DNA of 64,000 nucleotides. Source: Chloroflexota bacterium (lineage in GTDB: Bacteria; Chloroflexota; Anaerolineae; Aggregatilineales; J027). The DNA lies in contig JABFGB010000023.1 in assembly GCA_013112715.1 (NCBI GenBank), positions 1-64,000 on the forward strand, read 5' to 3'. The notes beneath the pieces were generated by a model. It worked only from the letters and a program-made list of their open reading frames with translations. It did not search any database and had not been told where the DNA came from. The position numbers were made by a program, and so were the translations under genes. The number at the start of each line of letters is the position of its first letter. Position 1 is the first letter of the stretch. Positions 1 through 64,000 of this stretch are shown piece after piece.

Positions 1-744
1 ACAACGCCTGCACCTACGACTCCCGCCCCGACCACCCCTGTCACCATTACGGTTGTGCCGACGACCCCCGCCAGCGTGACCCCAACACCGCCTTACCAAG
101 CCACGTTCCCCAATCAGTTGGAATATGTGGTGATCGCGGGCGACACAGTGATTGATTTGGCGACCCGTTTTAGCAGTTCGGTGGATGCCATTACCCAAGC
201 CAACGGCCTTGCTTCCAGCGGCTTGATTTATGTCGGGCAGCGGCTCATTATTCCTGTACCCGCAGGTCAGGGCCAGCCCGTCAATCCATCACCTGTTACT
301 CCGATCACGACGGTTGCCCCCGGCGGTGGTGAAGGCTCATTAGCCAACGGCATTTATGTGGTACAGGCGGGTGATACGCTGTTCCGCATCGGCCTGCGCT
401 TTAACATGACGGCCAACACGATTGCCCAATGTAACGGCATTTTGAACCCCCATGCCATCTATATCGGCCAGCAGTTGCGGATCCCCGGCGCGGGAGCAAC
501 CTGCGTGGGTGGCACAGTCGGCACGGGTGGTCAACAGCCTGTTCCTGCCCAACCAATTTACGGTACTGGTGGGGCGTATGGCAGCGGTTATACCAATTAT
601 GTTGTGCATCTGGTACAGCCCGGTGAGAATATTTTCCGTATCGGCCTGCGTTATAACCTGACATGGGATCGTATTGCACAAGCGAACGCCCTCTACAACC
701 CGAACCAGATTTTTGTTGGTCAGCGACTGATTATCCCGCGCTAA
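1..744 (+). CDS. LysM-repeat protein, 5' end outside window
   Basis: The reading frame is open from base 1 with no start, so this is the C-terminal part (247 residues) of a longer protein. It begins with a Thr/Pro-rich linker typical of exported proteins. Three LysM modules follow at about residues 42-85, 118-162 and 200-246, each with the Y-V-V...GD/GE...IA-Q-N...VGQ-L-IP pattern, joined by Pro/Gly/Thr-rich spacers. LysM modules bind N-acetylglucosamine polymers such as peptidoglycan, so a cell-surface role is likely. The missing N-terminus may carry a signal peptide or a catalytic domain. The gene ends just before an intrinsic terminator. Confidence 0.85.
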   Translation, partial: TTPAPTTPAPTTPVTITVVPTTPASVTPTPPYQATFPNQLEYVVIAGDTVIDLATRFSSSVDAITQANGLASSGLIYVGQRLIIPVPAGQGQPVNPSPVTPITTVAPGGGEGSLANGIYVVQAGDTLFRIGLRFNMTANTIAQCNGILNPHAIYIGQQLRIPGAGATCVGGTVGTGGQQPVPAQPIYGTGGAYGSGYTNYVVHLVQPGENIFRIGLRYNLTWDRIAQANALYNPNQIFVGQRLIIPR

Positions 745-773
745 CTGTGAGGCGTGCTGAAATTTGTCAATTG

Positions 774-799
774 GGGCGATTTGTGGATCGCCCTTTTTT
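774..799 (+). terminator. Rho-independent terminator after the LysM gene
   Basis: A perfect 7-bp stem (GGGCGAT / ATCGCCC) with a 6-base loop is followed by TTTTTT. It lies 30 bases after the LysM stop and before the start of the next gene. This argues against the longer reading frame that begins at 754. Confidence 0.85.
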
Positions 800-831
800 G
801 TTTCATAACTTTTATTGGTGGGAAAAAAATC

Positions 832-1209
832 ATGGCTCGAACTCGCTCCGTCTATAATGTCACCCGTAACGCGGTTGTTTTGCCAAAAGGCCATTGGTAC
901 GCCAACGGTTGGGATCATTTTCGTGGTCTGATGCTGCGCCCCGGCTTGCCCGAAGAGGAAGGCTTAATTTTTGTCTATCGCACCCCCAGCAAAACCAACA
1001 CCACCATTCATATGCTGTTTGTGTTTTTCTCAATTGGGGTGGTTTGGTTGGATGAAAATCTCAAGGTGGTAGATACAAAATTAGCCAAGCCGTGGCGGCC
1101 CTATTACGCCCCCGAATCTCCCGCCCAATATTTTATTGAAGCCCGTCCTTCCATTTTGGAGCGTGTAGCCATTGGCGACCAACTCAAATTTGAGGAACAG
1201 AAGAAATAG
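832..1209 (+). CDS. DUF192 family protein
   Basis: A 125-residue protein of the DUF192 type. The family pattern is visible: GLM-RP-LPE-EGL-FVY, then an (I/T)HMLFV stretch, then V-WLDE and K-LKPW. DUF192 proteins are small beta-rich proteins of unknown function, often exported in other phyla. This copy has no clear signal peptide. The ATG at 832 is preceded by a GGTGGGAAAA stretch and lies downstream of a terminator. An in-frame ATG at 754 would place that terminator inside the coding region, so I reject it. Confidence 0.8.
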   Translation: MARTRSVYNVTRNAVVLPKGHWYANGWDHFRGLMLRPGLPEEEGLIFVYRTPSKTNTTIHMLFVFFSIGVVWLDENLKVVDTKLAKPWRPYYAPESPAQYFIEARPSILERVAIGDQLKFEEQKK

Positions 1210-1214
1210 CCTAT

Positions 1215-1240
1215 AAAACAAAAACCGCTGTGATGCGGCT
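1215..1240 (-). terminator. Terminator downstream of tRNA-Arg
   Basis: Read on the minus strand, AGCCGC-ATCACA-GCGGTT is followed by a T-rich tail (TTTGTTTT). The stem is 6 bp with one G-T pair. It lies 16 bases beyond the 3' end of the tRNA, as expected for a monocistronic tRNA transcript. Confidence 0.65.
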
Positions 1241-1255
1241 CTCAGATGATTATTA

Positions 1256-1328
1256 CGCCCTTGGAGAGATTCGAACTCCCGACCTGCGGTTTAGAAGACC
1301 GTCGCTCTATCCCCTGAGCTACAAGGGC
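1256..1328 (-). tRNA. tRNA-Arg (anticodon TCT)
   Basis: The minus strand folds as a standard 73-nt tRNA. The acceptor stem is GCCCTTG/CAAGGGC with discriminator G, and the D-arm stem is GCTC/GAGC. The anticodon loop is CTTCTAA with anticodon TCT, and the T-arm is GGGAG-TTCGAAT-CTCTC. The outermost anticodon-stem pair is an A-C mismatch. CCA is not encoded. It reads AGA codons. Confidence 0.95.
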
Positions 1329-1422
1329 TAACATTGTTTTATTCTATCATCAGACGTGCTGACGTTCCAGTCCATGTATTGAATGACGTATAGCTTTTAT
1401 CCAAACAGGGGATTTATTCAAG

Positions 1423-1447
1423 TCCCTCTCCATGCAATGGGGAGGGG
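1423..1447. repeat. Palindromic REP-like hairpin (CCCTCTCC...GGGGAGGG type)
   Basis: CCCTCTCC-ATGCAAT-GGGGAGGG forms an 8-bp stem with one G-T pair, followed by GTTTGGG. It sits just past the stop of the minus-strand gene at 1462. A related element (CCCCCTC...GAGGGGGTTGGG) is at 14831-14855. Palindromes of this style are dispersed in many bacterial genomes, and its function here is unknown. Confidence 0.5.
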
Positions 1448-1461
1448 TTTGGGATACCTAT

Positions 1462-1887
1462 CTATTCAATAATCGGGCGCAATCCTCGATAAACCCGTGC
1501 CCCTGCCAATGTCCGCAAAATAGTCATCGGCGGACGCCCTGTCAATTCCCCTAACTCATTGGGCGTCAAAGGCTTGTTTCCATTTTTCAAAAAAAGCTGG
1601 AAAACAGAATCTACCAACGAGGTTCCATTAAAATCAATCTCGGTTTCGCGTAGGGCTTGTTCAAAGGGGTCAATCTTGCGCACCTCGGCTGTTTGGGGGT
1701 CAATCACATCAATTTCGACTGGTTCGTTTTGTTCACTAAGGATGGCTCGGCGGTCTTCGGGCAGCAGACTGATCAGATATGAGCGTAAATCTTGCGATTC
1801 CTTTTCCCACCATTGGTAGTCAATATGAAAGGGTGTATCAAGGGTGGGCTTGATACTGCGGGTACGACCATCCGCTATATGGGTCAT
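1462..1887 (-). CDS. Hypothetical protein with a possible C-terminal helix-turn-helix
   Basis: A 141-residue protein that I do not recognise. The N-terminal half is charged and acidic. The last 40 residues (LTPNELGELTGRPPMTILRTL region) look like a helix-turn-helix or winged-helix turn, so DNA or protein binding is possible but unproven. The ATG at 1887 has a good AAGGAGAG ribosome site. It lies 53 bases downstream of, and on the same strand as, the 528-residue gene at 1941-3527, which also seems to contain winged-helix-like segments. The two probably form an operon and act together. Confidence 0.6.
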   Translation of the reverse strand: MTHIADGRTRSIKPTLDTPFHIDYQWWEKESQDLRSYLISLLPEDRRAILSEQNEPVEIDVIDPQTAEVRKIDPFEQALRETEIDFNGTSLVDSVFQLFLKNGNKPLTPNELGELTGRPPMTILRTLAGARVYRGLRPIIE

Positions 1888-1940
1888 AGGTCACTCTCCT
1901 TGGTCATTGGTGCTGGCGCAAATGCTTGGTGCGCCGTCGG

Positions 1941-3527
1941 TTAAGCCATGCGCCAATAGGGGCCTGCAACATGGGCAAAATCTGGGTTTTCGACCAGTGT
2001 GGCAAAAATAGGGCTGGGTGGGCAGCGGCGGAGCAAATTGACCGCACTGTACAGGGTTTTCAAGTGGACACTTTGTTGGGGCGACAGTCGGGCCAATTCG
2101 GGAATCAGCCGTCGCATAATCTCAGCAATGGGCGTTTGGCGATAGCGTTGCCACAACACGTCCAATCCGGCGAGGTCTTCAATACCAAAAATCATCAAAT
2201 CATCATATTCGGCCCCGATGGAACGCTTGTGATTTTCAAATTTCAGCAAGTTACCTTCAGGCCGAGCCAAACGGATATTCTCGGTGCGGGGACGACGGTT
2301 GCGGAAATCAACAACTAGCTTACTAGGGTCTTCATGCCGCCGTACTGTCACATACGCCCCGATCGGAATTTGATACTTTCGATAAAATTCCTCTAAGCCA
2401 TACACATAACCCTGTTCACGCACGACCCAACCGGGGATTTCTTCACCCGTTTGTTCATCTACGAGGGTGGTTTTGATACGGGTAGTTTCAAAAGCGGTGG
2501 GGAAAAGATGTTGCAAACGGGCGGTCAGAGGCAGTGTTCCGGTGCGACGATAGGGATAGGTGAGGGTGATTTCGACCTCATCCTCGTCTTCGTTTTCATC
2601 CTCAAATTCGATGGGCGAAAGCTCATCATCAATGTCTAGGATGGTTTCATACATTTCGTCGGTGATATGGGCATTGGAATAGGGGATGGGTTCGTATTGT
2701 AGGGGTAGGGGAACTTTCTTAACGGCTTCCGGTTCCATTTCATGCAGAAACCAGAGCACTTGTCCCGCTGGCCCAACTTCATCAAAACGGGAGTCGCGTT
2801 GTAGCGCATAATCGAGTGAGAATATCCTTAGGCGTGGATTGACATTGCCATCTTTCCACACTTCTTTGATCTGCTCATAAATCCCCTCAGTCGTCAGCGG
2901 CCCGCCGTTCAATGTAAACAGCACCGCTTCCGCCAAGTGCAGATGCCCAATTTCGACATCCGCCAGCAGCGATTTTAAGAACCAACGCCCACCCAGATAG
3001 ACTAAATCATCTTCTTCGGCAAAGCGGGCTTTCAGTTTTTTCGCAATGGCCCGACCATGCTGGCGCAAAATCGTATTGGCGTCTTGGGGCGATAGCAGTG
3101 GATTCTCATCTTCCATATTCAAGATATGCGCAGTCGCCAAATCACTGGCAAATTCACGCGTCATCCCATCGTCAAATTTCACTTTAATGACTTCAAAATC
3201 GCCGTAATCCGGATTATTGCCCGTGCGCTTGCCGATAACCTCGCCGACATGAAAATCCAATGCCGAAAAGACCACCCGTTGCCCGACAGCATAACTGTTT
3301 TTGGGCTGAAAAATGTCGCCCTGCTGAATTTGGCGCTCAATTCGGTTTTGTTCTTGGGCCAATCGAGATTCGATGAGTTTGACGGTCAGATCGCGTAAGC
3401 TGAGGGGCGTTTCGGTGTCGAGGAAAAGATTAAAGAGATATTCGATGTCCTCATCCGTCACTTGGAAATCGTCCGTCCAATACGTTTCGTTTTCGGTGGG
3501 CCGTAACATGACTGTGCGCGATCCCAT
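1941..3527 (-). CDS. Large hypothetical protein, winged-helix-like segments
   Basis: A 528-residue soluble protein that I do not recognise. There is no signal peptide or membrane segment. Residues 75-130 contain a small beta-rich patch (VGQRVVFSALDFHVGEVIGKR), which could be an SH3/CarD-like barrel. Residues 190-240 (LAEAVLFTLNGGPLTTEGIY) look like a winged-helix or HARE-type domain. A very acidic stretch follows at about residues 290-320. This pattern suggests a transcription- or DNA-associated accessory protein, but that is inference. A GAGAGGT ribosome site precedes the ATG. The next gene on the same strand starts 53 bases later. Confidence 0.6.
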   Translation of the reverse strand: MGSRTVMLRPTENETYWTDDFQVTDEDIEYLFNLFLDTETPLSLRDLTVKLIESRLAQEQNRIERQIQQGDIFQPKNSYAVGQRVVFSALDFHVGEVIGKRTGNNPDYGDFEVIKVKFDDGMTREFASDLATAHILNMEDENPLLSPQDANTILRQHGRAIAKKLKARFAEEDDLVYLGGRWFLKSLLADVEIGHLHLAEAVLFTLNGGPLTTEGIYEQIKEVWKDGNVNPRLRIFSLDYALQRDSRFDEVGPAGQVLWFLHEMEPEAVKKVPLPLQYEPIPYSNAHITDEMYETILDIDDELSPIEFEDENEDEDEVEITLTYPYRRTGTLPLTARLQHLFPTAFETTRIKTTLVDEQTGEEIPGWVVREQGYVYGLEEFYRKYQIPIGAYVTVRRHEDPSKLVVDFRNRRPRTENIRLARPEGNLLKFENHKRSIGAEYDDLMIFGIEDLAGLDVLWQRYRQTPIAEIMRRLIPELARLSPQQSVHLKTLYSAVNLLRRCPPSPIFATLVENPDFAHVAGPYWRMA

Positions 3528-3667
3528 AGTGCTGTGTACCTCTCAGTGAAAAAATTTAACGCATCTGACGCATTTAACACTCCGCCAACATTTCATTATA
3601 ACGGGAGGGGAGTTGAAATCGCAAGGTTAATCCGGTGTTAAAACGGCTTGTAATAAAGCCTTTGTTA

Positions 3668-5131
3668 TTAAGGAAAGGATTGCTGCGCCCATTGAATGGG
3701 GTTGACTTGCACCCCGCCCACCCACATTTCCCAATGTAGATGCGCTCCCGTAGAAAGCCCAGTATTACCCAATGCGCCCATCGGCAGGCCCTTGTTAATC
3801 GTCTGCCCAACCTCCACAAAAATTTCCGACAAGTGCCAATACCCAGTGTAAACGCCCCAACCGTGATCTATGATGATGGCTTTGCCACGCACCTCTAATT
3901 GTTCGGCTAGGACTACCACCCCGCCGGCGGGTGCATAAATCGGTGTGCCAACTGCACCACCAAAATCCGCTCCGCCATGAAAGCTGAGACCCGTACTGCC
4001 TGCATAGGTGCGGCGTGTTCCATAACCTGATGTGACGGCCCCCGGCGCTGGCAGTGCCATCAAATCGTTAAAATAGCGCGTAGGGCTGTTACCCGATACC
4101 AACGCAATGACCCGATCCAATTCGCCTTGTACCGTCGCGCTATCTAATAAATCTTGCCGTTCGGTGGGCACATCAATGTTTTCCTGCCCATAGCCGCCAT
4201 CCAACACACTCACCCGTACCTGATAGGTTGAAATAACCCCATTGGCATCGGTAAACGTCAAGGTCAATGGATACACCCCCGGTGTGGTGAACGAATGCAC
4301 ACCAATGACCCCGCCATAATTGAGTGAGGGGATGTTAGGATCGGTCGTATCCATATCAAGGTTAATGGGGCGGTCAATAAATGTGCCTGTTACCTGCATG
4401 GGCTGGCGCAGGGTAAAACGTAACCCAATACTTTCCCCTTGTTTAGCGGGAACAGTCTGGATATGAAAATCTGCCAGATACGGCGGCATTTCTACAAACG
4501 GTCCAGCGTCTGGATGATTGGGAATGACAATCCATTCCCCCGGCCAGAGTGATTTAGTGGGGGAGACCCAATCATTGGCGATGGCTATTTCCTGAATGGA
4601 TAGCCCAAATCTGGCAGCAAGGCGGTAGATCGTATCGCCGGATTGCACCACATACAGCCCTGCGTTGGTGAGGGGTTCTGTGCCATCCGACCCCTGTCGT
4701 ACCGTAATCGTTTGGCCCGCATATAAGGTCGTGGGTTGGGTGACGTCATTTAATGAGGCAAGGCTGTCGAGCGTGCTGTGATATTTCAGCGCAATCGTCC
4801 GCAGACTTTCGCCCGGCTGCACCACATAGGTTGTATTCACCCCCGGCGTGCTGACCTGCACATTGGGAATCAGCAACCGTTGCCCAACCTCAATAAACCG
4901 CGTGTCGGTAATCCCGTTGGCTTGGGCAATTGCTTCGACGGTGGTGCCATATTGCTGCGCGATACGGAATAGATTTTCGCCGCGCTGTACCACATGAATG
5001 GTCGAAGTGCCATCGGGTGGTTTGCCCTGTCCCCCATCTTGTGCCCATAGTTTGGGATGGGCCGTGCCGAAAATACTGCCGATAATGAGCAGGGTTGTAA
5101 TGCCGCGAAAAAATGGTGATTTTAAGCACAT
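3668..5131 (-). CDS. LysM-containing M23 (LytM) endopeptidase, exported
   Basis: A 487-residue cell-wall hydrolase. A signal peptide covers about residues 1-30. Three LysM modules lie at about 47-91, 101-144 and 160-205, followed by a beta-rich spacer with an Ig-like segment. A C-terminal M23 zinc peptidase domain has the H-x3-D motif (HGGADF) and the HLHWE motif, so the metal ligands look intact. M23 enzymes cut peptide cross-links in peptidoglycan. I chose the ATG at 5131 because it places the signal peptide at the N-terminus. An in-frame ATG at 5194 adds 21 charged residues and sits directly against the divergent gene. Confidence 0.88.
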   Translation of the reverse strand: MCLKSPFFRGITTLLIIGSIFGTAHPKLWAQDGGQGKPPDGTSTIHVVQRGENLFRIAQQYGTTVEAIAQANGITDTRFIEVGQRLLIPNVQVSTPGVNTTYVVQPGESLRTIALKYHSTLDSLASLNDVTQPTTLYAGQTITVRQGSDGTEPLTNAGLYVVQSGDTIYRLAARFGLSIQEIAIANDWVSPTKSLWPGEWIVIPNHPDAGPFVEMPPYLADFHIQTVPAKQGESIGLRFTLRQPMQVTGTFIDRPINLDMDTTDPNIPSLNYGGVIGVHSFTTPGVYPLTLTFTDANGVISTYQVRVSVLDGGYGQENIDVPTERQDLLDSATVQGELDRVIALVSGNSPTRYFNDLMALPAPGAVTSGYGTRRTYAGSTGLSFHGGADFGGAVGTPIYAPAGGVVVLAEQLEVRGKAIIIDHGWGVYTGYWHLSEIFVEVGQTINKGLPMGALGNTGLSTGAHLHWEMWVGGVQVNPIQWAQQSFP

Positions 5132-5254
5132 AAAAAACGAAATTCTTGCATTTCGGTAGATAAACCATGTACGATTAATTTTTCCACATCTCATGTGGAC
5201 ATGCTAGAGGTGCAATCCCACCGGACGGTAAACGGTCAGTTAGGAATTTTCATC

Positions 5255-6997
5255 ATGGTAGTTCAACAAGCGATCAAATCAATCTCACCAGCTTCCCCGC
5301 GTGATAGAGTACAGGTTATTTTTAATGGGAATGGGGCCAAAGTGATTTATGAAGGCCCACTTGGAACCCCGCTCACGGATTTTTTTGCGACATGGGAAGA
5401 CGAACTAAACCTACCTACTGAAGATAGGGCCATCGCAGCAATTGTTGAAAATCGCCTGCGTGAACTGACTGTGCCTGTCACCCGTGATGTCAGCGTCCAG
5501 CCGATTACTCTCCGGCATAGCGATGGCAGTCGCATTTATCGCCGTACCCTCTCGTTTTTATTGGTCGTAGCGATTGCCGAATGTTTCCCCGGCGCACAGG
5601 TGGCGATTGACCACTCCCTGCCCAGTGGGGCCTACTTCTGCCATATGGTCAACCGTCAGCAATTATCGGCGGCAGAGTTGGCAATGGTCAAAGCCAAGAT
5701 GCACGAAATCGCGCAGGCCGATGATCCGATCACCCGCCAAAATATGGCACTCGATCAGGCCAAAGCCATTTTTGAATCGCGCAATGATGCCGACAAACTC
5801 CGTTTGCTGACTATCCGCGAAGAAGATTACCTCAGTGTATATGAACTGCGCGGCTATGTGGATTACTTTTTTGGCTATATGGCCCCTTCGACGGGTTGTA
5901 TCAAATGGTTCGATCTCATGCCCTATGGCGATGGCTTTGCCCTCATGTACCCCGTCCGCGAAAAGCTAGGCGAAATGCCAAGTTATGTGGATTCGCCCAA
6001 AATGGCTGAGGTTTTTCATCAAACCGGGGAATGGCTGGAACTCATGGGGGTTGAAGATGTGGGTCAACTGAATGAAGCCCTACAAAAAGGCCGTGCCCGC
6101 GAACTGGTCTTGGTCAACGAGGCCCTGCATGAGCGCCATATCGCCTCGATTGCCGCCACCATCGCCGAACGTCATCATCAGGGGGTGCGGGTGGTCTTGA
6201 TCGCTGGCCCGTCCTCATCGGGTAAGACCACTTTTTCGAAGCGCCTTGCCATTCAACTCATGACACATGGCCTAAAACCCTTTACCCTCGAAATGGATAA
6301 CTACTTTGTTGACCGTGACCTCACCCCCGTTGATGATACAGGCGAATTTGACTTTGAAAGCATTAAGGCCCTTAATGTTGAACGCCTGAACCGTGACCTG
6401 CTCAATTTGATTGCAGGCCGCCCCACGCTTTTACCAGTGTTTAGTTTCCATACAGGCACAGGTCAGGATGGCCCAACGGTACAGCTTTCCCAAGACCATA
6501 TCATCATCTTGGAAGGGATTCATGGTATGAACCCCGATCTGACTCCTGAAGTACCGTCCGAGAATACCTATCGTATTTATGTTTCGGCTCTAACCCAGTT
6601 GAACATAGATCGCCACAATCGTGTCCCGACCACCGATATTCGTTTATTGCGACGCATTGTACGCGATGCGGCCACCCGCAACTACACTGCCGAAGATACA
6701 TTGGGCCGCTGGCAAAGTGTCCGACGTGGCGAAAAACGCAACATTTTCCCCTATCAAGAAAATGCTGATGTCATGTTTAACTCGGCGCTGATTTATGAAC
6801 TTTCGGTTATCCGTCGCCTCGCTGAACCGCTGCTGCTGCGTGTCAATCCCGATAGCATTTTGCGGGTTGAGGCCCATCGTCTGTTATCCTTTTTGCGGTG
6901 GGTGCGCGAGATGGATGCCGAATTTGTCCCCGATAACTCGCTGATGCGAGAATTTATCGGCGGCTCCATTTTGAAGGACTACCATCCCGGTAGTTGA
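5255..6997 (+). CDS. Nucleoside (uridine) kinase-like protein with ThrRS-like N-terminus
   Basis: A 580-residue protein. Residues 1-270 resemble the TGS and second additional domain of threonyl-tRNA synthetases (for example the H-S-L-P region and YFFGYMAP). The C-terminal half is a uridine kinase/phosphoribulokinase P-loop kinase, with the GPSSSGKTTF Walker A at about residue 315, DNYF, and a later LEGIHG segment. Such fusions are usually annotated as nucleoside kinase and their true substrate is unsettled. The ATG at 5255 has an AGGAA ribosome site 9 bases upstream. A GTG at 5195 is less likely. Confidence 0.8.
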   Translation: MVVQQAIKSISPASPRDRVQVIFNGNGAKVIYEGPLGTPLTDFFATWEDELNLPTEDRAIAAIVENRLRELTVPVTRDVSVQPITLRHSDGSRIYRRTLSFLLVVAIAECFPGAQVAIDHSLPSGAYFCHMVNRQQLSAAELAMVKAKMHEIAQADDPITRQNMALDQAKAIFESRNDADKLRLLTIREEDYLSVYELRGYVDYFFGYMAPSTGCIKWFDLMPYGDGFALMYPVREKLGEMPSYVDSPKMAEVFHQTGEWLELMGVEDVGQLNEALQKGRARELVLVNEALHERHIASIAATIAERHHQGVRVVLIAGPSSSGKTTFSKRLAIQLMTHGLKPFTLEMDNYFVDRDLTPVDDTGEFDFESIKALNVERLNRDLLNLIAGRPTLLPVFSFHTGTGQDGPTVQLSQDHIIILEGIHGMNPDLTPEVPSENTYRIYVSALTQLNIDRHNRVPTTDIRLLRRIVRDAATRNYTAEDTLGRWQSVRRGEKRNIFPYQENADVMFNSALIYELSVIRRLAEPLLLRVNPDSILRVEAHRLLSFLRWVREMDAEFVPDNSLMREFIGGSILKDYHPGS

Positions 6998-7034
6998 GAG
7001 AAATATTGCGTCGCCTGTGATACCATAGTAGGCG

Positions 7035-7065
7035 TTACATCATTTTGGTAAATGACTGGATGTAA
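7035..7065 (+). promoter_or_regulatory. Inverted repeat in the leader of the RicT-like gene
   Basis: TTACATC...GATGTAA, with an inner CATTT-TGGT-AAATG, forms a hairpin that ends where the AAAGG ribosome site begins (7064-7068). It could act as an operator or tune translation of the gene at 7078. No T-tract follows, so it is not a terminator. Confidence 0.35.
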
Positions 7066-7077
7066 AGGTTTAATACA

Positions 7078-8346
7078 ATGTCGGCTGCACCAGAGCAAAT
7101 AGTCGTTGCTCACCCTTCAACCCATGTGGTTGGGGTGCGCTTTCAAAAACTTGGCAAACTCTATCACTTTGATTACAGTGATTTTCGACAGGTTCGTAAT
7201 GGTGATTATGTCATCGTCGAGACGGTGCGTGGTCAGCAAATCGGCCAAATTATGGGATTTATCGAACGCGAGGACAACAAACGCGCCTATAAGCCGATTT
7301 TGCGCCCTGCCACCCCGCGAGACTTGTTGATTAAGCAGCAGTTACAATCCAGAGAAGTCTCTGCCCTGATTGACTGTCGTGAACTGGCTTCCCAAATCGG
7401 TGGGTTTGAAGAAGTCAAATTTGTCGCCGCCGAATACAGCTTTGATGGCACCAACGTCGGGATTCTCTATTCCAGCGAAGCCCCATTCAGCGGGGGTCGT
7501 CTGCGCTCGGAACTCCAAAAAAGACTGCGCTCCAATATCGAATTTCGACAAATCGGTCCGCGTGATGTGGCCCGCATTTTGGGAGGGCAGGGCGCGTGTG
7601 GTGGCCCGCGCTGTTGTAGCACCTTCCTGACCGAATTTAGCCCCATCTCGATCAAGATGGCAAAAGCGCAGGGTGTCCCCTTGACCCCCACCGAAATCAC
7701 CGGCATGTGTGGGCGTCTGCGTTGCTGCTTGATTTACGAATACGAGCAGTATGTCGAAGCCCGTAAACAACTCCCCAAGAAGAACAAACTGGTCGGCACG
7801 CCTTTTGGTGAAGGCCGTGTTTTGGAAGTCTTCCCGCTGCGAGATGGTGTCTCGGTGCGTTTTGATGGCGAGGATCAAATAGATCGTTTTGTCGCCCGTG
7901 AAGAACTCATCCCGTTGGATGAATTTCGCGCCCTCAAAGCCAAAGCCGAACAGGGCTGTACCAAAAATGAAGGTGGTAGCTGCGATTGTGGTGCCCGTCG
8001 TCCCAAATCCGCTACTGGTGATCTCGCCGCTGCCCTAGAAATGGCCCATTCGCCGCGCCGTGAACCCCTGCCGCCTGATGAAGATGACAATGAAATGGAT
8101 GGTGAGGCGGTTCATTTGCCCGAACCGCGCCCTGCTCGGGAGCCGCGCCATCATCGGGAACGTCGGTCCCACCATGCCAAACCCCGCCCCGAACAAAATG
8201 CCACACCAAATAATGCGGCGACGGGTCAACCTACTTCCCAAGCCCGTGCTGAGGGTCAGCGCTCTGGTCATAGTCGCAACCGTCATCGTCGGCGTGGTGG
8301 AAATCGTAATCCAAATCAACCGCCCAAAGGGAACAGCCAATCATGA
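7078..8346 (+). CDS. PSP1/RicT family protein (YaaT-like) with long basic tail
   Basis: 422 residues. Residues 1-270 match the PSP1 C-terminal domain family (RicT/YaaT), including the Cys-rich signature: GACGGPRCC, then MCGRLRCC about 40 residues later. In Bacillus subtilis RicT, with RicA and RicF, forms a complex with [4Fe-4S] clusters that affects RNase Y-dependent mRNA processing. The cysteines suggest that cluster binding is conserved. A further Cys cluster (GCTKNEGGSCDCGARR) and an unusual His/Arg/Pro-rich, probably disordered tail follow after residue 280. No RicA or RicF homologue is evident in the window. The stop overlaps the next start by 4 bases. Confidence 0.85.
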   Translation: MSAAPEQIVVAHPSTHVVGVRFQKLGKLYHFDYSDFRQVRNGDYVIVETVRGQQIGQIMGFIEREDNKRAYKPILRPATPRDLLIKQQLQSREVSALIDCRELASQIGGFEEVKFVAAEYSFDGTNVGILYSSEAPFSGGRLRSELQKRLRSNIEFRQIGPRDVARILGGQGACGGPRCCSTFLTEFSPISIKMAKAQGVPLTPTEITGMCGRLRCCLIYEYEQYVEARKQLPKKNKLVGTPFGEGRVLEVFPLRDGVSVRFDGEDQIDRFVAREELIPLDEFRALKAKAEQGCTKNEGGSCDCGARRPKSATGDLAAALEMAHSPRREPLPPDEDDNEMDGEAVHLPEPRPAREPRHHRERRSHHAKPRPEQNATPNNAATGQPTSQARAEGQRSGHSRNRHRRRGGNRNPNQPPKGNSQS

Positions 8347-9071
8347 CCACCCTTGCCAGCCAATACCCGATTCCCAAAAAGGTATTGGCGATTTTTGCTC
8401 ACCCGGATGATGCCGAATTTTTCTCCGGCGGGACGTTAGCACGTTGGGCATCCGAGGGGGCGCAAATTACCCTTTTCTTGCTGACCAGTGGCGATAAAGG
8501 CACAGGGGATCGTCAGCTTCCACCTTCTCAATTAATCACGACCCGCGAAGCCGAAACCCGTGCCGCCGCCGTGCAACTGGGTTTTCACAATGTCATTTTC
8601 CAGCGGATGCCGGACGGGGAACTGGAACCAACCTTGAGTATGCGCCGGGCGATTGTTCGCATGATTCGCATGAAACAGCCGGATACCGTGCTGAGTAGCG
8701 CCCCCATGACCCGTTGGCGCGGCAATCGTCGGCTCAATCATCCCGACCATTGGATTGTTGCGACGGAGGTCATGAACGCCATTTATCCTGCCGCCCGTGA
8801 CCACCTTAATTTCCCCGAACTGCTCTATGATGAGGGGCTTGAGCCGCATATTGCCCGTTATCTCTATCTAGCCCTGCCCACCGAACCCAATTTGCGGATT
8901 GAGACAACCCAATTCCAGATGCAAAAATTAAATGCCCTGCGGGAGCATCGCAGCCAGATCAAAGATTTTGAGGGGTTAAAGGCCCGTTTGGAAAAACAGA
9001 TGGATTTGTCGCTTTCAACCCCCCAAATGCCGCGTTATGCCGAATATTTCCGGCTAATGTTGTTGGATTAG
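8343..9071 (+). CDS. PIG-L family deacetylase (LmbE-like)
   Basis: A 242-residue zinc-dependent N-acetylglucosaminyl deacetylase-type protein. The metal-binding AHPDD motif is near the N-terminus (about residue 20), and the second conserved histidine lies in NHPDHW. Family members deacetylate GlcNAc-containing lipids, mycothiol or bacillithiol precursors, or antibiotics. The substrate cannot be told from sequence. The ATG overlaps the preceding stop (ATGA), so translation is coupled to the RicT-like gene. Confidence 0.85.
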   Translation: MTTLASQYPIPKKVLAIFAHPDDAEFFSGGTLARWASEGAQITLFLLTSGDKGTGDRQLPPSQLITTREAETRAAAVQLGFHNVIFQRMPDGELEPTLSMRRAIVRMIRMKQPDTVLSSAPMTRWRGNRRLNHPDHWIVATEVMNAIYPAARDHLNFPELLYDEGLEPHIARYLYLALPTEPNLRIETTQFQMQKLNALREHRSQIKDFEGLKARLEKQMDLSLSTPQMPRYAEYFRLMLLD

Positions 9072-9082
9072 GAGAGAATCTT

Positions 9083-10264
9083 TTGCGCTCGTATCGGAAC
9101 GAAGTCGAAGCTCTACGTGAACAATTGGTGGTATGGCGGCGCGATTTCCACCAACATCCCGAAGTCGCCTTTGAAGAAGTCCGCACTTCCCAAAAAGTAG
9201 CCGAAATCCTGACTGAATTGGGCCTTGAAGTCCAATACGGGGTTGGCAAGACGGGTGTAGTCGGAATATTGGAGGGCACAGGCGACGGCCCAACCATACT
9301 CGTTCGCGCCGATATGGACGCTCTCCCTATCCAAGAGGAAAATAACGTCTCCTATAAATCGCAGACCACCAATCGGATGCACGCCTGCGGGCATGATGGG
9401 CATACCGCCATCGCCTTGAGTGTCGCCAAGATTTTAGCGAGTCGGCGTGACCAGATGAACGGCGCGATTAAGTTTGTATTTCAGCCTGCCGAAGAAATTG
9501 CCGCCGGAGCAAAGGCCATGATTGATGACGGGGTGATGGAAGGACTAAAACCCGATGTCTCACTCGGTCTGCATCTTTGGAATGATATGCCAGTGGGCCG
9601 GGTCGCGGTGACTCGTGGCCCTGCGATGGCTTCCTCGGATAGTTTTCATTTGTGGATTGAGGGCCGGGGCGGGCATGGTGCGTCTCCCCATCAAACCTAT
9701 GACCCCATCCTCGCCGCTGCCCAAATCATTACCGCCGCCCAATCGGTTGTTAGCCGCAATCTGCCGCCATTGGATGCCGGGGTGCTGTCCTGTACCATGA
9801 TTCGTGCCGGGGACGCCTTTAACGTCATTCCATCCGAAGTAGAAATCCGAGGCACCATCCGGAGTTATAAAAACGAAATCCGCGACCTCATCGTGGCTCG
9901 ATTTGAGGCCCTTGCGACGGGTATTGCCCAAGCGATGGGTTGCACGGCCCGCCTTGAATTTTTCGAGAAAACCCCGCCGCTGGTCAACGACCTTGCCATT
10001 GGCGAACGGCTGCGGCACGGGTTTGGGCAAATTGACAACTCCCTTGAAATTGTGGACGATGTGCGGACAATGGGCGCTGAAGATATGGGCTTTTTCTTGG
10101 AGCGTGCTCCCGGCGTGTATTTTTTCGTGGGGTCGGCCAACGCCAGCCGGGGATTAGATTATCCTCACCATCACCCCCGTTTTGATGTAGATGAAGAAGC
10201 ACTCGTCATTGGGGCTTCCTTGTTAACGGCAGCCGTAGCGGATTATGTCATACCCAGCCAATAG
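9083..10264 (+). CDS. M20 family amidohydrolase
   Basis: 393 residues. The M20D metal-binding signature is clear: RADMDALP, MHACGHDGH, QPAEE and, near the C-terminus, HHP. Members hydrolyse N-acyl amino acids, hippurate or N-acetyl-diaminopimelate. The specific substrate is unknown. The start is TTG at 9083, preceded by a good AGGAGAG site, and no ATG fits the N-terminus. It lies 11 bases after the deacetylase gene, so the two are co-transcribed. The 3' end overlaps the next gene by 20 bases. Confidence 0.88.
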   Translation: MRSYRNEVEALREQLVVWRRDFHQHPEVAFEEVRTSQKVAEILTELGLEVQYGVGKTGVVGILEGTGDGPTILVRADMDALPIQEENNVSYKSQTTNRMHACGHDGHTAIALSVAKILASRRDQMNGAIKFVFQPAEEIAAGAKAMIDDGVMEGLKPDVSLGLHLWNDMPVGRVAVTRGPAMASSDSFHLWIEGRGGHGASPHQTYDPILAAAQIITAAQSVVSRNLPPLDAGVLSCTMIRAGDAFNVIPSEVEIRGTIRSYKNEIRDLIVARFEALATGIAQAMGCTARLEFFEKTPPLVNDLAIGERLRHGFGQIDNSLEIVDDVRTMGAEDMGFFLERAPGVYFFVGSANASRGLDYPHHHPRFDVDEEALVIGASLLTAAVADYVIPSQ

Positions 10265-11444
10265 TTCGGATCAATACCCTTTTTTTTTCTATGGCACGCT
10301 CCGGCACAGCCAAGAAAACTATGTATTTTTACGGGGGCGCACAGTGTATGAACAGCCCGCCTCCGCACATGACATGACCCTATTTTCGATGCGGTCATAC
10401 CCGGTCATGACCACGGGCAGCAAGACCGTGCGTGGGGAATTGATGATTATCCATCCCCGTTTTTATTATGATATGCTCGGCGAACTAGATCGTATGGAGG
10501 GCTTTAATCCCCATCAGCCTGAGGATTGTTTATTTCGACGCGAACTCATCACGGTTGAAACCGAGGCGGGAGCACCGATCTCGGCGTGGGCCTATATGGG
10601 CAACGATGAAATGGTCAAGCGCCTCACCCTTGAAGAAGTCCCGGATGGCGATTGGGATTTATTTTTGCTGCGCCAGATGAAGGGGACACGCCTTGAAAAA
10701 TTTTTGCCTCCTGGTAAGTTAGCAGCAGCAGAAAAAGTTGCACAGCGAAAAGAGAAAGAACGAAGTAACGGAATGCCTCAATCGAGTATTTTTCGGTGGC
10801 GCGAAGGCGAAGGCTGGCTGGTGCTGGCGGGGGGTGGTGATGCCCGCACACCAGATGCCGTCGAGATTTTATCCGAAGTGTTGGCCCGCACTGTTTCCGA
10901 AGGCCCGCTCGCCTATATTTGGGCCGCCAGCGATGTTGAAGAGGCCGACAATTTTCTAGCATGGGTCGGCGAACTCGGTGGCCGCACGGGCTATTTAATG
11001 GATGTCGCCGCCGAAGACCCCGAATTTGTCATGCAGCAGTTGAGTGAGGCCGGCATCATCATTTTAGGCGACGGCCCGAACGTTGAAAGCCTGCGTTCGG
11101 CGCTGACGGGTGCGGCCATGGCCGGGATTCGTCAAGCCTATGATGCTGGTGCTTCCGTTTTGGGCATCGGGGCAGGTGCGGAGGTGATGGGTTATGCCAT
11201 TTTGGATGGGATGGAAAGCCAGCGCGGATTTAATTGGCTGGAACAAGCCCTCGTCCTGCCCAATTATGATGAGCAGCAGGCCGATTTGATGCACCGTTTC
11301 CTCGCCGAATATCCCGATACCTATGGCTTAGGCTTAACACAGGGGTCTGCCGTCGCGTTTTTGCCAACAGGCGCGGTTGAGGTCTGGGGCAACAAGCGTA
11401 TTGTGGTTTCCCTCGGCAAAGGCATGACCCGCAGCGGTGAATAG
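10245..11444 (+). CDS. Fusion: gamma-glutamylcyclotransferase-like + S51/cyanophycinase-like domain lacking the nucleophile
   Basis: 399 residues. The N-terminal domain (about 1-150) is a GGCT/AIG2-like barrel, with FFFYGTLRH substrate-loop residues and a conserved acidic position in ELDRMEGF. After a charged linker (about 155-175), residues 185-395 look like an S51/cyanophycinase-type glutamine-amidotransferase fold (WLVLAGGGDARTPDAV..., IIILGDGPN). The elbow motif, normally G-x-S-A-G-A, reads GIGAGA here, so the catalytic Ser is replaced by Gly. The second domain may therefore be non-catalytic, perhaps binding a peptide or ligand. The start overlaps the M20 gene by 20 bases. Confidence 0.7.
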   Translation: MSYPANSSDQYPFFFYGTLRHSQENYVFLRGRTVYEQPASAHDMTLFSMRSYPVMTTGSKTVRGELMIIHPRFYYDMLGELDRMEGFNPHQPEDCLFRRELITVETEAGAPISAWAYMGNDEMVKRLTLEEVPDGDWDLFLLRQMKGTRLEKFLPPGKLAAAEKVAQRKEKERSNGMPQSSIFRWREGEGWLVLAGGGDARTPDAVEILSEVLARTVSEGPLAYIWAASDVEEADNFLAWVGELGGRTGYLMDVAAEDPEFVMQQLSEAGIIILGDGPNVESLRSALTGAAMAGIRQAYDAGASVLGIGAGAEVMGYAILDGMESQRGFNWLEQALVLPNYDEQQADLMHRFLAEYPDTYGLGLTQGSAVAFLPTGAVEVWGNKRIVVSLGKGMTRSGE

Positions 11445-11476
11445 ATTACTCAGTCAATAGCAAAAAGAGAGGCAAG

Positions 11477-12766
11477 ATGCCAGTTACGATTTTGGTGGGG
11501 GCGCAGTGGGGTGATGAAGGTAAGGGCCGCGTGGTAGATTGGCTGGCCCGCGATTCCGACATTGTGGCGCGTTACGCAGGCGGCGACAATGCCGGACACA
11601 GTGTTACCCTCGGCGACACCCTCTATAAATTACATCTCATCCCTTCCGGTATTTTGAACGAAGGCGTGGTCTGCATTTTGGGTCACGGCATGGTCATCAA
11701 TCCCAAAAAATTATTAGATGAACTCAAATATTTGGCGGATCGTGACATCCATGTCACCCCTGACCGCCTATTGATTAGCGAACGCGCCCATATCATCACG
11801 CCTGCTCATATTGCGTTGGACGGTGCAAGCGAAGATGCTCTCGCCGGAGATTCGATTGGCACAACCCGACGCGGCATCGGCCCTGCCTATACTGACAAAG
11901 TGCGCCGTTCTGGGATTCAAGCCCATTCCATGTGCGACATCGAAGGTTTTGCCGACCAGATTCATAAACAAGTGGCTGCCACCAATCAAGTGCTAGAGGG
12001 CATCTATCACCGCGCTCCACTGGACGCACACGCCATCGCCGCCGAATATGTTGAATACGCCCGTCAAATCCAGCCCTTTATTACCAACACCATCGCCTAT
12101 CTGCACCACGCCCTGCAAAACGGCCAGCGTATTTTGTGCGAAGGCGCACAGGGCACACTGCTCGATGTAGATTTGGGCCACTATCCTTTTGTAACCAGTT
12201 CATCCCCTGCCGCCGCTGGTGCATTAACGGGTTTAGGTTTTGGCCCAACCGTTGTCAATCGTGTGGTCGGTGCTGCCAAATCCTTTAGTACACGGGTTGG
12301 CGCTGGCCCCATGCCGACTGAACTGCATGATGAATTAGGAGATCGTTTGCGCGGAACGGGGGATAAGCCGTGGGACGAATATGGCACGACCACAGGCCGC
12401 CCCCGTCGCTGTGGCTGGCTAGATATGGTCGCCCTGCGCTATGCCGCCCAAGTCAACGGCCTGACTGAACTTGTCCTCACCAAATTGGACGTGTTAAGTG
12501 GTTTCGAGTCGCTCAAAATCGCCACTGCCTATCAGATGGGGGATCGTCGAATTACGGATCTGCCCGCCAGCCTGCTCGATATGGAATTGGTCACACCCGT
12601 CTATGAAACTCTGCCGGGGTGGTCAAAGGATATAATGAATGTACGGCGCTGGGAAGATTTACCCATTAATGCACGTGGTTATGTCAGGCGCATTGCCGAA
12701 TTGCTGGGTATCCCCGTCACCATGATTAGTGTTGGCCCGGAACGTGACCAGATGGTATTGTTGTAA
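11477..12766 (+). CDS. purA: Adenylosuccinate synthase
   Basis: A 429-residue enzyme that makes adenylosuccinate from IMP, aspartate and GTP in AMP biosynthesis. The N-terminal GTP-binding signature GAQWGDEGKGR is present, followed by GGDNAGH, the GTTRRGIGPAY loop, STRVGAGPMPTE and TTGRPRRCGW. The length matches the family. An AGAGAGGC ribosome site precedes the ATG. The gene is 32 bases after the fusion gene and probably ends the transcript, because a palindromic element begins 12 bases after its stop. Confidence 0.97.
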   Translation: MPVTILVGAQWGDEGKGRVVDWLARDSDIVARYAGGDNAGHSVTLGDTLYKLHLIPSGILNEGVVCILGHGMVINPKKLLDELKYLADRDIHVTPDRLLISERAHIITPAHIALDGASEDALAGDSIGTTRRGIGPAYTDKVRRSGIQAHSMCDIEGFADQIHKQVAATNQVLEGIYHRAPLDAHAIAAEYVEYARQIQPFITNTIAYLHHALQNGQRILCEGAQGTLLDVDLGHYPFVTSSSPAAAGALTGLGFGPTVVNRVVGAAKSFSTRVGAGPMPTELHDELGDRLRGTGDKPWDEYGTTTGRPRRCGWLDMVALRYAAQVNGLTELVLTKLDVLSGFESLKIATAYQMGDRRITDLPASLLDMELVTPVYETLPGWSKDIMNVRRWEDLPINARGYVRRIAELLGIPVTMISVGPERDQMVLL

Positions 12767-12778
12767 ACCATAGCCTAC

Positions 12779-12865
12779 AGCGGTTCTCATGTTGGCTGAC
12801 CCGCTTTTTACGCTAAATTCAGCACGGTGGCTTTAGCCCCGTGTTTTAACAGCTTGGAAACCGCT
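12779..12865. mobile_element. MITE-like element, copy A (inverted ends)
   Basis: An 87-bp non-coding element with inverted ends AGCGGTT / AACCGCT and a central imperfect palindrome (CACGG-t-GGCT...AGCC-CCGTG). It fills most of the purA to 12883 gap. A second, slightly degraded copy is at 16318-16394, sharing a 26-base core (ATTCAGCACGG...CCCGTGT) and much of the left flank. No transposase is near. It may be a non-autonomous element or a REP-type repeat. Confidence 0.6.
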
Positions 12866-12882
12866 ATAAGAGGGGAAGGGTG

Positions 12883-13815
12883 ATGAGCGATCAAGATAAT
12901 CAATCTTATGAATGGTCAATGCCCAACCCGGTAGATTTTGTGCCGCAGCGGGTCGTTTCGCTTGTCCCCAGCCTGACCCTTTCGCTCTTTGATCTCAATT
13001 TGGCAGATCGGCTGGTCGGCATCACCGATTATTGCACCCGTCCCGCAGACCGTGTGCAAAATATCCCAAAAGTAGGGGGTACGAAAAATCCCGACCTCGC
13101 TAAAATTATGGCGCTTCAACCCGACCTTGTGTTGATGAATCAAGAAGAAAACCGCCGAGAAGATGCGGAAGCCTTGCAGCAGGCCGGAATTCCATTGTGG
13201 ATTACTGAGCCGCGCACCGTGCAAGACGCCATCAATGTGTTGTGGGAACTTATGGACATCTTTGACGACGCCTCATATTCTGAGCGGGTGCGTATTATGG
13301 AAAAAACGCTGGATGTGGTGAAATTGGCAATGTCCAATCAACCCCCCATTCGCACGTTTGTCCCCATTTGGCGTGACCCTTGGATGACCTTTAACCAAGC
13401 CACCTATATGCACGATGTTCTACGCACTTTTGGTCTGGAAAATGTTTTTGCCGAACGCGAACGCCAATTCCCCCTCCAAGCCGATTTGGGTGAAATCGAG
13501 CCGTTACCCGATGGTGACAGCCGTGCCGCTGGACGCGATACACGCTATCCCCGTATCAGTCTTGATGAAATCATCGCTGCCCAACCCGAACTTATTTTAT
13601 TGCCCGATGAACCGTACTTATTTCAAGAAACGGATGCCGAGGAGCTTTACCAACTCGATATGCCTGCCGCCCATCTGGGCCATATCTACCTGATAGACGG
13701 CTCACTGCTGAGTTGGCACGGCACCCGTTTTGCCTTCACCCTCACTGAACTGCCGCCAATGCTTGAAGAAGTGCATGAGAAATTGGGCCACACCCATGAG
13801 GATGAATCCGATTGA
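12883..13815 (+). CDS. Cobalamin/Fe-type substrate-binding fold protein, apparently cytoplasmic
   Basis: 310 residues. The fold is the BtuF/FhuD-type helical-backbone metal receptor, with RVVSLVPSLT and LVGITDYC near the N-terminus, GGTKNPDLAKI, and a second lobe with RISLDEIIAAQPELILLPDEP. There is no signal peptide or lipobox and no transporter genes are adjacent, so this may be a soluble corrinoid- or metal-binding sensor or scavenger rather than a transporter part. A strong AGGGGAAGG site precedes the ATG at 12883. A GTG at 12880 is the alternative. It is coupled to the histidine kinase gene, with overlapping stop and start. Confidence 0.75.
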   Translation: MSDQDNQSYEWSMPNPVDFVPQRVVSLVPSLTLSLFDLNLADRLVGITDYCTRPADRVQNIPKVGGTKNPDLAKIMALQPDLVLMNQEENRREDAEALQQAGIPLWITEPRTVQDAINVLWELMDIFDDASYSERVRIMEKTLDVVKLAMSNQPPIRTFVPIWRDPWMTFNQATYMHDVLRTFGLENVFAERERQFPLQADLGEIEPLPDGDSRAAGRDTRYPRISLDEIIAAQPELILLPDEPYLFQETDAEELYQLDMPAAHLGHIYLIDGSLLSWHGTRFAFTLTELPPMLEEVHEKLGHTHEDESD

Positions 13816-14813
13816 TAGATAATCCAACCCAAGCGCTTACCCTTTTGGACGAGTTGGGCATCGCCGCGCTTGATTGTGACAACAATGGGCGTATCAAAAA
13901 CGTCAATCACAGCGCCCAAACCCTTTTTCACCTCTTTCAACCTTCGACTGAGTTAATTGGGTGTCGTCTGATCGAGGTGGATGGCCTAAAATCACTGGCC
14001 TCGCTCGATTTTTCTGCGCCGTTTTATGAAGGGGCGTTGTTCAAGGGCTTGTTTTGCCGCGTCCGCCTAAAACCGGCCAAAGCAGGTGGGATTATCTATA
14101 CTTTCGAAGATTTGACCGATTTTTACGCGCATGACCAACTGCGCACCGATGTGTTATCAATGGTCGTGCATGATCTTCGTGCGCCTATTTCGGCCATTAA
14201 AAGTTTTGCCGAACTCGCCACGCAGGTTGGCCCGATTAACCCCCAACAGCAGGTATTCATGGATCGGGTACAACAGGCCGTCCGCAGCGCCAACCTGTTT
14301 TTAAATGACCTGCTCGACATGACATGGATTGATTCCGGCGCATCCTTAGATCGGCAGCCCATCAATATCGGCTATTTGGTGCAGTCCACTGCCGAAAGCC
14401 TTGAAGAACGTGCCAAATCGCATGAGGTCTCCCTACATATCAGCATTAGCCCAGATTTACCAGTCGTTCAGGGGGAAGCCCATCGGTTGGAGCGTGTCTT
14501 TACCAATCTCATCACCAATGCCATCAAATATTCGGGCAAAGGCAAATCGGTCTATGTAACGGCTTCGCGTGCCAGCAATTACGTCACCATTTCAGTTGCC
14601 GATAATGGCGTAGGTATCTCGCCCGACCATCTGCCCCTTATTTTTGATCGTTTTTATCGTGTCCCCGGCGAAGAACGACGTAAAGAAGGCATGGGGCTTG
14701 GCCTAGCCATTGTCAAAGCCATTGTCGAAAAACATGGGGGGCATGTCGAAGTCCAAAGCGAACCCGGCAAAGGCAGCACCTTTATGGTTGTCCTCCCCGT
14801 CGAAGAATCGTAA
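13812..14813 (+). CDS. PAS-containing sensor histidine kinase
   Basis: 333 residues with no membrane segment. A PAS-like domain covers about residues 1-105. The HisKA dimerisation domain has the phospho-acceptor His at about residue 120 (VVHDLRAP). The HATPase domain has an N-box (TNLITNAIKY), G1 (DNGVGI), F-box (IFDRFYR) and G2 (GMGLGLAIV). The start must be TTG at 13812, because the frame is closed by TGA just upstream. It overlaps the preceding stop, so translation is coupled to the metal-binding-type gene. No response regulator is adjacent on this strand. The one at 15606-16301 is a possible partner. Confidence 0.88.
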   Translation: MIDNPTQALTLLDELGIAALDCDNNGRIKNVNHSAQTLFHLFQPSTELIGCRLIEVDGLKSLASLDFSAPFYEGALFKGLFCRVRLKPAKAGGIIYTFEDLTDFYAHDQLRTDVLSMVVHDLRAPISAIKSFAELATQVGPINPQQQVFMDRVQQAVRSANLFLNDLLDMTWIDSGASLDRQPINIGYLVQSTAESLEERAKSHEVSLHISISPDLPVVQGEAHRLERVFTNLITNAIKYSGKGKSVYVTASRASNYVTISVADNGVGISPDHLPLIFDRFYRVPGEERRKEGMGLGLAIVKAIVEKHGGHVEVQSEPGKGSTFMVVLPVEES

Positions 14814-14830
14814 TGTCTAAAGAGGTTGCT

Positions 14831-14855
14831 CCCCCTCGCCACATTGGAGAGGGGG
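14831..14855. repeat. Palindromic REP-like hairpin
   Basis: CCCCCTC...GAGGGGG (7-bp stem) followed by TTGGGAGG, located between the convergent kinase and methyltransferase genes. It is related to the element at 1423-1447. It could stop transcription weakly, but there is no U-tract. Confidence 0.5.
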
Positions 14856-14895
14856 TTGGGAGGTGAGGTTAAATTGGCTTCGTTTTGGCAAAATC

Positions 14896-15606
14896 TCAAA
14901 TCTTCCGATACACCCCCACCAAATGTTCTGCCATCCCCAGCGGCGCGATTCTGCTCCACCATACACTCAATCGAAACAGCACCGGATGAAACGCAAAATA
15001 CGTTGGGTCTTTGATGCTCCGCAGCGCCACCACCTCAAATCCGGCATTTTTCGCCAACTGGGTCAATTGCCGCTGTGTATTGGCCCGATACATCACTTGA
15101 AAGGTATCCACTTCTTCTCGCCCATAGAGTTTGGGCACGAGCCGATGCTGCAAAGGCCCTAGCAGGCGATTAAGCATCGCCGCCGGACTGGTCGCATTTG
15201 GTGTGATAAACAAAAAATAACCACCTGTCTTCAACACCCGTGCTGTTTCCTGAAAGGTATGCTCCGGGTCGGGCAGATGCTCCAATACCCAACTGCTCAA
15301 GACCATATCCAAACAGCCATTTTCCAGTGGCAAATGGTCGGCGGTAGCAGCAAATCGTGGCAGATCGGGCAGGCGGTGTTCCGCCAGCGATTGCCAATCC
15401 GGGTCTAATCCAATCGGGTACGAGACTGCTGCACCGAGTTGCTCGAATACCCCGCCGCGCCCACAGCCAACATCCAGCACGTGCATCCCCATTTGTAAAT
15501 ATTGGCGGATTAAAAAGGCGTAAACCTCGGTGGCGGGTTGCCAGCCGGGGGTTAATTGGGCATAGCGCTGGCGATAGGCATTCTGTTTTTCGAGTGAGAG
15601 TGACAT
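14896..15606 (-). CDS. Class I SAM-dependent methyltransferase
   Basis: 236 residues from the ATG at 15606. Motif I is VLDVGCGRGG, motif II is GLDPDWQSL, and post-motifs include LPLENGCLDMVLSSWVLEHLPDPE and a C-terminal partly hydrophobic segment. It looks like a Methyltransf_11-type small-molecule or lipid methyltransferase of unknown substrate. The ATG overlaps the response-regulator stop by one base (TGATG), so the two are translationally coupled. An in-frame start at 15639 would lie inside the regulator gene. Confidence 0.85.
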   Translation of the reverse strand: MSLSLEKQNAYRQRYAQLTPGWQPATEVYAFLIRQYLQMGMHVLDVGCGRGGVFEQLGAAVSYPIGLDPDWQSLAEHRLPDLPRFAATADHLPLENGCLDMVLSSWVLEHLPDPEHTFQETARVLKTGGYFLFITPNATSPAAMLNRLLGPLQHRLVPKLYGREEVDTFQVMYRANTQRQLTQLAKNAGFEVVALRSIKDPTYFAFHPVLFRLSVWWSRIAPLGMAEHLVGVYRKI

Positions 15607-16301
15607 CAGGGTTCTACCAACTTGTAGCCAATCCCCCACACGGTCTCAATAGGTGCATTGCTGCCCTCCAATTTATGCCGCAGATGGGCCACATGCACGT
15701 CTACCGTCCGCGTTTCGCCATAAAAATCAAAGCCCCACACCAAGTCCAATAATTTTTCGCGGCTGAGGACGATACCTTTGTTTTCAACCAATGCCACCAG
15801 CAGATCAAATTCTTTCGTCCGCAAATCCGCCAACCGATCCCCCACATAGACGGTGCGCGAGGCCGGGTCTATCGTGACATTGCCGACGTACATCTTTTGA
15901 TTCGCCTGTTGCGCATTGCGATGGGTCGAACGCGGTTCCAGCCGCCGCAAAATCGCCTTGACCCGTGCCACCAATTCACGTGGATTAAACGGCTTGGTCA
16001 TATAATCATCTGCGCCGAGTTCCAGCCCGACGATTTTATCAATATCGTCGTCGCGGGCGGTCAGCATCAAAATCGGCACATTCGATTCTGCCCGCAGTCG
16101 TTTACAGACCTCCCAGCCATCCAACCCCGGCAGCATCAAATCCAATACAACCAGCGTAGGGTTCTCATCTTGGGCCATCCTCAATCCGGTAAGCCCATCC
16201 CCCGCGCTAATGATTTGAAATCCCTCTTTTTTGAGGTACATGCTGGCAAGCTCAATGATATTTTGCTCGTCGTCTACAATGAGAATGGTTTCTTCAGCCA
16301 T
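15606..16301 (-). CDS. OmpR/PhoB-type response regulator
   Basis: 231 residues. The receiver domain has the acidic pair DD at 10-11, the phospho-acceptor Asp54 (VVLDLMLPG), and the conserved Thr and Lys (MLTARDD, TKPF). The C-terminal winged helix (about 130-230) has the RTKEFDLL and RTVDVHVAHLRHKL motifs of the OmpR family. The ATG at 16301 gives the normal N-terminus. A GTG at 16328 that overlaps the lgt-like stop (GTGA) is an alternative start. It probably binds DNA once phosphorylated by a partner kinase. Confidence 0.9.
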   Translation of the reverse strand: MAEETILIVDDEQNIIELASMYLKKEGFQIISAGDGLTGLRMAQDENPTLVVLDLMLPGLDGWEVCKRLRAESNVPILMLTARDDDIDKIVGLELGADDYMTKPFNPRELVARVKAILRRLEPRSTHRNAQQANQKMYVGNVTIDPASRTVYVGDRLADLRTKEFDLLVALVENKGIVLSREKLLDLVWGFDFYGETRTVDVHVAHLRHKLEGSNAPIETVWGIGYKLVEP

Positions 16302-16317
16302 TACCTCCGCCCCCCTC

Positions 16318-16394
16318 TTGTTTCTCACGTTGGTTGCTCTGCATTTCCAGCTGGATTCAGCACGGTGGCTTTAGCCCCGTGTCTTGAAAACCGC
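16318..16394. mobile_element. MITE-like element, copy B, inside the 3' end of the lgt-like gene
   Basis: This copy shares TTCTCAyGTTGGyTG on the left, the GATTCAGCACGG...CCCGTGT palindrome core, and the AAAACCGC right end with copy A at 12779-12865. The left inverted end is degraded. It supplies the last roughly 20 codons of the lgt-like gene and its stop, so insertion appears to have replaced the original C-terminus. Confidence 0.6.
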
Positions 16395-17149
16395 CGATAA
16401 AGCCATAGTCCCAAAACACTAACTATCATGAGCGTTATATCCAAAATTTGGCCTGTGCGTATACCCCAGATTTTATCCGATGGATTGCCTGCTAGAAAGC
16501 CGAGCCAAAAGGTGGTCAAGCCGATGCAAAATAACACCCCCCACAGCCGATACCCCGCCCATTTTTCGTGCACCGTGAGCCATGTCACCCCAATTAACAC
16601 CATGAGCGTCGCCCCGACCCCCAAAACCTGTGTTTCATAACGCAGGGTGACATCCCCCGCCAAATCAATCAAATGCCCGGTCAGCCAAGTAGGAACATTT
16701 GCCTGTGGGTTCACGGCCCTGCCACAGCCACACCCCGCATGTCGGCACGCCCACCATCCCCCCATAATCCCCAACGGCAAGGCGAGGGCCAGTCCATCAC
16801 TGAATGCCGCAAAGGACACTTTTTGCAATCGGGCCATCCCCCACGCCCCTACTAAGCCACCAATGATGCCGCTGTGCCATTCCACTCCGCCGTACCACAC
16901 ATCTAGCCAATCTTCGGGGAAATAGCGGAAGTAGTCCCAATCCATCAGCACATACACCACCCGTGCCGCAATTAACCCGCTGACCAGTGCCGCCAATGCC
17001 ACATCCAGCCATGCCCCGATGCGCCGGGACGGGGTAGGGCGCTGTACTGCCGACCAAGCAATCGCTGCCAGTCCTGCCAATACCCCAATGCTAAATTGGA
17101 GTCCGAAAAATTGGGCAATCGTTAACTCCGGCACATAGAACCTTTCCAA
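16325..17149 (-). CDS. Prolipoprotein diacylglyceryl transferase-like membrane protein (divergent)
   Basis: 274 residues with about seven membrane segments. The GGVEWHSGIIGG segment matches the HGG region of Lgt, the enzyme that attaches diacylglycerol to lipoprotein cysteines. The usual arginine-containing GRIGNF-N loop is replaced by a Cys-rich GWWACRHAGCGCGR segment. I therefore call it Lgt-like and not certainly Lgt. Its C-terminus is formed by a MITE-like repeat. It is the first gene of the unit with the response regulator and methyltransferase, and its stop overlaps a possible regulator start. Confidence 0.65.
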   Translation of the reverse strand: MERFYVPELTIAQFFGLQFSIGVLAGLAAIAWSAVQRPTPSRRIGAWLDVALAALVSGLIAARVVYVLMDWDYFRYFPEDWLDVWYGGVEWHSGIIGGLVGAWGMARLQKVSFAAFSDGLALALPLGIMGGWWACRHAGCGCGRAVNPQANVPTWLTGHLIDLAGDVTLRYETQVLGVGATLMVLIGVTWLTVHEKWAGYRLWGVLFCIGLTTFWLGFLAGNPSDKIWGIRTGQILDITLMIVSVLGLWLYRRFSRHGAKATVLNPAGNAEQPT

Positions 17150-17280
17150 GTGGTTTTTTAGGGGTGGGGATATAACACAAATTTCAATTCTTTACGGACA
17201 CTTATGGCGCTTATCCATAATCAATGACACCACTTGACAAGTGCATACCGTTTCGCACCATCCACTCTCGTCTTAGTTTA

Positions 17281-17916
17281 TTATGGACTATTAAACACTC
17301 GTGCAATTTCTTCTTCTAACCGATCTGCCGTCAACTGCCCGATTAAATAGGCCCGCACGACCCCCGCCTCATCAATTAAAAACGTCAGTGGGAGCGCGAA
17401 AACCCCCATCGCGTAATGATAGGCCATGTCCTTATCCAGCCCAATCTGCAAGGTCAGCCCATACTCCTCCAAAAACCTTTGAACATCGGCTAAAGTCTGC
17501 CCATTATCAGGATCAGTCACCGCAATGACCCGCACCCCGTTTTCGCCCTGAGCCTCACTAAACCGCTGTAATTCCGGCATTTCCTTGACACACGGCACAC
17601 ACCACGACGCCCAAAAATTCAACACAATCCGCTCCCCTACATAATCCTGTATCGTAAATATTTCCCCCTCCAAAGTGGTCAATTCGAGCACTGGAGCGGG
17701 TTGCCCAATAATCGAGGGCTGTGCGGTGGCGGTTGGTGGCGTCGGGGGGATAAAGGTCTGCGGCAGGGGCGTGGCACGGTCAGATATAGGATTTTGGCTT
17801 ATTGGCGGTCTGTCATCATCACTGGCAATCATCAACACCATACCCACAATGCCAATCACAGGCAGAATCATCAGCACCATCCATGCTCGAAAAAACGAAT
17901 GCCCCGTTTTCATCAT
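17281..17916 (-). CDS. TlpA-like membrane-anchored thioredoxin
   Basis: 211 residues. There is an N-terminal membrane anchor or signal segment (about residues 10-32) and a Pro/Thr-rich linker. A redoxin domain follows with the active site WCVPC in NFWASWCVPCVKEMPEL, the cis-Pro segment LPLTFLID, and VIAV. It probably reduces disulphides outside the membrane, for example in cytochrome maturation or lipoprotein folding. It ends 132 bases upstream of the lgt-like gene on the same strand. Confidence 0.88.
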   Translation of the reverse strand: MMKTGHSFFRAWMVLMILPVIGIVGMVLMIASDDDRPPISQNPISDRATPLPQTFIPPTPPTATAQPSIIGQPAPVLELTTLEGEIFTIQDYVGERIVLNFWASWCVPCVKEMPELQRFSEAQGENGVRVIAVTDPDNGQTLADVQRFLEEYGLTLQIGLDKDMAYHYAMGVFALPLTFLIDEAGVVRAYLIGQLTADRLEEEIARVFNSP

Positions 17917-17930
17917 CCAATTTCCAAACC

Positions 17931-19349
17931 CTATGGCAAAAAGCGCGGCAAGAAGCCATCTGCTATTACTTGTTGTGATTCACCTGTCGTGACATTCACC
18001 ATCCAAATTTCCGTTGGGTCTTGGCGCGTTTCCAGATTATAACGTTGGTACAGCAGCAAGTGACCATCCTTGCTCCAATTGATTGACCCATGACTGTATG
18101 CCGCCTCCACCACGAGGGGGGTCTCCGCAAAAGTGTTCATGTCCAACAGATACAATTGTCCTCCCTGCGTATAGCGGTTGTCTAGATAGCGCCGCACCAC
18201 CGCCAGTTGTGTGCCATCCGGGGCAAACGCCGCCTGTAAATCGTCTACGGGATTATTGGATTCCCCGCTGATTGAAATTTCGGTCTGATTGGTGAGGTCA
18301 TTGAGGTTAATCATCGCCAGATGCGAATAATAGGTGGTCGCCGCTGCGCCATACGCCAGTTTGGAATAGGCGAACCATGCCCCATCCGGCGAAAAAATCC
18401 CCGGCACACCTTGCGGAGTTGAGACAAAGGCCGATTGTCCCGTCGCAAATTCGTATAGCAGAATCCCCGGCGGATTAGCCGTCGCCAGCACAATCGCTAC
18501 CCATTTGCCATCCGGTGACCATTTCGGCGCATATCCAACCAGCGTTTCATCATCAATCAACAGGCGCGATTGCCCTGTGTTGACATCCACGACCCATGCC
18601 CGTTTCGCGGTGGCCGGGTTGAGTCCGGCGGCCAATTCCTGTCGGGTATAGGCGACGACTTGATTATCTGGTCCCCACGCTGGATCATAACAGGTCGCCT
18701 GCCCCTCAACGCAGTTGGTCAATTGGATGTGTTCGCGGGTTTTCAGGTTCAGTGCCCAGATGTCAGACGCGGCATCAGTGCGTTCCACCGTATAGGCAAC
18801 CCATGTTCCGTCGGGGCTAATCGCAAAATCCACCACCCCGCCTGCTTCATCAGTGAGTTGCTCGGTGCGGCCCGTTTGTAAATCATAAAATTGGAGATTG
18901 CGGATAGGTTTGGTAAATGGCCCTAAATAGAGCATCTGGGGGAGGCGGATGGTGAAACTAAACTGAAAATCCTCCGCCAGCGTCTCGTTTTCATCATTTT
19001 CCGCACCCGCCCTTACCCGCACGGTATATTTTTGGCCCGGATTTAGGGGGGCATTGGGCCGAAACACCAGTTCTTGGCGATTGGCCCATTCCAAGCGGCC
19101 TTCAATGGTCGGGGTGATACTAAAGCGATCTTCGACGGATTGTGCCACCATCGACCTATCGAATCCCAAGCGAATGACAGCATCGGCTGATGTGAGGCTA
19201 TTGGGGGTGTGGTGGATAACCTGCACGCCTGTGGTATCACCCAATAAAATCAGTACCGCGATAACGACAAGCAGTGCCCCCATTACCCCTATGATAATGG
19301 TGTCAAATCGGTCTGGTCGTTTGATAATTTTGGATAGGAGGTTATTCAT
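17931..19349 (-). CDS. Membrane-anchored TolB-like beta-propeller with N-terminal Big_5-type domain
   Basis: 472 residues. One membrane segment (about 18-38) is followed by a bacterial Ig-like/SbsA domain (about 45-140: VIRLGFDRSMV, PLNPGQKYTVRV). About six propeller blades follow with the FAISPDGTWVAYT / WSPDGKWVA pattern of TolB/WD40-like proteins. The function is unknown, and extracytoplasmic binding or scaffolding is likely. The start could be 19358 or 19349, and I use the latter. The gene stops 14 bases before the thioredoxin gene. Confidence 0.75.
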   Translation of the reverse strand: MNNLLSKIIKRPDRFDTIIIGVMGALLVVIAVLILLGDTTGVQVIHHTPNSLTSADAVIRLGFDRSMVAQSVEDRFSITPTIEGRLEWANRQELVFRPNAPLNPGQKYTVRVRAGAENDENETLAEDFQFSFTIRLPQMLYLGPFTKPIRNLQFYDLQTGRTEQLTDEAGGVVDFAISPDGTWVAYTVERTDAASDIWALNLKTREHIQLTNCVEGQATCYDPAWGPDNQVVAYTRQELAAGLNPATAKRAWVVDVNTGQSRLLIDDETLVGYAPKWSPDGKWVAIVLATANPPGILLYEFATGQSAFVSTPQGVPGIFSPDGAWFAYSKLAYGAAATTYYSHLAMINLNDLTNQTEISISGESNNPVDDLQAAFAPDGTQLAVVRRYLDNRYTQGGQLYLLDMNTFAETPLVVEAAYSHGSINWSKDGHLLLYQRYNLETRQDPTEIWMVNVTTGESQQVIADGFLPRFLP

Positions 19350-19428
19350 ACCACCCATTCTAGCGCACACGGGATAATGCGGAAGATACGCCTGCCTGCC
19401 GTCTGACTGACCAATGATGGCCTATGGC

Positions 19429-20385
19429 TTAATCTAAATCCGAAACGGCAATGATTTCAAACATCATATCCTCGCCTCCGTAAGCGATATGCGTTCCGTC
19501 AGGACTCCACGCAACGGTCAAAGGTCTATTTGCGGTTTCGATAATATGCAGTGTTTCGCCTGTGGCTGCATCCCAAATTCGGATGGTATTATCATTACCA
19601 GCGCTTGCAAGCATCAATCCATCGGGACTCCAATCTACTGTTCCCGTATCTCCTTCATGACCTGTGAACTTTCTTATCATTTCTCCGGTGGTGGCATCCC
19701 AAGTTCGGACAACAGAGTCGTTAGAACTAGCGACTTGACTTCCATCAGGACTCCATCGAACGGAAGTCATGTCATCTCCGCCTCCGAACTCTAATTTGGC
19801 TTCACCTGACTCTGAATCCCAAACTTGAACGTAACTTAAACTGGCAGTAGCTATCAACTCACCAGTAGGACTCCAATCCACTTCAGCCATATTACTTATT
19901 GACTGCATTCTAAGTAACTGTTCACCTGTTTCTCCGTCCAATACCCAGAAATTATCAGTCCCTAAATAACTGGTTACAGCTAGTTTGCTGGCATCTGGAC
20001 TCCAATCCACGAATATGGTGTATCTATCCTTGTAGATGTCAGAAGTAAATAAAAGCTCACCTGTCTTGGCATCCCATACATACAATGTGCCATGACCACC
20101 ACTTGCGAGCTTGTTTCCATCGGGACTCCATGCCACCGAAACGGCCCTATCATTATCTGGCCCTTTCAAAATCAAAAGTAATTCTTTAGTGGTCGCGTCC
20201 CAAATCTGGACTGCCCCGTTTAGATTTGCCGTTGCTAGTTTGGTACTGTCAGGACTCCATGCAACAGCCCGAATCCAGTTGAGACGTTCTGGGGTCTGGG
20301 CAATAGCCAGATTTTGATGGGATGCCCCGATTATCAGAGCAAAAACCGTCAGCATAAGCAGATTAGATAGGCGAGATTTGGACAT
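19429..20385 (-). CDS. Exported seven-bladed WD40 protein
   Basis: 318 residues. The ATG at 20385 has an excellent AGGAGGG site 5 bases upstream and gives a typical signal peptide (residues 1-29, ending ..LAIAQ). Seven repeats of W-SPDG...LA...IWDA-TGE follow, enough to close one beta-propeller. It is probably a secreted scaffold or binding protein. It starts 23 bases after the mutY stop and shares its direction, so it may be in the same transcript. Confidence 0.82.
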   Translation of the reverse strand: MSKSRLSNLLMLTVFALIIGASHQNLAIAQTPERLNWIRAVAWSPDSTKLATANLNGAVQIWDATTKELLLILKGPDNDRAVSVAWSPDGNKLASGGHGTLYVWDAKTGELLFTSDIYKDRYTIFVDWSPDASKLAVTSYLGTDNFWVLDGETGEQLLRMQSISNMAEVDWSPTGELIATASLSYVQVWDSESGEAKLEFGGGDDMTSVRWSPDGSQVASSNDSVVRTWDATTGEMIRKFTGHEGDTGTVDWSPDGLMLASAGNDNTIRIWDAATGETLHIIETANRPLTVAWSPDGTHIAYGGEDMMFEIIAVSDLD

Positions 20386-20407
20386 TTTTACCCTCCTAGC
20401 TTGGGAT

Positions 20408-21532
20408 TCATAACAATCTACGCGGACGCTCGTTGAGTTCCTCAATAATCTTGCGATCCGCCTTTGAAAACGCGAATTCCGATAATCGCTCCTCGCTCAC
20501 CCAGCGGAAATCGGCACATTCATGACAGGTGGGGACGGCGCTGGTCGGGGCAAGCACACATTCAAAGGCGAATAGGGTAATTTTGAAATGGGTGTAGGCG
20601 TGCTGCACTTTGACAAAAAACTCGCCAACCTCCACCGTAATCCCCAATTCCTCATGCAGTTCCCGCGCCAAACATGCCTCCAATGTTTCGCCATTTTCGA
20701 CCTTGCCACCGGGGAATTCCCACAACCCACCTAATAAATCCTTATCCCGTCGTTTCGTGATGAGCAATTCGCGGTTTTCGTTGCGAATCAACCCGCAGGT
20801 CACGTCGTAATGGGGTGTTTTGGCTTTGGCGGCTTTGACTGGACGCTCATTTTGTGTGCCATTCGCCCGTGCCAGACAATATTGTGCAATGGGGCAGTGA
20901 GCACAATCGGGATTACGTGGTTTACAAATCGTCCGGCCCAATTCCATCAGGGCTTGATTGTAATTGCCTGCTTGTCCGGTTGGGACACCCGCCATCAATT
21001 GTTCTGCTAGTGCCCAATATTTGGCGATGGTCGTGGGGCGGGTCACGTCTTCGGCATTATCAAATAAGCGGCTGAACACACGAATGACATTGCCATCCAG
21101 TACGGGTACATGCTCATCAAAGGCGATGCTGGCAATTGCTCCGGCGGTATAGCGTCCAATGCCCTTTAATGCCTGTAATTGGGTTGCTGTCTGTGGTAGC
21201 TCCCCGCCAAAATTTCGCACGATTTGTTGGGCAGCGGCCTGCAAGTTTCTAGCGCGGCTGTAATAGCCCAAGCCCTCCCATTGTTTGAGCAAATCATCTT
21301 GGGGAGCATGGGCAAGCGCGGCAATGGTGGGAAACTTCGCCAAAAATCGTTCGTAATAGGGAATAACAGTGGCGACTTGGGTTTGTTGCAGCATGATTTC
21401 CGAAAGCCAAATGTGATAGGGATTGCGGGTTTGTCGCCATGGGAGGTCGGCGGCGTGCTGTTTATACCATGTCAGTAAGGGCAGAATAAAATCACCCGAG
21501 TAATTTTCCAAAATGGGTAATGATGAAGGCAT
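20408..21532 (-). CDS. mutY: A/G-specific adenine glycosylase
   Basis: A 374-residue base-excision repair enzyme that removes adenine opposite 8-oxoguanine. The catalytic Glu lies in LSEIMLQQTQV, the HhH motif in LKGIGRYTAGAIA and the catalytic Asp in VLDGNVIRV. The [4Fe-4S] ligands are C-x6-C-x2-C-x5-C (CKPRNPDCAHCPIAQYC). The C-terminal Nudix-like domain recognises 8-oxoG, with a near-complete Nudix box (GGKVENGETLEACLARELHEE, residues about 272-292). Confidence 0.95.
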   Translation of the reverse strand: MPSSLPILENYSGDFILPLLTWYKQHAADLPWRQTRNPYHIWLSEIMLQQTQVATVIPYYERFLAKFPTIAALAHAPQDDLLKQWEGLGYYSRARNLQAAAQQIVRNFGGELPQTATQLQALKGIGRYTAGAIASIAFDEHVPVLDGNVIRVFSRLFDNAEDVTRPTTIAKYWALAEQLMAGVPTGQAGNYNQALMELGRTICKPRNPDCAHCPIAQYCLARANGTQNERPVKAAKAKTPHYDVTCGLIRNENRELLITKRRDKDLLGGLWEFPGGKVENGETLEACLARELHEELGITVEVGEFFVKVQHAYTHFKITLFAFECVLAPTSAVPTCHECADFRWVSEERLSEFAFSKADRKIIEELNERPRRLL

Positions 21533-21619
21533 CCGTGATTTCCTCTAAGAACCGCACCAACATGGGATTCTCTTAATTGTTAGAAGTCTACATGAATCGC
21601 ATGTGCGAATTTGATTGTA

Positions 21620-21628
21620 TGGTAAAAT
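21620..21628 (+). promoter_or_regulatory. Putative extended -10 promoter for ftsK
   Basis: TGG-TAAAAT gives an extended -10 element about 95 bases upstream of the ftsK start. A short TCGCA-TG-TGCGA palindrome lies just upstream (about 21599-21610). No clear -35 is seen. Confidence 0.35.
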
Positions 21629-21721
21629 TGAGGTGAGGGGTGATATTTATCCAATATTTAGTATTTTTTCAAGCACACTCCTTTTTTCCCTACCGTTGAA
21701 CAAGTGACGCAGGTTGTAACA

Positions 21722-24700
21722 ATGGTGGATCGTTTTAGACGTGGTAACAAAGACGATGATGGGGATGACCGTCCAAAGGATCGTCGCCCCGGCAGTAAAC
21801 CCCCATCCGACAAAGACGACGATAAGTCAGGGCGTCGTTCAGGCCCGCCCAGTTTTGGTCGCGGTGGGGATGATAGAGACAAAAAAGACGACAAACCGGG
21901 TGATTCCGGCCAGCGTCGTTTTGGGGTTCCCGGTGGCGGTGGCCGTGATGATAGACGTGATGAACCTGCGGGTGGCGCACGCCGACCATCCGGGGTAGGC
22001 GGTGGTGGATCATCCGATGAGGGGGGTACGCGTCGTTTAGGCCCGCCTAGCTTTGGACGTGGCGGGGATGATAAAGACAAAAAAGACGACAAAGATAAAG
22101 ATTCCGGCTCACGTCCCGGTTTTGGTGGTTTCCGACGCCCCGGTGCGGGTGATGAGAAAAAAGATGATAAGCCAGCGGATCGGCCCGGTTCATCAGGAGG
22201 GCGTCCATCCTTTGGGGGTGGAGACCGACCTTCGGGTGGTGGCCCGTCGTTTGGCCGAGACCGGGATGCCGATAGTGGCCGCACCGGCGGTGATCGGCCC
22301 GGAGCCTCGCCACAAAACCCGCGCAGCACAAGCTCTTTTGGCGCGACACGCGATGCTGAAGGAAGTGGTAGCTCCTCTGGTAGCCGCCCATTTGGTGGGG
22401 GTGGTGGCTCGCCATTCAACCGGGATCGTGATAAGGATGAAAAAGATGAGGGCGGCTCAGGTCGCAGTTTTGGCGGTGGTGGCTCGTCGTTTGGCCGAGA
22501 CCGTGACGCCGATAGTGGTGGCCGCCCAAGTGGCGGTTCCCCCTTTAGTCGAGACCGTGATGCCGACAGCAGTGGAAGCGGTAGTTCTGGCAGTCGTTTA
22601 AGCGGTGGTGGTGGCTCATCTTTCAGCCGAGATCGAGATGCGGATAGCGGGAGTGGTGGACGGCCCGGCGGAGATCGTCCGGGTGGTGGCGGTTCACCTT
22701 TTAGTCGAGACCGTGATGCCGACAGTGGTGGCGGACGCACGTTGGGTGGAAGCTCAACGGGTAGCCCGGAACGCAGTTCACCGTTAGGGGGTGGTCGTCC
22801 GGGTGGTGGCAGTCCATCCAGTCCTAGCGGCCCATCTTCACCGAGTCGTTCGCCGTTCGGTGGGCCAAGTGAGGGAGCAGGGGGTCGTCCTGCGTCGCCA
22901 TCCAGTTCAGCCGCACCAGCCCGCCCCGGTTCTAGTCCACAGCCGGGTCGTCCGGGTATTAGCCCGTCACCTGCTCGGCCCGGCAGTAAACCAGCCGAAC
23001 CAGAACCATCCAAGCGTGCTTTGCCGGGTTTTGGTGGTCGTAAAGAAGCACCATCCGATACCCCAAGAAAAGGCGACGCCAAGCCTAAAGACGAGAGTGG
23101 CGGACGCCGTTTTGGGATGCCCGCCATAGGCCGTAAATCTACCCCCGAAGAGGATAAGAGAAAGGCCAACGATAAGAAAAGAAAAGACGAGCCACTCAAG
23201 CGCGGGACGGCTGAGGTTAAGAAAGACCCCAAAGCCGCTGCCAAGACCTCACGTGCCACGACTACCGCCGCCAAATTACCAGAGCGGGATACCGGTATTC
23301 GCAATGTGACACGCGGATTGGATTACAATCGCAAACTGGACATGGCGGGTTGGTTGTTGGTCGGTGCGGCCCTGATTTTGTTTGCAGGGATAGGGGAATC
23401 CATTGCGTCGTCTGACCCGAAGGGGTTTACCTATGACCTCGATCAGTTCTTGGCTCAAATCTTTGGCCTAGGACGGATTGTCATTCCTGTCACATCTTTC
23501 GTTCTTGGTTTCTGGCTCATTGCCCGAAATTTTGGTCGTGTCCTTGAAATTGACTATTTCCGCATTCTGGGCTTTGTGGTACTGCTCGGTACACTTTTGA
23601 CAACCCTCCAGTGGTGGGAGTTGATGTGGATTGACTTCCCCAAAGTGAACGAGGTTCCCACAATTGAAGCCCTTGAAGCGCAGAGCAGGGCACTTTGGGA
23701 AGATGGCGGCGGTGGCGGTCTGATAGGCCATACGATCTATATATTCCTTCAGCATATTTTCTGGGATATTGGTGTCCCAGTGGTATTGGTCATTTGTTTG
23801 GGGCTGGGTACGCTGTTCGCTTTTGATCTCTCGTTTGAGAAGATCGCAACCAATATTCGTACTACCCGGACCAATCGTCAAGCCAAACGTGAAGCTGCCC
23901 TTGCACGATATGCCGAAAGTAAAGGACTTGTACCCTCGTCTGCACCTGCTGCGCCTGCTCCATCTGCCCCGGCGATGGCGGTAGCGGCGGCGGTCTTGGC
24001 GACAGACGAAAGTACAGGCCCGCAGCGCAAGCCCGGTAAAACTACGGGACGAACGGCTGCCCCTGAACCCCCAGTAGTTGCCCAACCCACCTCAGCATCT
24101 GTCGTTGTCGCCGCACCCGTAGCAGTGACCGAAGCGGTAGCGGAGTCCAAAGAAAAGCGCGGTATGTTCGGGCGCAAGAAGGAAGAAGCACCAACAGATA
24201 GACCGATTACGGCAGCGACGGATGGGGATACCCCCAAACGCGCTGAAAACGAGGGCCTATTCGGTCGTAAGAAAGAAGAGTCACCGACGGACAAACCGAT
24301 TACGGCTGATACAGATGGCGATGCTCCCAAACGCGCTGAACGGGGTGGTATGTTTGGCCGCAAGAAAGAAGATGCGCCGACGGACAAGCCAATTACCGCC
24401 GCGACGGATGGGGATGCTCCCAAGCGTGCCTTACCTACTGGTATCGTGGCGGCTCGTGAAACCTCTGAGATCGTCGAAAAACAGGGCAGTGAACCGCCTA
24501 AACCCCCTCAACCCAACGGGGAAGACCTTAGCCCGCGTCGCCCATTACCTGCCTTTGGAGGACGTTCGGCTGTGCCGGAAGGTGCGGAATCTAAAGATAA
24601 ACCCGCTGAACCCGCCTCGACGGAACCAGAGGGTCCGCGCCGTCGTTTACCCGGTTTGCCCGGACGCCGCACAGAGTCTGGCGACACAGGCCCAATTGCA

Positions 24701-27700
24701 ACGTCTGCTGGCTCTGCACCAGCCGCCGCAAGCACCCCGGCCTCGGAAGAATCATCAGGTGGTGGACGTTTGCCCGGTTTGCGCCCATCATTTGGACGGC
24801 AAGCCTCGTCTGCTGATAGTGCCGAAACGGCCAAACCTGCTGAATCTACCAGTAAACCTGCGGCGGTGAATGAAGCCGCTCCTACTGCTGATGATCAGGC
24901 CGGGCGGCGTCGTTTTGGGATGCCCACACTGCCCGGCAGGAGAGCATCTGAGCCGGAGAAACCTGCCGAATCTGGAACCAGTACGGCTGGCACAGCGGCG
25001 GCGGTAGTTGCAGGAATGGCAGCGGCTGATGCTACGAAACAACCGGGTCGGTTTGGTGCATTTGGTCGGCGTGGTTCAACACCCCCCGAAGAGGCTAAAC
25101 CAGCCGAGGCTTCATCCGACGCAGCGACCCTAAAACCTGTCGCGGCTGAATCTGAGAGATTAGCGACCCCCACTGCGGAAAAACCAGCGCAACCTGTCGC
25201 TCCTCGACGGGGCTTGCCGGATTTAACCCCGGCTGAACGGGCTATGTTGAGCGGGGAAACAGCTTCTGCTGAAAAACCAAGCGAACCAGCAGAAAAGCCT
25301 GCTGAACCTGTGGCAGAAGCCGCACTCATCACTGGCGAATCCGCTGCGCCAGAAACGCCAAAATCGGAGATTCCTACCGCAGTTGAATCTGCTCCGAGTG
25401 AACCAACACCCGCTTCGCCTGAAACATTAGCGCCTGTCCGACGAGGCTTCCCGCAGTTTACCGCTGCTGAGGCTGCAATGATGGGAGTGGCGGCTGCAAC
25501 GACCAGCGATGCCCCCAAGGACGAAACGCCGTCGGAAGCCACACCGCCTTCAACAGGACGCCGACCCACGACCACGCCCCCGCGTGATTTACCGGGACGC
25601 CAACCAACGGAATCAGGTGGATTATTTGGACGTGGTGCCGAACGCACCCCGCCGCCTCCGCCACCATCAGTGCGACTAGGTCAACCTGAAAACCTCTCGA
25701 ATGACGATACACAGATAGTCGAAACCAATGCCACGCAGCCGATTGCTGTGCCGTCGGATGCGCCAGCCGTGCCTGCAATTGAGATACCGCGACGTTCTTC
25801 ACCGTTTGCGCGATCCACTGGTGACGCACCGCTGTTCCGTCCGCGTGCAACCAGCGAAGCGCCTGCGGCCTCCGGTGATACGGAAAAACCCGCCGAGCCA
25901 GTAAAAGCCGAATCTGGCGAACCCACAGCCGAACTTTCGGCCAATCCAATGGGGGTAGCATTAGCGGGAGCGGCGCTTGCCAGTGACTTGGCTGAACATA
26001 AAGCGGAGACACCCGACCCGCCACCAACCTTGCCAGATCAACCCGCCCAACCACGTGGCCTGCCTGTTCGCCCGATCAACGAACCAATTGCCCGCGAACG
26101 GCATGAAGGTCAAGGAGAGGATGAAGCCACTGCCCGTCTATCCCATTTCCAGCGGGCCTTTGGCGGGGAAACTCCGGCAGGGGAACAACCCCAGCGGGCC
26201 AATTTTGTGCCGCGCCGTGAACCTTTGGGACGTGCCACAGGCGAACGGTCCGCCGTCAGCCCACCGCTGCCTGCACCAACTGAAATGCCCACTCCGACTG
26301 AAACGGATGAAGATGCAGGCGCAATGCAGCCTGCCCAACCGCGTTTTGCCCGTCAAAATCCGTTTGACCACCCTGAGGGTGAGACGGAAAATATCGTGCC
26401 GCCTGTGCGTGCTGCGCGGCCCTCGCCGACGAGTCGTCCGGTGTCACGCCCGCCACAAATTGGGGGAGCGAATCCTGATTTGGATAAGACCGAAATTACT
26501 GATGGTGAGGATGAAGCTGAGACACCCGCCCGTGCTTCGTTGGTGCCCTTTACAGCGCGGCGTGATCGTCCAGCCATCGTGCAACAGGATATAGACGATG
26601 AGGATGACAACGAGGATGACGATGAAGTACCCGCCGTCGCACCGCCTGTTGCCGCCCGCCATCATGAGCCGGAAGTTGAACCTGCCGAAACCAAATCACA
26701 TTCGAACGATGGCAACGGTAGTTCCAAGTGGGTGCGGCCCGATTTTATGACGGTGCTGGAGGAGGGGTCGGAACAAAAGATTGACCAAGAAATCTTGCTG
26801 GAACGTGCCCAAATCATCGAAGAAACACTAGAGAGCTTTGGCGCACCCGGCAAGGTGGTTGAGGTCAATACTGGCCCGGTGATTACCCAGTTTGGTGTTG
26901 AGCCAGATTATGTGGAAAAGCGCGGGGGTCAGCGCTCGCGGGTGAAGGTATCAGCTATCGCTGCCCTAGACCGTGACCTCGCGTTAGCCCTAGCCGCGAA
27001 ATCCATCCGTATCGAAGCGCCCGTCCCCGGAAAAGGCTTTGTCGGGATTGAAGTGCCCAATGCCGAAACCGCTGTCGTCAGCCTGCGCGATGTCATGTCC
27101 TCTGAACATCATCAACATAAGGTCGCCAAATCCAAATTGGCGATTGGTTTGGGCCGTCGGGTGGATGGTGCGCCAATTTCCGCCGATCTCACCGAGATGC
27201 CGCACTTGCTGATCGCTGGTGCGACAGGTTCGGGTAAATCGGTCTGTGTGAATGCCATCATTAGCTGTCTGCTGCTGCAAAATACACCCGACGAAATGCA
27301 GATGATTATGGTTGACCCCAAGCGTGTCGAATTAGCAGGCTATAACGGGCTTCCGCATCTGGTCGCCCCGGTAGTGGTAGACTTGGAGCGCATTGTGGGC
27401 GTTTTGAAATGGGTGCAGCGCGAAATGGATGACCGCTACAAACGGTTTGCCGCGCTCGGCGCACGCAATATTCAGGACTTCAATCGCAAGCGTCCCCAAG
27501 AACAGCCGCAGATGCCCTATCTGGTGGTGATTGTAGACGAATTGGCCGACTTGATGATGCTGGCCCCCGATGAAACGGAACGATTGGTGGCCCGCCTTGC
27601 CCAAATGGCCCGTGCGACGGGTATCCATTTGATTATTTCAACGCAGCGCCCCTCGGTAGACGTGGTGACGGGTCTGATCAAAGCCAACTTCCCGGCCCGT

Positions 27701-28348
27701 ATCGCCTTTGCGGTGGCTTCATCGGTAGACAGCCGTGTCATCATTGACCAACCCGGTGCTGAAAAATTGCTGGGTCGGGGTGACATGCTGTTCCAAGCAC
27801 CTGATTCCGCTGCCCCGTTGCGTATGCAGGGAGTATATCTATCGGACAACGAAATCAACCGCATCACCAGCTATTGGAAGAGTACCCGTGCTTTGAAGGG
27901 TGGGAAAGGGGCACAACCCGAACGTCCTGCCATGTCCTCCTCGCCACTGGATGAACCCGCCAAGCCTGTTGGGGTAGGTCGCCGTCCTGATGGTGGCCCG
28001 GTGATTAATGATCGTCGCGCTACAGGTCAACCTGTTCCGCCGGGAGGCAATGGCGACCACCGCCAAGACCGTCAGCAGACTTTCTGGGAAGAAGTCGAAG
28101 AGGCCGAGATGGACAGTGACGATGATGCACTGGAAGGCGTGGACGATCTGTATGATGAGGCCGTTAAGCTGGTGCGGGGTCGCAACAAAGCCAGTATCTC
28201 GATGTTGCAGCGGCATTTCCGTATCGGCTATACCCGTTCGGCCCGTTTGATTGATTTGATGGAAGAACGAGGGGTGGTTGGCCCAGCCGAAAGTGGCGCC
28301 AAGCCGCGCCTAGTGATTCCTGAAAAAGGCGGTGGGGAAGCGACCTAA
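21722..28348 (+). CDS. ftsK: FtsK/SpoIIIE DNA translocase with very long low-complexity regions
   Basis: 2208 residues, against about 800-1300 for known FtsK/SpoIIIE proteins. Order: residues 1-537 are Ser/Gly/Asp/Arg-rich low complexity (repeated RDRDADSG); four membrane helices lie at about 538-709; an Ala/Pro/Glu-rich linker of about 960 residues includes three 31-residue tandem repeats; the alpha/beta motor follows with Walker A GATGSGKS (about 1833) and Walker B VVIVDELADL (about 1936); and a C-terminal gamma winged helix occupies about 2143-2207. The motor is complete, so it should pump DNA during chromosome segregation or division. GTG at 21704 is an alternative start. Confidence 0.93.
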   Translation: MVDRFRRGNKDDDGDDRPKDRRPGSKPPSDKDDDKSGRRSGPPSFGRGGDDRDKKDDKPGDSGQRRFGVPGGGGRDDRRDEPAGGARRPSGVGGGGSSDEGGTRRLGPPSFGRGGDDKDKKDDKDKDSGSRPGFGGFRRPGAGDEKKDDKPADRPGSSGGRPSFGGGDRPSGGGPSFGRDRDADSGRTGGDRPGASPQNPRSTSSFGATRDAEGSGSSSGSRPFGGGGGSPFNRDRDKDEKDEGGSGRSFGGGGSSFGRDRDADSGGRPSGGSPFSRDRDADSSGSGSSGSRLSGGGGSSFSRDRDADSGSGGRPGGDRPGGGGSPFSRDRDADSGGGRTLGGSSTGSPERSSPLGGGRPGGGSPSSPSGPSSPSRSPFGGPSEGAGGRPASPSSSAAPARPGSSPQPGRPGISPSPARPGSKPAEPEPSKRALPGFGGRKEAPSDTPRKGDAKPKDESGGRRFGMPAIGRKSTPEEDKRKANDKKRKDEPLKRGTAEVKKDPKAAAKTSRATTTAAKLPERDTGIRNVTRGLDYNRKLDMAGWLLVGAALILFAGIGESIASSDPKGFTYDLDQFLAQIFGLGRIVIPVTSFVLGFWLIARNFGRVLEIDYFRILGFVVLLGTLLTTLQWWELMWIDFPKVNEVPTIEALEAQSRALWEDGGGGGLIGHTIYIFLQHIFWDIGVPVVLVICLGLGTLFAFDLSFEKIATNIRTTRTNRQAKREAALARYAESKGLVPSSAPAAPAPSAPAMAVAAAVLATDESTGPQRKPGKTTGRTAAPEPPVVAQPTSASVVVAAPVAVTEAVAESKEKRGMFGRKKEEAPTDRPITAATDGDTPKRAENEGLFGRKKEESPTDKPITADTDGDAPKRAERGGMFGRKKEDAPTDKPITAATDGDAPKRALPTGIVAARETSEIVEKQGSEPPKPPQPNGEDLSPRRPLPAFGGRSAVPEGAESKDKPAEPASTEPEGPRRRLPGLPGRRTESGDTGPIATSAGSAPAAASTPASEESSGGGRLPGLRPSFGRQASSADSAETAKPAESTSKPAAVNEAAPTADDQAGRRRFGMPTLPGRRASEPEKPAESGTSTAGTAAAVVAGMAAADATKQPGRFGAFGRRGSTPPEEAKPAEASSDAATLKPVAAESERLATPTAEKPAQPVAPRRGLPDLTPAERAMLSGETASAEKPSEPAEKPAEPVAEAALITGESAAPETPKSEIPTAVESAPSEPTPASPETLAPVRRGFPQFTAAEAAMMGVAAATTSDAPKDETPSEATPPSTGRRPTTTPPRDLPGRQPTESGGLFGRGAERTPPPPPPSVRLGQPENLSNDDTQIVETNATQPIAVPSDAPAVPAIEIPRRSSPFARSTGDAPLFRPRATSEAPAASGDTEKPAEPVKAESGEPTAELSANPMGVALAGAALASDLAEHKAETPDPPPTLPDQPAQPRGLPVRPINEPIARERHEGQGEDEATARLSHFQRAFGGETPAGEQPQRANFVPRREPLGRATGERSAVSPPLPAPTEMPTPTETDEDAGAMQPAQPRFARQNPFDHPEGETENIVPPVRAARPSPTSRPVSRPPQIGGANPDLDKTEITDGEDEAETPARASLVPFTARRDRPAIVQQDIDDEDDNEDDDEVPAVAPPVAARHHEPEVEPAETKSHSNDGNGSSKWVRPDFMTVLEEGSEQKIDQEILLERAQIIEETLESFGAPGKVVEVNTGPVITQFGVEPDYVEKRGGQRSRVKVSAIAALDRDLALALAAKSIRIEAPVPGKGFVGIEVPNAETAVVSLRDVMSSEHHQHKVAKSKLAIGLGRRVDGAPISADLTEMPHLLIAGATGSGKSVCVNAIISCLLLQNTPDEMQMIMVDPKRVELAGYNGLPHLVAPVVVDLERIVGVLKWVQREMDDRYKRFAALGARNIQDFNRKRPQEQPQMPYLVVIVDELADLMMLAPDETERLVARLAQMARATGIHLIISTQRPSVDVVTGLIKANFPARIAFAVASSVDSRVIIDQPGAEKLLGRGDMLFQAPDSAAPLRMQGVYLSDNEINRITSYWKSTRALKGGKGAQPERPAMSSSPLDEPAKPVGVGRRPDGGPVINDRRATGQPVPPGGNGDHRQDRQQTFWEEVEEAEMDSDDDALEGVDDLYDEAVKLVRGRNKASISMLQRHFRIGYTRSARLIDLMEERGVVGPAESGAKPRLVIPEKGGGEAT
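24164..24436 (+). repeat. Three in-frame tandem 93-bp repeats in the ftsK linker
   Basis: Units begin at 24164, 24257 and 24350, each coding for (M/L)FGRKKE(E/D)(A/S)PTD(R/K)PIT followed by A-TDGD-PKRA. The DNA copies differ at many third positions, so the protein pattern is kept while the DNA diverges. Confidence 0.8.
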
Positions 28349-28382
28349 GCCACATCCCCACCTTCAGAAAATCTCGCCTATG

Positions 28383-28416
28383 AGAGCGACGGATATGGGT
28401 CTGCCGCTCTTTTTGT
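28383..28416 (+). terminator. Terminator after ftsK
   Basis: AGAGCG...CGCTCT stem followed by TTTTTGTTT, 35 bases past the ftsK stop and just before the convergent oxidoreductase gene ends. Confidence 0.65.
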
Positions 28417-28419
28417 TTC

Positions 28420-29862
28420 CTATTGGGGTACAGCGACTTCACGCAGTAGGTATTGAACCACATCACGGGCGGAATAGTGGGGTGATCCATCTTTCATAGC
28501 GGCTTTGAGATTAACCAGATCATTGCCGGAGGTCACGATAGAGGCTTCGACATAACCACTGTCTCGGGTTTGTGGGAATCCGGCGGCGGCCCCTAGCCCG
28601 TTACACAAACACACACGCCCTTCCGTATCTTCGACTGCACCGCCCTTGCGCACATAATCGTCAATGGGTTCGGCAGGGCAGCGATAACCAATCTTACCGT
28701 CGGGGCGTTTATAAATCGTCCGCAAAAAGCCCATATCACAAATGCGGTCTCGGACTTCATACACTTCTTGTTCCGACATCGTGTCTTCTAAATCCACCAC
28801 CTTGAAGGGGAATCCGGTGGGGGATGCGACAGCATTGGTACGGACGATGATGTCCTCGTCCAATACCTTATTCAATACCCTTTGTTTATTATGGCTTTCC
28901 ATGCCGGATTCTTCACAATAGGCAAAAGCCGTGCCGACCTGAATACCCGCCGCGCCTTGCTCCAATGCGGTGCGGAGTTGTTCGGGATGCCCAAACCCAC
29001 CGGCTAACCAGAAGGGCAGACCGAGCGCCTTCATTTTTTCAAGATCAACGGTGTCTTTAGTGGTGTAAATCGGTTCGCCGAATTCATTGTAGCTTACCGT
29101 TCCGCGTGGAGGGGCGTTGTGTCCACCTGCGATATGTCCTTCAATCACAAAACCCTGAATACTGCCTTCGCTCCGTTTGAGCAGGGCTTGGGCCAATACC
29201 AATGATGAAATAATGGGCAGGAAGGCGGGGCGTTTGAGGGATCCCATCTGTTCGCCGATGCCGGGGAATAATTCTTCGGGATGCAGGTGGATGCGATAAT
29301 CGTCCTCGGCTGTCGCCCCGACTACATCTACCCGATAGCTGACCGATTCATGATTCACCAAACGGTCTAAGACACCCGCGACCTGCATGGGGATGCCTGC
29401 ACCCATCAACACATAATCTACTCCTGCCAACATCGCGCCATAGAGGGAGGCTAGGTTGGGAAGCTGCACTTTTTCCAAAAGATTGATACCTACCACCCCA
29501 TCATGACCCTCTTTTGCCAAAAAAACTTCGACAAAATTGGCAATTATGGTGAGGATGTCGAGGGCTTTGGTCGGTTTTAGGCTGTAGGCGGGTATGTTGA
29601 GATAAGGTGTATCCGGTGCTTTGCCCCCTTCAACATAATAAGTGTTCAAAATATGCTCAACCGGGGCCTGAAATGGGAAATGGGCAAGGGCGCGACGCAT
29701 ATGTCCTCCTTCATCGCCTTCCATGAGACGGGAGACGAGGATGCGGCTCATGCCCGTACCGGAAACTACGCCAAGCTGTCCTGCTTGGGAAACCGTTTTG
29801 GCAAGGCGCCAATTGGAAATAGCGACACCCATTCCACCTTGAATAATCATCGGCAATGTCAT
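28420..29862 (-). CDS. Nitronate monooxygenase / flavin-dependent (YrpB-like) oxidoreductase
   Basis: 480 residues of the 2-nitropropane dioxygenase-like FMN TIM-barrel family. The N-terminal PMIIQGGMGV, the GTGMSR turn, GHIAGGHNAPP, the LAGGFGHPEQL phosphate-binding loop and GIQVGTAFAYCEESGM are all present. About 100 extra C-terminal residues include several cysteines (CLCNG). It could be a nitronate monooxygenase or an enoyl-reductase-like enzyme, and I cannot decide which. The ATG at 29862 has an AGAAGGTG site. An ATG at 29883 is an alternative. Confidence 0.82.
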   Translation of the reverse strand: MTLPMIIQGGMGVAISNWRLAKTVSQAGQLGVVSGTGMSRILVSRLMEGDEGGHMRRALAHFPFQAPVEHILNTYYVEGGKAPDTPYLNIPAYSLKPTKALDILTIIANFVEVFLAKEGHDGVVGINLLEKVQLPNLASLYGAMLAGVDYVLMGAGIPMQVAGVLDRLVNHESVSYRVDVVGATAEDDYRIHLHPEELFPGIGEQMGSLKRPAFLPIISSLVLAQALLKRSEGSIQGFVIEGHIAGGHNAPPRGTVSYNEFGEPIYTTKDTVDLEKMKALGLPFWLAGGFGHPEQLRTALEQGAAGIQVGTAFAYCEESGMESHNKQRVLNKVLDEDIIVRTNAVASPTGFPFKVVDLEDTMSEQEVYEVRDRICDMGFLRTIYKRPDGKIGYRCPAEPIDDYVRKGGAVEDTEGRVCLCNGLGAAAGFPQTRDSGYVEASIVTSGNDLVNLKAAMKDGSPHYSARDVVQYLLREVAVPQ

Positions 29863-30171
29863 TATCGAATTCACCTTCTGCAAACTAGATTTGATGTGTG
29901 GATTAGACCCTATCAGCTTAGTACAATTTTAAGCGGTCTAATATGCCAAAAGTCATGTTTTTGGGAATAAACCCGTCTCTTTTTGCGACTAAGGCTAACT
30001 GAGTCTTACGCCCATAAAGTTCGTTTAATTCCGACTGCTGGCCCCGTCATAAGCCGAAGATGATGCAGTGGAGCAGTGAGGGGAAGGGGATTGCAGAATG
30101 TTCTATAAGCAACCTTATCGGCTACAGAATAGGAACACCCAACATCCCCTTTAGTTTCTAGGTGAGGTGAA
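29863..30171. other. Intergenic region, nothing recognised
   Basis: About 309 bases between two minus-strand genes. I see no complete gene. The minus strand keeps one frame open across about 30016-30171, ending in TAA, but it has no family resemblance that I can name. No convincing terminator or RNA fold was found. Confidence 0.4.
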
Positions 30172-31662
30172 TTATGGTCTTGGTTCGATGGTATAACCTT
30201 CTACCCCGTTGCGCTCAATAGATTCGATAAACCAACCTGATTCGCCTGCAGAGCTACCACTGGAGAGTCGGACTTCATACCACGCTTTGTTTTCAATACA
30301 GACTGGCCCGCTGATAACGACAAATTCCGTCCCAACATCAATAAGTTTGATGATATTTGAATTGGTACCAGCCGCATCACGCAAACGTAGTGGGGTCGGG
30401 TCTTCTTTGTCCTCAATGCGACCCTCATCACCCGGACGCAACCGCGAGGGTAGGGCAGGATTACAGGCGGGGAGCGTTGCAGTGGGGGCAATCGTTGGTG
30501 TTAATGTGGGAATATCGGTGGGCAGCCAAACCAGTGGATTTGCTGCAACGGCTTGGGGGCCGTTTTCGGTATCAATCAATTCATTGTCGGGGATAGAAAT
30601 CAATTGGATGGTGTAATTCAGCCAGCTTGCCACCCATAAATTTTCTTGCGCACTGCCGTCTGGCCCAACTACACGGATTGCGATCATGGTCGCTGGAAAT
30701 TCACCTGTATCAATCGTGTTGACCTCAATCCCGCTGATAGCCCGTAAATTCAAAACACTCTTTTCTTTTTCATCCGCGCTCGAAATCCAAATGCGCTCAA
30801 AGGCATAATATAAGTAGACAGGACGATTGGGCAGTTCATCCTGTACCTGCATATCCGCCACTTCCAACTCTTCGGAATCATAAACATCCAATGAATTGTT
30901 GCGGATAATTTTGACACTGCGGTCATAACCCGATACCCACACAAAACGCCCGTCAAAAGCCAGCGAAATTGGAAAATGCAGTTTGGCAGGATCGTCTATA
31001 ATACTAACCACACCAACTTCATTCCCTGTCGCCCCATCGAGTACAGTTAAACTGTCATCAAGGCCGTTGGCAACCCACACGTTAATGCCGTCCCATGTGA
31101 TAGCAGTCGGGAAACGGCCTACGTCGTATGTGCCTATAATTTCGAGGGTATCTGCCACAATCTTCGTCACTGTGCCATTACGTTTGCCATCATGCTGATT
31201 AACCACCCAGATATGAGCAGCGCCGTCGTAGAACAGCGCGATTGGCTTTTGGATGCCTTGTCCAGCGCTAAATTGGGCATTGGATTCCGGCACACCACCA
31301 TTTTCACCGATGCGGGGCAGCCGATAGACCGTGTTATCTTGATAATTCGCCACCCACATATGCGTACCATCCCATGCCAGCGACACAGGTTGATTGCCGA
31401 CGGTGAGTGGGCCTGCGATGGTGTCAATATACGCTCCGTCCGCCGCATTCAAACGGGTAATGGAGTTATCGGCCCAATTCGCAATCCAGACCCATTGACC
31501 ATCAAAGGCCATCGCACGCGGAAAAGCGGTTGTGCTATAGGGCGGTTTGGTCCCATCTTGTGCCATGACCCGCTGTGTAGTGGCTTGAGTCGAAAGCAGG
31601 ATCGGCAAAATGAGCGCCAATAAAATAAATCCGGTCAATACAAGCGGCCAAAATCGCTTCAT
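30172..31662 (-). CDS. Exported YVTN/NHL-type beta-propeller protein with C-terminal SH3-like domain
   Basis: 496 residues. A signal peptide or anchor covers about residues 1-35. Residues 40-370 are propeller repeats (AMAFDGQWVWIANWADNSITRLNA pattern, at least six). A Pro/Thr linker follows (about 385-400), then a C-terminal SH3b-like segment (about 405-490: LRLRDAAGTNSNI...WYEVRL...GW) typical of cell-wall or ligand binding. The function is unknown. The start at 31662 gives good spacing from AAAAGG. A strong extended -10 lies upstream. Confidence 0.78.
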   Translation of the reverse strand: MKRFWPLVLTGFILLALILPILLSTQATTQRVMAQDGTKPPYSTTAFPRAMAFDGQWVWIANWADNSITRLNAADGAYIDTIAGPLTVGNQPVSLAWDGTHMWVANYQDNTVYRLPRIGENGGVPESNAQFSAGQGIQKPIALFYDGAAHIWVVNQHDGKRNGTVTKIVADTLEIIGTYDVGRFPTAITWDGINVWVANGLDDSLTVLDGATGNEVGVVSIIDDPAKLHFPISLAFDGRFVWVSGYDRSVKIIRNNSLDVYDSEELEVADMQVQDELPNRPVYLYYAFERIWISSADEKEKSVLNLRAISGIEVNTIDTGEFPATMIAIRVVGPDGSAQENLWVASWLNYTIQLISIPDNELIDTENGPQAVAANPLVWLPTDIPTLTPTIAPTATLPACNPALPSRLRPGDEGRIEDKEDPTPLRLRDAAGTNSNIIKLIDVGTEFVVISGPVCIENKAWYEVRLSSGSSAGESGWFIESIERNGVEGYTIEPRP

Positions 31663-31704
31663 TGGGGTCATCCTTTTATTTTTTAGACGCTATCGCACAA
31701 GCGA

Positions 31705-31713
31705 ATTATAGCA
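31705..31713 (-). promoter_or_regulatory. Extended -10 promoter for the propeller gene
   Basis: Read on the minus strand, TGC-TATAAT lies 43 bases upstream of the ATG at 31662. It is a consensus extended -10. No good -35 is seen. Confidence 0.6.
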
Positions 31714-31829
31714 CGCCTCGGTTTTTGCATAGTACAACCGCCTCATTGTGTTTTTCGGTGATTATCCTACCCTGATAATTAGTACCCGCTGCTTTGGTTT
31801 GAAAAGTGTTAAAAAACCTTCCGTTTGTA

Positions 31830-31859
31830 TTGACAGGTCGTTGACAATTTCAATACAAT
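31830..31859 (+). promoter_or_regulatory. Sigma-70-type promoter for the 79-residue protein gene
   Basis: A consensus -35 TTGACA (31830-31835), 18-base spacer and -10 TACAAT (31854-31859). The predicted start of transcription is near 31866, about 27 bases before the GTG start. A second TTGACA lies inside the spacer. Confidence 0.75.
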
Positions 31860-31892
31860 TTGGAAATTGTACTGGGACTGGAGGTGTGTGGC

Positions 31893-32132
31893 GTGAGTAT
31901 TCAGGGGCAGAAATCGTATTTTATTCGTGTAACGGACGTGCAGTTATTTAACACACTGTACGCATCGGTGGAATCCAAAAACATGGCTCACCATGTCCGT
32001 ACCAGCCGCAACAGTGGCTACTATGAACTGCACACGCGCAATGCCGTTTTGTGGTCAGATTTGGTGCTATATGGGCAATACATTGCCCAAGCGCAAGGCG
32101 AATTCCTTGAGGCAGGCGAGATCGAGGAATGA
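31893..32132 (+). CDS. Small hypothetical protein, monocistronic
   Basis: 79 residues, soluble, with no recognised domain. It contains an N-terminal beta-like segment (KSYFIRVTD) and a YYELHTRNAVLW core, and ends acidic. The start is GTG at 31893, with GGAGG 8 bases upstream. A TTG at 31860 would begin inside the predicted promoter region. It has its own consensus promoter and a strong terminator, so it is a single-gene unit that is probably well expressed. Confidence 0.7.
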   Translation: MSIQGQKSYFIRVTDVQLFNTLYASVESKNMAHHVRTSRNSGYYELHTRNAVLWSDLVLYGQYIAQAQGEFLEAGEIEE

Positions 32133-32138
32133 GAAATG

Positions 32139-32176
32139 AAAAAGAGGCTGAGGAGATTCACCCAGCCTCTTTTTAT
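32139..32176 (+). terminator. Strong bidirectional terminator
   Basis: AAAGAGGCTG...CAGCCTCTTT forms a perfect 10-bp stem with a 12-base loop. T-tracts on both strands let it serve the 79-residue gene (plus) and the glycosyltransferase operon (minus), whose last stop lies at 32173. Confidence 0.9.
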
Positions 32177-33324
32177 ATTTTGCTCAATCGCTGACCAAAG
32201 ATTTGTTCATACACCCCAATGGTCTCTTTGGCGGCCCGTTCCCATGAAAATTTCGCCGCTTGGCCTAGTCCTTCAATCCGCATTTTTTGTTGGAGCGCCT
32301 CGTCATTTAACACGGTGTCTAATCCCCCAACCATTGAATCTATACTGAGGGGGTCAAAATAATGAGCGACCTCACCGCCTAATTCTGGCAAACTGGAGGA
32401 TTGGCTGCATACCACGGGCGACCCACATGCCATTGCTTCCAAAATCGGCAGGCCAAAACCTTCATAAACGGAGGCCATCACAGTAATCGTCGCCGCACTG
32501 TAAACAGCAGGTAGGTCATCATCGGGAACATAGCCGGGGAAAAGAACATGTTCCCCTGCCTGCAATTCTTTGATTCGTTGGAAGAACGGTTCATATAACC
32601 AGCCCTTGCTGCCGACAACGACCAATTTCAGGTCGGTGTGTTTTTGCCGCAGAATCATCAAGGCTTCGACTAGGCGACTGTAATTTTTACGCGGCTCGAT
32701 TGCTCCGACCACCAACAAAAATTGTTCCGGCAGGTGATATTTTGTCCGTACCTCAGCTATTTTTGCGGGGGTGGGTAGCTGAAAATGGGTATCGGCGGCT
32801 TCATAGACCACTGTGATTTTTTCGCCGGGTGTGCCATAGTGTTCTATCAAGTCGCGTTTGCTGGCTTCGGAGACGGCAATAATCGCATCGGCGCGTTTCA
32901 CAAACAGCGGCATCGCACGGGTCAAGAATACATGATTGAGTCTTTTGTGGTGTTCAGGAAACAATTCAAAAATCAGATCATGCACCGTCATGACGGTTGG
33001 TACTTTAGGTTGCCGATTGAGCGGCATCAGCAGATGCTCCATTGCGTGGAATAGGGTGACGCCGGGGGTCAATTGCCGAAAATCGCGTCCGGTAAGCTGA
33101 CCCATCCACACCGCCATACGCCATGCTTTATAGCCCAGCTTCACCCGTGTGGCAGCCAATTCTGGCAAGCCTTCGATAGGTTTGGTACGACCCTCGATAT
33201 AGTTGTAAAACAGTGCCGGGGGTTTTGCGAGATGGCGAATCAGGGCATGAGTAAGGGATCGGCTGTAGCGCCCCAAGCCCGATGAAACATTCACTCCTGC
33301 CGAGACATCCAAATAGAGTGTCAT
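32173..33324 (-). CDS. Glycosyltransferase family 4 protein
   Basis: A 383-residue GT-B fold enzyme. Visible features are the N-terminal VNVSSGLGRYSR loop, VTVHDLIFELFPEHH, ISEAS-type VSEASKRDL, VVGAIEPRKNY, and the retaining GT4 signature EGFGLPILEAMACGSPVVCS. It probably adds a sugar to a surface polysaccharide or glycolipid from an NDP-sugar. It is the last gene of the operon, and its ATG overlaps the HIT gene stop (ATGA). A paralogue is at 35475. Confidence 0.92.
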   Translation of the reverse strand: MTLYLDVSAGVNVSSGLGRYSRSLTHALIRHLAKPPALFYNYIEGRTKPIEGLPELAATRVKLGYKAWRMAVWMGQLTGRDFRQLTPGVTLFHAMEHLLMPLNRQPKVPTVMTVHDLIFELFPEHHKRLNHVFLTRAMPLFVKRADAIIAVSEASKRDLIEHYGTPGEKITVVYEAADTHFQLPTPAKIAEVRTKYHLPEQFLLVVGAIEPRKNYSRLVEALMILRQKHTDLKLVVVGSKGWLYEPFFQRIKELQAGEHVLFPGYVPDDDLPAVYSAATITVMASVYEGFGLPILEAMACGSPVVCSQSSSLPELGGEVAHYFDPLSIDSMVGGLDTVLNDEALQQKMRIEGLGQAAKFSWERAAKETIGVYEQIFGQRLSKI

Positions 33325-33818
33325 AACCCCCCGATATTGGCGCGTATTTGGTCAGCCATCGCTGCCATTTCTTCCTCGCTCAAATCCAAAATCCCATTAT
33401 TCACACTTAACGCTGCTAACTGCTGATCTTCAAATGGCACGCCCGGCGGCAGTGGGGCGATATGCCAATGAACGTGTTTATTGCCCTGTTGACTCCCCAA
33501 GCTCAAAATATAAACTCGTTCGGCGGGCACGCTTTTTCGCACCGCCTCGCCCATTTGATAGACGACCCGTTGCAGCGCCAAATATTCGTCGGGTGAAAAA
33601 TCGCCCGTGACCATTTCCCGATGCTCTTTGGGGCAGACCAAGATGTAGCCATAGAGCGAGGGGTATTTGTTTAGAAATACGATAGCGATGTCATCTTCAT
33701 AAATCACATGATGCCGATATTCCGGGTTGCCCTTGATAATTTCACATATAAAACAGGGCCGGGTCTGAATTTCCTCTACATAGGTCTTGAAATCGAACGA
33801 TTTTCGCTTGGTTATCAT
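33321..33818 (-). CDS. HIT family protein
   Basis: A 165-residue histidine-triad nucleotide hydrolase/transferase. The triad is H-V-H-W-H (about residues 126-130) after LGSQQGNK. A CxxC-like pair (CFICEI) near the N-terminus is common in zinc-binding HIT proteins. The family includes Ap4A hydrolases and nucleotide phosphorylases. It overlaps both neighbours by 4 bases, so it is translated with glycosyltransferase and nucleotidyltransferase genes, which suggests a role in nucleotide-sugar or dinucleotide clean-up. Confidence 0.9.
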   Translation of the reverse strand: MITKRKSFDFKTYVEEIQTRPCFICEIIKGNPEYRHHVIYEDDIAIVFLNKYPSLYGYILVCPKEHREMVTGDFSPDEYLALQRVVYQMGEAVRKSVPAERVYILSLGSQQGNKHVHWHIAPLPPGVPFEDQQLAALSVNNGILDLSEEEMAAMADQIRANIGGL

Positions 33819-34717
33819 AGTGCCTCACACAAGTCCAAAATAACCCCCACTTTTTCAAGTAGCTCCCCTTTTTGTGTTTCCAAATCATCCCCCAATGCCA
33901 AGATGGGCAATATCTCTTCGGGCTGGAAATCGGCAGCCATGATTTGCCGCAAATGCCGAATCACACCATCGTGATAACCCAATGCCATCGCGGGTTTGCA
34001 TTCTTCGACATCCCCTTCTATGGCATCCTGAATCTGCATAGGTAGGTGCTTCAAATTTTCTAGAAATTCATCGGCACCGACCTTGCCTTTTAGACCAAAA
34101 ACCTCGCAATAGAGCCGCTGCAATTCGGGTTCATCAGCTAATCGTTCTGGTACACGCAGGGCACTGGTCAACAATTTACCCCTTCGCATCCAATAGGCGG
34201 TGATGCCATAATCTGTAGCGACCACCCGTGCCATCAAAATTGCGGTGAGAGCATCGGCATATTGCAGACCCGCTAGACATCCCCGCCCATAGCTGATAAA
34301 CAATTCGGCCCGATGACGCATCCAGCGTTTATGGGCGACCCGGCTGTCAATGACCTTTTTGAGCGAAGTCAATTTGCCCGTCGGATCATAATAAACACGG
34401 CATCCCCACAATGCCTCAAGCAGGCTTATCTCGTCGCCCTCAAGCGTATGAGGCCGCAGCCATGTGTGGTCATCCATTTGAATATCAAGCAGAGTAGCTG
34501 ATTCAATATCGGCTTCCCAATAGATACCCTGCTCCCATCCATCTTCAAAAGCACGTTCGCCGTTGCGATAGACCCACAAATCAACATCTGAGCCTTCCCA
34601 CGTCATGCCGCGCCCAATCGAACCGGTAATCGCTACTGCCACTGTATCGGGACGCTCGGCATACGATTGCGCCTTATTGATGGCGATTTTTTCCAGCACT
34701 TCAATCGGGTTACTCAT
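33815..34717 (-). CDS. Nucleotidyltransferase-domain protein
   Basis: A 300-residue protein with a Pol beta-like nucleotidyltransferase domain. GSIGRGMTWEGSDVDLWV shows the GS...D-x-D motif at about residues 32-47, with a third acid probably in LLDIQMDD. The C-terminal 150 residues are helical and may be a HEPN-like or substrate-binding region. Distant relatives modify antibiotics or proteins. The ATG at 34717 overlaps the preceding stop (ATGA). Upstream in-frame ATGs would run through the neighbouring gene. Confidence 0.75.
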   Translation of the reverse strand: MSNPIEVLEKIAINKAQSYAERPDTVAVAITGSIGRGMTWEGSDVDLWVYRNGERAFEDGWEQGIYWEADIESATLLDIQMDDHTWLRPHTLEGDEISLLEALWGCRVYYDPTGKLTSLKKVIDSRVAHKRWMRHRAELFISYGRGCLAGLQYADALTAILMARVVATDYGITAYWMRRGKLLTSALRVPERLADEPELQRLYCEVFGLKGKVGADEFLENLKHLPMQIQDAIEGDVEECKPAMALGYHDGVIRHLRQIMAADFQPEEILPILALGDDLETQKGELLEKVGVILDLCEAL

Positions 34718-35475
34718 TGCATCTCTCGTACCAGTTTGGGTGTGGGTTGACGGCGATAGCGCAGCACGGTGATCACGAATAAGGGTAGGCGCAGCATCCG
34801 TTTCCAGCGCCACGGCTGGCGAATCAGGCGATACAGCCATTCCAGATACAATTCCTGCATCCATTTGGGCGCACGCGGCACAATCCCGGCCACAAAATCA
34901 AACGCCCCCCCGACTCCCATCGCTATTTTGATATTGGGCAAGTGGTCTCGATGCTGGTCAATCCATAAATCCTGCATCGGCGCACCGTAGGCTACCAATA
35001 AAATTGAAGCTCCACTCTGGTTAATCGCTTTGATACTCGTATCAGCTTCATCAGGGTTCGCTGGATTGACCGTAATTTGTAACCCCGCATAATCCGCTCG
35101 CAATTTTTCGGCGGCTAACTCAGCCACCCCCGGCGCAGCCCCTAGAAAAAATAGGTGCCAGCCTTTTTGTGCGGCTAATTCAGCTAATTTGGGTAAGCTG
35201 TCCGTTCCAGTAACCCGTTGGGGCAGAGCCTGTCCGAGCCATCTGGCGGCTAACAATATCCCAGAACCATCCGCAAGGCAGACATCGGCTTTCTGTAATA
35301 CCTGATAAAAGGCCGGGTGCTGTTGGGCGATCATGACAAATTCGGGGTTGACCGTGCAAATATGGTGTAGCCCGTCGGTTTCATTCACCCATGTTTCGAC
35401 CTGTGCCAGCCACGTCTCAAAGGTATGGGCATCAATCGGCACACCCAAAATACGTAATCGTTCGGAGGGAGTCAT
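34714..35475 (-). CDS. WecG/TagA/CpsF family glycosyltransferase (GT26)
   Basis: 253 residues. The family core is clear: HHICTVNPEFVMIA, ADGSGIL-AAR, RVTGTDSLPKLAE, FLGAAPGVAE, LLVAYGAPMQDLWI and GVGGAFDFVAG-VPRAP-WMQ--LEWLYRL. Members transfer N-acetylmannosaminuronic acid or ManNAc onto a lipid-linked sugar in surface polymer or teichoic acid-type synthesis. The ATG at 35475 overlaps the preceding TAA by one base. Confidence 0.93.
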   Translation of the reverse strand: MTPSERLRILGVPIDAHTFETWLAQVETWVNETDGLHHICTVNPEFVMIAQQHPAFYQVLQKADVCLADGSGILLAARWLGQALPQRVTGTDSLPKLAELAAQKGWHLFFLGAAPGVAELAAEKLRADYAGLQITVNPANPDEADTSIKAINQSGASILLVAYGAPMQDLWIDQHRDHLPNIKIAMGVGGAFDFVAGIVPRAPKWMQELYLEWLYRLIRQPWRWKRMLRLPLFVITVLRYRRQPTPKLVREMQ

Positions 35476-36578
35476 TACTTGCCTGCTGCCTCTTCCAAGA
35501 CCTGCATTGCCTGTTTTGCGGCATTTTCCCAATTAAATTGCTGCGCCTGTATCCGGCCTTTTTCAACTAACTGCCGTCGTAATTCGGAATTTCCAATCAA
35601 CTGCCCGATACCCTGTGCGATTTCATCCGTGTTCAGGGGATTGACCAACACTGCCGCCTCGCCGCCTAATTCGGGAAGGGAAGAGGTATTGGAACACAAG
35701 ACAGGTGTATTGCAGCGCATGGCCTCAATCACGGGAAAACCAAAGCCTTCATAAAGGGATGGGAACACCAATGCCAATGCCCCGCTGTAGAGCGCCGCAA
35801 CATCCTCATCGGCAATGTATCCGGGTAAGATCACCCCTTCGACGCCAGATGTCCATGCGTCTTGATACAGCCAACCCTTTTGACCACCCAACACCAGCAC
35901 CACCTCTTGATTACCCGAAGATGAGCGCCATTTTGCAAACGCCTCGACCAATCGAGCGATATTTTTGCGTGGTTGGAGCGTACCCAAGAAAAATAGGTAC
36001 TGCTCTGGCAGACCATATTTCGCCCGCACCCGTGTTAATTCGTTGGGGTCATGCACCGGGGCGAGACTTTCATCCACACCGGGATAAACCACGCGGATTT
36101 TTTGTTCTGATACCGCATAGTGACTTATTAAGTCGGTTTTAGTCGCCAATGAATCGGCAAGGATGAGTGTAGCGCGGCGGGCACTAAAGCGGGTGGTGGC
36201 ATCCAGATAACGCCGTTCTTTAGGGGGGTGCGCGTCGGGAAAATGGAGGTAGCCGAGGTCATGCACCGTCACGACTGCCTTGCCGGGAAACACAAAGGGC
36301 AGGGTATGGGCGGGTACAAAGGTCACATCGGGCTGGGTGCGCCACAATTCCGTTGCGAACCGCAGATGCGTCCATAGGCGCGGAAATGGAATGATTTTCT
36401 GCTCGAAATTCGATTGCACGGGAAATAAATCAGGCGGCGGCGTATCCCGAAAATATAAGGTTAAACGGTGCTGATTAACCGTTTCGATCCATTGACGAAT
36501 CAGTTGTAGAGCATAATTTTCTGTACCTGTTCGCCGTAATCGGGTGGTTCGGCTGGCATCTACCGCGATATGTACCAT
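35475..36578 (-). CDS. Glycosyltransferase family 4 protein
   Basis: A 367-residue retaining GT-B enzyme. Features are DASRTTRLRRTGTENYA at the N-terminus, VTVHDLGYLHFPDAHP, LGTLQPRKNI and EGFGFPVIEAMRCNTPVLCS. It is similar in layout to the paralogue at 32173. It starts 4 bases after the membrane-protein gene stop, so the set from 37488 down to 32173 is one tight operon, probably for a surface glycan. Confidence 0.92.
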   Translation of the reverse strand: MVHIAVDASRTTRLRRTGTENYALQLIRQWIETVNQHRLTLYFRDTPPPDLFPVQSNFEQKIIPFPRLWTHLRFATELWRTQPDVTFVPAHTLPFVFPGKAVVTVHDLGYLHFPDAHPPKERRYLDATTRFSARRATLILADSLATKTDLISHYAVSEQKIRVVYPGVDESLAPVHDPNELTRVRAKYGLPEQYLFFLGTLQPRKNIARLVEAFAKWRSSSGNQEVVLVLGGQKGWLYQDAWTSGVEGVILPGYIADEDVAALYSGALALVFPSLYEGFGFPVIEAMRCNTPVLCSNTSSLPELGGEAAVLVNPLNTDEIAQGIGQLIGNSELRRQLVEKGRIQAQQFNWENAAKQAMQVLEEAAGK

Positions 36579-36582
36579 ACAG

Positions 36583-37488
36583 CTATCGCTTTTGGAAAGC
36601 CGCCGGGAACAATAACAAACCAACTACCGCGACGATCAAAGGCCAAAAATCCTTGACAGCATCGGTCACATCTGACCCGATGACATCCAGCGTTATCAAA
36701 AAGGCGACCCCACTGGCGAACATCAAAATAATGCCGGGAAAGACCAATCCTGCTTGGTGATTGCGCTCAAACAGGAACGTGATGAAAAACGCCGCACCGA
36801 CGCCTGCGATGGTGAGGGGCCAAAATTCATCTAATGGGAATTTATCTTCACGCAGGACATTGAGCGCCACGACGCCACCCCAAATCAGTAGCACAATCCC
36901 GACAAAAAATAGGCCACGCTGCCGTCTGCCGGATTCAAAAAATCGAAAGACGGTAGTCAGCACAAACGATCCTAACAAAATGATGATCGCCGCGCCCGCT
37001 GTGATTTCGAGTTCCTCAACAAAATTTTCAGCTAACAACAGGCTGCCTAACCCAATTAACCCGAAGGCCAGCGGCGCAATCGCCAAACGTCCGGGGCGCT
37101 GCTGGCGAATGAGTTCGGGTTGGATTTCGCGTATACGGTCACGTTCTTCGGCTGTCCGTTCCGATGGCTGGCGCACACGACGACGACGGGTTTCGGTTGG
37201 GGGTGTTTGGGTTTCTTCACCGGGGCGCACAATCGGCGGAATGTCATCGGCTCGTAGCGTTTCATCATAAAGCTCATCCGGGCCAGCCGGAATTGGTTCG
37301 ACCCCTTCCCATCTGTGCTGTTCTTGGGAATCGGGCATGGTGAACTGCTGGGTGGTCTGCCCGACCATTGTTTCAGCAGCAGAGGGGGATGGCTCATCCG
37401 TGATGGATTCATCAAAGGGTTCATCAAACCCGTTGTCGTCAAATTCGTCTGGAATATAGTCGTCGTGAGGGCGTGGGTTTTCTGACAT
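36583..37488 (-). CDS. Membrane protein with acidic N-terminal tail
   Basis: 301 residues. About 140 N-terminal residues are acidic and Pro/Thr-rich and predicted disordered (DDYIPDEFDDNGFDEPFDE). A basic patch (RRRRVRQ) follows, then six hydrophobic segments in three similar hairpin-like units (PLAFGLIGLGSLLL, FWPLTIAGVGAAFF, FWPLIVAVVGLLLF). The FWPL repeats resemble LiaI/LiaF-like membrane domains. The function is unknown. It opens the glycosyltransferase operon, with AAGGCGG just upstream of the ATG. Confidence 0.7.
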   Translation of the reverse strand: MSENPRPHDDYIPDEFDDNGFDEPFDESITDEPSPSAAETMVGQTTQQFTMPDSQEQHRWEGVEPIPAGPDELYDETLRADDIPPIVRPGEETQTPPTETRRRRVRQPSERTAEERDRIREIQPELIRQQRPGRLAIAPLAFGLIGLGSLLLAENFVEELEITAGAAIIILLGSFVLTTVFRFFESGRRQRGLFFVGIVLLIWGGVVALNVLREDKFPLDEFWPLTIAGVGAAFFITFLFERNHQAGLVFPGIILMFASGVAFLITLDVIGSDVTDAVKDFWPLIVAVVGLLLFPAAFQKR

Positions 37489-37557
37489 GGCCGCCTTTTC
37501 ACCAATCGTTGAATTTCTCAAGTCGTCGCTTATTCTACCTGAGAGGGCGATGCGGTG

Positions 37558-37827
37558 CTATTCGAGGGTTTTACGAGCGTCTAGGTATTTTTGAATATCT
37601 GCAAGCAATATAAAGACTATATCTGCGACTTTAGAAATAATTTCCCCATATTCTCTTTGGGTGTCTGGTGAAACTATACCATGTTTTCCAGATATAAGTT
37701 CTGCATATCCCTTGATACTGGTATTTAGATGACGTAGCTCGGTTTTGAAACGAGCCAGCATTTCTTCAGGGGGGATGGTGGGATCAGGTTCGGGTAGGTT
37801 ACTATAGTCAACGATTTTGTCATCCAT
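37558..37827 (-). CDS. Small DHp-like protein lacking the phospho-acceptor His
   Basis: 89 residues. Residues 23-45 (FKTELRHLNTSIKGYAELI) align with the histidine-kinase dimerisation helix (SHELRTPLTSIKGYAEL), but Thr replaces the phospho-acceptor His, and no ATPase domain follows. It may be a dimerisation decoy or a four-helix-bundle protein. The ATG at 37827 is favoured by AGGACAAAGCA spacing. An ATG at 37857 would overlap the prmC stop by 7 bases. Confidence 0.5.
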   Translation of the reverse strand: MDDKIVDYSNLPEPDPTIPPEEMLARFKTELRHLNTSIKGYAELISGKHGIVSPDTQREYGEIISKVADIVFILLADIQKYLDARKTLE

Positions 37828-37850
37828 TGCTTTGTCCTGCCTCCAAGACT

Positions 37851-38696
37851 TTAGCATTGGATGATAACCAAGCGATCTAGCCCCGCCAAATCCTGTTTGA
37901 CCTCAACCGTCGCATTTGGAAAAACCCCTAGTGCCAATTGTCGAGCAGCCTCACCTTGATCCGCACCAATTTCCAACAAAATCAATCCTCCCGGCTTGAG
38001 ATGGACGGGCGCTTGATGCAGCAGGTCACGAATAAGGTCTAGCCCACCAATGCCGCCATCCAATGCCAGATGTGGTTCCCACTTGGCGACTTCAAGTGTT
38101 AGCATCTCGTCATGATCAATATAGGGCAAGTTCGCGGCGATTAAATCCACCCGAAAATCGGAAGGTAGGTTGCTGAGGAGATTACCCTGCCGAAACTCAA
38201 TATTTCCCGCGCCAAGCCGACTGGCATTCAATTTGGCGATTTCCAACGCCGCCGGACTAACATCAATTGCTGTGACGGAGGCCTGTGGAAAAAGCAGGGC
38301 TAACGACACCGCAATGATGCCGCTGCCAGTACCGACATCCACGATGTTTAGCTTCTCCCCCTGCCGATTTTTTAACCATGTCTGTGCTGCTTCAATCAGA
38401 TGTTCCGTTTCGGGGCGGGGGATCAGAACATCCGGTGCCACCACAAAATCCCAATGATAAAAACCGCGTGTCCCCGTCAGATAAGCAATCGGCATTCCTG
38501 TGGTACGCTGTTCAATCAGATGGGTGAATTTTTCAGCCTGTTCAGAGGTGAGGGGACTATCAGAATGGGCATAGAGCCATGTGGTAGGCTGATCTATCAC
38601 AAAACTGAGTAACAGACGGGCATCAAGTAGGGCGGTGTCGCTGGTGGGTGTGAGGCGCTGACGGGCGCTTGCCAACGCCTCTCCAATTGTGGACAT
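37851..38696 (-). CDS. prmC: Release factor glutamine methyltransferase
   Basis: A 281-residue enzyme that methylates the GGQ glutamine of RF1/RF2. The N-terminal helical domain includes LLLSFVIDQPTTWLYAH. The catalytic domain has PRPETEHL, VDVGTGSGIIAVSLA and an N-L-P-Y motif where N-P-P-Y is usual. It lies just downstream of prfA, a common pairing with its substrate. The spacing to prfA is about 20 bases, so it is co-transcribed. Confidence 0.93.
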   Translation of the reverse strand: MSTIGEALASARQRLTPTSDTALLDARLLLSFVIDQPTTWLYAHSDSPLTSEQAEKFTHLIEQRTTGMPIAYLTGTRGFYHWDFVVAPDVLIPRPETEHLIEAAQTWLKNRQGEKLNIVDVGTGSGIIAVSLALLFPQASVTAIDVSPAALEIAKLNASRLGAGNIEFRQGNLLSNLPSDFRVDLIAANLPYIDHDEMLTLEVAKWEPHLALDGGIGGLDLIRDLLHQAPVHLKPGGLILLEIGADQGEAARQLALGVFPNATVEVKQDLAGLDRLVIIQC

Positions 38697-38716
38697 GGGA
38701 AAATTGGGAAAACTGA

Positions 38717-39796
38717 TTAGACAGCCTCGCCCATTTCCAAACGTTCGGCTTGGTCACGGGTGGCGAGTTCATCAATAAAGGCGTCGAGATCACCTTCCAT
38801 TACGGCGGGCAGGTTGTGAATGGACATATTGATGCGGTGGTCGGTGACGCGGTTTTGGGGGTAGTTGTAGGTGCGGATTTTCTCACTACGATCCCCGCCG
38901 CCGATTTGACTGCGCCGTTCGGAATCCAGTTCGCTGCGCTGTTTTTCCATTTCCATTTCATACAGACGGGCAATGAGAATTTGTTTGGCCCGTTCGCGGT
39001 TTTGCAATTGACTACGCTCGTCCTGACATTCCACGACCAAGCCTGTCGGGATGTGGGTCATCCGCACCGCCGAGTCGGTGGTATTGACACTTTGCCCCCC
39101 CGCACCCTGACTGCGGAATACGTCTACACGCACATCGTTCATGTTGAGATTGACTTCAACTTCATCCACTTCTGCCAAAACTGCGACAGTGGCGGTGCTG
39201 GTGTGGATACGCCCCTGACTTTCGGTGGCGGGGACACGCTGGACCCGATGCACCCCACTTTCATATTTCAGGCGGCTGAATGCACCCTGTCCCTTAATTT
39301 CAAACACCACCATCTTAAAGCCACCCACGCCTGTATCATGCCCGGAAAGCATATTGACTTTCCAGCGGCGTCTTTCGGCATAGCGGGTATACATGCGATG
39401 CAGGTCAGCAGCAAAAATTCCGGCCTCATCGCCACCCGCTCCAGCACGAATTTCGACGATTACGTTTTTGTCGTCACGGGGGTCTTTGGGCAGCAGAAGG
39501 CTTTTGAGTTCTTGTTCGTAAATGGGGATCAATTTGTCGAGGCGTTCAAATTCTTCGCGGGCCATTTCGCCCAGTTCGGGGTCACTCAGCATTGTTTTGG
39601 CATCTTTATAGTCGTTGAGAGCCTTGCGATATTCCCGAAACTTGGTTACAACGGCTTCAATCCCAGCTTTTTCTTGGGCAAGGGCCGTTACTCGATCATA
39701 AGTGGCTAGGATGGCCGGGTCTGCCAGCAGATTATCAATTTCAATGTACCGTGCCTCAATCCCTTTGAGTTTTTCTTCAAGCGACATCGCAGCCAT
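38717..39796 (-). CDS. prfA: Peptide chain release factor 1
   Basis: About 359 residues. It reads UAA and UAG at the ribosome. The codon-recognition motif P(A/V)T region ([10 protein letters not shown]) and the GGQ loop (GAGGQSVN) mark RF1. The start is uncertain: ATG at 39796 or 39787, or TTG at 39814. A GGAAG site best fits 39796. It is followed closely by prmC, which modifies it. Confidence 0.95.
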
Positions 39797-39847
39797 AGCG
39801 ACCAATTCTTCCAATCACCACAAATTACGAGAAGTATGCGATATGTT

Positions 39848-39876
39848 ATTGTAGCAGAGGGGATGGGCGCACTCAA
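39848..39876 (-). promoter_or_regulatory. Promoter for prfA-prmC
   Basis: On the minus strand: -35 TTGAGT (39871-39876), 17-base spacer, and extended -10 TGC-TACAAT (TACAAT at 39848-39853), about 52 bases upstream of the ATG. Confidence 0.65.
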
Positions 39877-39911
39877 CACCTTTGTTTTTGTCTGGCGTTA
39901 TGGTTGGAAGG

Positions 39912-41153
39912 TTAGTTGCTGCTGGTTAACGTGACGTCTATCCACGCTGAAAAATCAGTAAATTTCTTACCATCATAATTATCCTTGGAAACCAAAAGAC
40001 ATAAAACATAATTGCCCGCTCTATTCACTTGCCAAGGGTGGTCAATCAAGTCTATTTCCCCTTCTTGGATTACCTCGTTCTTTTGGAATTTGCCGACATT
40101 ACTTCGCATAAACACAGGGGTAACTTTATCGCTGTGGGCCCCATCCCAGCTTTCAGCAGAGATATTCAACCACTTACCTACCGCGTCATTGCTGAGTGTG
40201 ATGTTGTGATATGAACATATACTCTTGTTTCCATCTGTGCTGTCTTCAAAAGTTACCAGTTGGTCGTCTCCGAATGTTGCTTCATAACGTCCCAATCCAT
40301 CATTGGCATTGTTATTTTCATCATCCCCGCCCAATACACCCGACAGCAACACCCCGACAATCACTACGATAATCAATGCCGCGAGAACCGCCCCACCTGC
40401 TAATAACGGGAGTGCCTCGCTGCTTTTTCGAGGGCCAGCCGCGCTGACTTTGGCTTGATAGGCAGCCGATGACCCTTCGGAATATTGTTTATCCCAACTT
40501 TGCGGGGCATTCGGGCGGGGCTGCATCACGGGAATGGAGGGGGCGGTCTGGGCATTTTGCTGTTGGCGAGCGACTTCATCAGCACGGCGTTGGGCATCAA
40601 TCTGGGCTTGCCGACGACGTTCATTTTCTTCGGCTTGACGTTGGGCCGCGATTTGCGCTTGACGTTTTTGCTCGGCTTCAACAGATTGCCGATGGATTTC
40701 TGCCACCCGCTGACGTTCGGCTTCTTCAGCTTGGCGCTTGATTTCGGCTGGGCTTAGAACTCCGACGCGGCGGCATACATTTTCGACAAGACCCTCGATC
40801 CCATCTGCCTGATTTTGGGTCAGGTCAACGAATTGAATCCCTGCCAATTGCACCGGGATTTTGGTTTTTTGGGCTAAGATAGGCAAAATGGTCTTGCGGT
40901 TATCTTGGGCGTAGTGGATTTCCCGTAAAACAAAACTGCGTGGTTCAGTGGCACGGTTAACATCAGGGGACATCAGCACCAGCATTAGGTCGCACCGGTC
41001 AATTTCGTCTTGGATTTGGACAGCCCAATCTTCACCCGATTCCAGCGACTCGTCCATCCACGCGGTCAGACCATTGACGGCACGGAGTGCATCACGGATT
41101 CTGAGCGCGAGCGGTTGTGTATCTACTTTGGCGTAGCTGATGAAAATATGCAC
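39912..41153 (-). CDS. Membrane-anchored TIR-domain protein
   Basis: 413 residues. A TIR domain (1-130) begins MHIFISYAK and holds a candidate catalytic Glu in SFVLREIHYA, the region that carries the NADase Glu in other TIR proteins. It is followed by an Ala/Glu/Arg/Gln-rich long helix or coiled coil (about 135-205), a Pro-rich stretch, one membrane helix (about 251-273), and a 135-residue domain that would lie outside the cell. The layout suggests a receptor that signals inward through TIR, perhaps by NAD+ cleavage in defence, but that is inference. It has its own promoter. Confidence 0.8.
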   Translation of the reverse strand: MHIFISYAKVDTQPLALRIRDALRAVNGLTAWMDESLESGEDWAVQIQDEIDRCDLMLVLMSPDVNRATEPRSFVLREIHYAQDNRKTILPILAQKTKIPVQLAGIQFVDLTQNQADGIEGLVENVCRRVGVLSPAEIKRQAEEAERQRVAEIHRQSVEAEQKRQAQIAAQRQAEENERRRQAQIDAQRRADEVARQQQNAQTAPSIPVMQPRPNAPQSWDKQYSEGSSAAYQAKVSAAGPRKSSEALPLLAGGAVLAALIIVVIVGVLLSGVLGGDDENNNANDGLGRYEATFGDDQLVTFEDSTDGNKSICSYHNITLSNDAVGKWLNISAESWDGAHSDKVTPVFMRSNVGKFQKNEVIQEGEIDLIDHPWQVNRAGNYVLCLLVSKDNYDGKKFTDFSAWIDVTLTSSN

Positions 41154-41190
41154 GGCCTAATCCCCAAGAATTCATGTTTCTATAAGTGGG

Positions 41191-41219
41191 ATTGTAGCAG
41201 GAATCGGGGTGGGGGACAA
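41191..41219 (-). promoter_or_regulatory. Promoter of the TIR gene (TTGTCC / TACAAT, C-rich spacer)
   Basis: On the minus strand: -35 TTGTCC (41214-41219), 17-base C-rich spacer, -10 TACAAT (41191-41196) with TG extension. The 16-base GTTTTGTCCCCCACCC segment is identical at the promoter of the toxin-antitoxin operon. Confidence 0.7.
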
Positions 41220-41231
41220 AACTAGAGGAAA

Positions 41232-41489
41232 CTAAAGATTTGTTACCTGCAAATCCATATTTTCGAGCAAGTGGATGAGGTCAAGCCGACCAATTCCCAA
41301 TAATTCCGCCATTCGGCCTTGAGAAATCTCGCCTCGCATAAATTGTTCATGCAGCGATTTTACTAACGCATAAAATCCTTCACGCATGATTTCTTCGGCA
41401 ACACCTGTACGGTCTTTCCCTGAATAGGTTGCCCGTGCGTCAATAAATTGGGTTAGTAATTCTTCTTCATGCAGAGTGACGTGTATCAT
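41232..41489 (-). CDS. UPF0175-like small HTH protein (antitoxin candidate)
   Basis: 85 residues. The C-terminal ISQGRMAELLGIGRLDLIHLL followed by M-L-V matches the UPF0175 pattern, a helix-turn-helix often encoded beside a DUF3368/PIN protein. It starts 2 bases after the PIN gene stop, so it belongs to the same operon as the third gene. It probably binds DNA and may neutralise the PIN toxin. Confidence 0.7.
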   Translation of the reverse strand: MIHVTLHEEELLTQFIDARATYSGKDRTGVAEEIMREGFYALVKSLHEQFMRGEISQGRMAELLGIGRLDLIHLLENMDLQVTNL

Positions 41490-41491
41490 GG

Positions 41492-42004
41492 TTACAACAC
41501 TTTCAACTTATGCCGTGTATGTTCCACAAAAGGGCTTGAGTAACGTACCTGTATTGCATCAACTATTTCCAATGCAATTGCCTTATCTAAATTATATTCA
41601 CGCGCTGCCAATACCAACAGGTCTAGCAATAACAAAGGCCTCAAGTCAAATCGTGTACCCACTACAAAAGCCAGATAGTCGTCTAGCACAATATTTGCGC
41701 TGTTTGTAATTCCTAGCCGGATTGTGTCTTGCTCTCCCAATCCCAACCGCGTATAACCATTTATGATAGCATCAATTGAAGTTGTGGGGACAGGTAATTG
41801 GGTTAATTGTTTACCATTGAGAAGTTGTTGGACAACTTTTGCATCAGTATAGGCGGGATTTGCGGTAGCTTCTTGTGCAACGGTTTCCACCACCTGTAGG
41901 TCGAAGATTGGTAACAAATAATCAACAATAAGTTGCCCTCTTACCTTGAATTTACATAACGTAATCAGTGGACTTGTATCCAAAATTAGTCGTAAGTAGG
42001 CCAA
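41492..42004 (-). CDS. PIN-domain (DUF3368-like) toxin candidate
   Basis: 170 residues. Metal-binding acids fit a PIN nuclease: LILDTSPLITL at the N-terminus, LGLGEQDTIRLG in the middle and IVLDDYLA later. PIN toxins cut RNA. The start is TTG at 42004 with an AGAGGT site 9 bases upstream, overlapping the preceding gene by 19 bases. It is flanked by two antitoxin-like genes. Confidence 0.75.
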   Translation of the reverse strand: MAYLRLILDTSPLITLCKFKVRGQLIVDYLLPIFDLQVVETVAQEATANPAYTDAKVVQQLLNGKQLTQLPVPTTSIDAIINGYTRLGLGEQDTIRLGITNSANIVLDDYLAFVVGTRFDLRPLLLLDLLVLAAREYNLDKAIALEIVDAIQVRYSSPFVEHTRHKLKVL

Positions 42005-42195
42005 TCTAAAATTACCTCTATTTTCTCGCTATCAATCCACAGCCCAGCGGTACGCGCCAGAATATCGTCAATGGTTTCGGATGCTGTTGTGGTTGATTTC
42101 CACTCCACCTCAATTTCATCACCTTCACTTAATCCCGGAATTTCTTCAAGTGGGATGAGTTGCCCATGTTCATAGCGTAACCGTAGCGTTGTCAT
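41986..42195 (-). CDS. DUF104/AF2212-like antitoxin candidate
   Basis: 69 residues. The N-terminal half (LRLRYEHGQLIPLEEIPGLSEGDEIEVEW) follows the DUF104-like swapped-hairpin antitoxin pattern. The C-terminal half is a linker plus an acidic tail that could cover the toxin. The ATG at 42195 has an excellent AGGAGGTGAGG site. It is the first gene of a three-gene toxin-antitoxin operon. Confidence 0.75.
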   Translation of the reverse strand: MTTLRLRYEHGQLIPLEEIPGLSEGDEIEVEWKSTTTASETIDDILARTAGLWIDSEKIEVILDWPTYD

Positions 42196-42226
42196 TAGCC
42201 TCACCTCCTGTCAATTGGCCTTTGTC

Positions 42227-42255
42227 ATTGTAACAAGGAAGAGGGTGGGGGACAA
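42227..42255 (-). promoter_or_regulatory. Promoter of the toxin-antitoxin operon (TTGTCC / TACAAT)
   Basis: On the minus strand: -35 TTGTCC (42250-42255), 17-base C-rich spacer, -10 TACAAT (42227-42232), about 32 bases upstream of the first ATG. It has the same architecture and a shared 16-base block with the TIR promoter at 41191-41219. Confidence 0.7.
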
Positions 42256-42283
42256 AACCGAGAGACAGTAAGGTTCTCATAAA

Positions 42284-42298
42284 TTCAGAATTTCTGAA
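42284..42298. promoter_or_regulatory. Perfect 15-bp palindrome upstream of the aminotransferase
   Basis: TTCAGAA-T-TTCTGAA lies 24 bases upstream of an extended -10 (TGT-TATACT at 42319-42327). Its position over the -35 region is that of a repressor or activator site. The regulator is unknown. Confidence 0.45.
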
Positions 42299-42318
42299 CG
42301 CATTTAGGACCCAACAAG

Positions 42319-42327
42319 TGTTATACT
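42319..42327 (+). promoter_or_regulatory. Extended -10 promoter for the aminotransferase gene
   Basis: TGT-TATACT, 45 bases upstream of the ATG at 42372. No good -35 is seen. Confidence 0.5.
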
Positions 42328-42371
42328 CAAACCCTCACTTTGCCCATAAGTTTAGGAGAAAACAGAGGTTC

Positions 42372-43529
42372 ATGCCCAAATTTATCGCAGACCGGATTGA
42401 GATGGTGCCGCCATCTGGCATCCGTAAATTTTTCGATATTGCCGCCACGATGGATGACGTGATTTCGCTGGGAATTGGGGAACCAGATTTTACCTCGCCT
42501 GCCGGGGTGATTCAGGCCGGGATCGAAGCCCTTAAACAGGGTGAAACCCACTACACCAGCAACAATGGCCTGATTGAACTACGCGAGGCAATTTCTCAGT
42601 ACATCAATCGGCTGTATGACATTGAATATGACCCCGCGCATGAATTGTTGGTGGCAGTGGGCGTCAGCGAGGCAATGTATTTGGCGGTCACGGCGACCAT
42701 CAATCCCAGTGAAGAGGTGATTATCCCCGAACCCTGTTTTGTCTCCTATATGCCAGAGGTGGTGTTTGCGGGGGGCGTTCCGGTCATGGTGCCCTGCTAT
42801 TTTGAGCAAGATTTTCAGGTGGCTCCGGCGGATATTGAAAAAGCGATTACCTCGCGCACCAAAGCGATTTTATTGGGCTATCCCAACAACCCCACTGGGG
42901 CAGTCCTCAGCCGCGAACGATTGCTCGAAATCGCCAAGATTGCTGAAAAACATGACCTGTTGGTCATTTCCGACGAAATCTATGACCGTTTGGTGTATGG
43001 CGTGCCACACACCCAATTTGCGACCCTGCCCAATATGCGCGAACGCACCGTTGTGTTGGGAGGATTCAGCAAGAGCCATGCCATGACGGGCTGGCGTATT
43101 GGTTATGCTGCCGCGCCAGAACCCATTATTAACGCCATGCGCCGGATTCATCAATATACGATTATGTCGGCGCCCACTGTTGCCCAATATGCCGCCCTCA
43201 AAGCCCTTGAACACGAAGAAGAAGTGCAGGCGATGGTCTCAGAGTATGACCGCCGCCGTAAATTGTTGGTGAATGGTCTCAATCAATTAGGCTTGGATTG
43301 TTTTGAGCCTCGTGGCGCGTTCTATGCCTTTCCACGTATCAAAGCCAGTGGCATGGATGAAAACATCTTCTCGGAAAAACTGCTCTATGAGGAAAAAGTG
43401 GCGGTTGTGCCGGGGAGTGCCTTTGGGGTGAGTGGTGAAGGTTTTGTGCGGGCTTGCTATGCCACGTCCTATGAAAAAATCGAAGAGGCCCTTGAGCGTC
43501 TGCACCGATTTATGCAGCGATATGGCTAA
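42372..43529 (+). CDS. Class I/II PLP-dependent aminotransferase
   Basis: A 385-residue fold-type I enzyme. The PLP lysine is in GGFSKSHAMTGWRIGY, the conserved Asn in YPNNPTGAV, the Asp in ISDEIYDRLVY and the substrate Arg in the C-terminal EGFVRACYA. It is most like the PatA/aspartate-aromatic aminotransferases. The exact amino donor is unknown. The ATG at 42372 follows an AGAGG site, and the longer in-frame start at 42318 would overlap the -10 element. Confidence 0.9.
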   Translation: MPKFIADRIEMVPPSGIRKFFDIAATMDDVISLGIGEPDFTSPAGVIQAGIEALKQGETHYTSNNGLIELREAISQYINRLYDIEYDPAHELLVAVGVSEAMYLAVTATINPSEEVIIPEPCFVSYMPEVVFAGGVPVMVPCYFEQDFQVAPADIEKAITSRTKAILLGYPNNPTGAVLSRERLLEIAKIAEKHDLLVISDEIYDRLVYGVPHTQFATLPNMRERTVVLGGFSKSHAMTGWRIGYAAAPEPIINAMRRIHQYTIMSAPTVAQYAALKALEHEEEVQAMVSEYDRRRKLLVNGLNQLGLDCFEPRGAFYAFPRIKASGMDENIFSEKLLYEEKVAVVPGSAFGVSGEGFVRACYATSYEKIEEALERLHRFMQRYG

Positions 43530-43604
43530 ATGTGGTTGAGGTTTTGGCCCAATTTTGTTAAGCTAGAGCCATCACCTATTCATTTTAATCAATCGAAAAT
43601 ACGA

Positions 43605-45077
43605 ATGGCGACTAAGATACAAACCCCCGCTTATGAAGCAGTCATCGGCATGGAAGTCCATGCAGAATTGATGACCGAAAGCAAGATGTTCTGCCGCTGT
43701 GCCGTTGTAGATTTGACCACTGCCCAACCCAACACAGCGGTGTGTCCGGTTTGTTTGGGGATGCCCGGCGTTTTGCCTGTCATCAACCAGCAAGCCATTG
43801 AATATGGCATTATGGTCGGGCTGGCCTTGAACTGCGAAATTGCAGAGTTTAACCAGTTTGCCCGCAAGAATTATTTCTATCCCGACCTGCCCAAAGGCTA
43901 TCAAATCAGTCAATATGAATTTCCGCTGGCGGTCAATGGCTATGTCATGATTGATCTGCCTGATGGCAGCACCAAACGCATTGGGATTCGCCGTGCCCAT
44001 CTGGAAGAGGACACGGGGAAAAATACCCACCTCAGCGACGGTACGAGCTTGGTGGATTTTAATCGTTCTGGTGTGCCATTGCTGGAAATCGTGACTGAGC
44101 CGGATATTCGGAACGCCGAAGAAGCCGAGGCCTACTGCCGCAAATTACGCGCTATCCTGCAATATCTCGGTGTCAACAGCGGCGATATGAGCAAGGGCGT
44201 GCTGCGGGTTGAAGCCAATATTTCGGTACGGCCTGTTGGCTCTAATGAGTTTCGTAATCGTACTGAGGTCAAGAATCTCAACAGCATCCGCAATATGTTC
44301 CGCGCTACCCAATACGAAATTGAGCGCCAAATCCAAGTATGGGAATCGGGCGGCTCGGTAGTACAAGAAACACGCGGTTGGGATGAACAAAAACAAAAGA
44401 CGTTCAGCCAGCGCAGCAAAGAATCGGCTCACGATTACCGCTATTTCCCAGAACCCGATTTGCCTGTGCTGGAAATTTCGCGGGAGTGGGTGGAACGTGT
44501 CCGTGCCCATATGCCCGAACTACCGGATACCAAGCGCGAACGCTTTATGAATGCTCTCGGTCTAAGCGCCTATGATGCGAGTGTCTTGGTGGCTGACCGC
44601 CCGATTGCCGATTATTTTGAAAATGCCGTCAAATCTGGTGGAGACGCCAAAATCGTCGCCAATTGGATGATGGGTGAACTGTTCCGCCTAATGAACAAAG
44701 CTGGCCTAGAGCGTGAGCAAATTAACGAAATCAGCGTGAAGCCTGAACAATTAGTTGAGGTGATCCAGTTAATTGAGAAAAAGACAATTAACAACAATGC
44801 TGGTAAAAAAGTGCTGGAAATCGTGTATAATAAAGGTGGTGAGGTATCACATATCATTCAATCAGAGGGGCTTGCCCAACAATCTGATGAAGGTGTTTTA
44901 CGCACCGCTGTGATGCAAGTGTTGGATCAAAATCCCAGCGAAGTGACCCGTTGGTTAAATGGCGAAGAAAAAGTCATCAAGTTCTTAATGGGTCAGGTAA
45001 TGCGAGCGATGCGTGGTACAGGCGATGCCCAAGCCGTGCAGCGTCTCTTGGAAGAAGAATTAAACAAGCGCAAGTAG
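43605..45077 (+). CDS. gatB: Aspartyl/glutamyl-tRNA amidotransferase subunit B
   Basis: A 490-residue subunit of the GatCAB complex, which converts Glu-tRNA(Gln) and Asp-tRNA(Asn) to the amide forms. The kinase core shows [16 protein letters not shown]...[27 protein letters not shown] and [12 protein letters not shown]-terminal YqeY/tRNA-binding domain follows. The ATG at 43605 matches the family N-terminus, and the reading frame runs further upstream with no similarity. No gatA or gatC is near. Confidence 0.95.
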
Positions 45078-45164
45078 TTTGAAACCAGAGTAAAAGGGAA
45101 GCCAGTGGTTAGTTAAGAGAAGTTCCATCCAGAAAACAGTCATCAACACCTTTTACTCGACTCT

Positions 45165-45217
45165 AAACGGTGTTATCTCTCTCGTCGTAGGGCACGGGAG
45201 CGATAACACTGTTTTTA
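45165..45217 (+). terminator. Strong terminator after gatB
   Basis: AAACGGTGTTATC...GATAACACTGTTT makes a 13-bp stem with one G-T pair, extended by an inner CTCTCGT/ACGGGAG stem, and followed by TTTTTAATT. It lies about 90 bases past the gatB stop. Confidence 0.85.
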
Positions 45218-45280
45218 ATTCTCTGTTAGGGCGACAAATGCCCTTGTCAGATTCCCGCCCATCGCGCAAAATGTTGCCCT

Positions 45281-46024
45281 ATGAACGACACTCACAACCC
45301 TTCACCCCTCGCTGCCCGACGCGGCGAACCTTCCTATGTCTGGCGCAGCGGACAGGAACGCCGTCTGCAGATGGTTTTGGCACAGGTGAATCTCGAAAAT
45401 AAGCGGATATTGGACGCTGGCTGTGGCAATGGCGTTTATGCAGCCAAATTTATTGAACGCTGCCACGCCCAAGCTGAAGCCTTTGAAATCGAGTTCGAAC
45501 GTGTCGCCGAGGCGCAATATCATGTCCCCCATGCGGTAGTGGCACGCGGCGAAGCATTTCCCTATCCTGATAATTACTTTGATGCCGTTTTTTCTAACGA
45601 AGTGATTGAGCATGTGGACAACGATCAACAGATGGCGGCTGAATTGGTACGTGTCACCAAACCCGGCGGACGGATTATGATTTTTTGCCCCAACCGCTGG
45701 TATCCAGTGGAGCAGCACGGGCATTATTGGAAGGGTCAATATCACTTTGGCAACACGCCCCTAATTAATTATTTGCCGGATCGCTGGCGTAATAAACTTG
45801 CTCCCCATGTTCGCACGTATACGGCGCGCGGGATTCGGCGTTTATTTGATGGACAGCCCGTTCGTGTGGTGTATCATACCCGCATTTTTGGCGGTTATGA
45901 CAACATCGTGCGGCGTGCCCCCACGCTGGGTAAATGGATTCAAACCATCCTCTATACATTGGAAAAAACACCGTTCCGCTGGTTCGGTCTATCACATTGG
46001 TTGGTGTTGGAGAAATTATCGTAA
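45281..46024 (+). CDS. Class I SAM-dependent methyltransferase
   Basis: 247 residues. Motif I ILDAGCGNGVYAA, an acidic residue in EAFEIEFERV, then GEAFPYPDNYFDAVFSNEVIEHVDND and a GGRIMIFCPNRWYP segment place it with UbiE/Methyltransf_11-type enzymes. The substrate is unknown. The TAA stop overlaps the next ATG by one base (TAATG), so it is coupled to a second methyltransferase. Confidence 0.87.
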   Translation: MNDTHNPSPLAARRGEPSYVWRSGQERRLQMVLAQVNLENKRILDAGCGNGVYAAKFIERCHAQAEAFEIEFERVAEAQYHVPHAVVARGEAFPYPDNYFDAVFSNEVIEHVDNDQQMAAELVRVTKPGGRIMIFCPNRWYPVEQHGHYWKGQYHFGNTPLINYLPDRWRNKLAPHVRTYTARGIRRLFDGQPVRVVYHTRIFGGYDNIVRRAPTLGKWIQTILYTLEKTPFRWFGLSHWLVLEKLS

Positions 46025-47223
46025 TGGAAGATTATCGGGATATTATCCGCGAAAATATCCTCAACGAGGCCATTTTCATTCGGGCGACCTTTAGCGGTCA
46101 TCAGACTGGGGCGGCCTCACGATGGCAAAAAATTGTGATTCGACCTGTCGAACTCAAAAATCTGCGCCATCTACAATTTTCCTATTTCGATGATAAACGC
46201 GACATTACCAAAAATTACGCGGGTGAGGAAGCGATTGTTACACTGGATGAGGTTCTCACTCTGCCTTTCCGCAACTTCACCATCCAGACCACCAATGGCG
46301 ATGTCCAGATTAATCTCAGCAAAAAGGGCAAGCCGAAAATTTACCGCTCTAACGCCGACGAGCCGCGCCGCATCAAGACCAGCCATGACCGCGAAAAATC
46401 GGTGATGCTTTCGCCTGATTCCGCAACGCCCTATTTGCAGGCAGTTGGCATCATGACCCAAGACGGCAAAATCCGCTCGGATATGCAGAGCAAATATCGG
46501 CAGATCAACGAATTTTTGCGCCTAGTACAGGAAGTCGGTGAACTCGACAAACTCATCAATTTAGATCGTCCTATCAACGTAGTGGACTGTGGCTGTGGCA
46601 ATGCCTATCTGACGTTCGCAGCCTATTATTATTTGACCCACGTCCTACAACTGCCTGTCGAGATGACCGGGATTGATGTTAACCGTGAACTGCTGACCCG
46701 CCATTTCCAAAAAACGAAGGCTTTGGGTTGGGAGGGGTTAAGTTTTCGGGCCACACGCATTGGCGAATTTGTGCCGGAAGCCAATCCGGATATTGTCTTG
46801 GCCCTGCACGCTTGTGATACCGCGACAGACGATGCGATTGCGCTTGGTATCAAGTCCGAAAGCCGCCTGATTATCTGCGCCCCATGCTGCCATCATCATT
46901 TACAGGAACAGCTTCGTTTTCACCCCTCACCGTCGCCTTTTGCATCTGTCATGCGGCACGGCATTTTGCATGAGCGTATGGGCGATATTTTGACCGACTC
47001 GCTGCGGGCACTGCTGCTGCGCATTATGGGCTACCGAACGGACGTGGTGCAATTTGTTTCCAGCGAACATACCGCTAAAAATCTCATGATTCGGGCCGTA
47101 AGAACCAGCAAACCCGGCGATCCACGCTTTATCCAAGAATATCTTGACCTCAAGAATTTTTGGAGGGTAACGCCGTATTTAGAAGAACTGATTGCCGAAC
47201 AATTGGGACAGTTTACTGTTTAG
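46024..47223 (+). CDS. SAM methyltransferase with N-terminal extension (Methyltransf_32-like)
   Basis: 399 residues. The N-terminal roughly 150 residues form a beta-rich domain, and a catalytic domain follows with VVDCGCGNAYLTFA, GIDVNREL and ALHACDTATDDAI. A CAPCCHHHLQEQL segment completes the pattern seen in METTL25/RRNAD1-like proteins, which act on RNA or protein. It may methylate RNA. It starts at the ATG that overlaps the previous stop; longer frames would run through the previous gene. Confidence 0.8.
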   Translation: MEDYRDIIRENILNEAIFIRATFSGHQTGAASRWQKIVIRPVELKNLRHLQFSYFDDKRDITKNYAGEEAIVTLDEVLTLPFRNFTIQTTNGDVQINLSKKGKPKIYRSNADEPRRIKTSHDREKSVMLSPDSATPYLQAVGIMTQDGKIRSDMQSKYRQINEFLRLVQEVGELDKLINLDRPINVVDCGCGNAYLTFAAYYYLTHVLQLPVEMTGIDVNRELLTRHFQKTKALGWEGLSFRATRIGEFVPEANPDIVLALHACDTATDDAIALGIKSESRLIICAPCCHHHLQEQLRFHPSPSPFASVMRHGILHERMGDILTDSLRALLLRIMGYRTDVVQFVSSEHTAKNLMIRAVRTSKPGDPRFIQEYLDLKNFWRVTPYLEELIAEQLGQFTV

Positions 47224-47234
47224 AAAGCACCCGC

Positions 47235-47891
47235 ATGTCAAAAGCCATTCTCTTTGATTTGGATGATACCCTGCTTGACCGTGAAGGCTCTATCGAACCG
47301 ATTGCGACTCATCAATACAAAAAGTATGGGATTCAATGTGCTCCCCTAGTGGCGTATGTAGAACGTTTTAAAACATTGGATGAGCATGGCTATGCGGATC
47401 GGCATCAATTGTTTCGAACACTGGTTGCCGAATTTAAAATAGAGGCTGATTCAGAAGATATGTTGTGGGATTATCGCCGCCAGACATGGCAAGTCGCGCA
47501 GCTATTCGAGGATGCACGGCATGTGTTATCGGTTTTTCGGGATCGTGGATACAAACTGGGCATCATTACCAATGGCTCAATGGCAATGCAAAGTGGCAAA
47601 TTGCAGGCGACGGGTTTGCAGGAAATAGTAGATGTGGCACTGATTTCGGAGCAGGTGGGGGTCAGCAAACCCGACCCACTGATTTTTCAACAAGCCGCTG
47701 AACAATTATCTACCTCACTCCCAAACTGCATTTTTGTGGGCGATCATCCGGTTCGAGATGTGATGGGTGCGGCCCAAGCAGGGATGACTGCCATTTGGCG
47801 GGTAGCCCATCTCGCATGGCCGAATGAGCTTACGATTAGACCACACCACACCATTCAGCGACTTAGTGATTTGCTGACGTTGCCTCTCTAA
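47235..47891 (+). CDS. HAD-superfamily hydrolase
   Basis: A 218-residue phosphatase-type protein with motif I DLDDTLLD, motif II IITNGS, the motif III Lys in VSKPDPLIF and motif IV VGDHPVRDVMGA. A helical cap lies between motifs I and II (subfamily IA). It probably hydrolyses a small phosphorylated metabolite. The ATG at 47235 fits the N-terminus. The stop is 3 bases from the end of the convergent phosphoribosyltransferase gene. Confidence 0.9.
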   Translation: MSKAILFDLDDTLLDREGSIEPIATHQYKKYGIQCAPLVAYVERFKTLDEHGYADRHQLFRTLVAEFKIEADSEDMLWDYRRQTWQVAQLFEDARHVLSVFRDRGYKLGIITNGSMAMQSGKLQATGLQEIVDVALISEQVGVSKPDPLIFQQAAEQLSTSLPNCIFVGDHPVRDVMGAAQAGMTAIWRVAHLAWPNELTIRPHHTIQRLSDLLTLPL

Positions 47892-47894
47892 AGG

Positions 47895-48458
47895 CTATTT
47901 TTTATCTACAAACACGGGCAGATGGCCTAGTGCTTTGACGTTTGTCCACTTGGCCTGATCGCCTTCGGTAAAAATGGCCGCTTCGGCAATAATCTCGGCC
48001 CCGGCTTTTTCCATCAAGATACGCATAGCCTGAAGGGTACTGCCGGTACTGATGACATCATCAATGAGCGCTACCCGTCGCCCCGTTATGTTTTTGATGT
48101 CTCTTTCATCTAAATAGAGTGTCTGGGTTTTTCCGGTGGTGATGGACAGCGTCTCGGCCTTGAGTGCTTTCCCCATATAGGGCTTATAGTCCTTGCGTAA
48201 TACTGCGTAAGGCACATCCATCACCTTGCTTAAGGCATAAATCAGTGGGATGCTTTTGGCTTCGGGCGTTACCAACATTTCCGGCCCAAGATCAGCGAGT
48301 TGCTCGGCGAGTCCTTTTGAGGCGGCTTCAACCAGTTCGTTGTCTCCCAAAATATTGAGGATGGCAATCCGAATTCCCGGTGCGACCTCAAATAAAGGTA
48401 AATCGCGCTCCACCCCGGCGACATTCACTTTAAAAACTTCACGTGGTTCGTCGGCCAT
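47895..48458 (-). CDS. Purine phosphoribosyltransferase-like protein
   Basis: 187 residues with the type I PRTase PRPP loop VALIDDVISTGSTL, a pyrophosphate-binding turn and a hood region like adenine/xanthine PRTases (TPEAKSIPLIYAL). It may salvage a purine base or act as a PurR-like sensor. It starts 2 bases after the stop of the upstream gene, so the two form an operon. Confidence 0.82.
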   Translation of the reverse strand: MADEPREVFKVNVAGVERDLPLFEVAPGIRIAILNILGDNELVEAASKGLAEQLADLGPEMLVTPEAKSIPLIYALSKVMDVPYAVLRKDYKPYMGKALKAETLSITTGKTQTLYLDERDIKNITGRRVALIDDVISTGSTLQAMRILMEKAGAEIIAEAAIFTEGDQAKWTNVKALGHLPVFVDKK

Positions 48459-48460
48459 AA

Positions 48461-48916
48461 TTAACGTTTTTCTCCCACCATTATGAATTCAAATAAAGGC
48501 TGCATCACCGCAATGACCGCGGCCAAACGTTCGGCGGCGAAGGATTGTATCTCTGGGGTCAAGGCTTCACTCGGATAGGCTTCATAGACCTTTGTCCAGC
48601 CTCTGTCCCACTCCTCGGCCACCAATCCTTCCCCTAATGTCTCGCGTAGTTCGAGTATATAACGCCTATAGGTGTCTAGCAAAAACTGATTGCGGGCTTT
48701 ATCGCGGCTTTCAAAATGCAGCCCAACTTCCAACATCCTGCCACACACGGCGTTGGCGCGAGATACCTCATAATGAATATGCCGGTCCCGTCCAAAATAG
48801 ACTTGGAAGAACCAGCGTGTCTCTCCTAAATGGAAACGACGATATTTGGCGGGCAGGTACTCTGGAATAAGCTCTGACAGCCCCTTCATAAAATCGGTGT
48901 GTTTTAGTTCTGACAT
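48461..48916 (-). CDS. Hypothetical protein
   Basis: 151 residues, soluble, with no family that I recognise. The central region is rich in Arg, Tyr and Trp (TRWFFQVYFGRDRHIHYEV), and a helical C-terminus follows. The ATG has GAGGAAATC upstream. It is co-transcribed with the phosphoribosyltransferase. Confidence 0.55.
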   Translation of the reverse strand: MSELKHTDFMKGLSELIPEYLPAKYRRFHLGETRWFFQVYFGRDRHIHYEVSRANAVCGRMLEVGLHFESRDKARNQFLLDTYRRYILELRETLGEGLVAEEWDRGWTKVYEAYPSEALTPEIQSFAAERLAAVIAVMQPLFEFIMVGEKR

Positions 48917-48991
48917 GATTTCCTCACATCTATTCCATTGATGATTTATGAAGAAATTGTGAATACTCTAGGTGAACGCATAAGTTTCCAG

Positions 48992-48997
48992 TATAAT
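48992..48997 (+). promoter_or_regulatory. -10 element for the CheY-like gene
   Basis: TATAAT at 48992-48997, 62 bases upstream of the GTG at 49060. No matching -35 was found. Confidence 0.4.
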
Positions 48998-49059
48998 GAA
49001 TTAAGATAGAGTTGATGTATGGATGTGAAACAACGGTAAAACAATGTGGAGGTCGTTCC

Positions 49060-49422
49060 GTGAAAGTGGTTTATATCGAGGACAATGCGAACAATCAGCG
49101 GTTGCTGTGCCGGATGTTGAGTAAACGCAATATTGAAATTGAGTTGTATGACAATGCTGAAGATGGGTATACCGCGATTCATGAGAGTCAACCTGATCTG
49201 ATTTTTATGGATGTCCATCTCAAGACCAAAACCTCTGGCTTAGATTTGGTGCGGCAGCTTCGTCATGACGGCGTTGATACTCCCATCATTCTAGTCACCA
49301 TCTTTAACATGATGGCCGATAAGAAGAGAGCGCTGGAAGCAGGCTGTAACGACTTCTTAATGAAGCCCTTTGAGATGGCGCAACTGCTCAATCTCGTTGA
49401 TCAATATGCCGCTGCCAGTTAA
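49060..49422 (+). CDS. Single-domain response regulator (CheY-like)
   Basis: 120 residues. The receiver domain has the acidic pair ED at 7-8, phospho-acceptor Asp51 (IFMDVHL), the T/S position in LVTIFN and the conserved Lys in LMKPFE. There is no output domain, so it likely acts by protein-protein contact. The start is GTG with GGAGG 8 bases upstream. An upstream ATG at 49012 is less likely because it would add unrelated residues. Confidence 0.88.
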   Translation: MKVVYIEDNANNQRLLCRMLSKRNIEIELYDNAEDGYTAIHESQPDLIFMDVHLKTKTSGLDLVRQLRHDGVDTPIILVTIFNMMADKKRALEAGCNDFLMKPFEMAQLLNLVDQYAAAS

Positions 49423-49427
49423 TGCAG

Positions 49428-50798
49428 CTATGGAATTAGGGGAACAATCTGTTTTAACACGTACCACGCCAACCCTAGCTGGCTAAAGGGGATTAAAAAC
49501 GCCAAACGTGGCAGCCAAGCCCATTTTGTATACCGTGCTGCCAATGCTACCCATCCATAGAACGCGACGGCTGTACCAATCGCCATCGGAATTAAGGCCG
49601 GATACAGATAACGCCCCTGAAACTGTACGAATGTTCTATTATAAATGAGAAATTGTGCGAATACTAGGGTCGTTCCAAGAGCAAAAAGCCCCAAAATAAA
49701 CCGCCGATTTTTGAACCCCACCGACTGCCACATATAGAGACATATTCCAAGCAATACCACCAGCAACATGAAGCCGATAACTTGATAAATCCAATTTGGC
49801 ATTGGCAGGGCCATCCACCCTAATTGACCCCAAAAGCTATGATAGGTGGTTTCGGAGAGATTTTCCCAATACTCCTGTTGACTGCCGCCTAACACTTTTT
49901 CGATGTAATCCTCGGTGCGAAGCTGGCCTACTACGACTTTATCATGCCGTTGTAATCCTAAAATATCCGTACCGCCGTAGGTTTGGATGCCATGTACCCA
50001 CCAGATGCCACCAAGCATTAAGGCGGGTAGACCGAATGCCAGTAGGTGAGGTAGGGATTTCTTCAGCGGCCATTTTTCATGCCAGCAGCGCCATAAAACC
50101 GCCAAGCCTGCCACTGCTGCGACATAATACACAGTGGTTTTGGTCAGAAAGGCCAGCCCGACCAATAGGCCCATGCCAAAGGCCATCTTGATAGGGGTGG
50201 TTTGTGAAGTAGAGTTCTCGTGGGGGGGAATCAGATAAATTGTGACCATCAGCAAGACCAGTGCCGCCAATGTTTCGGCAAGGGAATCATTGCTAACGCC
50301 GCCCATAATTGCCAAGCGTTGAGGGATAAAGGCGATAAAAGCCGCCGCACTTAAACCAATCCATTCATGATGGGGGAACAATCGCCGCAAGATCGCCCAC
50401 GCGCAGACAATCACCCCTGTACCCATCAGTGCCGAAAATACACGCAGGGTTTTCAGATCACCATCCGAGAAACGATAGACAACCGACTGTACTAGATAAT
50501 ACAGGGGGGGTTGATGGTCTTCGTATTGCACGCGGTCAATATGTTGAGTCACGGCGGGGTCAAAGCCACTGCCTTTGAGTTGATCCAAATAGGCCGAATC
50601 CCAATCCCCCATTTCAATCACGGGTAATTCACCCGTCTCCACGATTTGGCGGATGTAATTGTAATGGGCAGGTTCGTCGGGGACTTGCCATGCGGGGGTG
50701 CGGGTGGCATAGCCATAGGCGAATCCCAGATAGAGCAGAACAATCAACGCCAAGAGGCCATATTCGATTAATTGGGCGCGGTGAGTGGGTAGGGTCAT
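49428..50798 (-). CDS. GT-C-type membrane glycosyltransferase-like protein
   Basis: A 456-residue polytopic protein with about ten hydrophobic segments. The first periplasmic loop has PDEPAHYNYI and QPPLYYL, the acidic motif and loop of dolichyl-phosphate-mannose/ArnT-type transferases (PMT-like or DUF2142-like). It probably transfers a sugar from a lipid carrier outside the membrane. Its ATG overlaps the stop of the 49-residue membrane protein gene (ATGA). Confidence 0.75.
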   Translation of the reverse strand: MTLPTHRAQLIEYGLLALIVLLYLGFAYGYATRTPAWQVPDEPAHYNYIRQIVETGELPVIEMGDWDSAYLDQLKGSGFDPAVTQHIDRVQYEDHQPPLYYLVQSVVYRFSDGDLKTLRVFSALMGTGVIVCAWAILRRLFPHHEWIGLSAAAFIAFIPQRLAIMGGVSNDSLAETLAALVLLMVTIYLIPPHENSTSQTTPIKMAFGMGLLVGLAFLTKTTVYYVAAVAGLAVLWRCWHEKWPLKKSLPHLLAFGLPALMLGGIWWVHGIQTYGGTDILGLQRHDKVVVGQLRTEDYIEKVLGGSQQEYWENLSETTYHSFWGQLGWMALPMPNWIYQVIGFMLLVVLLGICLYMWQSVGFKNRRFILGLFALGTTLVFAQFLIYNRTFVQFQGRYLYPALIPMAIGTAVAFYGWVALAARYTKWAWLPRLAFLIPFSQLGLAWYVLKQIVPLIP

Positions 50799-50944
50799 GA
50801 TTTCGATTTTCCGGTGGGTGGTGTATCAGTGGGGGAGCCGCGCATTTTCCATTGGATGTAGGCGACAATCAATACTGGAATCCATGCGTAGAAAGCACAG
50901 ATACACAGCAGGCGCGACCCCAGCCCCAAAATAATATCGAGCAA
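50795..50944 (-). CDS. Small single-span membrane protein (49 aa), coupled to the GT-C gene
   Basis: The start is TTG at 50944 with AAGGA 8 bases upstream. The first 32 residues are hydrophobic (LLDIILGLGSRLLCICAFYA, then WIPVLIVAYIQW) and a Pro/Thr/Lys-rich cytoplasmic-type tail follows. The TGA overlaps the ATG of the next gene by 4 bases, which supports real translation and coupling. It begins right after the metG terminator. I do not recognise a family. It may be a small partner of the membrane glycosyltransferase. Confidence 0.6.
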   Translation of the reverse strand: MLDIILGLGSRLLCICAFYAWIPVLIVAYIQWKMRGSPTDTPPTGKSKS

Positions 50945-50960
50945 ATAGAAAATCCTTTTT

Positions 50961-50987
50961 GAAAAGATAGGGGCACGTCGCCCCTAT
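50961..50987 (-). terminator. Terminator after metG
   Basis: ATAGGGGC-GACGT-GCCCCTAT (perfect 8-bp stem) followed by CTTTTC on the minus strand, 11 bases past the metG stop. Confidence 0.75.
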
Positions 50988-50997
50988 TCCACTAGCT

Positions 50998-52773
50998 TCA
51001 TCCACCAAGTTTGGCGCGTTCGGCTTCGACGACTGAGACATCCAATTTCTTGATGAGCGCTTCCGGTTCACGCAGTTTTTGACCGGGTTGCAGCGTGCTC
51101 TTTTCCCAGCGACCCACTGCACGGCTGCCATCATAAATGAGGGCTTGGTGTGATTGGGTGGTTTCTTGGTATTCGGTGATAATCTGTTCACCAAACAGTG
51201 GCGCATCATACCCCAGATAGCTATGTACCTTCTCGGAGGTGAAGGGCAGGAACGGCGCAAACAGGATTTTCAGATTATCAATGCAGCGCAAGGCCGTATA
51301 AATCGTCGTTGCGGCAGCCTGTTTATCTTGCTTAATCGCGTCTCCAAACCAAGGAGCACCGTCGAGATAAGCATTGACCTCCGACGCCAAGCGCATCGCT
51401 TCACTCAGGGCATCCCGTAATTTGACAGCCTCTAAACGTTGACCAACACTTTCAAACCCCGCCTCGATTTTGGCAAGGATTTCGCGGTCAAAATCCCGTA
51501 GGTCGCCGGGGGTAGGCACAACGCCCTCCCAGTGTTTATAGGCGAATTTCAGCACGCGGTTGACCAGATTGCCCCATTTTGCCAAGAGTTCGTTGTTGTT
51601 ACGGGCGACAAAATCATCCCATTTCCAATCGCTGTCCCGATTTTCGGGCATGACCACCGTCAAATAGTAGCGTACCGCATCAGGGTCATAGGCATCCAAC
51701 AAATCGGGCATGGTGATAAACCATTTACGACTCTTGGAAAGTTTGCGCTCTTCCAAATTCAGATATTGGTTGGCGGGTACATCATAGGGTAGGTTGATGG
51801 GGGTTGGGTCGCCCTCATTATAAATACCGCTGATTCCCAACAACTCGGCAGGCCAAATGATCGTATGGAAGATAATGTTGTCCTTACCCAAGAAATTGTA
51901 GACACGGGCTTGTGGGTTATACCACCACTGTTTCCATGCGTCCGGTTGTCCATTGTTATGCGCCCACTCGATGCTGGCCGTGAAATAGCCCATCAGCGCC
52001 TCGAACCACACATACAGGCGTTTTTCTGACCATGCCGGGTCGTCAATTGGCACTTTGATGCCCCAATTCACATCACGGGTCATGGGTCGTCCACGCTGTT
52101 CCGGTACTTTGCTGAGAGATTCGTTTAGCACATTCTCGCGCCAGTGATCCCGACCTTTTTCCAGATATTCGGTTAGGGGTTCGCGGAATTTGCCGAGGTC
52201 AAAAAAGTAGTGAGTGGTGCTGCGGCGGACGGGGGTGCTACCATCGCGTTTGCTGCGCGGGTTAATCAAGTCGGTGGCGTTGAGTAGATTGCCACAATTA
52301 TCGCATTGATCGCCGCGTGCGTTTTCATAGCCACAGACCGGACATGTGCCTTCGACATACCGATCTTCTAAGAAGCGATTTTCGGTAGTGCTGTAGAGGC
52401 GTTCTTGTTCTTCAGGATAGAGATAACCACGCTCCAACAGCAGGGTAAAAATATCCTGCGCGACGCGGTGATGGTTCTCGGTATCGGTATGGGTATACAA
52501 ATCAAAGCTCATGCCAGAACGTTTGAGCGTGTCTAGAAAGCGCACATGATATTTCTCAAATAGTTCGCGGGGGGTGATGCCCTGTGCGTCAGCCTCGACC
52601 ATAATCGGCGTGCCATGTGTATCAGAGCCACTGACCATCAGGGTATGATTGCCCTTGAGACGATGATAGCGGGCAAAAATATCGGCGGGGAGAAACGACC
52701 CCGCGATGTGTCCGGCGTGTAGATCGCCATTCACATAGGGCCATGCGACGGAAACGTGAATAAAATCACTCAT
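50998..52773 (-). CDS. metG: Methionyl-tRNA synthetase
   Basis: A 591-residue class I synthetase that charges tRNA(Met). The HIGH-type motif reads HAGH (YVNGDLHAGHI), the KMSKS-type motif reads KLSKS (ERKLSKSRKWF), and zinc-knuckle cysteines are in CPVCGYENARGDQCDNCG. There is no C-terminal EMAP/tRNA-binding domain. An AAAGGAG site lies 11 bases before the ATG. The gene is preceded by a leader transcript with a Met-rich short frame and an intrinsic terminator (52897-53103), so attenuation is possible. Confidence 0.95.
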   Translation of the reverse strand: MSDFIHVSVAWPYVNGDLHAGHIAGSFLPADIFARYHRLKGNHTLMVSGSDTHGTPIMVEADAQGITPRELFEKYHVRFLDTLKRSGMSFDLYTHTDTENHHRVAQDIFTLLLERGYLYPEEQERLYSTTENRFLEDRYVEGTCPVCGYENARGDQCDNCGNLLNATDLINPRSKRDGSTPVRRSTTHYFFDLGKFREPLTEYLEKGRDHWRENVLNESLSKVPEQRGRPMTRDVNWGIKVPIDDPAWSEKRLYVWFEALMGYFTASIEWAHNNGQPDAWKQWWYNPQARVYNFLGKDNIIFHTIIWPAELLGISGIYNEGDPTPINLPYDVPANQYLNLEERKLSKSRKWFITMPDLLDAYDPDAVRYYLTVVMPENRDSDWKWDDFVARNNNELLAKWGNLVNRVLKFAYKHWEGVVPTPGDLRDFDREILAKIEAGFESVGQRLEAVKLRDALSEAMRLASEVNAYLDGAPWFGDAIKQDKQAAATTIYTALRCIDNLKILFAPFLPFTSEKVHSYLGYDAPLFGEQIITEYQETTQSHQALIYDGSRAVGRWEKSTLQPGQKLREPEALIKKLDVSVVEAERAKLGG

Positions 52774-52896
52774 GGGTTGGGTTGCTCCTTTGCAAGTCTC
52801 CTGTGCATTTTAACGAACGAACGGCTTTGCGAACAGACCATGATTTGCCCTCTTGACATGTAGTAGGCTCGAAAATTGGCGGTCACTCCTATGGGA

Positions 52897-52929
52897 AATA
52901 AAAAACCGCCGGAGAATTTGTCCGACGGT
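52897..52929 (-). terminator. Intrinsic terminator in the metG leader
   Basis: On the minus strand ACCGTCGGA...TCCGGCGGT (9-bp stem with one G-T pair) is followed by TTTTTTATTT. It ends about 124 bases upstream of the metG start and would stop transcription before metG. Confidence 0.85.
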
Positions 52930-52955
52930 TCCGCACTGACTTAGCTGGTGATGGG

Positions 52956-53054
52956 CTATCCACGCCCAAAACGCCAGCGTCGAGCATTTCTCGACCCCAG
53001 CCAGCGCGGGTTTCTCATCATCATTCCAATTATTGTCAGCGGTTGATTTTCCAT
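52956..53054 (-). CDS. Putative 32-residue leader peptide with Met-Met-Met
   Basis: The ATG at 53054 opens a 32-codon frame (MENQPLTIIGMMMRNPRWLG..., ending RRWRFGRG) upstream of metG and inside the region bounded by a promoter and a terminator. Codons 11-13 (53024-53016) are three consecutive ATG. Leader peptides that control amino-acid or synthetase genes often have a run of the sensed codon, so this fits methionyl-tRNA sensing. No strong ribosome site precedes the first ATG; a GGAATG lies just before the ATG run, so an internal start is possible. It could also be a stand-alone basic peptide. Confidence 0.45.
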   Translation of the reverse strand: MENQPLTIIGMMMRNPRWLGSRNARRWRFGRG

Positions 53055-53097
53055 AGTTCGTTCACAAGTCACATTACAAATTTACTGTATAGAGGTC

Positions 53098-53103
53098 ATT
53101 GTA
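53098..53103 (-). promoter_or_regulatory. Extended -10 for the metG leader transcript
   Basis: On the minus strand TGC-TACAAT (TACAAT at 53098-53103) is an extended -10. The predicted transcript start is near 53091, about 195 bases upstream of the leader terminator. The -35 is weak. Confidence 0.55.
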
Positions 53104-53222
53104 GCATAGAATCTTTCGGGATTGATGTTTTTTCGTGCCAATTTTCTCCCTGACCCATGTGGGACTAGAATTTGGTCGTGGTCTACAGTGACATTTTGCA
53201 CCCTAAATAGATTACTTTTTGC

Positions 53223-53251
53223 TTGACAAGGCTTACGAAGCGCGTTATTGT
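53223..53251 (+). promoter_or_regulatory. Sigma-70-type promoter of the sugar operon
   Basis: A consensus -35 TTGACA (53223-53228), 17-base spacer and -10 TATTGT (53246-53251). The predicted start is at about 53258, at the edge of the inverted repeat. Confidence 0.8.
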
Positions 53252-53257
53252 TAAGTC

Positions 53258-53297
53258 ATCTTGAATATATTTTCAGTTGTGAATTTTTATTCAAGAT
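53258..53297 (+). promoter_or_regulatory. Inverted-repeat operator of the SorC regulator
   Basis: ATCTTGAATA and TATTCAAGAT form a perfect 10-bp inverted repeat, 20 bases apart, with an inner TTCA-GTTG-TGAA. It begins at the predicted start of transcription and lies just before the SorC gene, which is the position of an autoregulatory operator. The sugar ligand would release or change binding. Confidence 0.65.
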
Positions 53298-53330
53298 CGA
53301 GCTAAGAGTTTAGATTAAAGACTAACCGCG

Positions 53331-54287
53331 ATGACCCAGCTTGAAGAACTGCGCTTGATGGCAAAAATCGCGCATCTCTATCACGAACGCCAAATGAAGC
53401 AGTCAGAAATTGCTGCACAACTGGACGTATCGCAAGCGACTATTTCACGTCTCCTCAAACGTGCTGAAGAAGAAAAAATCGTGCGTACTACCGTCAGTAT
53501 GCCGGTCGGCGTTTATGCTGATTTGGAAGAGGAACTGCGTGCAGTATTCGGCTTAAAAGAAGTCATTATTGCTCATTGTTTGCAAGATGAAGATGAATAT
53601 ATTAAGCGGGCTATCGGCGCGGCAGCAGCGTTTTATGTTGAGAGTACTCTCAAAAAGAATGAGATCATCGGCATTTCCTCATGGAGTTCAACGCTGCTGC
53701 AAATGGTTGAGGCGATGCACCCCCTGTCCCGCAAATTAGATGCTCAGGTCGTCCAAATTCTAGGCGGTTTGGGAAATCCTGAAGCCGCGATTCATGCCAA
53801 TCGTCTAAACGAACGCTTGTCACGCTTAATTAATGGCAGCGCTCGTTTTTTATTGGCCCCCGGTGTGGTTGGCTCAATGGAAGCCCGACAGATTTTATTG
53901 GAAGACCCCTATGTAAAAGCGGTGGTGGATTTATTTGACCATATGACGTTGGCGTTGGTCGGCATTGGTCGCGTTGAACCGTCGTACATGCTTGCCAGCA
54001 GCGGGAATACATTCTCGACGGACGAGTTGGAATTTCTGAAAAACGCCGGGGCGGTTGGAGACATCTGTCTGCAATTTTTTGACGCGAATGGAAACCCTGT
54101 TCGCACAGGTCTAACCGACCGTGTGATTGCGATCAGTTTAGATCAATTACGCTGTGTAGAACGAACAGTGGGCCTAGCAGGGGGGCAGCGCAAAACGACG
54201 GCCATTCGTGGTGCGCTACGGGGAAAATGGATAAATATCCTGATTACAGATCGGTTTACGGCGGAAAGGTTGTTGCATCCCTCATGA
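53331..54287 (+). CDS. SorC-family sugar-binding transcriptional regulator
   Basis: 318 residues. The N-terminal helix-turn-helix (about 8-50: QMKQSEIAAQLDVSQATISRLLKRA) and a C-terminal sugar-binding domain of the SorC type are present (IIGISSWSSTLLQM, VQILGGLGN, PGVVGSMEARQILLED, ALVGIGRVEPSYM, GAVGDICLQFFDANG). It probably senses a sugar phosphate and controls the operon through the inverted repeat at 53258-53297. The ATG is the first gene after the promoter. The stop overlaps the next ATG. Confidence 0.92.
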   Translation: MTQLEELRLMAKIAHLYHERQMKQSEIAAQLDVSQATISRLLKRAEEEKIVRTTVSMPVGVYADLEEELRAVFGLKEVIIAHCLQDEDEYIKRAIGAAAAFYVESTLKKNEIIGISSWSSTLLQMVEAMHPLSRKLDAQVVQILGGLGNPEAAIHANRLNERLSRLINGSARFLLAPGVVGSMEARQILLEDPYVKAVVDLFDHMTLALVGIGRVEPSYMLASSGNTFSTDELEFLKNAGAVGDICLQFFDANGNPVRTGLTDRVIAISLDQLRCVERTVGLAGGQRKTTAIRGALRGKWINILITDRFTAERLLHPS

Positions 54288-54937
54288 CTAAGCGGGTTCC
54301 TTTTTCAAAAAAATCGATTCTATTGCTGGTGCTTCTGATGACGATACTGCTCTCATGCAAGATCGCCACCATTCGCAGCCTTGAGGAAGATAAAGAGGCC
54401 AAAGCTGGTTTTAACCCTAATCAATACGTCGAGAGCATCTGGGATAGCCAACTGATTCCGACGTTCCACGAACAGGCTATCGAAATCACCGATTTGTTAG
54501 GCCAAATTGATGCTAATCAAAATAAGGCTATTCAAGATCATGGGCATCGGTCTGGCACGGGGGCATACAGCTTTATGACCTATGGGGAAGCCAAAGTGCT
54601 GGCTTATGCCGTAGATTTGCGGATTGGCACGTTAAGCCTCGATTTTGCGCCGTTTGACGGAACCACCGACGCGACGATGCTGGTCGGGCCATTGATTCCC
54701 CGCCGAAATGATGCCGTTCGTGATGCAGTCGGTTTCATCAAATTCAACGATTTTGTCAATCAGACCGAGTTTGCTGAAGTATCGAATGCCCTAAAGAACC
54801 ATGTTTTGCAAAATGTAGTCACGGTAGTTGACCCAGATACGATTACGGGTAAAACCGTGAGTTTCTATGGGGCGTTTACGTTGGTAGATCGTAGCGAAAT
54901 CGAAATTGTGCCTGTTACCATCGAGATTCAGGAATAG
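54284..54937 (+). CDS. DUF2291 lipoprotein
   Basis: 217 residues. There is a lipoprotein signal with the lipobox LLSC (cysteine at about residue 23). The DUF2291 pattern follows (RSLEEDKEAKAGFNPNQYVESIWDS, SGTGAYSFMTYGEAKVLAY). The family is found beside SorC regulators and RbsABC-type importers, as here. Its exact role is unknown; it may assist the transporter. It overlaps the SorC stop by 4 bases. Confidence 0.88.
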   Translation: MTKRVPFSKKSILLLVLLMTILLSCKIATIRSLEEDKEAKAGFNPNQYVESIWDSQLIPTFHEQAIEITDLLGQIDANQNKAIQDHGHRSGTGAYSFMTYGEAKVLAYAVDLRIGTLSLDFAPFDGTTDATMLVGPLIPRRNDAVRDAVGFIKFNDFVNQTEFAEVSNALKNHVLQNVVTVVDPDTITGKTVSFYGAFTLVDRSEIEIVPVTIEIQE

Positions 54938-54941
54938 TGCC

Positions 54942-56489
54942 ATGAACCCAATTACAGATGACATTATCCTGCACGCCGAAAAAGTCCAAAAAGTCTACCC
55001 CGGCACGGTAGCGCTTAAAGATGTAGATTTCAACATCTATCGCGGCAAGGTGAACGCGCTGGTGGGTGAAAATGGCGCGGGCAAATCCACCCTAATGAAA
55101 ATTCTTGCCGGGGTGGAACAAGTCACCAGCGGGAAATTAATCCTGAATGGTAAAGAAATTGCTCCCAAGTCGCCACGTGAAGCCGAGGCATTGGGAATCG
55201 GGATTATCTATCAAGAATTGAATCTCTTCCCCAACCTCAATGTCAGCGAGAACATCTTTGTAGCCCATGAAAGGACGGTGGGTGGCTCACTAGTCAATCA
55301 TCGAGAGCAAGAACGCCAAACGGCTGAGTTGATGAAACGACTTGAGCAGCCGATTAAACCGCGTACCCTCGTGTCAAATTTGCGGATTGGACAGCAGCAA
55401 ATTGTTGAAATTGCGAAATCACTGGCCCGCAATACCCAAATTTTGATTATGGACGAGCCAACATCGGCTCTTAGCAATACGGAAGTTGAAGTATTGTTTC
55501 GGGTCATCCGCGAGTTGAAAACACAAGGGGTCTCGATTGTATACATCTCACATAAACTCGAAGAACTGCTTCAAATTGGCGATTACATCACGGTGCTGCG
55601 TGACGGGCAATTGATTGCAACCGCCCCCATGCCGGAAATTAATCTGCGCTGGATTGTCGAAAACATGGTAGGGCGGGGCAGTGCGACTGCGTATACGCCA
55701 GCCGCTCATGAAATTCGGGATGATGCCCTGCGCGTCGAAAACTTGACCCTGCCACATCCGGGCAAAGCACAAGGCTATTTGCTGGATCATGTGTCGTTTT
55801 CGCTGCGGGCGGGGGAAATCTTAGGCATTTATGGGTTGATGGGAGCAGGGCGCACTGAATTATTTGAAACCCTGATGGGCCTCTACCCTGACGCGACAGG
55901 CGATGTTTTGCTCTATGGCGAATCCCTAAAAGGTAAATCCATCCGCGAGCGCATCCAAAGTGGCGTGATGTTGATTCCTGAAGACCGCCAGCGGGAAGGC
56001 TTGGTACAAACGCTTTCGGTGGCCCATAACATGTTGCTGGCAAGCCTACATAATCACCTGTTTTTGAAGGTGGTGCTGTCGGGGCGCAAAGAGAAAAACA
56101 GCGTTGAACGGCATATCGAAGAACTCTCCATTAAAGTGTCGAACCGCAATAACCCGATTGGTTCCCTCAGCGGCGGTAATCAACAGAAGGTGGTGGTTGC
56201 CAAAGCCCTTTTGACCTCCCCCAAAGTGCTATTGATGGATGAACCGACACGCGGCATTGATGTGGGGGCAAAAGAAGAAATCTTCACGATCATGGTGCAG
56301 CTTGCCCAACGTGGTCTGGGTGTGCTGTTTGTCTCAACAGAATTAAAAGAAGTCCTAGCGATGGCTGACCGCATTTTGGTCATGTCGAAAGGTCGCATTA
56401 CTGCCGAGATACCCCGTGCGGAGGCGACTGAGGAGGCGTTGGTCGCGGCATCCGCTATTGGTCATGAGTTAGTAAAAGCAGGAGTTTAG
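54942..56489 (+). CDS. Sugar ABC transporter ATP-binding protein (RbsA-type, two ATPase domains)
   Basis: 515 residues. Two tandem ABC domains are present. The first has Walker A GENGAGKST, Walker B ILIMDEPTSAL and the signature LRIGQQQ. The second is degenerate at Walker A (GLMGAGRTEL) but has the signature LSGGNQQKV and VLLMDEPTRGIDVG. This is typical of RbsA/XylG/MglA proteins. It powers import of the sugar through the permease at 56492. The start at 54942 is 4 bases after the previous stop. Confidence 0.93.
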   Translation: MNPITDDIILHAEKVQKVYPGTVALKDVDFNIYRGKVNALVGENGAGKSTLMKILAGVEQVTSGKLILNGKEIAPKSPREAEALGIGIIYQELNLFPNLNVSENIFVAHERTVGGSLVNHREQERQTAELMKRLEQPIKPRTLVSNLRIGQQQIVEIAKSLARNTQILIMDEPTSALSNTEVEVLFRVIRELKTQGVSIVYISHKLEELLQIGDYITVLRDGQLIATAPMPEINLRWIVENMVGRGSATAYTPAAHEIRDDALRVENLTLPHPGKAQGYLLDHVSFSLRAGEILGIYGLMGAGRTELFETLMGLYPDATGDVLLYGESLKGKSIRERIQSGVMLIPEDRQREGLVQTLSVAHNMLLASLHNHLFLKVVLSGRKEKNSVERHIEELSIKVSNRNNPIGSLSGGNQQKVVVAKALLTSPKVLLMDEPTRGIDVGAKEEIFTIMVQLAQRGLGVLFVSTELKEVLAMADRILVMSKGRITAEIPRAEATEEALVAASAIGHELVKAGV

Positions 56490-56491
56490 GT

Positions 56492-57556
56492 ATGGAAATA
56501 GAAAATATTCAAAGCTCGGCTGCAATCCCGGCTAAAACAGCAGGAGAGCCAAACCGCGCCCCGATACAAGCGATCTTGTTACAACTGCGGGCTTTTATTG
56601 CACTGCTGATATTGTTCGGATTTTTTGCGATCTATTCCGATTCGTTTATGCAGACGAATAACCTCATTATCTTGACCAAGCAGGTTGCCATTAACGCCAT
56701 CCTCGGTATCGGCATGACCTATGTGATTTTGACAGGCGGGATTGACCTCTCAGTGGGTTCAATTGTTGGCCTATGCGGGATTGTCGCAGGGGGGTTGATT
56801 AATGAAGGGCTTGTGCTCTCGGTGTTTGATGTGGTGATCTACTTCAACATCTGGATTGTGATGGGTCTTACCATCATCTGCGGTATGTTGATCGGCATGT
56901 TCAACGGCATTTTAGTGACACGTTTTAGCGTTGCCCCATTTATCGCCACGCTGGGGACACTCTATATCGCACGCGGCTTGGCCCTACTGCGCAACAGTGG
57001 TGCGACCTTTCCCAATCTAGTGGGTGATCCTGAACTTGGAAACACCGGATTTCCCAAATTAGGCGCTGGAGAATTGCTTGGTCTGCCCTATTCAATTTGG
57101 ATTATGGCGGCGCTGGCGATTATCGGCACATTTATTGCGATGAAGACCCCCTTTGGACGCCAAATTTATGCGATTGGCGGCAATCAGCGTGCGGCTCGGC
57201 TTTCCGGGGTGCGGGTTAAGCAGGTGACGTTGATGGCCTATGTAATTTCGGGCTTCTGTGCGGCAATTGTTGGGTTGATTATCACCTCGCAGTTGGTTTC
57301 GGCCCACCCCGCAACGGGTGAAAGTTTTGAGTTAAATGCGATTGCGGCGGTTGTTTTGGGGGGGACATCCCTCTCCGGCGGGCGCGGTACGATTGGCGGA
57401 ACCATTATAGGTGCCTTTGTGATAGGTGTATTGAGTAACGGGATGATTATCGAAGGCGTTAGCTCGTTCTGGCAAACCGTGATTAAAGGGGTGGTGATCA
57501 TCTTGGCAGTCATGATTGACCAGTTCCAACAACGCCTTCAAAAACGTAATGGCTAG
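56492..57556 (+). CDS. Sugar ABC transporter permease (RbsC-type)
   Basis: A 354-residue polytopic protein with about nine or ten membrane segments. Conserved features are TGGIDLSVGS, GMFNGILVTRF, ATLGTLYIARGLAL, GGNQRAARLSGV and VVLGGTSLSGGRGTIGGT. It starts 2 bases after the ATPase stop. It should form the homodimeric channel for the operon's sugar. Confidence 0.94.
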   Translation: MEIENIQSSAAIPAKTAGEPNRAPIQAILLQLRAFIALLILFGFFAIYSDSFMQTNNLIILTKQVAINAILGIGMTYVILTGGIDLSVGSIVGLCGIVAGGLINEGLVLSVFDVVIYFNIWIVMGLTIICGMLIGMFNGILVTRFSVAPFIATLGTLYIARGLALLRNSGATFPNLVGDPELGNTGFPKLGAGELLGLPYSIWIMAALAIIGTFIAMKTPFGRQIYAIGGNQRAARLSGVRVKQVTLMAYVISGFCAAIVGLIITSQLVSAHPATGESFELNAIAAVVLGGTSLSGGRGTIGGTIIGAFVIGVLSNGMIIEGVSSFWQTVIKGVVIILAVMIDQFQQRLQKRNG

Positions 57557-57565
57557 TCCATCATC

Positions 57566-58634
<1,069 letters not shown>

Positions 58635-58647
58635 TTAAGTGAGTTGG

Positions 58648-58681
58648 GTGCAGGCCGTTTTGGATAGAAAGCGACCTGCAC
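58648..58681 (+). other. Intercistronic hairpin after the binding-protein gene
   Basis: GTGCAGG...CCTGCAC (7-bp stem, 20-base loop), just after the stop. Hairpins at this position often protect binding-protein mRNA from 3' decay. A weak terminator role is possible. Confidence 0.5.
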
Positions 58682-58703
58682 TTTCCTCAGATCAAGTGCT
58701 ACC

Positions 58704-58737
58704 GGAGAGAGGGTTGAATGAAAGTAGCTCTCTCTCC
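58704..58737 (+). other. Second intercistronic hairpin
   Basis: GGAGAGAG...CTCTCTCC (8-bp stem, 18-base loop) before the mutarotase gene. It probably works with the hairpin at 58648-58681. Confidence 0.45.
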
Positions 58738-58786
58738 AAACACTACAGAAGTCTAAGTTATAGCATGTTGTTGCAGGGAATAAAAT

Positions 58787-59206
58787 ATGATACATGGCGA
58801 ACTGTTACATCCCACTATCTTAAAAGCGCTGGCTTCGGCGGGGCATGGCTCGGTGGTGTTGATTGCCGACAGCAATTATCCGTTTAGTACCGGGGCGCAT
58901 CCAGCGGCGGAACGGGTTTATCTCAATCTAGCCCCCGGCTTGGTACGGGTAACGGACGTGGTACGGGTCTTGGCAGCGACCATTCCTGTTGAAGCGGCCC
59001 ATGCCATCGCGCCGGATAATGGGTCAGAACCCGCTATTTTTCAAGAATATCGCCAATTATTGCCGGGTGTTGAAATTCAAACGTTAGGACGATTCCCCTT
59101 TTATGAGGCGGCCCGTTCGGTCAATACGGCGCTAGTTATCGCAACAGGTGAACAGCGCACATGGGCCTGTATTTTGCTGACTATCGGGGTAATCCAAGCG
59201 CGTTAA
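58787..59206 (+). CDS. RbsD/FucU family sugar mutarotase
   Basis: 139 residues. The family core is visible: LHPTILKALASAGHGSVVLIADSNYP near the N-terminus with the conserved His, then VTDVVRVLAATIP and the C-terminal ATGEQRTWACILLTIGVI. FucU/RbsD proteins interconvert sugar anomers before isomerisation. It lies between the transporter and catabolic genes. Confidence 0.9.
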   Translation: MIHGELLHPTILKALASAGHGSVVLIADSNYPFSTGAHPAAERVYLNLAPGLVRVTDVVRVLAATIPVEAAHAIAPDNGSEPAIFQEYRQLLPGVEIQTLGRFPFYEAARSVNTALVIATGEQRTWACILLTIGVIQAR

Positions 59207-59232
59207 ATCGGGAGACAAGGAAATAAAGAAAG

Positions 59233-60069
59233 ATGGACGTTCAAACATTGCAGCTAAAGTCAGTGGCCTATCGCAAGACCATCTTAGAAATTATTAAACA
59301 GAGTGGGGCAGGGCACACTGCTGGAAGCCTCTCTTGTGTAGATATTTTGAACGTCCTCTATAACCATGTCATGAATGTCAGCCCTGAAAATTTCACCGAC
59401 CCCAATCGTGATCGTTACATTCAAAGCAAAGGCCATTCGGTTGAGGCCCTCTATACTGTTTTGGCAGATAAAGGCTTTTATTCCCGCGAAGCATTGGCGA
59501 CGCTCAATAAATATCAGTCCAAGTTTATTGGACACCCGACTCGCAAAGTACCGGGAATCGAACAAAACACCGGGGCGCTCGGGCATGGGCTTTCGCTGGC
59601 TGTTGGGACAGCACTCGCCGCCAAAAAAGATGGACGTAGTTATCGTGTCTATACCCTGTTAGGGGACGGCGAATTGGCCGAGGGGTCAAGCTGGGAAGCC
59701 TCCATGACGGCGGCACACTATCAACTGGATAACTTGGTGGTGATTATTGACCGTAACACCCTTCAAATTACGGGTCGTACCGAAGAGGTCAACGGCCTTG
59801 AACCTCTTGAGGATAAATTCACGGCCTTTGGTTATGCGGTGCGGCATGTGGATGGCAATGACATCACTGCTCTGATTGATATTTTTGTGCAAGTGCCGTT
59901 TGTCCCGAATAAGCCGAATCTGATACTCGCGCATACGGTGAAAGGCAAAGGGATCAGCTTTATGGAAGACACGGTGAAATGGCATCACCGTGTCCCAAGC
60001 GACGAAGAATTTGCGAAGGCAATTGAGGAATTGAACTTGGCAGAAGTGAAGTTAAAGGCAGCAGTGTGA
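59233..60069 (+). CDS. Transketolase, N-terminal (TPP-binding) subunit
   Basis: 278 residues. The TPP/Mg motif is GDGELAEGSSWEA...N (about 130-160). Substrate and TPP histidines sit in GHTAGSL, SKGHSVEALY and GHPTRKVPGIEQNTGALGHGLS. It carries only the first transketolase domain; the second is the next gene. Split transketolases are a known arrangement, for example apulose-4-phosphate transketolase. Stop and next start overlap (TGATG). Confidence 0.92.
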   Translation: MDVQTLQLKSVAYRKTILEIIKQSGAGHTAGSLSCVDILNVLYNHVMNVSPENFTDPNRDRYIQSKGHSVEALYTVLADKGFYSREALATLNKYQSKFIGHPTRKVPGIEQNTGALGHGLSLAVGTALAAKKDGRSYRVYTLLGDGELAEGSSWEASMTAAHYQLDNLVVIIDRNTLQITGRTEEVNGLEPLEDKFTAFGYAVRHVDGNDITALIDIFVQVPFVPNKPNLILAHTVKGKGISFMEDTVKWHHRVPSDEEFAKAIEELNLAEVKLKAAV

Positions 60070-61025
60070 TGGAACTTGTACTCGGCAAACCCAATCAAGA
60101 TGTTTTTGCGGCGACTCTTTTGGAACTAGCCCAACATGACTCCAGTATTCTGGTCGTCACCAGTGATTCACGTGGGTCAGGTAAGTTAGTGCCATTCGGT
60201 CAAACCCTGCCTGACCAATTGATTGAAGTTGGTATTGCTGAACAGAACCTTGTCGGGGTGTCGGCTGGATTGGCTTCGACAGGCAAGAAGGTTTTTGCCG
60301 TCTCACCCGCCTGCTTTTTGACCACCCGCGCCCTCGAACAGATTAAAAATGATGTGGCCTATTCCAACAACCCAGTTCGCGTAATCGGGATTAGCGCCGG
60401 GGTCAGTTATGGCGCATTGGGTTCGACCCACCATTCCCTGCACGACTTTGCCGCGCTGCGTACCATCAACAATATTGACATTCTTGCCCCTGCCGATAAT
60501 TATGAAACCCGACAGGCCGTCCTAGCTACGATGAGTCACCCCCGCCCCATGTATTTGCGCTTTGGCAAACGCGCGGTCTATGATTTACACACTCCGGCTA
60601 CTCCATTTCAGATCGGGAAAGCGATACAACTCCGCGAGGGGCGGGATGTCACCTTTATTGCCAGTGGGGAAACGGTTGCTCCGGCAGTGATGGCAGCCGA
60701 ACGATTATCGGCGGTTGGGATTGCGTGCCGTGTACTCAGTATGCACACCCTCAAGCCGTTTGATGTCGAGGCTGTTAAACATGCGGCCCGCGAAACCCAT
60801 GCCATTATCACCGTTGAGGAACACAGCGTTTTTGGTGGATTAGGCGAGGCGTGCGCTTCGATCTTGATGCAAGGCGGCTATCATGTGCCATTCAAGATTG
60901 TGGGTATCCCCGATGAGGATACGGTAACGGGCAGTCAAGCCGAAATCTTTAACCACTATGGCATATCCGCCGAGGGATTGGCCGCGACTGCCCAAGCCTT
61001 GTTGCAGGTGGAGCCACAGTCATGA
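60069..61025 (+). CDS. Transketolase, C-terminal (pyrimidine-binding) subunit
   Basis: 318 residues. The TPP-activating Glu lies in IEVGIAEQNLVGVSAG, and the pyrimidine domain and C-terminal domain follow (PMYLRFGKRAVYDLHT, VEEHSVFGGLGEACA). It pairs with the preceding subunit to make one transketolase. The ATG at 60069 overlaps the upstream TGA by one base; GTG at 60066 is the alternative. The overlap with the kinase gene is 4 bases. Confidence 0.92.
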   Translation: MELVLGKPNQDVFAATLLELAQHDSSILVVTSDSRGSGKLVPFGQTLPDQLIEVGIAEQNLVGVSAGLASTGKKVFAVSPACFLTTRALEQIKNDVAYSNNPVRVIGISAGVSYGALGSTHHSLHDFAALRTINNIDILAPADNYETRQAVLATMSHPRPMYLRFGKRAVYDLHTPATPFQIGKAIQLREGRDVTFIASGETVAPAVMAAERLSAVGIACRVLSMHTLKPFDVEAVKHAARETHAIITVEEHSVFGGLGEACASILMQGGYHVPFKIVGIPDEDTVTGSQAEIFNHYGISAEGLAATAQALLQVEPQS

Positions 61026-62500
61026 GCGTCATTCTTGCGGTAGATCAATCCACCTCCTCAACGAAAGCCATGTTGTTTAACGAGCAGGGTGAACTACTTG
61101 GTAAGACGGCAGTAGACCATCAGCAGTATTATCCACAGCCGGGATGGGTCGAACATGACGCCGAAGAAATTTACCAGAATATGCTGCGGGTCTGTGGTGA
61201 TTTATTACGGCAGCACCCCGATGCCAAAAATAATTTGCTGTGTCTCAGCATTACCAACCAGCGCGAAACGATTGTGGTGTTTGATCGCCAGACGGGGAAA
61301 CCCCTGCATCATGCGATTGTGTGGCAATGCCGTCGCGGTGAACCCTATTGCAGCCACCTGATGGATGCAGGCCACAGCGAGACCGTCCAACAGTTGACGG
61401 GTCTCAAAATTGACACCTATTTCCCCGCTTCCAAACTCACTTGGCTGTTGGAGCATGTCCCTGAAATTCGCACGCGGCTTGCAGATGGCTCGGCGCTACT
61501 GGGCACGATTGACACCTATTTGATTTATCGGTTGACGGAAGGGCGCTCATTTTTCAGTGACCAGACAAATGCTTCGCGCACACTGCTCTATAACATCAAT
61601 AGCTTGTCCTGGAGTGATACTCTGTGTGAGTTGTTCCATGTGCCGCGCCATGCCCTGCCAGAAGTGATGGATAGCACAGCCCAATTTGGCGAGACCACGC
61701 TGGGCGGTTTGTTGGACAAACCCATTCCTATCTGCGGGGTTATGGGAGATTCACAGGCAGCATTGTTTGCCGAGCGCTGTTTTCAGCCGGGGATGGCAAA
61801 AGTTACCTTCGGCACGGGGTCATCGGTGCTGCTCAATATTGGCGATAGGATGCGGCTTTCCCCCAATGGCATCGTTACAACGGTGGGATGGGTGTATCAA
61901 GGACGCCCTGCCTATGCGTTCGAGGGCATCACGAATTTCACGGGTGGCACGATTGCGTGGATGCGTGACCAGATGAAACTCATTGAATCACCCCAAGAGA
62001 CTGAGGCCCTTGCCCAAGCTGTGCCGGATAATGGGGGTGTCTATTTGATTCCGGCGTTTGTGGGGTTAAGTGCTCCCTATTGGCAGCCGAATGCGCGGGC
62101 CGCGATTGTGGGCATGACCACCGCGAGCACTAAAAACCATATCGTCCGTGCTGCCCTTGAATCCATCGCTTATCAGATTCGGGATGTACTTGATTTGATG
62201 GCCGCCGACGCGGGAATTACCCTGCAATATATCTATGGGGATGGTGGCATGATTCATAACCGATTTTTGATGCAATTTGTGGCCGACATGACCCAGATGA
62301 CGGTGCGTGCTTCCAGTTTGCCAGAGCTATCGGCGTTGGGGGCAGTGATGGCAGGTTGGCTAGGGATGGGGGTTTACGATTCGACCCCTGCGTTGGAAGG
62401 ACTGCCCCATCATTTTGAAGATTATGTTCCGCAGATGGCAGCATCGGTGGTGCAGGATTATTACGCAGGCTGGAAAGCAGCCGTGCAGCGCGTTTTGTAA
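61022..62500 (+). CDS. FGGY-family carbohydrate kinase (GlpK-like)
   Basis: 492 residues. The N-terminal phosphate-binding loop is LAVDQSTSSTKAMLF, the FGGY domains include ITNQRETIVVFDRQTGKPLHHAIVWQ (residues about 76-101), FGTGSSVL and GLSAPYWQPNARAAIVGM, and the catalytic Asp is expected in CGVMGDSQAALFAE. It is closest in pattern to glycerol-kinase-type FGGY enzymes, as are known apulose kinases. The overlap with the transketolase gene is 4 bases. Confidence 0.9.
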   Translation: MSVILAVDQSTSSTKAMLFNEQGELLGKTAVDHQQYYPQPGWVEHDAEEIYQNMLRVCGDLLRQHPDAKNNLLCLSITNQRETIVVFDRQTGKPLHHAIVWQCRRGEPYCSHLMDAGHSETVQQLTGLKIDTYFPASKLTWLLEHVPEIRTRLADGSALLGTIDTYLIYRLTEGRSFFSDQTNASRTLLYNINSLSWSDTLCELFHVPRHALPEVMDSTAQFGETTLGGLLDKPIPICGVMGDSQAALFAERCFQPGMAKVTFGTGSSVLLNIGDRMRLSPNGIVTTVGWVYQGRPAYAFEGITNFTGGTIAWMRDQMKLIESPQETEALAQAVPDNGGVYLIPAFVGLSAPYWQPNARAAIVGMTTASTKNHIVRAALESIAYQIRDVLDLMAADAGITLQYIYGDGGMIHNRFLMQFVADMTQMTVRASSLPELSALGAVMAGWLGMGVYDSTPALEGLPHHFEDYVPQMAASVVQDYYAGWKAAVQRVL

Positions 62501-62533
62501 ATGGGGCCTGAAGAAATAGAAAAGGAATACCCT

Positions 62534-63508
62534 ATGTCAAATTTGAGATTCGGTGCGGGCTTGTGGATGTTTGGTCAATTCGTAGATCGTTATGCGGCGG
62601 ATGCTTATGGCCCACCTGTCAACACTCTCGAAGCGATTGCCCTTGCTGGGTCGGTGGGGGGATTAGAAGTGGTGGACATCAATTATCCGTTTGGCGATGG
62701 TATCACCGTACAACAGATCAAAGATGCCTTTGATAAGGCCAAATTACGCGCCTACGCCGTGACTCCTCATATATATATGCAGGAATATGGTCGGGGGGCG
62801 TTCACCAACCCGGATGCCAGTGTGCGGCGCAAGGCGGTTGATCGGTGCAAGGCGGCGATTGATGTGGCCCGCCAGTTAAATCCCAAATATGTGAAGTTCT
62901 GGCCCGGTCAGGATGGTTATGATTATCCATTCCAAGCCGACTATGCCCAATTGTGGGATTATTCGGTTGGTGCTGTGCGTGAATTGGCCCAATTTGCCCC
63001 TGATTTGCAATTTGCGATTGAATGCAAATTTAAAGAGCCACGCACCCACATTACCCCGTTCTGCAATGTCGCCACAACGCTACTGGCGATTCAGGATATG
63101 GGGGTTCAGAATGTCGGGATTGTGATGGATGTGGGGCATTCATTCTTTGCCAAAGAGACTCCTGCCGAGGCCGTTCAATTGGCGCATCGGTTTGGCAAGT
63201 TAACCAGTGTAGAAATTAATGACAATTGGCGCGAATGGGATGATGATATGGCGGTTGGGTCAGTTCATTTGATTGAATCGCTAGAATATATGCTGGCACT
63301 TCGCAAAATCGGCTGGAAAGACCCCATCCTGCTCGATCAATTCCCCTTCCGTGAAGACCCCGTTCGGGCTGCCCGTGCCAGCCTAAATACCATTCGTCGC
63401 TTGGATGCTATCCTAGATCGCATTGACCTCAAGGCCCTCCAAACCGCACAAGATCATCAAGATGCGCTTGCTGCCCAGCAGCTTGTTTTGAACGAGTTCC
63501 TTTCCTAG
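62534..63508 (+). CDS. TIM-barrel sugar isomerase/epimerase
   Basis: 324 residues of the AP-endonuclease-2/xylose-isomerase-like barrel. Candidate metal ligands are Glu in FAIECKFKEPR, Asp and His in GIVMDVGHSFF and Glu in LTSVEINDNW. In the operon it would isomerise an aldose to a ketose for the kinase, matching a D-apiose isomerase-type step, but this is inferred. The ATG at 62534 has an AAAGGA site; an earlier ATG at 62501 lacks one. Confidence 0.85.
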   Translation: MSNLRFGAGLWMFGQFVDRYAADAYGPPVNTLEAIALAGSVGGLEVVDINYPFGDGITVQQIKDAFDKAKLRAYAVTPHIYMQEYGRGAFTNPDASVRRKAVDRCKAAIDVARQLNPKYVKFWPGQDGYDYPFQADYAQLWDYSVGAVRELAQFAPDLQFAIECKFKEPRTHITPFCNVATTLLAIQDMGVQNVGIVMDVGHSFFAKETPAEAVQLAHRFGKLTSVEINDNWREWDDDMAVGSVHLIESLEYMLALRKIGWKDPILLDQFPFREDPVRAARASLNTIRRLDAILDRIDLKALQTAQDHQDALAAQQLVLNEFLS

Positions 63509-63537
63509 TTTTACGGTCATTGTAGCATCGCCAGAGA

Positions 63538-63576
63538 GGTCGTTTTCCCATGATGTCGGAGAAGGCGGCCTTTTTG
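63538..63576 (+). terminator. Terminator of the sugar operon
   Basis: GGTCGTTTTC...GAAGGCGGCC gives a 10-bp stem including three G-T pairs, followed by TTTTTGG. It begins 30 bases past the isomerase stop. Confidence 0.7.
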
Positions 63577-63678
63577 GTTTACCACCAAGCCAAATCTGCG
63601 GTTTGTGCCTATAATGAGATGACACCGACATAAAACACTGTCGTCGTTTTCTCCGTCAGCGTGATAAGGAAGATTGCG

Positions 63679-64000
63679 ATGAAACCGCTTGTGTTTTTTG
63701 CTGTGATTGTGATGATTGGCCTCTCGACCACGACCTTCGCTCAAACACCTAGCCCTCTTATACAACCCGATGATCTCCGCTACTTGGGGGCATTTCGACT
63801 GCCTGAAGCGGGTTTGCGGCCCGATACGTTTGAATATGGCGGCAACGCGATGACCTTCAATCCCGATGGGGATTCTACCGGAGCAGAGGATGGGTTTCCG
63901 GGGTCGCTATTTATTACCGGGCATGATCGTCTGCCGTATGGAGAATTACCAGATGGTAGTCGGGTAGCCGAAATCAATATCCCGGTTCCCATCAATGCCG
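63679..64000 (+). CDS. Exported protein, 3' end outside window
   Basis: The ATG at 63679 follows AAGGAAG. The visible 107 residues start with a signal peptide (about 1-21, ending TTTFA-Q), then DDLRYLGAFRLPE, GGNAMTFNPDGD and SLFITGHDR. I have no firm family for it; this start is common in secreted proteins of unknown function that look propeller-like. It is not part of the sugar operon, because a terminator lies between. Confidence 0.75.
   Translation, partial: MKPLVFFAVIVMIGLSTTTFAQTPSPLIQPDDLRYLGAFRLPEAGLRPDTFEYGGNAMTFNPDGDSTGAEDGFPGSLFITGHDRLPYGELPDGSRVAEINIPVPINA

Follow-up and report, generated by a model that had tools for sequence, protein, structure and literature searches.

A conserved methionine-codon leader and intrinsic terminator upstream of metG in Anaerolineae, a probable ribosome-mediated attenuator

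The window analysed here, a stretch of 64,000 nt from a Chloroflexota bacterium, carries on its minus strand metG, encoding methionyl-tRNA synthetase (MetRS), whose protein scores 475 bits against TIGR00398 (cutoff 336) and which is the only MetRS gene in the genome. A sequence-only reading of the window had described a -10 element, a 32-codon frame with three Met codons and a terminator before this gene; these elements are present, at coordinates that hold to within 1-2 bases. The parts of the locus, in the order in which they would be transcribed, are as follows.

53098..53103, minus strand: -10 hexamer TACAAT of the leader promoter, with an upstream TG (extended -10); read from the sequence, with TG-TACAAT or TG-TAAAAT in congeners
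52956..53054, minus strand: leader ORF of 32 codons, MENQPLTIIGMMMRNPRWLGSRNARRWRFGRG, from ATG at 53054 to TAG at 52956
53016..53024, minus strand: uninterrupted run of three Met codons, proposed to be regulatory; Met clusters precede metG in relatives
52999..53009, minus strand: 5' strand of helix P1, CCGCGCUGGCU; from the fold and an own-partner test (p=0.0002, an optimistic value, see below)
52979..52995, minus strand: hairpin P2, GUCGAG-AAAUG-CUCGAC; from the fold, with an equivalent hairpin in family f4
52944..52978, minus strand: hairpin P3, which holds the leader stop codon (52958-52956); from the fold, with equivalent helices in f4
52931..52941, minus strand: 3' strand of helix P1, AGUCAGUGCGG, abutting the terminator; from the fold and the own-partner test
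about 52900..52930, minus strand: intrinsic terminator, AACCGUCGGA...UCCGGCGGUUUUUU; -15.9 kcal/mol, a block 87% invariant in the genus
52807..52835, minus strand: promoter-like block TGTTCG-N17-TAAAAT, a possible unattenuated promoter; in a conserved island past a non-conserved spacer, with TTACAAT-like -10s in relatives
50998..52773, minus strand: metG, methionyl-tRNA synthetase, 591 aa; TIGR00398

Read directly, positions 53106-53098 give the extended -10 TGCTACAAT. The start, frame and Met run of the leader are free of indels across five congeners, and no Shine-Dalgarno sequence is evident before the window's leader ORF. About 125 nt separate the terminator, a hairpin of ACCGTCGGA...TCCGGCGGTTTTTT predicted at -15.9 kcal/mol, from the metG ATG. 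On the far side of the leader lies a divergent neighbour, a DeoR/LsrR-like regulator running from 53331 onwards on the plus strand.

We compared the sequences upstream of metG in 60 relatives up to order rank, in named genome records and in about one genome per family across the class and phylum, using dinucleotide shuffles, reverse strands, window tiles and the metG of other lineages as chance controls. A short ORF with at least three ATG in eight codons precedes metG in 57 of 102 distinct Anaerolineae-type regions; the same scan scores 1.9% of dinucleotide shuffles, 7/102 reverse strands and about 5% of window tiles, and 0/25 metG upstream regions of other lineages. An intrinsic terminator follows the leader in most loci, generally 15-56 nt past the leader stop. 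The pattern of the Met cluster varies among leaders (MMM, MMRM, MTMAMQMEM), with offsets of whole codons, as in MNTVIRVSTGVWSAMMRMPRLPWSDPLRRWRCARG (L019), MKTNCATTFSMMMVMRNPRRDRRRALAPA (L091), MKFTSAFPMVPMTMAMQMEMFTCAKWKA (L114) and MIFIMMRNECVK (L016); that the Met codons move by whole codons and are split by other codons argues that they are read as codons. Between the Met codons and the terminator, the five congeners are invariant at 77-93% of leader positions, compared with 13-17% in the flank upstream and 3% in the spacer that immediately follows the terminator. By these comparisons, the promoter, the Met-clustered short ORF, the intrinsic terminator and metG form a conserved unit. The distribution across the class is patchy: outside the window's order, 7 of 40 sampled loci (from 6 families) have a leader, and no leader was found at 20 sampled loci outside the class. 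Several leader-less loci have a long ORF close to metG, which may therefore be in an operon there. Two database records look like mis-assigned MAGs. L104, under the title Pleurocapsa minor, shares an identical metG upstream region with an Anaerolineae relative (L061), and L102, entered as Bacteroidetes bacterium, has a metG that is 60% identical.

In most relatives the leader promoter stands close to the start codon. Of 88 leaders, 55 have a -10 hexamer 5-10 nt ahead of the leader ATG, at 6-7 nt in 46 of those 55 (L019, L023, L024, L062, L065, L097 and L124 among them), mostly accompanied by a TTGACA-like -35 some 17 bp farther up. Since a -10 at this spacing places the expected transcription start at or beside the A of the leader ATG, such leaders are probably transcribed as leaderless mRNAs. 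Together with the indel-free frame in the congeners, this start geometry is an indirect sign that the leader ORF may be translated. The window's genus differs in this respect from most relatives: its -10 lies 43 nt from the leader ATG, and its leader is not leaderless.

The leader RNA of the window folds far better than its shuffles (z = -4.1). The sequence-only reading had pointed to CGCTGAC (53041-53035) and GTCAGTG (52940-52934), which are both present and complementary, as an alternative pairing. It overlooked that GTCAGTG belongs to a stronger 11-bp helix, P1, formed by CCGCGCTGGCT (53009-52999) with AGTCAGTGCGG (52941-52931). This helix begins 6 nt past the last Met codon, encloses P2 and P3, and ends directly before the terminator. 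A ribosome stalling at the Met codons would occlude P1, which thus sits where an anti-antiterminator should.

Comparison across loci separates two architectures. Type A, found in sister lineages (for example L060, L062, L065, L091-L099, L116, L124 and L125), has a stretch of the ORF past the Met codons that is complementary to the 5' arm of the terminator, in sequences that differ by group: GACAGACGG/CCGTCTGTC, GGCAGCC/GGCTGCC, GCAGGCGG/CCGCCTGC and ATGGAGAGC/GGCTGTCCAT (the last with one mismatch). When partners were swapped between loci, own antiterminator pairs were more stable than swapped pairs (mean -16.1 vs -12.3 kcal/mol, permutation p=0.0002), although this and the other swap tests take no account of relatedness among the sequences, which makes their p values optimistic. 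Type A leaders keep the Met codons and lack the P1 structure, and their arrangement is that of classical attenuators. At five of these loci (L091, L093, L094, L099 and L125) the terminator is predicted to form with probability 1.0 while the ribosome is at the stop codon, a value that drops to 0-0.7 once the ribosome occupies the Met codons; for most other type A loci the equilibrium prediction remains near 1 even then. By these sequence comparisons, type A carries a classical antiterminator covarying with its terminator.

Type B is the architecture of the window, of its family and of a large part of its order. Here it is P1 whose own partners pair better than swapped ones (-25.5 vs -20.3, with p=0.0002, and p=0.0002 again with other boundaries, both subject to the same optimism), whereas complementarity between the ORF and the terminator arm gives no own-partner advantage (p=0.51). 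In single-locus tests, no locus was significant for both the antiterminator and P1. A MAFFT alignment over all type B leaders put P1 out of register between families, and for this reason we relied on swap tests and on a covariance model from a single family instead. To build that model (R1) we used alignment A2, which holds nine leaders from a single other family, f4, with the window outside the training set; the alignment contains 7 pairs changed on both sides, and its covariation score exceeds all 500 shuffles. R1 matches the window leader at 55.8 bits (E=4e-11), its sole match in the 5.55-Mb genome. Within the order it matches in 31 of 151 genomes, once in each and directly before metG wherever metG was mapped. 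It detects most P1-bearing leaders, and gave no match at the four type A loci or the four outgroups tested.

We considered three candidates for the pairing that would switch the terminator in the window. The pairing of CGCTGAC with the P1 3' strand, though present in the window, shows no own-partner advantage across relatives (p=0.12). In the second, the 3' strand of P1 would pair with the terminator arm, at about -3 kcal/mol in the window. Folding of the nascent RNA with P1 masked predicts this pairing, but across loci its own pairs are weaker than swapped pairs (p=1.0). The third, a later segment of the ORF with the terminator 5' arm, had also been proposed from the sequence and is the pairing for which type B gives the p=0.51 above, compared with p=0.0002 in type A. 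In the window, forcing this pairing, CUGGCGUUUU with GGAACCGUCGG, costs about 9 kcal/mol relative to the nascent optimum as long as the terminator 3' arm has yet to be transcribed; at a further locus, L041, the cost is 3.2 kcal/mol. None of the three alters the predicted terminator probability in the window, which under equilibrium folding stays at 1.0 at every ribosome position tried; comparison across relatives supports neither of the two pairings proposed from the sequence. A separate feature seen in several families (L019, L023, L043, L048, L054 and L058) is an extended hairpin past the Met codons, resembling CCGUG-[P2 stem]-GAUGG, whose formation excludes part of P1 and P3. This hairpin could be the missing type B switch state.

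The reading that we favour, and consider very likely on the comparative evidence, is that the leader is a ribosome-mediated transcription attenuator, a leader-peptide device that senses methionyl-tRNA and controls metG. This is what the sequence-only reading had proposed, with the Met codons as regulatory codons, and conservation in relatives, the check that it had suggested, strongly supports it. When charged tRNA is ample, the ribosome would reach the leader stop, P1 and the terminator would form, and most transcripts would end before metG. When it is scarce, the ribosome would stall on the Met codons and cover the 5' strand of P1, and more polymerases would enter metG. Judged from sequence, both the sensor, a ribosome reading the Met codons, and the output, a terminator before metG, can be proposed with good confidence. 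How the two are connected is a different matter: complementarity backs a terminator-disabling rearrangement in type A only, with none identified in the window's type B. Against an attenuator stand the probable second promoter past the terminator, the window leader's lack of both an evident Shine-Dalgarno sequence and a leaderless start, the patchy occurrence in the class, the absence of a comparatively supported type B antiterminator and the predicted termination at every ribosome position.

That predicted strength of termination in all states also suits the best-surviving alternative, in which the leader is a separate terminated small RNA with little role in metG control, and metG is transcribed essentially from its own promoter at 52835-52807. 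Past the almost unconserved spacer, the congeners share a second conserved island (52774-52835), which holds TGTTCG-N17-TAAAAT and the metG Shine-Dalgarno sequence, so that a promoter-like island stands right before metG, split from the leader. Relatives have TTACAAT-like -10s at similar places, and 13 of 73 have an extended -10 there against 3.4 expected. Exclusive transcription of metG from a promoter downstream of 52897 had been named in the sequence-only reading as the result that would speak against attenuation, and to this extent it is partly a live prospect: a conserved block resembling such a promoter does lie there. A leader that was independent of metG would, however, hardly be expected always to adjoin it, to use codons that match the amino acid of the downstream synthetase, or, in type A, to retain an antiterminator complementary to the terminator, and we regard this alternative as unlikely. 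Instead, metG probably has both an attenuated and an unattenuated promoter; the second, lying past the terminator, could bypass the attenuator, and basal metG expression would probably come from it.

Distinctly less probable is a structured RNA (a riboswitch or a tRNA-binding leader) in which the ATG triplets form an RNA motif and are not codons. Structure is strong in the window's lineage and some sequence beyond the Met codons is conserved in part of the order, which would suit such an RNA; yet the number of ATGs varies and shifts by whole codons in open frames, the start codon sits at the promoter-defined 5' end, and type A has the Met codons without P1. A search of the leader with all families of Rfam 15 gave only chance-level matches far below gathering (best E 0.4). 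Those to sroD and to an Aggregatibacter sRNA (E about 0.4) rest largely on the terminator hairpin, and we discarded them as chance. A T-box at metG, suggested by the string GTGCGGAACCG before the terminator, was likewise rejected, with no RF00230 match at either the gathering or a permissive threshold. That the ORF encodes a small functional peptide, its place before metG being secondary, is highly improbable: an RLPWS...RRW-like C-terminal sequence is conserved in part of the order, but this stretch coincides with strands of P1, P2 and P3, and outside this group nothing recurs except the Met cluster and the residues that the antiterminator segment encodes.

T-boxes (RF00230) do occur in the window's genome, nine in all and all elsewhere than metG; those assigned lie at a methyltransferase gene (L002), trpD (L003), thrS (L004), trpE (L005) and serS (L007). 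The genome mixes T-boxes with what is probably leader-peptide attenuation. T-boxes control synthetase genes by antitermination, as is proposed for the metG leader, and differ in that they bind tRNA directly, whereas sensing at metG would be by the ribosome.

The enterobacterial pheST leader is a classical ribosome-mediated attenuator of a synthetase gene. Leader-peptide attenuators have also been described for trpS and leuS in Streptomyces (PMC1262725) and for alaS and thrS in S. lividans (PMC8079986). With all of these the metG leader shares a short ORF rich in cognate codons and proposed stalling, and several of them likewise have terminators or leaderless starts; it differs in its amino acid and gene (methionine and metG), in its phylum, Chloroflexota, and in having two architectures, of which the window's has no recognised antiterminator. 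The histidine leaders of hisS/hisZ in Firmicutes (PMC2965389) are similar as leader-peptide attenuators of a synthetase gene in an otherwise T-box-using lineage, and differ in amino acid and phylum. One Met leader, metL, has been proposed before metNIQ in Streptomyces lividans TK24 as a Met-dependent attenuator (PMC8079986); it is a leaderless ORF with Met codons, as is probable for many of the metG leaders. It precedes a transporter operon, has scattered Met codons and no clear terminator, and is known from one organism, whereas the metG leader keeps a terminator and a Met cluster in many genera. In the searchable literature, outside which most subscription literature lies, we found no published leader-peptide attenuator of metG, nor any in Chloroflexota. 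What appears to be new, judging from sequence, is the combination of amino acid and gene, the phylum and the second structural solution; the logic would be that of known ribosome-mediated attenuation.

Leader-peptide attenuation is textbook material for Trp, His, Phe, Leu, Thr and Ile. For methionine such a device is awkward because MetRS, which charges both initiator and elongator tRNA, also supplies the initiator tRNA needed to start leader translation. A cluster of 3-6 Met codons should stall the ribosome before initiation fails altogether. Were leader initiation nevertheless to fail, type A would expose its antiterminator and type B would form P1 and terminate, so that the charging of both tRNAs by MetRS would lead the two types to respond oppositely. 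The composite picture, of an Anaerolineae Met-specific metG attenuator in two architectures, with type B replacing a classical antiterminator by a ribosome-sensitive helix that abuts the terminator, and with type A reading through and type B terminating if leader initiation fails, is one that we put forward tentatively and on balance consider doubtful.

For the organism, the leader very probably raises enzyme output when charged methionine tRNA runs low. For the wider group, it would extend ribosome-mediated attenuation to a phylum that is rich in uncultured members and uses T-boxes for other synthetases, and it makes two structural solutions available for comparison. A conserved Met leader before metG also makes it testable how a cell separates a shortage of elongator Met-tRNA from a failure of initiation.
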